The position numbers and the translations under genes were made by a program. This document shows positions 1-24,629 of a stretch of 24,629 bases of DNA, piece by piece (the first letter of the stretch is position 1; each line of letters starts with the position of its first letter). The notes under the pieces were generated by a model. It was not told where the DNA came from. It did no database searches and saw only the letters and a program-made list of their open reading frames with translations. The DNA is from a virus: positions 1 to 24,629 of IMG/VR virus record IMGVR_UViG_3300035665_000229; one strand, 5' to 3'.

Positions 1-1
1 T

Positions 2-415
2 CCGCTTGCAATTGCTCTTCTTGGTGGTGCTGGTTCTGCCGCTGCCTACCCGATTATTGAACGCCTTCTATCCGGGTCACCGGAGGATCAGATGCGTAAG
101 CAGCTGGAGATCCAGGACGAGTTCGAACAGCAGAGGGCTGCGCGGATGGGCGGGGGAGAGATGGGCGACCTTGATGGGTTGGTGGGGGGCCGACGTCCGA
201 GCCTTGCGGAACTGGCGGGTGAGTACGAGCTGACCGAGATGGCGGCTCGGGACGCGCGCGGCCTGGACCGGTTGCGGAACGCCCGGAGGCCTGCGTACAT
301 GGACGATCTCGACCAGATCGTGGCGGGCAACACGGCTCGAATCGCGCAGCTGCAGAGCGAGCGGGTGCTGACGCCCATGGAAATCATCCAGATGATCGAG
401 GGTGGATATGGCTAA
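2..415 (+). CDS. 5'-truncated small protein, probable virion or membrane-associated
   Basis: The frame is open from the left edge, so the gene starts outside the window. The ATG at 92 is in frame, but the codons before it encode a plausible hydrophobic, Gly/Ala-rich stretch (LAIALLGGAGSAAAYPII), so 92 is probably internal. After it comes a charged, helical, Arg/Glu-rich region of about 107 residues without recognisable motifs. The stop overlaps the next gene by 8 bases, which implies co-translation. The next protein has a similar build (Gly/Ala-rich hydrophobic segment plus charged helices), so the two may work together in the particle. That is inference; no family is recognised. Confidence 0.7.
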   Translation, partial: PLAIALLGGAGSAAAYPIIERLLSGSPEDQMRKQLEIQDEFEQQRAARMGGGEMGDLDGLVGGRRPSLAELAGEYELTEMAARDARGLDRLRNARRPAYMDDLDQIVAGNTARIAQLQSERVLTPMEIIQMIEGGYG

Positions 416-941
416 GCGGAAGCCGGTGCCGCCTGTGGTCAAGGGATTCAAGCCGTACCCCAAGGGGTCGGCTGGTTACAACATGGCTCAGGAGGCCCTT
501 GGCAAGCAGCGTGAAGCGGCCAAGGAGCGGACGGCGCAGAACAAGCTGAAGCTCGAGAACCTGCGGAAGGTTGCGGGCAGGAACCGGAAGCTGAGGACTG
601 CCGGCAAGGTTGCCCTGGGCCTCGGTGCTGCTAGCCTGGTGGGGGGCAAGGTGCTGGGCATGTACCGGGACGAGATGGTCCTGGACGCGATCCGGGATAT
701 CCAGGGGCGGCAGAACGAGATTGCGTTGGCTGCATCGGCCCGTCAGGCGCAGGAGCAGTCGTATCAGTCCGCCATCAACCGGAACCTGGATACGGTCATG
801 CGGTATGCACCGGACCTGTACGCGAGCGTCGCTGCTGGCCGGAAGCTGCCCCAAGGGGGCGTAGTCATCGGCGGGGAGCCCCGCCAGGATTTGTTGAACG
901 AACTTGGCCGGTCGATGGCGGACGGCAGGTTCTCTCGCTAA
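408..941 (+). CDS. Helical protein with one hydrophobic segment, unknown function
   Basis: This encodes 177 residues. The ATG at 408 is preferred over the GTG at 402 because GAGG at 398-401 lies six bases before it. The N-terminus is basic (MAKRKPVPPVV). Residues about 20-65 are rich in Lys, Arg, Gln and Glu and probably helical. A Gly/Ala/Val segment (VALGLGAASLVGGKVLG, about residues 65-82) could be a membrane or core-packing helix, and the C-terminal half is helical. It lies between the truncated gene at the left edge and two beta-rich virion-type genes, so a small internal virion protein is a reasonable guess. No family is recognised. Confidence 0.75.
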   Translation: MAKRKPVPPVVKGFKPYPKGSAGYNMAQEALGKQREAAKERTAQNKLKLENLRKVAGRNRKLRTAGKVALGLGAASLVGGKVLGMYRDEMVLDAIRDIQGRQNEIALAASARQAQEQSYQSAINRNLDTVMRYAPDLYASVAAGRKLPQGGVVIGGEPRQDLLNELGRSMADGRFSR

Positions 942-965
942 ACTGTTCACTCAAGGAGATCACTC

Positions 966-1385
966 ATGCCCGGCGAAAATGTGCTTCCGACTCAGTACTA
1001 CCCCGACGACTTTCAGCCGCTGACGCACGTTGTCCACGATGCGTCACTTGCTGACTTTCCGTGGATCTATGCGGATCGGAACCTGATTGTTGACTCGGTT
1101 GTTGTGTGCAACGGTGGTACGGCTGTTGGTGGCACGGCTTCCATCCACATTGTCAAGACAGCTCCGGGCGTCGTTCCGACTTCTACCAATGTGCAGGCCG
1201 GCACAAACATCACCAGTGCAATCAGCATTGTTGCAAATGCTGCTGCAACAAACGGTACCGTTCTCGACTCCGACAACTTTGTGGATGCTGGTTCTTGGAT
1301 TTGCGTAAAGACGACTGCTGGCGGCGGAACTCTTTCCAACTTCCGCGGCGCAATCACCATCCGCTTCCGTTCCCGTCCCAAGTAA
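966..1385 (+). CDS. Beta-rich virion-type protein (decoration or head-tail candidate)
   Basis: This encodes 139 residues with a clear ribosome binding site (AAGGAG, seven bases before the ATG). The protein is rich in Thr, Val, Ala, Gly and Ser, has few charged residues, and shows alternating hydrophobic strands (LIVDSVVVCNGG, TASIHIVKTAPG, GAITIRFRSR). This is typical of small beta-sandwich capsid decoration or fibre proteins. The following gene has the same size and composition, so the two may be diverged copies or partners. Codon use has more A/T at third positions than the large gene downstream, which fits a highly expressed virion protein. The exact role is inferred only from composition and neighbours. 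Confidence 0.75.
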   Translation: MPGENVLPTQYYPDDFQPLTHVVHDASLADFPWIYADRNLIVDSVVVCNGGTAVGGTASIHIVKTAPGVVPTSTNVQAGTNITSAISIVANAAATNGTVLDSDNFVDAGSWICVKTTAGGGTLSNFRGAITIRFRSRPK

Positions 1386-1421
1386 TCAGCCCTTCTTCGC
1401 ACTCTCGAATAGGACACAACC

Positions 1422-1868
1422 ATGGCAGTACTTGATACCCGCATCTACCTCTCCGCTCCTTACAACGTGACCACCGAAAGTTTTGGTACGGCTGCTGCTG
1501 GCACCGCTCCCACGACAAACACGTTTACCACGGTCGCGTGCTTCCCGTTCCCCGTCGAGATCCTTGGTTTTTCCATGAATCGCGCGGGTAGCGGAGCTCC
1601 AACTGCCAGCATGACCTTTACTTGTGGTTACGCTGATCCTGGTACTTCCGCTCCTGGCGGCGTGACTGCTTGTGGTGCTGCGTTTACTGACGTTGCTGCC
1701 ATTGGAACGCAGACCCACGTCATCAATGACAACAACGTGACTACGGGCCCCGGCGCGTACAAGCCCATCATCGTTCCGGCCGGAAAGGCCATTGGTTTCC
1801 TTGCTTCCAACCACGCCACCACCAACAGCGTCTTCAACAGCGTTACCCTTCTCTGGCGCGGACTTTAA
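1422..1868 (+). CDS. Beta-rich virion-type protein, similar in build to its upstream neighbour
   Basis: This encodes 148 residues starting at an ATG with a modest AGGA site about eight bases upstream. Composition is Thr/Ala/Gly/Val-rich with several predicted strands (VEILGFSMNRAG, SMTFTCGYAD, KAIGFLASNHAT, SVTLLWRGL). It ends in an aromatic beta strand, as many capsid-surface beta-sandwich proteins do. It follows the 966-1385 gene by 36 bases and precedes the very large gene by 19 bases, so all three probably form one late transcript. Decoration, minor capsid or tail-associated protein are all possible, and I cannot choose between them. Confidence 0.75.
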   Translation: MAVLDTRIYLSAPYNVTTESFGTAAAGTAPTTNTFTTVACFPFPVEILGFSMNRAGSGAPTASMTFTCGYADPGTSAPGGVTACGAAFTDVAAIGTQTHVINDNNVTTGPGAYKPIIVPAGKAIGFLASNHATTNSVFNSVTLLWRGL

Positions 1869-1887
1869 GCTGCAAGGAAGGTGACGG

Positions 1888-4800
1888 GTGTTTGACCCGA
1901 TCCGCAGCTACGACAAGCCAGAAGTCATCCTGACCCAGCTGGCAAACGGAATCGCGACCACCGACTCGGTGCGTCGCGTTCTGTTTGATCCGGCCGCGTT
2001 GAGTCCCCGCGAACGGACGATGTTCGTGGACCGGATGAAGGACGAGGTGGGCAGGAATCCGGTTACGGACGTTGCGCTGGACCTGCTGACCAACCCGTTC
2101 GTGTGGCTGGGCGTCCTTGCTTCGGCAGGCGGATCCCCCGCCGTGCGGAACATTGCGAGAGGCGGTCGGTTCTTCGGCGCAACGTCCGGTGCCGGGGCGT
2201 ACGTGGCGAACAAGTTCCCCCTGCTGCGGAACCTGCACCTGACGAGCGGGCAGACGGAGAGCATCGGCCGCAGGGCCGCTCCGCTGGCACAGTGGGCCGT
2301 GCAGGGCATGGAGGACACCCGGCGACGGCTGGGTGGGGTCATGGACGCGGAGGCGGAGAGGCTGCTTGCCGCGGTCAGTCGCAAGCACGGGGTGCAGGTA
2401 ACCCGGTTCGAGCCCGAGAACGCGCCGACCCCGGCCGTGGCAGAGGATCTGCGGAAGATCAGGGGCTGGCTGCACGTCAAGGGCCTTGGGCTGGACCAGG
2501 ACCGCACGGAACGGGTCGTGCGCGGGGTGGGGGTTGCCAGGTACTCGGTGCGCGTGGGGCGGTCCGAGGGCGGCAAGATGAAGGTGCGGACCATGGGGGT
2601 GGACGCGGACACGTTCGATGAGCTGCAGGGGATCTTTGAGGGGCGGGGGAAGATGAAGGTTCAGCAGGTGCTGGACCCCACCAATGCCGTCCACCGGGAG
2701 TTGCTGGAGCGGATGCCTGGGCTGTCCAAGGGCGAGACCCTGCTGGAGTCCATGAACGCGAGGGGGCTGGACCGGGTGACGTTCCGGCCCGGCATGAAGG
2801 GCGGCAGCAGGCGGGGGGCTACGCGCGGGAAGTCGTCGGGCATGGACTTCGCCAGCGTGACGGAGGGCGGGCCCACGGTCCTGACCGAGGAGGTGCGGCG
2901 CAGGGCGCTTGTGCAGGACAAGGCTGCGCTGGATGCTGTCGAGCGGGAGTTCGGGCTTGGCGCGTTCAAGGCAGCCGAGGACCGGATGTACGAACTCGGC
3001 AAGGTGCTGATGGCCGGCGACGAGGCTGCGTATGCGGCAGGCCGGGGGTTCGTGGTGGACGAGGCGAAGCTGAAGCGCCTGGCGCGGGGGCAGGTCCAGA
3101 GCCTGCGTGACGCGGGGTATCTGTCGGAGAGCGGTGAAATCCTGGGCGGGGCCCAGGAGCAGGTCCGTCAGCTCCTGAGCGACGAGACGGCGGGACGGCT
3201 GATCCGGGAGGCGGAGAAGACCACGGGCCGCAAGCTGAAGCGGGGGGCCACGGTGGCGGACATCGAGCGGGTGGTGGTGGAAGCGATGAAGGAGTCGTAC
3301 TCCGACCCCTTCTACCGTCCCCGCAACACTGTGCAGGCCTACGACGTCAACGGAAAGCGCATCGACTTCAACCCCTGGACCGGCAAGGGCGTGGACGAGA
3401 AGGGTGGCGAGGTGGGGTCGGTCAGCGGGCGTACTCAGTTCCGCACTCGGACGAGCGCGATTCCGTGGGACCCCCGCGACCTGGAGTTCATCCGGGACAA
3501 GTTCGGCGGGACCGGCGCGATGGACCGCCTGATCGGCAAGCAGCAGCAGCGCATCCAGGGGCAGAAGGACAAGGAGAACTTCTACCGGGTCTTGCGGATT
3601 GCGCCTGACATCGCGGCAAGCAAGTACGTGGCGAGCACAGCCAGGGACTACACGGTGTTCTCCCGCGACGTGGCGAATGACCCCACCATCCGGTCAATCG
3701 TGAAGGACCTGTACCCCGGCCGGGATACGAAGGCGAGGTACGCGGGTCCGCTGGGGGCCATGCGCGAGGGCGGTGCGTCCGTGGGCGAGCGGAACCTGCT
3801 TGACGTGCCCGAGGCGCAGCGGCCCATGGGCGGATACAACTGGTTCGACCTGATGGAGGGGGACCTGCAGGCGCAGGCAACGGCAAGGCCGGAAGACCGG
3901 TTCGCGATAGACCTGTGGCGCAAGGAGATCCTGCCGGCGACCATGGGAATCAAGCCGGTCGAGAGCGCGGCGCACGTGGCGACTGCCAAGATGATGCGGG
4001 AGGCGACCCGGCGGCTTGCGGACAGCAGGCTGATGCGGGCCGTGGAGCGTGGTGGGGGGTACTCCGCGCAGTTCGTGCAGCAGATGCGTGCCTGGGGCAA
4101 CGACGAGGAGGGCGACCGGGTGAGCCCGTGGCAGAGCGTGACCCGGCTCCTGTACGGCTCCCACATGGGCCTGAACATGGGCACGGTGCTGATCAACCTC
4201 CTGCAGCCCCTCCAGAGCATCCACCAACTCGGGTTCAGGAACACGGTCGAGGCGTACCGCCAGAGCTTCGAGCAGATCGGCGGGTACCTGAAGGCACGGA
4301 AGGCGCTGGGGCCCGGTGCGACGAACGCGCAGATCGCGGACGTGATGCGGTCCTCCTTCTCCCGCAGGTTCGGCGGACAGGCCCTGGACATCAGCCAGGT
4401 CGCGGAGCTCGGCAACGCGTGGAGCTCGGTGGAGGCAGCCGGGTACGGCAGCACCCCGCTGGTGGGGAAGCCGCAGTTCAGCCTGCTCGAGACGATGATG
4501 AAGCCGTTCCAGCTCAGCGAGACGCTGAACCGGACGGTGACGGCAAACGCGGTCCTGAACGCGTACCAGCGTGCCGGGCGGATGGGGGCCGACGATTTCG
4601 TGAGGGCCCAGCAGGACGCGATGGCGGCGGTGCAGCAGTTCCAGTTCGGCACCAGCCCGATCAACAGGCCGGCGATGTTCTACCTGCCGGTGCTCCGGAA
4701 CCCCGCGTTCCGGCAGTTCGCGCAGTACGGCATCCGCTCGATGGCGAACTTGTTTACCGTGCCCGAGCAGATCGGGGGTGACCGGATGTTTGCGGGTCAG

Positions 4801-5631
4801 CAGGTGACGGGCAGGCTGGGTCGGACGCTCGTGGACCTGAGCAGGATGATGGCCGTCAGCGCGGTGACGTACGAGATCGGCAAGAGCGCGCTGGGCGTGG
4901 ACCTGAGCAGGGGCTTGGCGGGCGGGTTCACGGACATCCTGCCGGACCCCAACAAGGACGAACCGAACTTCTACACGCCGCCCGTGGTGGACCTGGGCTG
5001 GCAGGCCGCACGGTACCTAGCCACGGGTGACGCGGAGATCCTGCAGGACTTCGTGCCCCGCGTTCTGCCCGGCGGCGTCGCGATCAGCAGGGCCATCGGC
5101 GTTGCGCCCTCGAGTCGGGTGATGCAGGCGGTGGGGTTGCAGCGGACGTACGCGGACTGGCGGCAGGCGGAGGCCGGGAACGTGCCGGTGTTCAACGCGG
5201 ACGGCCGGTTCATGGGTCAGTTCCCCACCAGCGACGTGGTGCTGAAGGCGTTCGGAACGGACCTGGGCAGGTTCGGGAATCCGCAGGAGTTGAGTCAGTT
5301 CCTCCTGAAGAACCGCGACGCGATACGCGACGGCCGGCGGCAATACATTGCCGCCATCCTCGCGAACAACATGAGCCAGGCGAAGCGCGTGAAGGTCCAG
5401 TTCGAGAAGCGGTTCGGGCTGCCGCTCACGGTGACGCAGGACCAGATGAAGCAGGCCATCAAGCTCCGCGAGGAGAGCGTGGTGAGCCGCACGGTGGAGA
5501 CCATCGACAAGACCGCACGCGACGTGTACCGGGAAGCGGTCGAGCAGGAGTTGCCCGGCCAGCTCATGCGTGCGGAGGTGCCCGGTGGCCCCGTGGAGCA
5601 GGGCGACATGTACAGGTGGGGCGCGCGCTAG
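1888..5631 (+). CDS. Very large (1247 aa) internal-virion-type protein
   Basis: The start is a GTG preceded by AAGGAAGG. The protein is predominantly helical with an Ala-, Gly-, Arg- and Gln-rich composition and several hydrophobic helices, such as VTDVALDLLTNPFVWLGVLA near the N-terminus and LSRMMAVSAVTYEIGKSAL near residue 1000. Near residue 940 it reads FYLPVLRNPAFRQFAQYG, which resembles the Pro-x-x-Arg-Phe helices of large phage polyvalent or internal virion proteins. The size, composition and position after small virion genes fit an ejected internal core protein of a podovirus-like particle. No transglycosylase or peptidase motif is evident. Its stop overlaps the converging gene by four bases. 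Confidence 0.85.
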   Translation: MFDPIRSYDKPEVILTQLANGIATTDSVRRVLFDPAALSPRERTMFVDRMKDEVGRNPVTDVALDLLTNPFVWLGVLASAGGSPAVRNIARGGRFFGATSGAGAYVANKFPLLRNLHLTSGQTESIGRRAAPLAQWAVQGMEDTRRRLGGVMDAEAERLLAAVSRKHGVQVTRFEPENAPTPAVAEDLRKIRGWLHVKGLGLDQDRTERVVRGVGVARYSVRVGRSEGGKMKVRTMGVDADTFDELQGIFEGRGKMKVQQVLDPTNAVHRELLERMPGLSKGETLLESMNARGLDRVTFRPGMKGGSRRGATRGKSSGMDFASVTEGGPTVLTEEVRRRALVQDKAALDAVEREFGLGAFKAAEDRMYELGKVLMAGDEAAYAAGRGFVVDEAKLKRLARGQVQSLRDAGYLSESGEILGGAQEQVRQLLSDETAGRLIREAEKTTGRKLKRGATVADIERVVVEAMKESYSDPFYRPRNTVQAYDVNGKRIDFNPWTGKGVDEKGGEVGSVSGRTQFRTRTSAIPWDPRDLEFIRDKFGGTGAMDRLIGKQQQRIQGQKDKENFYRVLRIAPDIAASKYVASTARDYTVFSRDVANDPTIRSIVKDLYPGRDTKARYAGPLGAMREGGASVGERNLLDVPEAQRPMGGYNWFDLMEGDLQAQATARPEDRFAIDLWRKEILPATMGIKPVESAAHVATAKMMREATRRLADSRLMRAVERGGGYSAQFVQQMRAWGNDEEGDRVSPWQSVTRLLYGSHMGLNMGTVLINLLQPLQSIHQLGFRNTVEAYRQSFEQIGGYLKARKALGPGATNAQIADVMRSSFSRRFGGQALDISQVAELGNAWSSVEAAGYGSTPLVGKPQFSLLETMMKPFQLSETLNRTVTANAVLNAYQRAGRMGADDFVRAQQDAMAAVQQFQFGTSPINRPAMFYLPVLRNPAFRQFAQYGIRSMANLFTVPEQIGGDRMFAGQQVTGRLGRTLVDLSRMMAVSAVTYEIGKSALGVDLSRGLAGGFTDILPDPNKDEPNFYTPPVVDLGWQAARYLATGDAEILQDFVPRVLPGGVAISRAIGVAPSSRVMQAVGLQRTYADWRQAEAGNVPVFNADGRFMGQFPTSDVVLKAFGTDLGRFGNPQELSQFLLKNRDAIRDGRRQYIAAILANNMSQAKRVKVQFEKRFGLPLTVTQDQMKQAIKLREESVVSRTVETIDKTARDVYREAVEQELPGQLMRAEVPGGPVEQGDMYRWGAR

Positions 5632-5637
5632 AGCGCG
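5624..5637. terminator. Short inverted repeat over the convergent stop codons
   Basis: CGCGCT and AGCGCG flank a 2-base centre over the CTAG that ends both converging genes. With a four-base loop, five pairs remain. There is no T-run on either side, so this is at best a weak bidirectional terminator or a transcript-stabilising hairpin. Confidence 0.3.
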
Positions 5638-6074
5638 AACCAGAGCTGCAGCTGCTGACCTGGCAGGTATCGCACGCCTGCAGGCAGGCGACGCCGGTAG
5701 AACCTGCTCTCCGCGAACTCGAAGCCCCGCTCCTCCGCGATGATGCGCTTCATGGCCTCGACGTCCTCGACGTTGATGCTTGCGCTGATCACCTTCTGGG
5801 AGTGTGGCAGCAGGTACAGCCCGATGGTCGAACGCTGGCCGAGCCAGATGACGGGGGTGGGTTCGCGCTCGAAGTGCTGCACGGCGTCCTGGGGGTGGAT
5901 GCCGCGTGGGCGGTGCACGACGATGCCCCACCAGCCTGCGGGTGAGCGGTGGAGGCCTGCGTAGGCGGGGAGGGGGTCGGTGGTTTCGGTGTAGGGGGAG
6001 GGCCCGGTGACCGAGTAGATGTCTTCGTTTCGGAGGCGAAGGACCGCGGACAGGCCGTGTTCAGACTGGTGCAC
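5628..6074 (-). CDS. Hypothetical protein, last gene of the leftward array
   Basis: This encodes 148 residues. The only long-frame start is a GTG at 6074, which overlaps the end of the upstream gene by 14 bases. No good Shine-Dalgarno lies close to it, so translation probably depends on coupling. The sequence has mixed strand and helix character (GWWGIVVHRPRGIH, STIGLYLLPHSQKVISASI) and ends in aromatic and Gln residues. One copy of the repeated 10-mer in inverted orientation (5926-5935) encodes its Gly-Trp-Trp-Gly. No family is recognised. Being downstream of the recombination genes, it is probably early-expressed. Confidence 0.65.
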   Translation of the reverse strand: MHQSEHGLSAVLRLRNEDIYSVTGPSPYTETTDPLPAYAGLHRSPAGWWGIVVHRPRGIHPQDAVQHFEREPTPVIWLGQRSTIGLYLLPHSQKVISASINVEDVEAMKRIIAEERGFEFAESRFYRRRLPAGVRYLPGQQLQLWFAL

Positions 6075-6504
6075 GGAGGGATTGTACGAACTCCTTGAGC
6101 TCCGTCGCGACGGCTTCGCATTCCTGCAGGTAATCGAGGATCCCGCGGCTACCGACGCCCAGCTCGCACATGCGCTCCACCTCGTCGGCGATGTGTGCGC
6201 GGATCTTGCGACCCTCGCGGCCCGCCATGGCGGAGGACCGGAACTGCTCCGGTCTGAGCTTGTGGTTGCGCTCGACCTGGACCTTGCCGTTGACCTTGCG
6301 CCACGCGTCGATGATCAGGTTGCTCTCATGGCTGGTGGGGGTGTAGTAACGGATCGTGGCGATGACCACGACGTCCCCCTCCTCGATCTCCATGCTGACG
6401 TTCGCGGGTGCATGACCGCTCGCCTCCAACACACTGGCGACTTGAGTGCCGATCTTCCCGGCAGTTTGCGTGGTGTACTGGGCGACGAAACGTGTCTCGT
6501 ACAA
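6061..6504 (-). CDS. Hypothetical protein downstream of the recombination genes
   Basis: This encodes 147 residues from a TTG at 6504 with AAAGGA about ten bases upstream. The first in-frame ATG lies about 40 codons in and would remove conserved-looking sequence. The N-terminal half is beta-type (VSMEIEEGDVVVIATIRYYT) and the C-terminal half is a charged helix (EQFRSSAMAGREGRKIRAHI onward). The 10-mer at 6331-6340 encodes Pro-Thr-Ser within it. It is separated from the SSB-like gene by a terminator-like hairpin, so some transcripts probably stop before it. No family is recognised. Confidence 0.7.
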   Translation of the reverse strand: MYETRFVAQYTTQTAGKIGTQVASVLEASGHAPANVSMEIEEGDVVVIATIRYYTPTSHESNLIIDAWRKVNGKVQVERNHKLRPEQFRSSAMAGREGRKIRAHIADEVERMCELGVGSRGILDYLQECEAVATELKEFVQSLRAPV

Positions 6505-6533
6505 GGGAGGGAGTCCTTTCCGACCCGCCCGGG

Positions 6534-6576
6534 AAAACCCCCCGGCGCGGTCCGTCGTGGCGGCGCTGCCGGGGGG
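6534..6576 (-). terminator. Probable Rho-independent terminator or attenuator (leftward)
   Basis: Read leftward, a perfect 9-pair stem (CCCCCCGGC / GCCGGGGGG, arms 6568-6576 and 6538-6546) encloses a 21-base loop that can pair further (GCG/CGC and CCG/CGG). Four T residues (6537-6534) follow at once. It lies between the SSB-like gene and the last two genes of the array. Confidence 0.6.
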
Positions 6577-6593
6577 CTATCCGGGGGACTGTA

Positions 6594-6625
6594 GGGGGCG
6601 GGAGCCTTGCGAGCTGCCCGCCCCC
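6594..6625 (-). other. Second GC hairpin between the SSB-like gene and the 6504 gene
   Basis: GGGGGCGGG (6594-6602) and CCCGCCCCC (6617-6625) form a perfect 9-pair stem with a 14-base loop. A copy of the 10-mer begins two bases beyond the right arm (6627-6636). No T-run follows, so it may protect the mRNA 3' end rather than terminate transcription. Confidence 0.5.
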
Positions 6626-6656
6626 GGCTGGTGGGGTTCCGAGATGGTAGCAGAAA

Positions 6657-7178
6657 TCAGCCGGCGAGGGGCTTCACGAGGAAGTCCTTGCGGTAAGTCC
6701 TGCCGTTGACCTGGTCGTACTGGCACTTCACGACGACTGCGACCGCGTCTTGGCCGTTGATCTTGGCGTCGGCATCCGCGATTGCGGTTCCGATATCCTT
6801 GACGTCACGGCGCAGGATGGTCTGGAGGTGGCCCTTCAGGCGGCGCATCTCGATATCGACGCGCATCCGGCCCTTCTCGTCCAGGACGCTGGTGTCCTGC
6901 GGGAGGCGGAAGGAAGCGCCGTCGAACGAGCGGGGCTCGCTGGGCTGGTCAGCGTCGTTGATGAGCTGGTAGCGGAAGCTGATCTCCGTACCGGCGACCT
7001 TCTGGCCGTCAGGCAGCTTGTACTCGCTCGGGCGGACCGACAGGCTGGACACGAAGACCTCGTGCTGGCCCTCGGCCGGCCACCAACCGCCAGCACCCAT
7101 GCCGTTGTCGGGCTGGGCCTGCGCGAAGGAGGCGTTGAGTGAGTTGAACATGGCCTTGACGTTGTTCTCAATGGGCAT
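6657..7178 (-). CDS. SSB-like / recombinase-partner protein (tentative)
   Basis: The start is the ATG at 7178, which has GGAG six bases upstream. A longer in-frame start at 7217 lacks such a site and would lie in the pyrimidine-rich leader. The protein has 173 residues. After a helical N-terminus it shows the pattern WWPAEGQHEVFVSSLSV, a charged turn, then TEISFRYQL, and ends in YDQVNGRTYRKDF. This layout resembles OB-fold single-strand-binding proteins encoded next to phage Sak4-type recombinases. It lies directly downstream of the Sak4-like gene, which supports the call. The gene at 23848-24453 has a similar layout and leader. The family assignment is inference. Confidence 0.6.
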   Translation of the reverse strand: MPIENNVKAMFNSLNASFAQAQPDNGMGAGGWWPAEGQHEVFVSSLSVRPSEYKLPDGQKVAGTEISFRYQLINDADQPSEPRSFDGASFRLPQDTSVLDEKGRMRVDIEMRRLKGHLQTILRRDVKDIGTAIADADAKINGQDAVAVVVKCQYDQVNGRTYRKDFLVKPLAG

Positions 7179-7236
7179 CTGATGCTCCGTAAAGAGGGGT
7201 GAAAAGAAACGAAACAAACGAAACGAAGATGGGGAA
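7179..7236 (-). promoter_or_regulatory. Pyrimidine-rich leader of the SSB-like gene
   Basis: Read leftward, this leader contains repeated GTTTCGTTT units followed by CTTTTCACCCCTCT and the CGGAG ribosome binding site. The leader of the second SSB-like gene (24454-24495) has the same order of elements, including CGTTTCTTT then CAC. It may be a protein-binding site for autogenous control. Confidence 0.4.
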
Positions 7237-7272
7237 GCGAACGCGGTTCCCGCGTCAGCGGACCGCGTTCGC
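7237..7272 (-). other. 11-pair hairpin enclosing the stop codon of the ATPase gene
   Basis: GCGAACGCGGT (7237-7247) and ACCGCGTTCGC (7262-7272) pair perfectly across a 14-base loop containing the TGA at 7257-7255. The right-hand arm is coding sequence (Ala-Asn-Ala-Val). A TTCCCC and pyrimidine-rich run follows leftward, so this may be a weak terminator or a pause site that responds to ribosomes reaching the stop. Confidence 0.55.
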
Positions 7273-8154
7273 GGTCTCGTAGGCAGAGCAGAAGGATCCC
7301 CACGCGTTGTCGCGTGGGAGCTCGACCGTGGTGAGCGGCGAGAGCGTGCGGACCTTCGCGATGCCCTCGAGCTTGGGGTTGTCGAAGGAGCAGTAGTGCC
7401 GACGCACCTTCTCCTGCGTAGTCACCTTGCGCGTAAGCACCTTGCCGCCGACGTTCGCCTCCTGGTCCCTGCTGACCTCGCGGATGTCCCAATGCGCGGT
7501 GACCGGGATCACGATGTCGAACATGGGGAACATGCGGGCGTACAGGCCGTCCGAGATGAGGATCTTGTACTCCTCGACATTCTGGTTCTCGCTCAGCGGG
7601 ACGTGCTTGCGGGACAGGTGGGCGATGTAATAGACGCCGTACCCGTGCCGGCGCAGGGTCGTGCCGAACTCGATGAGGGTGTCGAACAGTCGCTCCCAGC
7701 CGAGTCGGCCGTCCACGTCGGTGAACCGCTCGCGGCCGTAGAGCTTGGCGATGTGCGGACGCAGGAGCCGGATGGCGGCACCGAGCGTGTCGATCACCAC
7801 CGTCTCCGGGCGGGGCTGGTTCGTGCGGGCCAGCTCAAGCAGGATCTTCTGCTTCGCCTCGATTGCGGACCAATCGAGCACGACGGGATTTCCCTTCTCG
7901 TCCACTGATCGGCCGTCAGGACCGGGGGTGGGGAACATGACCGCCTCGCTGGTGCCGCAGACCGCAGGCGTCTCGTCCAGGTTGAGGATGTACGCGCCAG
8001 GGTGGGACTGCAGGAGGAAAGACTTGCCGCAGCCAGCCTCACCGACCACAAGACCAAGCATGCGGGAAGGAGTAGTGCGACCAGTGGTGACGGCATTGCC
8101 GAGTCCTGCGTACTTGGATGCGACGGTGGAACCGTGAGTGACGGAGTGTGTCAT
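7255..8154 (-). CDS. Sak4-like / AAA_24-type RecA-fold ATPase
   Basis: This encodes 299 residues, starting at an ATG with AAAGGAG five bases upstream. Walker A is GEAGCGKS (about residues 38-45) and Walker B is VVIDT (about 119-123), after which come a RecA-like core and a His-rich segment (YYIAHLSRKH). Size and motif order fit the Sak4 group of phage ATPases that help pair single strands. The adjacent exonuclease (8693-9919) and SSB-like protein (6657-7178) make a plausible recombination module: the nuclease would resect, SSB would coat, and the ATPase would anneal. Other phage AAA proteins of this type also occur with helicases, so a replication-loading role remains possible. Confidence 0.8.
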   Translation of the reverse strand: MTHSVTHGSTVASKYAGLGNAVTTGRTTPSRMLGLVVGEAGCGKSFLLQSHPGAYILNLDETPAVCGTSEAVMFPTPGPDGRSVDEKGNPVVLDWSAIEAKQKILLELARTNQPRPETVVIDTLGAAIRLLRPHIAKLYGRERFTDVDGRLGWERLFDTLIEFGTTLRRHGYGVYYIAHLSRKHVPLSENQNVEEYKILISDGLYARMFPMFDIVIPVTAHWDIREVSRDQEANVGGKVLTRKVTTQEKVRRHYCSFDNPKLEGIAKVRTLSPLTTVELPRDNAWGSFCSAYETANAVR

Positions 8155-8170
8155 GATGACTCCTTTGGGG

Positions 8171-8181
8171 GTTGGTGGGGG
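8171..8181 (-). repeat. Motif variant starting at the stop codon of 8182-8709
   Basis: Read leftward, the stop TGA is followed at once by CCCCCACCAAC, a one-base variant of the repeated motif. The ATPase gene's AAAGGAG site and ATG come after it, so here the motif coexists with a normal ribosome binding site. Confidence 0.7.
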
Positions 8182-8709
8182 TCAGTTCGAGAAGTCGTTG
8201 CCGATGAAGGTCGGGGCCCTGAAGCCGCCGGGCAGGATGTCGGGCATTCCGTCGTTGAAGGAGCTCATGTCTGCCTCGCGGGGAGCGGGCTTCATGTCCC
8301 ACTCTACGGGGGCGTCCGGGTCCACGGGCTGCTCCCCGATGATCTGGGTGCCTTCGGGCGAGATCATGGCGACCGGGACGGTGTGCACGCGCTGGACCGG
8401 CATGGGCCCTTGGAAGTCCGGGGACGGGCGGGGCATCTCGCGCCAGCCGGGGATGGTCACCTCGATGCGCTTGCGGAAGTTGATGCCCAGATCCTCGCAC
8501 CACCCGCTGAAGGTGGAGTACGAGGGCTTGACACCGTGCATCTCGCAGAACGCCCGGTGGAGCTGCTGCCTGTTCTCGATGTCCGGGTTCGCCTTCACGG
8601 CCTCCGCGATGCGTGGTGCGATCACGAGCCGCAGGCAGTCATGCCACATGACGGGCCCGAGCACGGACCTCCCTGCTTCCTGGCTGGTGGGGTTAGGTGC
8701 TTCCTCCAT
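8182..8709 (-). CDS. Probable HTH-like DNA-associated protein, function unknown
   Basis: This encodes 175 residues from an ATG with GGAG seven bases upstream, overlapping the exonuclease gene by 17 bases. Residues about 35-75 (LVIAPRIAEAVKANPDIENR then LHRAFCEMHGVKPSYSTFSG) look like a helix-turn-helix region with a Ser-Thr-Phe-Ser-Gly-Trp recognition-type helix. The rest is Pro-rich and probably disordered, with several Met-Pro and Asp-Pro repeats. Lying between exonuclease and ATPase, it might regulate the cluster or act as an accessory. The function is not established by sequence. The copy of the 10-mer that follows the exonuclease stop codon encodes Asn-Pro-Thr-Ser at residues 6-9. Confidence 0.6.
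   Translation of the reverse strand: MEEAPNPTSQEAGRSVLGPVMWHDCLRLVIAPRIAEAVKANPDIENRQQLHRAFCEMHGVKPSYSTFSGWCEDLGINFRKRIEVTIPGWREMPRPSPDFQGPMPVQRVHTVPVAMISPEGTQIIGEQPVDPDAPVEWDMKPAPREADMSSFNDGMPDILPGGFRAPTFIGNDFSN
8683..8692 (-). repeat. Exact 10-mer directly after the exonuclease stop codon
   Basis: The TAA of the exonuclease gene (8695-8693) is followed directly by CCCCACCAGC leftward. Because the next gene has already started, the copy is also coding (Pro-Thr-Ser). Confidence 0.85.
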
Positions 8710-9919
8710 TGTCGATCTCCGTGTGAGTGTCCCTGTCGCGTTGCAGGAAACCCTCAGCCAGAATCAACTCAGGCCACTTGCCAGGCTCGACCATGTGGAA
8801 CGGCAGGTACGGCGACGGAGTGCCGTGCTGAACTACCGGATCACCAATCTCGAATTCGCTGGGCTGGGACGGGCGCTGTGTGTACTTCCGGATGAAGGAC
8901 AGGCGATCATGGTACTCGGTCTTGAGATCTTCCGCAAGAAGAAGTTCCGCGGAAGTGGTGGAAATCGCGATGCACGGATCGGTCAGCCGCTCGGGCTCGA
9001 AGTGGCTGTACTCTCCGCGTCCCAGGTACCAATCCAGGCAGCGTTGTTCGTAGAGGTACGGGTCAGGCTCGCCCGTGTAGATCCGCTCGTTGCGCGGCTC
9101 GCCCTTGCGGGGGCCGCTCTTGAACGGGCTTTCGTCCAGCGTGAAGGGGCGGTCCTTCAGCCCGAACTCGATGCTGGGCTTGCGCACGGCGATGTGCAGG
9201 ACGCCGCCTATCTTGTCGCTGCCCCATTGCAGCGCCAGCTCGGGTGAGTCAAGTTCCATGGCCTCGAGCAGGGTGTGGAAGTAGTGCTGCGTTTGGAACT
9301 CGAGAGGGCAGGTCTGCAGGCGGGCATTTGTGGACATGGACGTGGTCTTGAAGTCCACGATCCACAACTTGCCTGCCTTGTCCCGGAGGATGCAGTCGGG
9401 CTGGATCAGCCGGTCGCCGACCTTGATCTCGGGCTCCTGCTCCACGACGGTCCAGTCCTCCGCGAACCGCTGGCCCAGCGTCTTGCCGCTGCCGTCCGGT
9501 ACCTGGAGCGCCGCGTTGAACCACGCGATGCTGGTGCGTGCGTCCTGCTCCTCCCTCGCCACCATCTCCCGGACCTTGTCGCCGGACACGCCCATCTGTT
9601 TGCACACGTCCCGCAGTTCCTCGCACCGAGCGACGATGGCCTGCTCCAGCGTCAGGGCCCGCTCGGTGGGGTCATCGAGGATGCACGCGAACGCCAGGTG
9701 GACCCAGCTGCCCCGGCTCAGGGCACGGCTGTACTGGAACGCCTTGACCAGCCCGAGCTTGCGGGACAGGTAGTAGGTGCGGGGGCAGGACCGGAGGAGC
9801 CGGTAGTCGCTGCTGCGGATGTGGGGCCTACGGGCGAAGATGCCGTGGGCCTCGAGCCACGAACGGACATCGTCAAGAATGCTGGTGGGATAGGACGCCT
9901 GGCTGGTGGGGGGTGGCAT
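8693..9919 (-). CDS. PD-(D/E)XK (Cas4/RecB-type) exonuclease
   Basis: This encodes 408 residues from an ATG with AGGAG six bases upstream. The N-terminal SSDYRLLRSCPRTYYLSRKL (about residues 36-55) is the first motif of Cas4/RecB-like nucleases, and G-S-W-V-H near residue 74 gives the conserved His. The catalytic core is PDCIL (Asp about 175) followed by WIVDFKTT (Asp 189, Lys 191). The C-terminal cysteines that bind an Fe-S cluster in true Cas4 are not visible, so this is more likely a plain phage exonuclease of the PDDEXK_1 type. It heads the recombination cluster (exonuclease, HTH-like, ATPase, SSB-like) and probably resects DNA ends for it. Expression probably starts from the region upstream. 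Confidence 0.85.
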   Translation of the reverse strand: MPPPTSQASYPTSILDDVRSWLEAHGIFARRPHIRSSDYRLLRSCPRTYYLSRKLGLVKAFQYSRALSRGSWVHLAFACILDDPTERALTLEQAIVARCEELRDVCKQMGVSGDKVREMVAREEQDARTSIAWFNAALQVPDGSGKTLGQRFAEDWTVVEQEPEIKVGDRLIQPDCILRDKAGKLWIVDFKTTSMSTNARLQTCPLEFQTQHYFHTLLEAMELDSPELALQWGSDKIGGVLHIAVRKPSIEFGLKDRPFTLDESPFKSGPRKGEPRNERIYTGEPDPYLYEQRCLDWYLGRGEYSHFEPERLTDPCIAISTTSAELLLAEDLKTEYHDRLSFIRKYTQRPSQPSEFEIGDPVVQHGTPSPYLPFHMVEPGKWPELILAEGFLQRDRDTHTEIDNGGST

Positions 9920-9937
9920 AGGGGACTCCTGGGGTTA

Positions 9938-9973
9938 GCGCACGCGGGGCGCGTAGCGCTCCCCCGCGTGCGC
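9938..9973 (-). other. 12-pair hairpin in the exonuclease leader
   Basis: GCGCACGCGGGG (9938-9949) and CCCCGCGTGCGC (9962-9973) pair perfectly around a 12-base loop. It ends 18 bases before the exonuclease start codon and close to its AGGAG site. No T-run follows, so it may be a processing or translation-control hairpin rather than a terminator. Confidence 0.55.
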
Positions 9974-10031
9974 GACTTTAGGGGGTAGCGTTGTATCATG
10001 TGCTTCACCCATGCTGATGATCTAACATCCC

Positions 10032-10099
10032 GCCTCGGGTCGGAGGCCAAGAACAAGATGCCGTGGGTTCGCCGGCAATGCGGGTAGTGGGAATCCCGC
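10032..10099. other. Three successive short stem-loops
   Basis: GCCTC/GAGGC (10032-10047), TGCCG/CGGCA (10059-10077) and GCGGG/CCCGC (10080-10099) each form five pairs. They could be a structured leader or part of an origin. They do not make a tRNA: no acceptor stem or proper T-loop is present. Confidence 0.35.
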
Positions 10100-10169
10100 T
10101 CAGCAAATGGGCTGTGTCGAAACCTAGGTCAACGGATCGAACTTACTACATTTCTTCACGTTTGTAGCA

Positions 10170-10196
10170 GTTTCGGTACGAAACGGTCGTTTCGTA
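10170..10196. promoter_or_regulatory. Overlapping operator-like palindromes
   Basis: TACGAAACGGTCGTTTCGTA (10177-10196) is a 9+9 perfect inverted repeat with a 2-base centre. GTTTCG-GTA-CGAAAC (10170-10184) overlaps it, so three half-sites alternate. This is the pattern of a repressor or initiator dimer site with a second, overlapping site. CGAAAC also recurs near 7208-7226. Confidence 0.55.
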
Positions 10197-10248
10197 AGCG
10201 GTAAGGAAAAGTGGTAAGTGTTTCTTACCGGCTGCGGGTTTCCGTAAG
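10194..10248. repeat. GTAAG repeat cluster with one inverted copy
   Basis: GTAAG occurs at 10194, 10201, 10214 and 10244 on the top strand, with CTTAC at 10224. The pair GGTAAG-TGTTT-CTTACC (10213-10229) forms a perfect 6+6 inverted repeat. The irregular spacing makes true iterons uncertain. Confidence 0.4.
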
Positions 10249-10255
10249 TGGAAGT

Positions 10256-10528
10256 TTAAGTTCCAGTCCGGCGGTACCCCACCCGCCAGAGGGCGGCGGA
10301 TATGGCGTTGGCCGTGTCGTGAACCGCTTCTTCGTCCAGGTCCCATAGCGCGGCGTGCAGGACCTCGTGGATGATCGAGTCCATGGTCCGCTCGTCGGGG
10401 TAGCCCAGGGCGATGCGGATGATCCGCTCCTCCTTGTGGCAAAGTCCCTCTGCGTCGCCGAGGTTGGGCACGAACCGCAAGCGCCAGCGCTGACCACGGA
10501 TCTTGAGGATGCGGTCGCCCTTCGCCAT
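10256..10528 (-). CDS. Small SprT-like / HExxH metalloprotease-type protein
   Basis: This encodes 90 residues. A zinc-protease motif HEVLH occupies residues 54-58, followed by a Trp-Asp-Leu-Asp-Glu-Glu helix that may supply a further ligand. The N-terminal half is a short beta region (ILKIRGQRWRLRFVPNLG). Small phage proteins of this layout resemble SprT-like or WLM-type metallopeptidases, although 90 residues is very short and a non-catalytic zinc protein is possible. The start has no Shine-Dalgarno: only the repeated motif (TGA, then ACCCCCACCAGCC, then ATG) separates it from the preceding gene. Its substrate is unknown. Confidence 0.75.
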   Translation of the reverse strand: MAKGDRILKIRGQRWRLRFVPNLGDAEGLCHKEERIIRIALGYPDERTMDSIIHEVLHAALWDLDEEAVHDTANAISAALWRVGYRRTGT

Positions 10529-10541
10529 GGCTGGTGGGGGT
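10529..10541 (-). repeat. Repeated motif filling the entire stop-to-start gap
   Basis: The 13 bases between the metallophosphoesterase stop TGA and the next ATG are exactly ACCCCCACCAGCC leftward. No AGGAG-like site is present. The 10-mer itself is 10530-10539. Confidence 0.85.
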
Positions 10542-11456
10542 TCAGTGCGCGAGGTGGAATTCGGGAGTGAGCTGGTAGTACGTCTTGTGTTCGCCGCTCG
10601 TTGTGCGGCCTGACTTCTTGGCCATGTACAGGCGGAGCCAGACCGCTCCCTGCACTTCGGGCCCGCGGCCCTGCTCGATGTGCCAACCGCTGTGGCCGTC
10701 ACCGAACTCGTCCTTGTAGGTGCCCGTGCGGACGTGGTACTGGATGTCGCTGACCACCCGGCAACCGGCCTTGTCGCACACCAGCCGCTCGCGGGACAGA
10801 GGCATGAACCACTGCTTGTGCACGTGGCCCTGCACGATGATGTCTGCATCCGGGATGACTGCCGCCTGCCGCCGCACTTTGAGCGTGTCGAACGACATGA
10901 GCGCTGCCCCGCCTGCACCGTGGAAGTACTTGAGGGACAGCGTGTAACGCTCGTTGTTGATCTCAGTGAAGAAGCGGATCCAGCCGCCGTATCCTCCGGG
11001 ATACACCTTGTCACCGGACTGCTGGCTCATGCGCTCGCACAGCCGCTCAGTGAGGTCCGTCTCGCAGTTCTTGAGGATCGCGGACTCGTGGTTGCCGCGC
11101 CCGATGACCACGAAGTTACCGGCGTAGGGGGAGTAGAAGTCGGAGGCGTGCCGGACTAGGGAATCGAGGTAGTCCGCAGCCAGTGCATGCTCTTCGCGTA
11201 TGCCGCTCTTGTTGCGCCGAGGATCGAACTTGCCTTCCATCGCGCAGAAGAGATCGCCCACGTCAATGATGCCCGCGCGACGCTCAACTGCCTGGTCCAG
11301 ATGCGTTCGCTCGAGGTCATGGTCAGCGTGGGGGTTATCGTGGTGGCGGTCCCCGGACAGGAGGAACCACCACTCATCCGTTCTTGAGGTGCACGTAAGG
11401 TCAACGAGGTGAATGTTCCTCGAAGCTGCCCTCACCTTGAACGGGACGTTGGGCAT
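10542..11456 (-). CDS. Calcineurin-like metallophosphoesterase
   Basis: This encodes 304 residues starting at the ATG at 11456, which shares one base with the stop of the preceding gene (TGATG); a longer frame to 11534 is not needed. All signatures of the calcineurin-like phosphoesterase family are present in order: GDRHHD (Asp 36, His 38), VGDLF (about 66-70), GRGNHE (about 119-124), a His near 179, and GHVH (about 210-213). These bind two metal ions. The substrate could be a DNA end, a cyclic nucleotide or a phosphorylated nucleotide. It is located after the lysis-like cassette in what is probably a mixed late operon, so its role is not clear from context. Confidence 0.85.
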   Translation of the reverse strand: MPNVPFKVRAASRNIHLVDLTCTSRTDEWWFLLSGDRHHDNPHADHDLERTHLDQAVERRAGIIDVGDLFCAMEGKFDPRRNKSGIREEHALAADYLDSLVRHASDFYSPYAGNFVVIGRGNHESAILKNCETDLTERLCERMSQQSGDKVYPGGYGGWIRFFTEINNERYTLSLKYFHGAGGAALMSFDTLKVRRQAAVIPDADIIVQGHVHKQWFMPLSRERLVCDKAGCRVVSDIQYHVRTGTYKDEFGDGHSGWHIEQGRGPEVQGAVWLRLYMAKKSGRTTSGEHKTYYQLTPEFHLAH

Positions 11457-11572
11457 CAGAACTTGGAGCCGTGCTTCTTGCAGAGGAACCAGCCGGCCAC
11501 GAAGCCGACCACGCCGAGCAGGGCTGCGAACCAAAGGCTACCGAGGAAATCGCCGAAATCAGCAAGGATCAT
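11456..11572 (-). CDS. 38-residue single-membrane-segment protein
   Basis: The ATG at 11572 overlaps the stop of the previous gene by one base (TAATG) and has an AAAGG site about seven bases upstream. The peptide is a short polar start, one hydrophobic segment (SLWFAALLGVVGFVAGWFLC), and a basic tail (KKHGSKF). It ends one base into the next gene (TGATG). Such small membrane peptides occur in phage lysis cassettes as holins or antiholins. The assignment is by position and topology only. Confidence 0.6.
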   Translation of the reverse strand: MILADFGDFLGSLWFAALLGVVGFVAGWFLCKKHGSKF

Positions 11573-12072
11573 TATGAACCTTTCTTGTGAATGCGTCGCC
11601 ACGCAGCATCGAACTCCGGGTCTGATGCGCGCCGCGCAGCGACATACTCGCGAGCATCTTCCGGTTTAGAGGGGTCCAGCATTCCGGACGCGAGAGCCGC
11701 GTCCTGCACCTTGCGGCGCGGCAGCCAGCCGATGGCAACCCTGATGGCCGTGCCCAATCCGGTCTGCCACAGCAGCACGCAGATCCCGATAACCACGACT
11801 GCAGCAGCCACCCACCACACCGTCTCCAGCCACGCAGGAGTCTTGTTCTCCAGGTGCGGAAGCTGCCCGTGAATGTCAACGGCCAGGTCGTGAATGGTCT
11901 CGGCACGGGTCACCACCTCCTGGTCACCCACGGCCTTGCCGTGGTCGATGAGGGCCTGGGACTCGGCCTGGATCGCGGTCGTGTTCCTGCTCACGCGAGC
12001 GAGCGGATTGCACCCCACCAGCAGGCTAGCGGCGAGGATCAAGCTGGCGTTCGATCTTGTCCAGCCGTGCAT
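11572..12072 (-). CDS. Lipoprotein with one transmembrane segment, unimolecular-spanin candidate
   Basis: This encodes 166 residues from an ATG with AGGAGG six bases upstream, overlapping the preceding gene by 47 bases. The N-terminus has a lipoprotein signal ending in LVGC (Cys 21). A periplasm-like linker rich in Gln, Asp and His follows, then one strong transmembrane helix (WWVAAAVVVIGICVLLW, about residues 86-102) and a 60-residue basic tail. Outer-membrane lipid attachment plus an inner-membrane helix is the layout of a u-spanin, though the long tail after the helix is unusual. The LVGC codons lie in an inverted copy of the 10-mer (12013-12022). Confidence 0.6.
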   Translation of the reverse strand: MHGWTRSNASLILAASLLVGCNPLARVSRNTTAIQAESQALIDHGKAVGDQEVVTRAETIHDLAVDIHGQLPHLENKTPAWLETVWWVAAAVVVIGICVLLWQTGLGTAIRVAIGWLPRRKVQDAALASGMLDPSKPEDAREYVAARRASDPEFDAAWRRIHKKGS

Positions 12073-12226
12073 TCATCGCCTCCTGCTGCGCCACCAGGCG
12101 CATGAGCAACCGGTCGTGCGTGAGGTATCCGCTGCCGAGGATCGTGAGCAGCGTGATCGCCACTCCGATGATGCCGACCCAATCGCGGGTCGACAGGCGC
12201 ACGATGTTGTTCTGCTCTCTGGTCAT
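12026..12226 (-). CDS. 66-residue membrane protein with C-terminal coiled coil, holin-like
   Basis: One hydrophobic segment (WVGIIGVAITLLTILGSGYL, about residues 17-36) is followed by a charged helix with heptad-like Leu/Met spacing (HDRLLMRLVAQQEAMNARLD). Short one-helix proteins with a coiled coil are common among phage class III holins and related lysis accessory proteins. There is no Shine-Dalgarno; the stop TGA of the upstream gene, the motif CCCCCACCAGCC and the ATG are contiguous. Neighbours on the left are the lipoprotein and the 38-residue membrane peptide, so a lysis cassette is likely. No endolysin is seen nearby. Confidence 0.65.
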   Translation of the reverse strand: MTREQNNIVRLSTRDWVGIIGVAITLLTILGSGYLTHDRLLMRLVAQQEAMNARLDKIERQLDPRR

Positions 12227-12238
12227 GGCTGGTGGGGG
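12227..12238 (-). repeat. Repeated motif filling the entire stop-to-start gap
   Basis: The 12 bases between the TGA of 12239-12544 and the ATG of 12026-12226 are CCCCCACCAGCC leftward, almost the same arrangement as at 10529-10541. The exact 10-mer is 12228-12237. Confidence 0.85.
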
Positions 12239-12544
12239 TCAAGCAAACACCCTGTAGGGAATCCCCGGCGTCGGGGTGAACGTCGGCAGCGCGGCGACCT
12301 GCTCCTCGGTCAACTCGAACGTGACGCGGATGTTGGCGTGGTAGCGCGTGTCGCCCTGCCTGACGATGTTGCCGTCGATGTCGTAGGACGGCGGGATCGG
12401 CCCGATGCGGTCCACATAGCAGCCCGGGACGGGCATGAGCGCGATCTCGCCCTCGCCCTGATCGACCTCGACCAGCAGTCCTGCGGCTTCCAGCGCATCG
12501 TCCATCTGCGCCTCGGTGTCGGTGCGGAGCATGAAGTCGGTCAT
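12239..12544 (-). CDS. Small protein following the tail fibre gene
   Basis: This encodes 101 residues, starting at an ATG that overlaps the tail fibre stop by four bases (ATGA). It has an acidic helical N-terminus (DTEAQMDDALEAAGLLVE), a beta-type middle with YDIDGNIVRQGD, and strands at the end (RYHANIRVTFELTEEQ). Small genes at this position after a tail fibre often encode a fibre chaperone or attached virion protein. No family is recognised, and its start suggests translation coupled to the fibre. Confidence 0.7.
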   Translation of the reverse strand: MTDFMLRTDTEAQMDDALEAAGLLVEVDQGEGEIALMPVPGCYVDRIGPIPPSYDIDGNIVRQGDTRYHANIRVTFELTEEQVAALPTFTPTPGIPYRVFA

Positions 12545-14382
12545 GTGGTGATGCTCTGGAGTTGGGCGTTGGGAAGGGCGGTCGGCCAGTACTTGAATGA
12601 ACGGATGTGGATTGGGAAGTATTCCGTATCACCAGAAGACGGATCTTGGTGAAACAGCAAACGAGTTGGCGTCTGCATGGTCCCTGTTCCGCTTGCTGTC
12701 GTGATTGCTCCGCTGTTCACGCACATGGCAACCGCTTGACCGCTATTTGACAACGCGAAAGCAAACTTGGTAAGTGTTGGAGAAGTTGGCCTTGTGATGC
12801 TTTGACCGAGAATTTGCGCTGGTGCTGATGTCCATATATCAACATTCAATCGCGGATTTGTTCCACTCGAATTGTTGAGTAGGTTGCGGACGACTCGCAC
12901 CGGGGCTGCGGTATACATTCCCCATACTGGCGCGAAAGTGGCTGTATTCGTTTCTGCCGTGACATCCATACTCAACGCGAATGTTCCAGCCGTCTGGTTC
13001 CATTGCATCGGCGTGATGTCGAGCAGAGACATCTTGTCCGCATTCCTCGTCCCCGTACTCGCGCCCGTGGGGATGTACGAGGAGGCACCGGAGCCGAGTT
13101 CGACCTGCATACCAGTAACATGAAAGGAATCGCCTATTTGAAAATTGGCGCCGTACACCCAAGCGATCCCATATACGGAAGCGTTGGCCGTAAAGGTCAC
13201 GACACGCCGCGTAAATCCGTTAGGTCCGGGCAGATCAACAGAGGTAGTCGGGGTTTCAACCGTTCCTCCGTTTATCAACCGAGTACTGAAAGCAAGCGGG
13301 TTTCCGCCTCTTGTTGCTTTGTAGTAGAAGGAAGCCGTGTATGTCTGACCAGATGTGACAGAAAATGTAGTTACGCCTGTTGAAACAAGTCCGAACCTGC
13401 CATCCAGAAACCCGTTTGCGGAAAGAGTAAAGCCAGCAGCACTTGTGGGTGAGCCGTCAATCCCCTGAACCAAAGTAAGCGGTTCCCAGTAAGTTGGACC
13501 GAATCCGACGTTGTAACAAGTAAATGATGTGTTGCTGTTTGAGCTAGCTCCGACTGATGCAACATTGACGCTCTGCCCCTCAATCAGCAGCCCCCTCGGC
13601 GCGCGGGAGATCGGGTCGTAGTCGAAGCGGGGGGCGTAATAGCCCGCATTTGATGTCGTATTTGAGTTGGGGTAATAACGGCTAGTTCTGGAGTCGTGCG
13701 TTCCTTGCACCAAATGCGGTTTAGTAAACCCAATATAAGCCCCCGTTGCCGTAGTCCCTCCACTACTAATAGAAGTGCCAATACGAAGCAAATGGCTTCC
13801 TGCCGCATTCACCGTAAATACAACACCCAACCTCCCGACCACAACGCTGGCTGTTCCGGCTGCGGGGGCGCCATTAATGATGTAGGTTACAATTGCGGGA
13901 TTGCTTGTGCCTCCAGAATTATGAAAGGCATACATTGCTTGGTTGGCGCGGACTGTCCCGTTTACTTCCGTTATTTCAACTTGGGCATAATATGTAAGCC
14001 CCGCGCCCAACGAATCCGATCCAAGAGATGTAATGAAATACTGGTTTGCAGTATTTGTATTTGTGACTCGTCTGATGTTTTGAGCGGGAATAGAAACATC
14101 GCTGGACCCGGCTGCACCGCCATAGCCCCATCGCGCTGGAAGAGCGGTTGCATCGTCCCAAACACTATTTGGAACCATGTTTGCTGGGGCCAACACAAGA
14201 AAGCCATCGCTATCTACGAAAGTTGCGTTGCTTTGGCGACTAAACGAAAGGAGGGGGTCGAGGACGCCCGTGGTGAAGTCGAGCGTGAGCGTGGAGCCGT
14301 CGCCGCCCTCGATGGGAAGGATGCGGTTGCGCTGGGTGCGCAGCTCGGCGGGGTCCAGCTGCCAAGTACGGTTGCGGTGCAT
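12541..14382 (-). CDS. Tail fibre / tail spike-type protein
   Basis: The start at 14382 overlaps the preceding stop by one base (TGATG); a longer frame to 14439 would overlap it more. The 613-residue protein begins with LDFTTGVLDPLLSFSRQSNA and later contains PRFDYDP and APRGLLIEGQSVNV. This pattern recurs in phage tail-fibre and head-spike proteins with concanavalin-like domains. Two beta-rich carbohydrate-binding-type regions follow (about residues 300-450 and 480-600). Receptor binding is likely. Base composition is patchy: much of 12590-13540 and 13640-14240 is richer in A+T than its neighbours, whereas the segment coding the YDP/RGLLIE motif is G+C-rich. Confidence 0.8.
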   Translation of the reverse strand: MHRNRTWQLDPAELRTQRNRILPIEGGDGSTLTLDFTTGVLDPLLSFSRQSNATFVDSDGFLVLAPANMVPNSVWDDATALPARWGYGGAAGSSDVSIPAQNIRRVTNTNTANQYFITSLGSDSLGAGLTYYAQVEITEVNGTVRANQAMYAFHNSGGTSNPAIVTYIINGAPAAGTASVVVGRLGVVFTVNAAGSHLLRIGTSISSGGTTATGAYIGFTKPHLVQGTHDSRTSRYYPNSNTTSNAGYYAPRFDYDPISRAPRGLLIEGQSVNVASVGASSNSNTSFTCYNVGFGPTYWEPLTLVQGIDGSPTSAAGFTLSANGFLDGRFGLVSTGVTTFSVTSGQTYTASFYYKATRGGNPLAFSTRLINGGTVETPTTSVDLPGPNGFTRRVVTFTANASVYGIAWVYGANFQIGDSFHVTGMQVELGSGASSYIPTGASTGTRNADKMSLLDITPMQWNQTAGTFALSMDVTAETNTATFAPVWGMYTAAPVRVVRNLLNNSSGTNPRLNVDIWTSAPAQILGQSITRPTSPTLTKFAFALSNSGQAVAMCVNSGAITTASGTGTMQTPTRLLFHQDPSSGDTEYFPIHIRSFKYWPTALPNAQLQSITT

Positions 14383-14891
14383 CAGACCCCCGAGTGCATG
14401 ACGTAGAAGTTCGGGGTACCAGAGGCCGCGACTGCGCACACATCAACGAACTGGCAGCCGAGCGTGTCGATGAGGATGAACCCGCCGTTGGTGGTTGCGC
14501 TGGGCGCGTTGAAGATCTTGGCGTCGCCCGTTGCCTTCGAGTACTGCGCCACTTCGTAGACGCTGACGCCGAGGGTGGGGAACGATGCCTGTGCGTTGGT
14601 GTTCACGACCGCACCGTTGGTAGTGGTCGAGAACAGGAGTTGCGGAACGTAGGCCATCAGGTCCGAGGAGAAGGACCAGCCGTAGACGTAGAGCGTGAGG
14701 TTCGTGGCACTAGCTGCCAGCACCTTCAGCTTGATGTAGTTCAGGCTTGTCCCGAAGATCACCGTGCCCGCTCCCGACGCCGGAATCGTCGTGGTGGTTA
14801 CCTTGTTGGGCACCGTTGCTGATGCCGATGACGACCGAGTGGGTTCGAGGTGGAAGTTCTTGACGTCCGTGGTGAGGGTGACCTGTGCCAT
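14382..14891 (-). CDS. Beta-rich virion protein nested at the end of the nuclease gene
   Basis: This encodes 169 residues. The ATG at 14891 follows a clear CAGGAGC site. The protein is rich in Thr, Ser, Ala, Val and aromatic residues, with many predicted strands (LTLYVYGWSFSSDLMAYVPQ, GGFILIDTLGCQFVDVCAV). It resembles capsid or tail beta proteins such as those at 966-1868 in build. Its first 182 bases overlap the ERCC4-type nuclease in another frame. It immediately precedes the tail fibre gene and may be its partner or baseplate anchor. Confidence 0.75.
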   Translation of the reverse strand: MAQVTLTTDVKNFHLEPTRSSSASATVPNKVTTTTIPASGAGTVIFGTSLNYIKLKVLAASATNLTLYVYGWSFSSDLMAYVPQLLFSTTTNGAVVNTNAQASFPTLGVSVYEVAQYSKATGDAKIFNAPSATTNGGFILIDTLGCQFVDVCAVAASGTPNFYVMHSGV

Positions 14892-15381
14892 GCCGCTCCT
14901 GCGACAGGAGCCACCTCAATGCCCATTCACCTGCGGCCCTACGCTGGCCGGTCGTGCTCAGGGGAAGCAGCATAAGGGGCAACCCGTGCTCCCCGATGAT
15001 ATCCAATAAAGCGTCGGCCGCAACGCCCGGATGGGGAAGTCCTGCCCGAACCTCGAAACCCCCCACCAGCCCCTCGAACAGGAGGCAGGCGGTGCGGCAC
15101 TCGTCCCGGAGGCGGCGGCAGCAGTCCATAAAACGTCGGCGGCCGTCGAGGGTTAGGCAGTTACCGGCGATCTCCTCGAAGGAGCCCTTGCGCTCGATTG
15201 CGCTGGTGCCCCCCACCAGCCGGTAGTCACCAGTCTTCAGGGTCTCGGACTTCGTGCGGACCGTGACTGTGCGTGACTTGCCGGCGGTGGGGAGCTTGGT
15301 CCTGTCTAGCACGACGAGGTGCGCGGGGAAGGAGAGGGGTTTCTTCTCCCGACTGTCGATCAGGACCGTGACCTGGGACAC
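14710..15381 (-). CDS. ERCC4-type nuclease
   Basis: This encodes 223 residues from a GTG at 15381. The ERCC4/XPF nuclease motif is evident: VLIDSREKK (Asp 9, Arg 11, Glu 12), TGDYRLVGG (about 50-58), and AIERKGSFEE (Glu 63, Arg 64, Lys 65), then a basic helix with RRRFMDCCRRLRDECRTACL. Members of this family cleave branched or flap DNA. The last 60 residues (His-, Gly- and Arg-rich) are coded in a different frame from the start of the virion gene, so the natural end may be earlier or the overlap real. Two inverted copies of the 10-mer encode Leu-Val-Gly-Gly. Confidence 0.8.
   Translation of the reverse strand: MSQVTVLIDSREKKPLSFPAHLVVLDRTKLPTAGKSRTVTVRTKSETLKTGDYRLVGGTSAIERKGSFEEIAGNCLTLDGRRRFMDCCRRLRDECRTACLLFEGLVGGFEVRAGLPHPGVAADALLDIIGEHGLPLMLLPLSTTGQRRAAGEWALRWLLSQERHGTGHPHHGRQELPPRTHSVVIGISNGAQQGNHHDDSGVGSGHGDLRDKPELHQAEGAGS
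14895..14911 (-). promoter_or_regulatory. Hairpin sequestering the ribosome binding site of 14382-14891
   Basis: GCTCCTG-TCG-CAGGAGC is a perfect 7-pair stem with a 3-base loop, and its 3' arm in the mRNA is the AGGAG site of the virion gene. It should hinder initiation unless ribosomes translating the upstream nuclease melt it, which would make the virion gene translation-coupled. Confidence 0.6.
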
Positions 15382-15397
15382 GCCGCCATGCTAGCAA

Positions 15398-15799
15398 TCA
15401 ACCCTCGCCCTTGTACATCTCGACTGCCGCAGCCCGCGCAAGTTGCGCAAGTTCCTCGTCCTTGTGGCGGGCGGGCACCCGGTTCATCTCGAAGGTCAGC
15501 GTCATCTTGCCGAGCCACCACTCGGGGGTGGGCAGGAAGCCCATGTCCTCCATCACGTGCTGCTCCGCGACCAGCCGGACCGGCACCTCCCTTGGCTTGT
15601 CCTTAATCCAGACCGTGATGGTGTCACCAAACTTTTCCTCACACCAGAAGATCCCGGCGGTGTGGTGGCGCAGGGCACGGTGACGTGCGTCGCCGAAGTA
15701 CTTCTTGGTTTCGTCAAACCACTCGTGGATTCTCATGTAATTCTCGACAATGCCGCCGAACTTCTTGACGGAGGAGAGGGCGTGGTGGTAAGGGTGCAT
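15398..15799 (-). CDS. DUF6915-like hypothetical protein
   Basis: This encodes 133 residues. The N-terminal HPYHHALSSVKKFGG, then IHEWFDETKKYFGDARHRAL, then HHTAGIF match the layout I associate with DUF6915, a conserved phage and plasmid domain of unknown function with His/Asp/Arg-rich helices. The C-terminal part is WWLGKMTLTFEMNRVPARHK and a charged helix. The start shares one base with the stop of the upstream gene (TGATG). It lies with a run of small unknown genes between polymerase and nuclease, probably expressed early. The domain name is from memory of the pattern and not checked. Confidence 0.75.
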   Translation of the reverse strand: MHPYHHALSSVKKFGGIVENYMRIHEWFDETKKYFGDARHRALRHHTAGIFWCEEKFGDTITVWIKDKPREVPVRLVAEQHVMEDMGFLPTPEWWLGKMTLTFEMNRVPARHKDEELAQLARAAAVEMYKGEG

Positions 15800-16200
15800 C
15801 AGAAGTGCTCCACTTCGTCGGGGCTCTCGTCATTGCTGTCCTCGAACAGGACCTCGTGCTTCTGCTCGACGCTGCTGTCCTTGCTGGACAGGATGAAGTA
15901 GCCGGTCGATCCGAGGACGTGGCCGTCTCCGATCTCCCAGCCTGGGAACCTGCGCTCGAGGGTGTTGCCGAGCTCCTGGAAAACCTCCCGTTCGAGGGAT
16001 GCGATGAGGCGGGTTGCGTTGTCCGGCGCGGAGTTGCCCATGTCGGAGCCGTCCTCGTTGCGGAGGAAGATCTGGTCGAACCATCCGCTGTCGTTGGAAC
16101 CGGAGTAGGTGACGTGGAGGATGAAGTCCTTGCCGATGATCGGCTTGAGCTGTGACATCAGGTTGCGGATGGTGGGGTAATTAGTCACGGTCGTCCTCAT
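15799..16200 (-). CDS. DUF6878-like hypothetical protein (tentative)
   Basis: This encodes 133 residues. Features are HVTYSGSNDSGWFDQI (a Ser-Gly-Ser-Asn-Asp-Ser-Gly signature), a helix with LEREVFQELGNTLERRFPG, and GWEIGDGHVLGSTGYFILS, the last like the Gly-Trp-Glu-(Ile)-x-Asp-Gly motif of DUF6878-type proteins. An acidic tail follows (EDSNDESPDEVE). The ATG overlaps the upstream gene by 20 bases, with a weak AGGA site about eight bases before it. It adjoins a DUF6915-like gene, a combination that fits an accessory early-gene set. Function unknown. Confidence 0.7.
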   Translation of the reverse strand: MRTTVTNYPTIRNLMSQLKPIIGKDFILHVTYSGSNDSGWFDQIFLRNEDGSDMGNSAPDNATRLIASLEREVFQELGNTLERRFPGWEIGDGHVLGSTGYFILSSKDSSVEQKHEVLFEDSNDESPDEVEHF

Positions 16201-16498
16201 GGGGGTTGTCCTGGAAGTTGGGTGCGTTCACGATGTCGGTCGCCTTCTCGAGCAGCAGGCGGTTCAGGCGGTCACCGTGCAGCTCGAGCGCACGGACGAT
16301 GGCGGAGGGCTTGTTGTCCCCGTAGAACCACTCGAACTCCTCGTCCTTGCTGTTGACCATGTCCACCCGAACGAGGATCGGGTCCACGTCGGGCAGCCAG
16401 GCGTCGTCCACCTTGCGGTCCCTGAAGATGCGGCATTCGTAGGTTGCCTGCATGAACAGGCCCGGTGTTTCGATGGTGAGCGTTATGTCCTTAGTCAT
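16181..16498 (-). CDS. Hypothetical 105-residue protein
   Basis: The ATG at 16498 has GGAG nine bases upstream and overlaps the previous gene's stop by eight bases; an in-frame TTG at 16519 is less likely. The protein has a beta-type N-terminus (DITLTIETPGLFMQATYECR), an acidic middle (VDMVNSKDEEFEWFYGD) and a helical end rich in Leu and Arg (LELHGDRLNRLLLEKATDI). No family is recognised. It belongs to the early small-gene run downstream of the polymerase. Confidence 0.65.
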   Translation of the reverse strand: MTKDITLTIETPGLFMQATYECRIFRDRKVDDAWLPDVDPILVRVDMVNSKDEEFEWFYGDNKPSAIVRALELHGDRLNRLLLEKATDIVNAPNFQDNPHEDDRD

Positions 16499-16808
16499 CG
16501 TTGGGATCTCCGAAGTCAAGTTCGATCTCGTCGGCGTCCGGGCTGAAGCGGATGCGCCATGCCTCCCACTTCAGGTCGAAGGAGGAGAAGTCCTCTGCCG
16601 CCTTGCAGTCCTGCTGGAAGTTGCGGGCGCTCCGGTTGAAGAGGATGATCGCGCCGAGTGCGGGGAAGTTCTCGTCGTCCGCGGTAGCGGCTGCGGTCCA
16701 CGCGTCGTTGCGGATGACGGCGTTCAGGAATCCGCCGGGTTCGTAGCCGTGCTTGTAGTAGCGGTACAGCGCGCCGAAGCAGTGCGGGGGAACGGTGAGG
16801 TTGCGCAT
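16491..16808 (-). CDS. Hypothetical 105-residue protein with a GGFLxAVIxND motif
   Basis: The segment ALYRYYKHGYEPGGFLNAVI followed by RNDA resembles a small phage-protein pattern in which a Tyr-rich helix is followed by Pro-Gly-Gly/Ser-Phe-Leu-x-Ala-Val-x-x-Asn-Asp. The C-terminal half is beta-type (EAWRIRFSPDADEIELDFG). The start is three bases after the polymerase stop (TGA-CAC-ATG) with no strong ribosome binding site, so coupling is likely. Function unknown. Confidence 0.65.
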   Translation of the reverse strand: MRNLTVPPHCFGALYRYYKHGYEPGGFLNAVIRNDAWTAAATADDENFPALGAIILFNRSARNFQQDCKAAEDFSSFDLKWEAWRIRFSPDADEIELDFGDPNDD

Positions 16809-16811
16809 GTG

Positions 16812-18887
16812 TCACTCGTAGATGAGGGGTGCGTGGTGTCCGGAACGATTGCAGAGTTCGTGCCAGTAGCCTGCCGTGCCGACGAATTGCACGGCGGTCT
16901 CCATCAGGTCTCGGGCCTGCTGATCCGTGCCTGCCGGGCAGTCGAAGTACAGGGCGTCGTAGACCTGAAGGAACAGGAGGGGCTGGCGGTGGCTGGTGGG
17001 GGAGGTGAGCGGGCCGAGCGCCCGGTGGATGAAGTTCTGGATGGCGAGCATCACGTTGCCGGCAGTTGCCTGCACGGGGAAGTTGCAGACTTCGGAGATC
17101 ATCGACTTGCCGCCACGCCCCACCAGCTGGCGGAGCTCACGGCGGGTGCGCCATGCGCGTTCGTCCAGCCGGAAGTTGGTGAAGGTGCGGGTGTGGCCGG
17201 TGAAGGGGAGCTCGATGTAACCGGCGGACTCCGCCTGCTTGCAGAGTGAGTGCTGCCACTCCACGAGCGCGGGTCGCTGGGCGTGGCGGGACGCGACGAT
17301 CTGGTCGAAGAAGGAGAGTGGGTAGAGCGTGCCCGACATGTCGAGGACCGAGCGCTGGAGCCGTGCGGCGGATGCGCCGAAGAGGTCCGCGAAGTTGACG
17401 GTCTTGCCGATCTGGCGGAGGGCCTTGAAGTCAGGGCGGTCGGCGGAGGTTGGTCCGAAGATGGCGAGCGTGCGCTGGGTGTGCAGGTCGAGGCCATCGT
17501 TGAACGCGGCGAGGAGGGTGGGCTCGCCCGAGAGGATGGCTGCGACGCGGAGCTCGATCTGGCTGAGGTCGAAGGAGACGATGCTGCCGCCCGTGAAGCG
17601 GGACTCCTCGCAGTCCTTGATGGCGGCGGGGAATGTCTGGGCAGCGGGGTTCTTGCAGGTGATGCGGGCCTGGATGGTGCCGCCCTCGGAGCCCGAGTCC
17701 TTGGGCACGGACGGGACCGTGTACCAGGTGGGGTAGGCGATGCCGATGTCAGGCCTATCTGTCCGTGTCAGAAGGACAGATGACTTGTCGGTCGGCTTGG
17801 TTCGCCGGTGGCGCAAGAGGGGATATGTGTAGGACGAGACCAACTTCTGGGCGGTGGCGTGAGCGTCGGCACACGCGAAGATGGTGCGTGCTGGATGCGA
17901 GTCGGGCAAGTGGCTGGAGATCAGGCGTCTGTTCTCGCTGGACCATGAGAGCTCCTTGTTCTTCTCGGTGTAGGTGAGGAGGGGGTGCGCGAGGAAGTCG
18001 GGATTGGTGGGGAGGATGTCCTCGATGCACCGGGACATGAACTCCCGCTGGGACTGGACGCTGCCCTCGCCCTCGATCAGGACTCCGCCTGCGGCTGCGC
18101 AGTTCGATGCCTCGTCGGCCTGGCGGAGCAAGTCCTTCTCGAGTGCGGTGAGACGGGGCAGGGAGAATGGGATGCCGGCCTCCGACATGCGGATCGTGGA
18201 CCACAGCGTGTCGCTGAAGTGCCGGATGCTGTAGGCGCTGAGCTTGGCGGTGTCGGGGTAGTCGTGGCGGATGCGGTTGGCGAGGTGGGCCACGGCGAGC
18301 AGCGTGTTGTGCGTGTCCTGCGCGTTGTATGCGTGCAGGTTCGGGCAGGTGGGGGACGGGAAGCGGCGTCCGTCCTTGAGGGTTGCGGACTCCTGGTACG
18401 AGTGCGTGCCGAGGACGGGGCCGAGGGACTTGAGGCTGCGCTCGGGTCGGAGCTCGGAGTGCAGGAAGTTCACCACGCTGAGGTCGATGAGGGTGTGCCT
18501 GCCGCACAGGGCGAGGGCGAGGGCCGGGGTGTAGGCGCGGAGCCAGAGGATGTCGAACGGCAGGTTCATGCCGACGATGGTGTGCGCATGGCGTAGCCAC
18601 GCCAGCAGGATCCCGTGGCTGGTGGGGTCGGTCAGGTTGAGGGTGAAGGTGGGGCCGGGCTGCAGGGAGGCGATGCCGTCGAGGCTGTTGAGGTCTTCGG
18701 GTTCGGCAGCTGCGACCGTGATGGCGCAGGTGAGTACGAGATCCTCCCGTGCAACGCCGTCCGTGGCGATTGCTCGGGCCGGATGGAAGACGGTCTGCAC
18801 GGGGAGCAACGTGCTCCGACCGTTGGTAGCAGCCGCTCCATAGGTCTCGATGTCGAGGGAGATGACTCGGGGACTGGTGGGGGTCAT
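16812..18887 (-). CDS. Family A DNA polymerase with 3'-5' proofreading domain
   Basis: The 691-residue protein starts at the ATG at 18887, overlapping the previous stop (ATGA). The exonuclease domain has SLDIETYG (Asp 12, Glu 14), GMNLPFD (about 105-111) and NAQDTHN (about 187). The polymerase domain has motif A FDLSQIELRVAA (catalytic Asp, steric Glu), a motif B of RQIGKTVNFADLFG, and motif C LQVYDALYFD. Usual family residues are Tyr at the end of motif B and His-Asp-Glu in motif C, so here Tyr becomes Phe and HDE becomes YDA, keeping the Asp. No 5'-nuclease domain is present. It is the probable replicative enzyme. The repeated 10-mer occurs three times inside and once as a variant at the start. 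Confidence 0.93.
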   Translation of the reverse strand: MTPTSPRVISLDIETYGAAATNGRSTLLPVQTVFHPARAIATDGVAREDLVLTCAITVAAAEPEDLNSLDGIASLQPGPTFTLNLTDPTSHGILLAWLRHAHTIVGMNLPFDILWLRAYTPALALALCGRHTLIDLSVVNFLHSELRPERSLKSLGPVLGTHSYQESATLKDGRRFPSPTCPNLHAYNAQDTHNTLLAVAHLANRIRHDYPDTAKLSAYSIRHFSDTLWSTIRMSEAGIPFSLPRLTALEKDLLRQADEASNCAAAGGVLIEGEGSVQSQREFMSRCIEDILPTNPDFLAHPLLTYTEKNKELSWSSENRRLISSHLPDSHPARTIFACADAHATAQKLVSSYTYPLLRHRRTKPTDKSSVLLTRTDRPDIGIAYPTWYTVPSVPKDSGSEGGTIQARITCKNPAAQTFPAAIKDCEESRFTGGSIVSFDLSQIELRVAAILSGEPTLLAAFNDGLDLHTQRTLAIFGPTSADRPDFKALRQIGKTVNFADLFGASAARLQRSVLDMSGTLYPLSFFDQIVASRHAQRPALVEWQHSLCKQAESAGYIELPFTGHTRTFTNFRLDERAWRTRRELRQLVGRGGKSMISEVCNFPVQATAGNVMLAIQNFIHRALGPLTSPTSHRQPLLFLQVYDALYFDCPAGTDQQARDLMETAVQFVGTAGYWHELCNRSGHHAPLIYE
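18873..18883 (-). repeat. Motif variant directly after the stop of 18884-19090
   Basis: TGA is followed directly by CCCCCACCAGT leftward. As the polymerase start overlaps this stop, the copy codes for the polymerase N-terminal Pro-Thr-Ser-Pro. Confidence 0.75.
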
Positions 18888-19090
18888 GGTGCCTTGCGGA
18901 TGTCGAAGGTCATGTTCTGGTGGACTCTGAGCTGGACGGTGGTGTAGTGGCGGAGGTGCCCGCCGGCACAGAGGGCGACGCACCACACGTCGTTCTCGAA
19001 CGTGCCTCCGTCACGGACGTACAGGGCGTAGCCGTCCTGCCCGTCGCAGGTCACGACCGGGATGGGCGTGGAAAACTGGTGCACGTTCAC
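18884..19090 (-). CDS. Hypothetical 68-residue protein upstream of the polymerase
   Basis: The GTG start overlaps the preceding stop by four bases (GTGA), and AAGGAGAAAGG lies upstream. The product is beta-rich with two aromatic pairs and a Cys pair (DVWCVALCAGGHLRHY). It lies between the 78-residue gene and the polymerase, and its stop overlaps the polymerase start. No family is recognised. Confidence 0.65.
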   Translation of the reverse strand: MNVHQFSTPIPVVTCDGQDGYALYVRDGGTFENDVWCVALCAGGHLRHYTTVQLRVHQNMTFDIRKAP

Positions 19091-19323
19091 TTGCCTTTCT
19101 CCTTGAGTTTCTTGATGGTCTCCTCGAGCCTTTCGATGCTGTGCCCCATGCGCTCTGCCTGCCAGCGGTAGTGGCTGTATGCACGGCAGATCTCGTGCAT
19201 GAGTGATGCGCTGAGAGTGACGTTGCCGAGTGCTTCAGACAGACCGACGAGGTACATGAGGTGCTTGTCAAGTGGCCACTCCCCGTGCGGGCCATGAACT
19301 TTGTCGGAGGCTGGGCTGTTCAT
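19087..19323 (-). CDS. Hypothetical 78-residue helical protein
   Basis: The ATG overlaps the upstream stop by four bases (ATGA), with AAGGAAGAG about a dozen bases upstream. The second half is helical and Glu/Lys-rich (HSIERLEETIKKLKEKGK), likely a coiled coil. Function unknown; part of a chain of tiny early genes. Confidence 0.6.
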   Translation of the reverse strand: MNSPASDKVHGPHGEWPLDKHLMYLVGLSEALGNVTLSASLMHEICRAYSHYRWQAERMGHSIERLEETIKKLKEKGK

Positions 19324-19532
19324 CTTCCGATCTCTTCCTTGTAGTGGAGTTCCGCACGGTGAACCGCTTCGAGTACCGCGTGTTTGCCGAACAGGTGCAT
19401 CGCGTCGGCGATCAGGTCTGACAGGGTTGCCTCGTCGTGCAGCTCGACGTGGCGCGTCTCCTCGTTGCCGTCGATGTACGCAAGGATTGCTCGCTGCGCA
19501 CGGTCTGCTCGTTCCTCGTTCTCCTTGCTCAT
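19320..19532 (-). CDS. Hypothetical 70-residue charged helical protein
   Basis: The start is the ATG at 19532, overlapping the stop of a 56-residue gene by four bases (ATGA). The sequence is Glu/Arg-rich and helical (MSKENEERADRAQRAILAYI, then LHDEATLSDLIADAMHLFGK). No motif is recognised. Confidence 0.6.
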   Translation of the reverse strand: MSKENEERADRAQRAILAYIDGNEETRHVELHDEATLSDLIADAMHLFGKHAVLEAVHRAELHYKEEIGR

Positions 19533-19699
19533 CGCTTCGCTTTCTTCCTTGAGGCGTGGTGCTGGAACAGGCCGATGCGCTGATTGGCACGGGCCAGTTC
19601 GCGCTTCAGTTCGCGGATGCGGTCGGCAGCGATCATGTTGACGCTCTGCGACCTGCCATCCGTCCGCATCAGCCAGTTGAGTAGGTCGTGGTCGTTCAC
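19529..19699 (-). CDS. Hypothetical 56-residue protein
   Basis: A GTG at 19699 overlaps the preceding stop (GTGA), and the TGA at 19531-19529 overlaps the next ATG (ATGA). The product begins MNDHDLLNWLMRTDGRSQS, continues through an amphipathic helix IRELKRELARANQRIGLFQ, and ends in a basic tail. Its two exact overlaps with neighbours argue that it is a real gene despite its size. No family is recognised. Confidence 0.6.
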   Translation of the reverse strand: MNDHDLLNWLMRTDGRSQSVNMIAADRIRELKRELARANQRIGLFQHHASRKKAKR

Positions 19700-19929
19700 T
19701 TGCCGTACTTCTCCTTGCGGATCTCGAGGAATCCGGGGCCGTTGCCCTCGGGGTCACGGAAGATGGTGACGAGCATCTGCTGGTGGTTGTTGCCCGGCTT
19801 GCGGAGGACGAGGGCATAGAGCGGTTCGTCGTACTCGCTTGCGTCCTCGTACTTGATGGCGACGGGATGCGAGACGGTCCACCCCACCAACTGGCTGAGG
19901 TGGGTGTAGTGCGGGTCGTTGTCAGTCAT
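19696..19929 (-). CDS. Hypothetical 77-residue protein with a DPEGNGPG motif
   Basis: The ATG at 19929 overlaps the previous stop by eight bases. The sequence has beta strands and a C-terminal FRDPEGNGPGFLEI. This Asp-x-Glu-Gly-Asn-Gly-Pro-Gly turn recurs in a family of small phage proteins of unknown function. Residues 11-19 include Leu-Val-Gly-Trp, coded by an inverted variant of the repeated motif. Confidence 0.65.
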   Translation of the reverse strand: MTDNDPHYTHLSQLVGWTVSHPVAIKYEDASEYDEPLYALVLRKPGNNHQQMLVTIFRDPEGNGPGFLEIRKEKYGK

Positions 19930-20215
19930 TGATGGTCCCCTTGCGGAAGGCGGTGTTGGCTGCGTCTGCGTCGGACTTGATGCCGAGGATGTTGCGGGTC
20001 ATCTGCTCGAGGTCGATGAGCTCGGGCGTGGGTGCGAAGCCGACGCGCTTGTCGGTGATGCGGTAGAAGAGGGAGCCGAGGTTCTCGTAGGTGGTGCGCA
20101 GTCCGCAGATGCAGATGTTGACCGGGTGATCGCAGGGTCCGGTCTCCTTGATCTGGGAGCGGAGGTCAACGAGGGCTTGGCGCATGGTGTCGAGATCGGC
20201 AGGGCTCAGTTTCAT
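19922..20215 (-). CDS. Hypothetical 97-residue protein with a cysteine pair
   Basis: The ATG has AAAGGAG seven bases upstream, within the end of the previous gene (AAAGGAG-TAG-CC-ATG). The protein contains CDHPVNICICG, a possible metal site with three Cys and one His, flanked by helices. Function unknown. Confidence 0.65.
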   Translation of the reverse strand: MKLSPADLDTMRQALVDLRSQIKETGPCDHPVNICICGLRTTYENLGSLFYRITDKRVGFAPTPELIDLEQMTRNILGIKSDADAANTAFRKGTIND

Positions 20216-20217
20216 GG

Positions 20218-20424
20218 CTACTCCTTTGGTTCGAGGTCATGAAGGACGTGGTACTCGGCGGCACAGGTCGCTACGCCTTCGCCGCTTGCGCTGAAGATGT
20301 CAACGATCAGTCCCTCTTCCGTGCGGTGGATTGCGACGGATGATCCGCCGAGCACGTTGATGAACATGATTTCGTCGTCTGAGTTGGATTGATCAACGGT
20401 GAATGGCCCGAAGTTCAGTTTCAT
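20218..20424 (-). CDS. Hypothetical 68-residue acidic protein
   Basis: The ATG overlaps the glycosylase gene stop by four bases (ATGA), with GAGG upstream. The sequence alternates strands (FGPFTVDQSNSDDEIMFINV, then VAIHRTEEGLIVDIFSA) with an acidic composition. No family is recognised. It was probably co-opted into the chain of small genes after the glycosylase. Confidence 0.6.
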   Translation of the reverse strand: MKLNFGPFTVDQSNSDDEIMFINVLGGSSVAIHRTEEGLIVDIFSASGEGVATCAAEYHVLHDLEPKE

Positions 20425-21095
20425 GTGGTCCTCGGGAGGAACGGGGTGCGGATGGTGGGGGCAGAAGGACGGGCGAGGTCGCCGGTCAGGAAGTTGCGGA
20501 GCAGTGCGAGGTGGTCTGCGACGGGGTGGATGAGGCCGGGCTCGCGGAGGACCGCGGCCGGGTGATAGGTGGCGAAGAGGTGGGTACGGGTGAGGGTCGG
20601 GATGGACATGCCCTGCACGCGGAACGCGTCCTGCTGGGACAGGGCCTTGCGCTGGAAGGTTCGGGACAGGTAGGTGACGGGGTCCGCGCCGGCGCACAGG
20701 ATTGCACGGGCGGGCGATGCGTGATGATGGTCGAGGATCGTGGTGATGTCAAGCAACGTGTTGGCGAAGCACGTGCGATAGTGCGCGGGCTTGGGCTTGC
20801 CGCCCGGCGAGACGCAGCGTGCGACGTTGCAGAGGTAGACTGTTGCGAGGGACGTGATGGTGGAGCCGGTGAGGTAGGGACCGGAGAGGAGGATGCCGGA
20901 CGGTCCGATCCAGCACTCGCCTGCGCGGTCCTCCTGGGTACCGGGGTTCATGCCGATGACGATGACCACGGGGTTGGCCGAGTCGGGGGGCAGGCTGGTG
21001 GGGAGATGGCGGGACGGGATGCCCACGTTCTTGGCGGAGGCATGGAGATCGCAGGCCGTGCATGACGGCTTGGCCGGGAGCAGGTTGAGTTGCAT
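20421..21095 (-). CDS. Uracil-DNA glycosylase-like protein (family 4 type)
   Basis: This encodes 224 residues from an ATG with GAGG about seven bases upstream. The family pattern is visible: CTACDLH (Cys 12, Cys 15), IGMNPGTQED (about 47-56), CWIGPSG (61-67), a Cys at 94 and at 109, and TYHPA (about 176-180). Four Cys positions fit the 4Fe-4S cluster of family 4/5 glycosylases, and GMNPG replaces the more usual GEAPG. It would remove uracil from DNA, or act as a processing factor for modified phage DNA. The 10-mer at 20994-21003 codes Pro-Thr-Ser between the Cys pair and the GMNPG motif. Confidence 0.82.
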   Translation of the reverse strand: MQLNLLPAKPSCTACDLHASAKNVGIPSRHLPTSLPPDSANPVVIVIGMNPGTQEDRAGECWIGPSGILLSGPYLTGSTITSLATVYLCNVARCVSPGGKPKPAHYRTCFANTLLDITTILDHHHASPARAILCAGADPVTYLSRTFQRKALSQQDAFRVQGMSIPTLTRTHLFATYHPAAVLREPGLIHPVADHLALLRNFLTGDLARPSAPTIRTPFLPRTT

Positions 21096-21409
21096 GGATT
21101 ACCTCGGTTGAGAAATGTACCCCACCAGCCAGAGCCTTATCGTGGTGACCGTAGTGTGCGTGCGTACTGTGCGCGGATATCACGGCAGGGAGTGGCAGAG
21201 GCGACGGTGCTCAGAGGAGGACGGGTGGCTGGGGGATACGGACGCACCTACACGCCGTCGTACGGGCGGCGGATCTATGGTGCGCCCCACGTGGACATGG
21301 TCATGGCCTTGACCTTGTCCGGGGTGGCTTGGTGGGGGCAGGTCCCGACGCATACGACCGGCAACATGCCGGGGCATCTCGTCAGAGAATCGGGCCTGCC
21401 CCCGTGAGG
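21096..21409. promoter_or_regulatory. Gene-free stretch upstream of the glycosylase (314 bases)
   Basis: No convincing gene is present: frames that cross it have no support in start signals or composition. It contains an exact inverted 10-mer (21120-21129), about 25 bases upstream of the glycosylase start, and a structured element at 21334-21403, described separately. A leftward promoter for the glycosylase is expected here, but I see no strong sigma70-type match. Confidence 0.5.
21334..21403 (-). ncRNA. Candidate structured RNA with a three-way junction
   Basis: A closing stem of GGGGGCAGG with CCTGCCCCC, extended by CCCGA with TCGGG across one bulged base, encloses two hairpins: CCGGCA-ACA-TGCCGG (21358-21372) and TCTC-GTCA-GAGA (21377-21388). 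It starts six bases after the stop of 21410-22027 in the leftward direction, so it could be a 3' end element, a terminator or a leader of the glycosylase gene. It does not match a riboswitch or ribozyme core I know. Confidence 0.4.
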
Positions 21410-22027
21410 TCAGAGGTTGCGGGGACGGGGAAGGTAGTTGTCACGGTCGCACGGGCACTCTCCGCCGAGGACGATGGGACCACGGAGGTAGGGACCGGGG
21501 GCTGAGGTCGGGACCTGGCCCGAGCGGGAGAGCATGGTGGAGCCGAGCGGATAGTCGATGTCCATCGGGTGCAGCACGTCGATGTACTCGGCGGCTTCGG
21601 CAGCGGGCGGGATGTCACGGCATTCCTCGTCGAGGATGCGGTAGTACAGGCGGGCGTACAGGTCGCTGTCGCAGAGGTGGTCCGTGTTCATGAGGTAGAC
21701 GCCGGACTTGGACATCGCCTCGATGATGGTCCAGAGTTCGTCGTGCAGTTCGGACGGGATCTGGAGTTCCTGCGGCGGGGTGGGGATGATGCCGTGCTCG
21801 AGCAGGAGTCGCCGGCACGTGACGAGCGGTGCCTCCTCGAGGTCGTACACCATGGTCCAGTAGAACTCGTCCTTGTTGTCGGAAGGAGCGGAAGCGACGA
21901 GTGACTTGATGCGTGCGGTGCGTGCGCGTGTGCGCTGGTCACGGTCGGCGACGGCCTCGGAGCGGATGTTGTCGATGGGGTGCGGGCTGGTGAACGGACG
22001 GGTGCGGGTTGCGAAGGTGGTGTTCAT
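21410..22027 (-). CDS. Hypothetical 205-residue protein with a TDHLxDxxLYxxL motif
   Basis: This encodes 205 residues, starting two bases after the stop of the DUF932-like gene. A central helical region contains LHDELWTIIEAMSKSGVYLM then NTDHLCDSDLYARLYYRILD. This motif also occurs in small proteins of phages and large genomes of uncertain function. The C-terminus is Pro/Gly-rich. No catalytic motif is evident. It is co-expressed with the DUF932-like gene. Confidence 0.65.
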   Translation of the reverse strand: MNTTFATRTRPFTSPHPIDNIRSEAVADRDQRTRARTARIKSLVASAPSDNKDEFYWTMVYDLEEAPLVTCRRLLLEHGIIPTPPQELQIPSELHDELWTIIEAMSKSGVYLMNTDHLCDSDLYARLYYRILDEECRDIPPAAEAAEYIDVLHPMDIDYPLGSTMLSRSGQVPTSAPGPYLRGPIVLGGECPCDRDNYLPRPRNL

Positions 22028-22029
22028 GG

Positions 22030-22809
22030 TCAGCAGATCTCCTGGAGGTAAGCGGTGGCGGACTGCATGCGATCGACGGTGGACAGTGCGTTGAGCGAGC
22101 GCTTCTCGACCTCGGTGACGGCCTGGAGGACGAGTCCCTTGGTGAGACCGGCGGAGCGGTCGGGGAAGAGACCGCCGGGGCCGGCGGGGTTGGAGAGTTC
22201 ACGGCGCAGGTGGGGGACGTTCTGCCACAGGACTGCGCCTCGGTCGGCCAGGGCACAGGCGGTGGTGTCGATGAACTCACGGGTATCGGGCAGGGCGTAC
22301 ATGTCGAAGTCGTTGAGCGTGCCGACGAAGCGGTTGGCGTGGGCGATGAAGTCGATCATGGCCGTGGCGATGGTGGTCTCGTAGTTGTCGGCGAGACCGG
22401 GCGTGTTCTTGCGGTGGAACGAGATTGCGTCGCCGCCGGACATCGCCATGTTGTCGCACACGAAGGTTCGGAACGAGAGCATGCCGGACTGTGCGAACGA
22501 CTTGTCCCACGATCCGCGGAACCCGAAGCCCACGGTGCCCGAGGGTCGGGGTGTGATGCGCGGATGCTCGAACTCGATGAGACCGAAGAGCTTGTCGGCT
22601 CCGGTGTGACCGGGCTTGATGGCGAGGGTCTGCGACGTGATGCGACCGCCGAGCATGGAGATGGAGTCACGGATGGCGGTGACGTAGGAGGCGTGCGGGA
22701 TGGGGTGCCACGAGGGAGTGGGCTCGGGCGGGACGATCATCGCGAGATCATCGAAGGCGATCTCGGATGCGCCGCAGTGCAGGTAGAGGTGGTTGGTGGG
22801 GGACGGCAT
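22030..22809 (-). CDS. DUF932-like phage/plasmid protein
   Basis: This encodes 259 residues. The pattern FRGSWDKSFAQSGMLSFRTF then VCDNMAMSGGDAISFHRKNT matches the core of the DUF932 family of phage and plasmid proteins, which is of unknown function. The ATG at 22809 follows GGAG, and the N-terminus carries a variant of the repeated motif (Pro-Ser-Pro-Thr). It is paired with the 205-residue gene. Members are often encoded near DNA metabolism genes, but no activity can be claimed. Confidence 0.8.
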   Translation of the reverse strand: MPSPTNHLYLHCGASEIAFDDLAMIVPPEPTPSWHPIPHASYVTAIRDSISMLGGRITSQTLAIKPGHTGADKLFGLIEFEHPRITPRPSGTVGFGFRGSWDKSFAQSGMLSFRTFVCDNMAMSGGDAISFHRKNTPGLADNYETTIATAMIDFIAHANRFVGTLNDFDMYALPDTREFIDTTACALADRGAVLWQNVPHLRRELSNPAGPGGLFPDRSAGLTKGLVLQAVTEVEKRSLNALSTVDRMQSATAYLQEIC

Positions 22810-22812
22810 GGG

Positions 22813-23091
22813 TCAGATCTCCAGTTCGGGGTTGATGGTGTGGCAGCGGACGGCGAGAGCGGAGCAGGTCGTGCGGCACGCGGATGCGTTGGCCTGCCAC
22901 GAACGGAAGGCGGCGGTGAAGTCGTTGGTCGCGCAGATCAGGTGGACCGTGCAGGTGTCGGGGTCGGGGTAGTCGGTGGCGATGACCTCGGGGAACGAGT
23001 CGGCGGGCGTGCCCCAGACCTGCATGATGCGGCCGGTGGGGTTGATGGCGGCGAAGACCTGGTAGTCGGCGAGCGTGGTTGGGGTCGGCAT
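22813..23091 (-). CDS. Hypothetical 92-residue protein
   Basis: The ATG at 23091 has no Shine-Dalgarno; it is preceded directly by CCCCCACCCACCAGTCCC, a variant of the repeated motif. The product has a beta-type centre (DTCTVHLICATNDFTAAFRS) and two Cys pairs (CRTTC). It ends three bases before the DUF932-like gene start. No family is recognised. Confidence 0.65.
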   Translation of the reverse strand: MPTPTTLADYQVFAAINPTGRIMQVWGTPADSFPEVIATDYPDPDTCTVHLICATNDFTAAFRSWQANASACRTTCSALAVRCHTINPELEI

Positions 23092-23109
23092 GGGACTGGT
23101 GGGTGGGGG
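23092..23109 (-). repeat. Motif variant directly before an ATG
   Basis: Read leftward, CCCCCACCCACCAGTCCC precedes the ATG of 22813-23091 without an AGGAG-like site. This is the third such start, after 10528 and 12226. Confidence 0.7.
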
Positions 23110-23123
23110 TTGGAAGAGGAAAT

Positions 23124-23161
23124 CCCCCCGGCGGGGGACGCATCGCGGCCCCGCCGGGGGG
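23124..23161 (-). other. 13-pair GC hairpin between two genes
   Basis: CCCCCCGGCGGGG (23124-23136) and CCCCGCCGGGGGG (23149-23161) pair perfectly around a 12-base loop, and ATTTCC follows leftward. Arms begin or end in C6 or G6, as in the hairpins at 6538-6576 and 24504-24543. A partial terminator or RNA 3'-end protector is likely. Confidence 0.55.
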
Positions 23162-23173
23162 TGCTGAAAGGAG

Positions 23174-23183
23174 GCTGGTGGGG
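23174..23183 (-). repeat. Exact 10-mer directly after the stop codon of 23184-23765
   Basis: The TAA at 23186-23184 is followed directly by CCCCACCAGC leftward. This copy is non-coding, in contrast to that at 8683-8692. Confidence 0.85.
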
Positions 23184-23765
23184 TTAGGGTTGGGCCCAGA
23201 GGACTCGGCGGTCGAGCGGTGCGTGGGAGGTCCATGCGGAGTCCGGGTCACGGGCAAGGCGTTGGGTGCGGGCACAGCGGACGATGCCGAGTCGGCGGTA
23301 CAGGCGTGCGCGCATGTCGGAGCGACGGGAGGAGGAGAGACCCGAGAGGATGATGGTGGGGGAAGGGGGACGGGGCGGAGTGTGGATTACGTCGGGCGTG
23401 GTGGGGGCAAAGCGGTGGGAGCCGCCTGCGGACATCGAGAGGTTGTGCTGCTCGGCGAGGATGCGGTTCCAGCGGCGGTAGGTAGGCCGGTGCGCGGGCG
23501 GGACGGACTCGAGGGAGCGGGTCAGTTCCCATGCGGCACGGAAGGAGAACTCGTCGCGCTCGGTGTCGGACTCGGTGGGGAACGGGATGCCCTCGGTCAA
23601 GTCGCTGGTGGGGGGAGACAGGTAGGGCCGGTGGTCCTCGGTGAGCGGGAGGTTTGGCAGGGTGGTGGGGGTGACGGCGTCGATCTCCGCGTGCCGGACG
23701 AGCCACGAGGAGAACGGGATGGGGACGAGCAGTGCGGATACGGCGAGCGATGGCAGGGTTGACAC
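23184..23765 (-). CDS. Hypothetical 193-residue protein
   Basis: The GTG at 23765 has AAAGGA seven bases upstream. The N-terminus (TLPSLAVSALLVPIPFSSWL) is mildly hydrophobic but lacks a proper signal peptide. The middle is Pro/Thr/Ser-rich, and the C-terminal third is Arg-rich with two short helices (DMRARLYRRLGIVRCARTQR). It carries an exact 10-mer and a variant that encode Pro-Thr. No family is recognised. Antisense frames are long here because of the high G+C, so coding status rests on the start signal and gene spacing. Confidence 0.6.
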   Translation of the reverse strand: MSTLPSLAVSALLVPIPFSSWLVRHAEIDAVTPTTLPNLPLTEDHRPYLSPPTSDLTEGIPFPTESDTERDEFSFRAAWELTRSLESVPPAHRPTYRRWNRILAEQHNLSMSAGGSHRFAPTTPDVIHTPPRPPSPTIILSGLSSSRRSDMRARLYRRLGIVRCARTQRLARDPDSAWTSHAPLDRRVLWAQP

Positions 23766-23796
23766 GGTTGATTCCTTTCAGCGTGGTTGCGCGAGT

Positions 23797-23832
23797 CCCC
23801 CACCAGCGTGCAGTAGCAGAGGCTGGTGGGGG
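23797..23832 (-). other. Hairpin formed by two opposed copies of the 10-mer
   Basis: CCCCCACCAGC (23797-23807) and GCTGGTGGGGG (23822-23832) are perfect 11-base inverted copies around a 14-base loop in the space between two genes. A shorter GGTGGGG follows at 23839. It is the only place where the motif makes a hairpin with itself. Confidence 0.6.
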
Positions 23833-23847
23833 TGCGCATGGTGGGGT

Positions 23848-24453
23848 TCAGCGACGGACGGCCTTGAGTTTGCGAGCGGGCTTGGTGGGCTGACGCTCCA
23901 TGTCGCAGTCATCGCCGGTGAACGAGGAGGCGGGGTCCTGCTCGTTGGAGGCGGAGACGTAGGACGGGACGGCCTTGCTGCCCTTCACGTTGGCGTAGCG
24001 GGAGTCGTCGGTCCAGACGATGTTGGGGGCGACGCGGGTACCGGGGAAGACGCGGGCGATCTCGGCGAGTGCGAGGTACGCGTCGCGGCAGGCGGTGATG
24101 TTGGCGGACTCGAGGGCGTTGGCGAGGTCACGGCAGGCACCGTAGACCTGGTCACGGTCGAGCCCGGCGAGGGCTGCGATGTCGCAGAAGACGTTCGCGC
24201 CAGCCCACATGAATCCGTTCGGTCCGGTGAAGGAGACGAGGTCGGTCAGGCGGAGTTGGGGCTTGCCCTCGTGCGGGTCGACGGCGATCTGAACCTGGAA
24301 GCGGAAGCACGGCTTGTCCTTGCTGTCCTTGGTCTGGGGCACGACGCCGGTGATGGTCGCGGAGTAGCGGCCGGCCGGGTAGTCCAAGGGCGTGGCGCGG
24401 GCAAAGCGCGAGAAGTCGAGCGAAGCGAGCGAGTCGAACTTGATCTCAGTCAT
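23848..24453 (-). CDS. Second SSB-like / OB-fold-type protein (tentative)
   Basis: This encodes 201 residues from an ATG with GGAG six bases upstream. The N-terminal part (YPAGRYSATITGVVPQTKDS followed by CFRFQVQIAVD) has the strand order of OB-fold SSB-like proteins, and the C-terminal part contains SRYANVKG. The tail is basic (PTKPARKLKAVRR). It resembles the protein at 6657-7178 in layout, and both genes have the same kind of pyrimidine-rich leader. It may be a single-strand binding protein or a replication accessory. The family is inferred, not confirmed. Confidence 0.55.
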   Translation of the reverse strand: MTEIKFDSLASLDFSRFARATPLDYPAGRYSATITGVVPQTKDSKDKPCFRFQVQIAVDPHEGKPQLRLTDLVSFTGPNGFMWAGANVFCDIAALAGLDRDQVYGACRDLANALESANITACRDAYLALAEIARVFPGTRVAPNIVWTDDSRYANVKGSKAVPSYVSASNEQDPASSFTGDDCDMERQPTKPARKLKAVRR

Positions 24454-24495
24454 GATTATCTCCGAGAGATGTGAAAGAAACGAGAAAAGAAACAG
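24454..24495 (-). promoter_or_regulatory. Pyrimidine-rich leader of the second SSB-like gene
   Basis: Read leftward, it contains TGTTTCTTTTCTCGTTTCTT, then TCACATCTCT, then CGGAGATAATC before the ATG. The order CGTTTCTTT, CAC, CTCT, CGGAG is shared with the leader at 7179-7236. Confidence 0.4.
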
Positions 24496-24503
24496 GTGCA
24501 ACC

Positions 24504-24543
24504 CCCCACGCGGGGGGCGCAACGCGCCTCCCCCCGCGTGGGG
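24504..24543 (-). other. 14-pair GC hairpin in the leader of the second SSB-like gene
   Basis: CCCCACGCGGGGGG (24504-24517) and CCCCCCGCGTGGGG (24530-24543) are perfectly complementary around a 12-base loop, with T-rich sequence after it leftward. It could be a terminator for an upstream transcript or part of the leader of the 23848-24453 gene. Confidence 0.55.
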
Positions 24544-24582
24544 AGAGGACGGCATGGGACGGGAGGGTGAGAGGGAGGGAGG

Positions 24583-24617
24583 AAAAAAGAAACCGCTCCC
24601 CCACGGGGAGGGAGCGG
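24583..24617 (-). terminator. Probable Rho-independent terminator (leftward)
   Basis: CCGCTCC (24593-24599) pairs with GGAGCGG (24611-24617), and a T-rich tail TTTCTTTTTT (24592-24583) follows leftward. It ends an upstream leftward gene beyond the window and isolates the SSB-like gene as the start of a new unit. Confidence 0.7.
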
Positions 24618-24629
24618 GAAGGGTCAGAG

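Follow-up and report, generated by a model that had tools for sequence, protein, structure and literature searches.

A predicted anticodon-less tRNA-like RNA and probable overlapping divergent promoters beside the recombination operon of an uncultured phage

Mimicry of tRNA is well known in eukaryotic RNA viruses. In DNA phages, full decoding tRNAs are the rule, and to our knowledge tRNA mimicry has hardly been described in them. The viral tRNA-like structures of the TYMV type mimic the tRNA elbow (PMC4810234), and the element described below, termed E3, resembles them in an elbow-centred mimicry without a normal anticodon role. However, the TYMV-type structures lie 3′-terminally in plus-strand RNA genomes and use pseudoknots, whereas E3 appears to be a DNA-phage gene with a plain cloverleaf. 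Some phage tRNAs act against defences that cleave tRNAs: the T5 tRNA-Tyr counters retron-Eco7 and tRNA-Lys counters PrrC (PMC11555353). E3 would likewise be a phage-encoded, tRNA-shaped RNA with a possible anti-defence role, but these tRNAs decode and replace a cleaved tRNA, while E3 has no anticodon. Literature searches on phage tRNA-like RNAs found no description of the E3 family.

A third relevant system is the pair of phage promoters that diverge, overlap and share an operator. As in such pairs, two putative -10 boxes face apart within one dyad region at the present locus; the locus differs in that no -35 element is recognised and one arm is predicted to make a tRNA-like RNA.

The gap and its setting

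The window is an IMG/VR fragment of an uncultured virus, 24,629 nucleotides (24.6 kb) long, whose right three quarters run on the minus strand. Read along that strand, genes for DNA polymerase A, an ERCC4-type nuclease, a DNA-repair exonuclease and a SprT-like protein are followed by a gap of 336 bases, past which come genes for a PD-(D/E)XK exonuclease, for a small protein whose core has three helices and for an annealing ATPase of the Sak4 type. The comparison set consists of 52 IMG/VR loci that carry the nuclease at 45–100% identity, and about 60 IMG/VR contigs were compared overall, which brought out three conserved elements: a cloverleaf, a dyad and a leader hairpin. Relatives are given by L numbers. 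BLAST against named phages and plasmids returned nothing past one 26-base chance match. The borders of the gap and its right-hand features are as follows.

8693–9919, minus strand: PD-(D/E)XK exonuclease gene, first in the recombination operon; its start codon bounds the gap
9926–9930, minus strand: Shine-Dalgarno sequence AGGAG of the nuclease gene
10177–10196, no strand: 20-bp palindrome, an optional module
10213–10229, minus strand: terminator-like hairpin GGTAAG-AAACA-CTTACC, then ACTTTTCCTT, predicted to end the SprT-like transcript
10256–10531, minus strand: SprT-like gene, a recurrent neighbour of E3; its stop codon bounds the gap

An initial annotation, made from the letters of the window, had read the gap as a control or origin region, and this is partly supported. 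Positions 9920–10255 are gene-free as claimed, filling exactly the space between the SprT-like stop codon and the nuclease start codon. The 20-base palindrome TACGAAACG-GT-CGTTTCGTA is present at 10177–10196 with an extra GTTTCG half-site at 10170, and a hairpin of 12 bp is present at 9938–9949/9962–9973. Four copies of GTAAG stand at 10194, 10201, 10214 and 10244 as described, but the supposedly single inverted copy is in fact two, with CTTAC at 10142 and 10224. In dinucleotide shuffles of the gap's own 336 bases, the palindrome has a p of about 0.005, and neither the 12-bp hairpin nor the GTAAG/CTTAC count was matched (0/1000 each). The right half is indeed richer in A+T (GC 0.64 on the left and 0.48 on the right). 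The gap, its palindrome, its repeats, its hairpin and its A+T bias are real and beyond chance. That it precedes the recombination cluster holds on a minus-strand reading only.

The initial annotation was right on a control region, stressed the wrong palindrome, and missed the putative tRNA-like RNA gene that makes up the main content of the region. It overlooked a plus-strand cloverleaf at 10007–10113 and an 18-bp dyad with -10 boxes at 9975–10008, which are the parts conserved among relatives. The palindromes that it stressed are, among the loci compared, the least conserved part of the gap. The 20-bp palindrome is absent from many relatives (e.g. L004, L011, L013, L014, L019 and L031) and is for this reason regarded as an optional module. 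The hairpin at 10213–10229, made by one GTAAG pair, is kept in most relatives, in L004 via wobble pairs. Taken as a whole, the gap gives the impression of being pieced together from exchangeable modules.

The E3 cloverleaf

E3 was parsed on the plus strand into the following parts.

10007–10113, plus strand: E3, a predicted tRNA-like RNA with a covarying four-helix cloverleaf in tRNA order
A10007, plus strand: predicted +1 of E3
10008–10017 with 10100–10104 and 10107–10111, plus strand: 5′ and 3′ strands of the acceptor
10018–10019, plus strand: U8/G9
10020–10023/10056–10059, plus strand: D-stem AUCU/AGAU, with A14 and A15 at 10024–10025 and a 32-nt D-loop
10029–10031, plus strand: D-loop CCC, proposed to pair at the elbow with the T-loop GGG
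10060–10076, plus strand: anticodon-position arm, stem GCCG/CGGC with a 9-nt loop
10077–10079, plus strand: variable AAU
10080–10084/10095–10099, plus strand: T-arm with a 10-nt loop
10089–10091, plus strand: T-loop GGG, proposed elbow partner of 10029–10031

The helices follow each other on the plus strand as acceptor, UG, D-stem, AA at 14–15, anticodon-position arm, U-ending variable region and T-stem, the last of 5 bp and stacked on the acceptor. In the alignment (A8), which was trimmed by hand to leave out D-loop inserts and anticodon loops, 98.4% of the 440 cells are paired, and 8 pairs change on both sides among 20 distinct sequences. The covariation score was reached by 0 of 500 shuffles; covariation is seen in 20–25 distinct relatives, with slid and shuffled controls far below. 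All four helices are covarying or invariant, and the D-stem AUCU/AGAU is invariant except for one G-U in L004 and L005. The elbow triple, which was picked after inspection, pairs in 60 of 60 cells across 20 sequences and in every sequence with a 10-nt T-loop, and shows double changes in L011 (UCU-GGA) and L089 (AUC-GGU). The tertiary positions match the canonical tRNA elbow, as in PMC4810234. For the copy in the window, the predicted folding energy is not out of the ordinary (z -0.55).

Fragments of tRNA genes are common relics of phage integration (PMC9897764), and it could be supposed that E3 no longer has a function and is either a tRNA gene in decay or what recombination left of an attachment site. 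The loss of the anticodon loop and the several relatives without E3 would agree with this. However, compensatory changes in the acceptor, T-arm and elbow, the invariant D-stem and the conserved joining nucleotides are found in very diverged phages, and together these imply continuing selection on E3. Moreover, E3 is a full cloverleaf rather than a 3′ fragment, and no integrase was recognised among the listed open reading frames of the window. A functionless relic is thus considered unlikely.

E3 was first recognised on the minus strand, where compensatory changes outlined a four-way junction, and was initially taken for a leader of the nuclease operon. In a cis-acting role of this kind, as a riboswitch or attenuator, the location of E3 upstream of the nuclease gene in the window group, on the same strand as the genes as first modelled, would be accounted for, and the minus strand also folds (z -1.6). 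This reading was overturned by the strand test and by the varying neighbours. The non-Watson-Crick paired cells are mostly A-C on the minus strand as first modelled, while on the plus strand G-U outnumbers A-C by 25 to 3; therefore, the plus strand is taken to be the RNA. In L069, L089 and L158, E3 lies on the opposite strand, 3′ of the SprT gene, and in L172–L181 it lies on the opposite strand, 5′ of it; in none of these does a nuclease gene follow. With its orientation so variable, E3 is not just a nuclease leader. In addition, E3 is absent from many relatives that share the dyad and the leader hairpin, and a minus-strand leader is quite unlikely.

Searches for E3 used a covariance model (R1), with which candidates from pattern scans were always rescored. 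R1 matches the window at 10009–10108 with 103.8 bits and finds E3 once per long record; further lineages were found by pattern scans and then R1. Several phage lineages carry E3 close to a SprT-like gene, in one or the other orientation; it is missing from L012, L016, L051 and the L021–L042 group. A genome scan of GTDB contigs gave 26 pattern matches and no convincing E3. The best GTDB model match followed up (Devosia L103) lies inside coding sequence, as do the last-pattern matches in L183, L184, L186 and L188, and a first-pattern match inside a tRNA array (L072) was set aside.

Several further observations concern E3 and its surroundings. An E3-like match in the A+T-rich phage contig L187 (4448–4553; 29 bits, E 6e-6) is on the same strand as the neighbouring genes and has a 17-nt T-loop. 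The long D-loop inserts of L069 (5699–5719) and L177 (1816–1836) share the 21-mer GGTTTATTCCCCGCTGCTGGC, which no other viral contig contains and which may resemble type I-E CRISPR repeats. The 13-mer AAGATGCCGTGGG in E3 (10055–10067, D-stem to anticodon-position arm) recurs at 9837–9849, early in the nuclease gene, and CGGCATCTT is found at both places in several relatives, which could be chance or reflect an interaction. Upstream of E3 in L011, the flanking module that reads GTGTACGC..TCGACAAGTCCAAATAACGTGTACG in L013 and L031 appears inverted.

E3 compared with canonical tRNA

By the tests applied to its sequence, E3 of the window is not a tRNA, yet it has the build of one. It matches no Rfam family: FinP (RF00107) scores 23.8 bits against a gathering cut-off of 45, and the traJ leader (RF00243) 20.2 bits against one of 50. 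Neither the Rfam tRNA cut-off nor ARAGORN calls it a tRNA, and the same is true of L172 and L013. In common with canonical tRNA (RF00005), it has arms in the order acceptor, D, anticodon, variable and T on the plus strand, a 5-bp T-stem on the acceptor, a 4-bp D-stem, the D-loop/T-loop contact, and U8, A14 and A15-U48. The residues corresponding to U8, A14 and R15 with residue 48 are found in all parsed sequences as UG at 8–9, AA at 14–15 and a U closing the variable region, with one extra nucleotide before A14 in L089.

In contrast to canonical tRNA, E3 has no normal 7-nt anticodon loop with U33 on a 5-bp stem. In most members, the arm at this position is 12–20 nt long and its loop measures 3 to 9 nt. 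The T-loop is 10 nt in most members (UAGUGGGAAU in the window) instead of the 7-nt UUCRANY, the D-loop ranges from 10 to about 140 nt, and no CCA is encoded. Apart from L185, members are missed by ARAGORN and Rfam.

A 7-nt T-loop is found only in L182 (UUGCAAU) and L185 (UUCGAGU). L182 carries a divergent E3 homologue (R1 E 6e-9) with this canonical-length T-loop, directly adjoining a gene that clears the tRNA cut-off of Rfam (35 bits), and its neighbours (SprT-like, metallophosphatase, RecT) are kept. L185, with canonical D- and T-loops, is the sole E3-type sequence to score as a tRNA (32.8 bits) and sits a base or two after a tRNA-Arg gene; its homology to E3 is uncertain because the pattern that led to it was itself built with E3 motifs.

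The dyad, the promoters and the leader hairpin

Between E3 and the nuclease gene lie the dyad, termed E2, with its two -10 boxes, and a leader hairpin, termed E1.

9991–10008, no strand: E2, 18-bp dyad, GTGAAGCACATGATACAA on the minus strand and GTGAAGTAACTACTTCAC in relatives
9994–9999, plus strand: -10 box TATCAT, 7 nt before A10007
9975–9980, minus strand: -10 box TAAAGT, 10 nt after the dyad
9938–9973, minus strand: E1, leader hairpin with a 12-bp stem, a 3-nt 5′ bulge, a CGC/GCG apical stem and a triloop

E2 is conserved in about 40 relatives (the core set) as GTGAAG-N6-CTTCAC or a degenerate form of it, and the full motif has one high-scoring copy per genome in the window and six long relatives. 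In the core set, the distance from the dyad to the minus-strand -10 hexamer is always exactly 10 nt. The hexamers found there in relatives (TAGAGT, TATAGT, TAAAGT, TAGATT, TAAGGT, TACGGT, TAGAAT and GACAAT), which fit TAnAGT or TAnnnT apart from GACAAT, keep A(-11) and T(-7), the most conserved -10 positions. On both strands, a sigma-70-type -10 hexamer stands at a fixed position relative to the conserved dyad. No -35 hexamer 16–18 nt upstream was recognised on either strand, and a plain sigma-70 scan gave none; a weak GCGACT lies 16 nt before the plus-strand -10, by eye only. The E2 region may be a promoter of the minus strand, with a site for a regulator lying over the -35 position. The promoter- or operator-like region proposed in the initial annotation is supported by the fixed 10-nt spacing of the conserved dyad and a -10 hexamer, although this dyad is not the palindrome that it had noted.

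The right half-site of E2 differs with the presence of E3. It is of the CTACA or TTACA type in all nuclease-operon loci that bear E3 (TTACA in L011, ATACAA in the window) and CTTCA in all that lack it (read by eye in L051). The former give a plus-strand TAnnAT (TAGTAT, TATCAT, TAGCAT or TAATAT) 7 nt before the A that opens E3, and this hexamer is absent in phages without E3. In the closest pair with and without E3 (L018/L016), a T-to-A change creates its first base. The link does not represent many independent events, because recombination may have carried E3 and E2 along as a unit. In groups other than that of the window, no consistent promoter was seen before E3.

A promoter-operator of a phage repressor could by itself account for the dyad at its fixed distance from the -10 box, with E2 as operator and E3 as an unrelated insertion. 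The second gene of the operon, at 8182–8709, encodes the small protein, whose predicted model has a confident three-helix core (residues 19–74). However, this protein has no Pfam or PHROG match, and its best match in a fold search, the N-terminal winged helix of AhrC (E 1.7), is not significant, so that no DNA-binding fold supports the reading, which also leaves E3 and the accompanying change in the dyad unexplained. On its own it is very unlikely, while a repressor acting on E2 would also fit the divergent-promoter explanation given below.

E1 lies directly 5′ of the nuclease ribosome site in 46 loci with 14 distinct sequences, and is always tied to the nuclease start codon. In relatives it has a 12–15-bp stem with co-varying letters, a small 5′ bulge and a CGC/GCG apical stem. 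The 14 distinct hairpins have zero mismatches; each of the 117 cells is paired, and both sides have changed in 7 of the 9 counted pairs, compared to 0–1 such pairs in slid controls. E1 is nearly free of G-U and folds with z -3.8. It is not followed by a T-run, and an intrinsic terminator was therefore ruled out. If the minus-strand -10 box is real, the outer 4–5 bp of E1 fall upstream of the expected start.

Other perfect GC-rich hairpins (9–14 bp, loops of 12–14 nt) lie near gene starts on the minus strand of the window, at 24504–24543, 23797–23832, 23124–23161, 7237–7272 and 6594–6625, some with an E1-like apical part, and similar ones are found near gene starts in G001, G002, G004, G005 and G012. 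These may be processing sites, terminators or leader stabilisers.

If the region were a DNA replication origin, E3 and E1 would be DNA hairpins or priming sites. The single copy per genome, free of orientation, the palindromes, the near absence of G-U from E1 and the tandem iteron-like repeats beside E3 in L172 (5630–5670) and L179 (3300–3450), of the types GTATNGACRC x3 and TAGGTACCCATAGG, could be brought into line with this. But the GC skew keeps its sign at the gap, both in the window and in six long relatives (one with a 127-bp terminal repeat), the G-U excess of E3 points to RNA, and E1 keeps to the nuclease start codon. The replication origin suggested in the initial annotation is not supported, and we hold it to be highly improbable.

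Probable divergent promoters and a possible role as tRNA look-alike

It is probable, on the basis of these comparisons, that the gap holds two divergent promoters that overlap and drive, respectively, an anticodon-less tRNA-like RNA and the recombination operon. On the plus strand, RNA polymerase would start near A10007 from TATCAT and make an E3 transcript of at least about 107 nt, with a tRNA-like fold that has the U8/A14/A15-U48 core and the D-loop/T-loop contact. On the minus strand, the TAAAGT -10 box would start the recombination operon, whose mRNA leader would carry E1 just before the ribosome site. The sequence comparison itself shows the helices and their strand, the fixed dyad–hexamer spacing, and the association of E3 with the plus-strand -10 box.

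The two promoters would overlap head to head within E2. Firing of one, or a protein bound to the dyad, should therefore block the other. The -10 boxes at 9994–9999 (plus strand) and 9980–9975 (minus strand) overlap each other's -35 zone, which would also lead to mutual hindrance. Transcription, its start sites, promoter competition and the look-alike role of E3 are inferred.

Since E3 has no usable anticodon loop, it is probably a tRNA look-alike and not a decoder, and might serve as a decoy or guide for host tRNA-handling enzymes. A stable, tRNA-shaped RNA that lacks an anticodon could mislead host tRNA enzymes or tRNA-targeting defences as a decoy, or be their substrate. The decoding phage tRNAs that counter defences (PMC11555353) are a lead for the function of E3, not a test of it.

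It is conceivable, though somewhat doubtful, that E3 represents a new family of anticodon-less tRNA-like RNAs of DNA phages, which act as tRNA mimics, with an elbow built on a Watson-Crick kissing triple and a promoter that overlaps that of the recombination operon. E3 is in any case a concrete candidate RNA, with its own predicted promoter, that appears to be kept by selection in several phage lineages. The family, if real, would be a non-decoding use of the tRNA fold in infection that tRNA finders and Rfam have missed, in which a tRNA look-alike may engage the host tRNA machinery on behalf of the phages.
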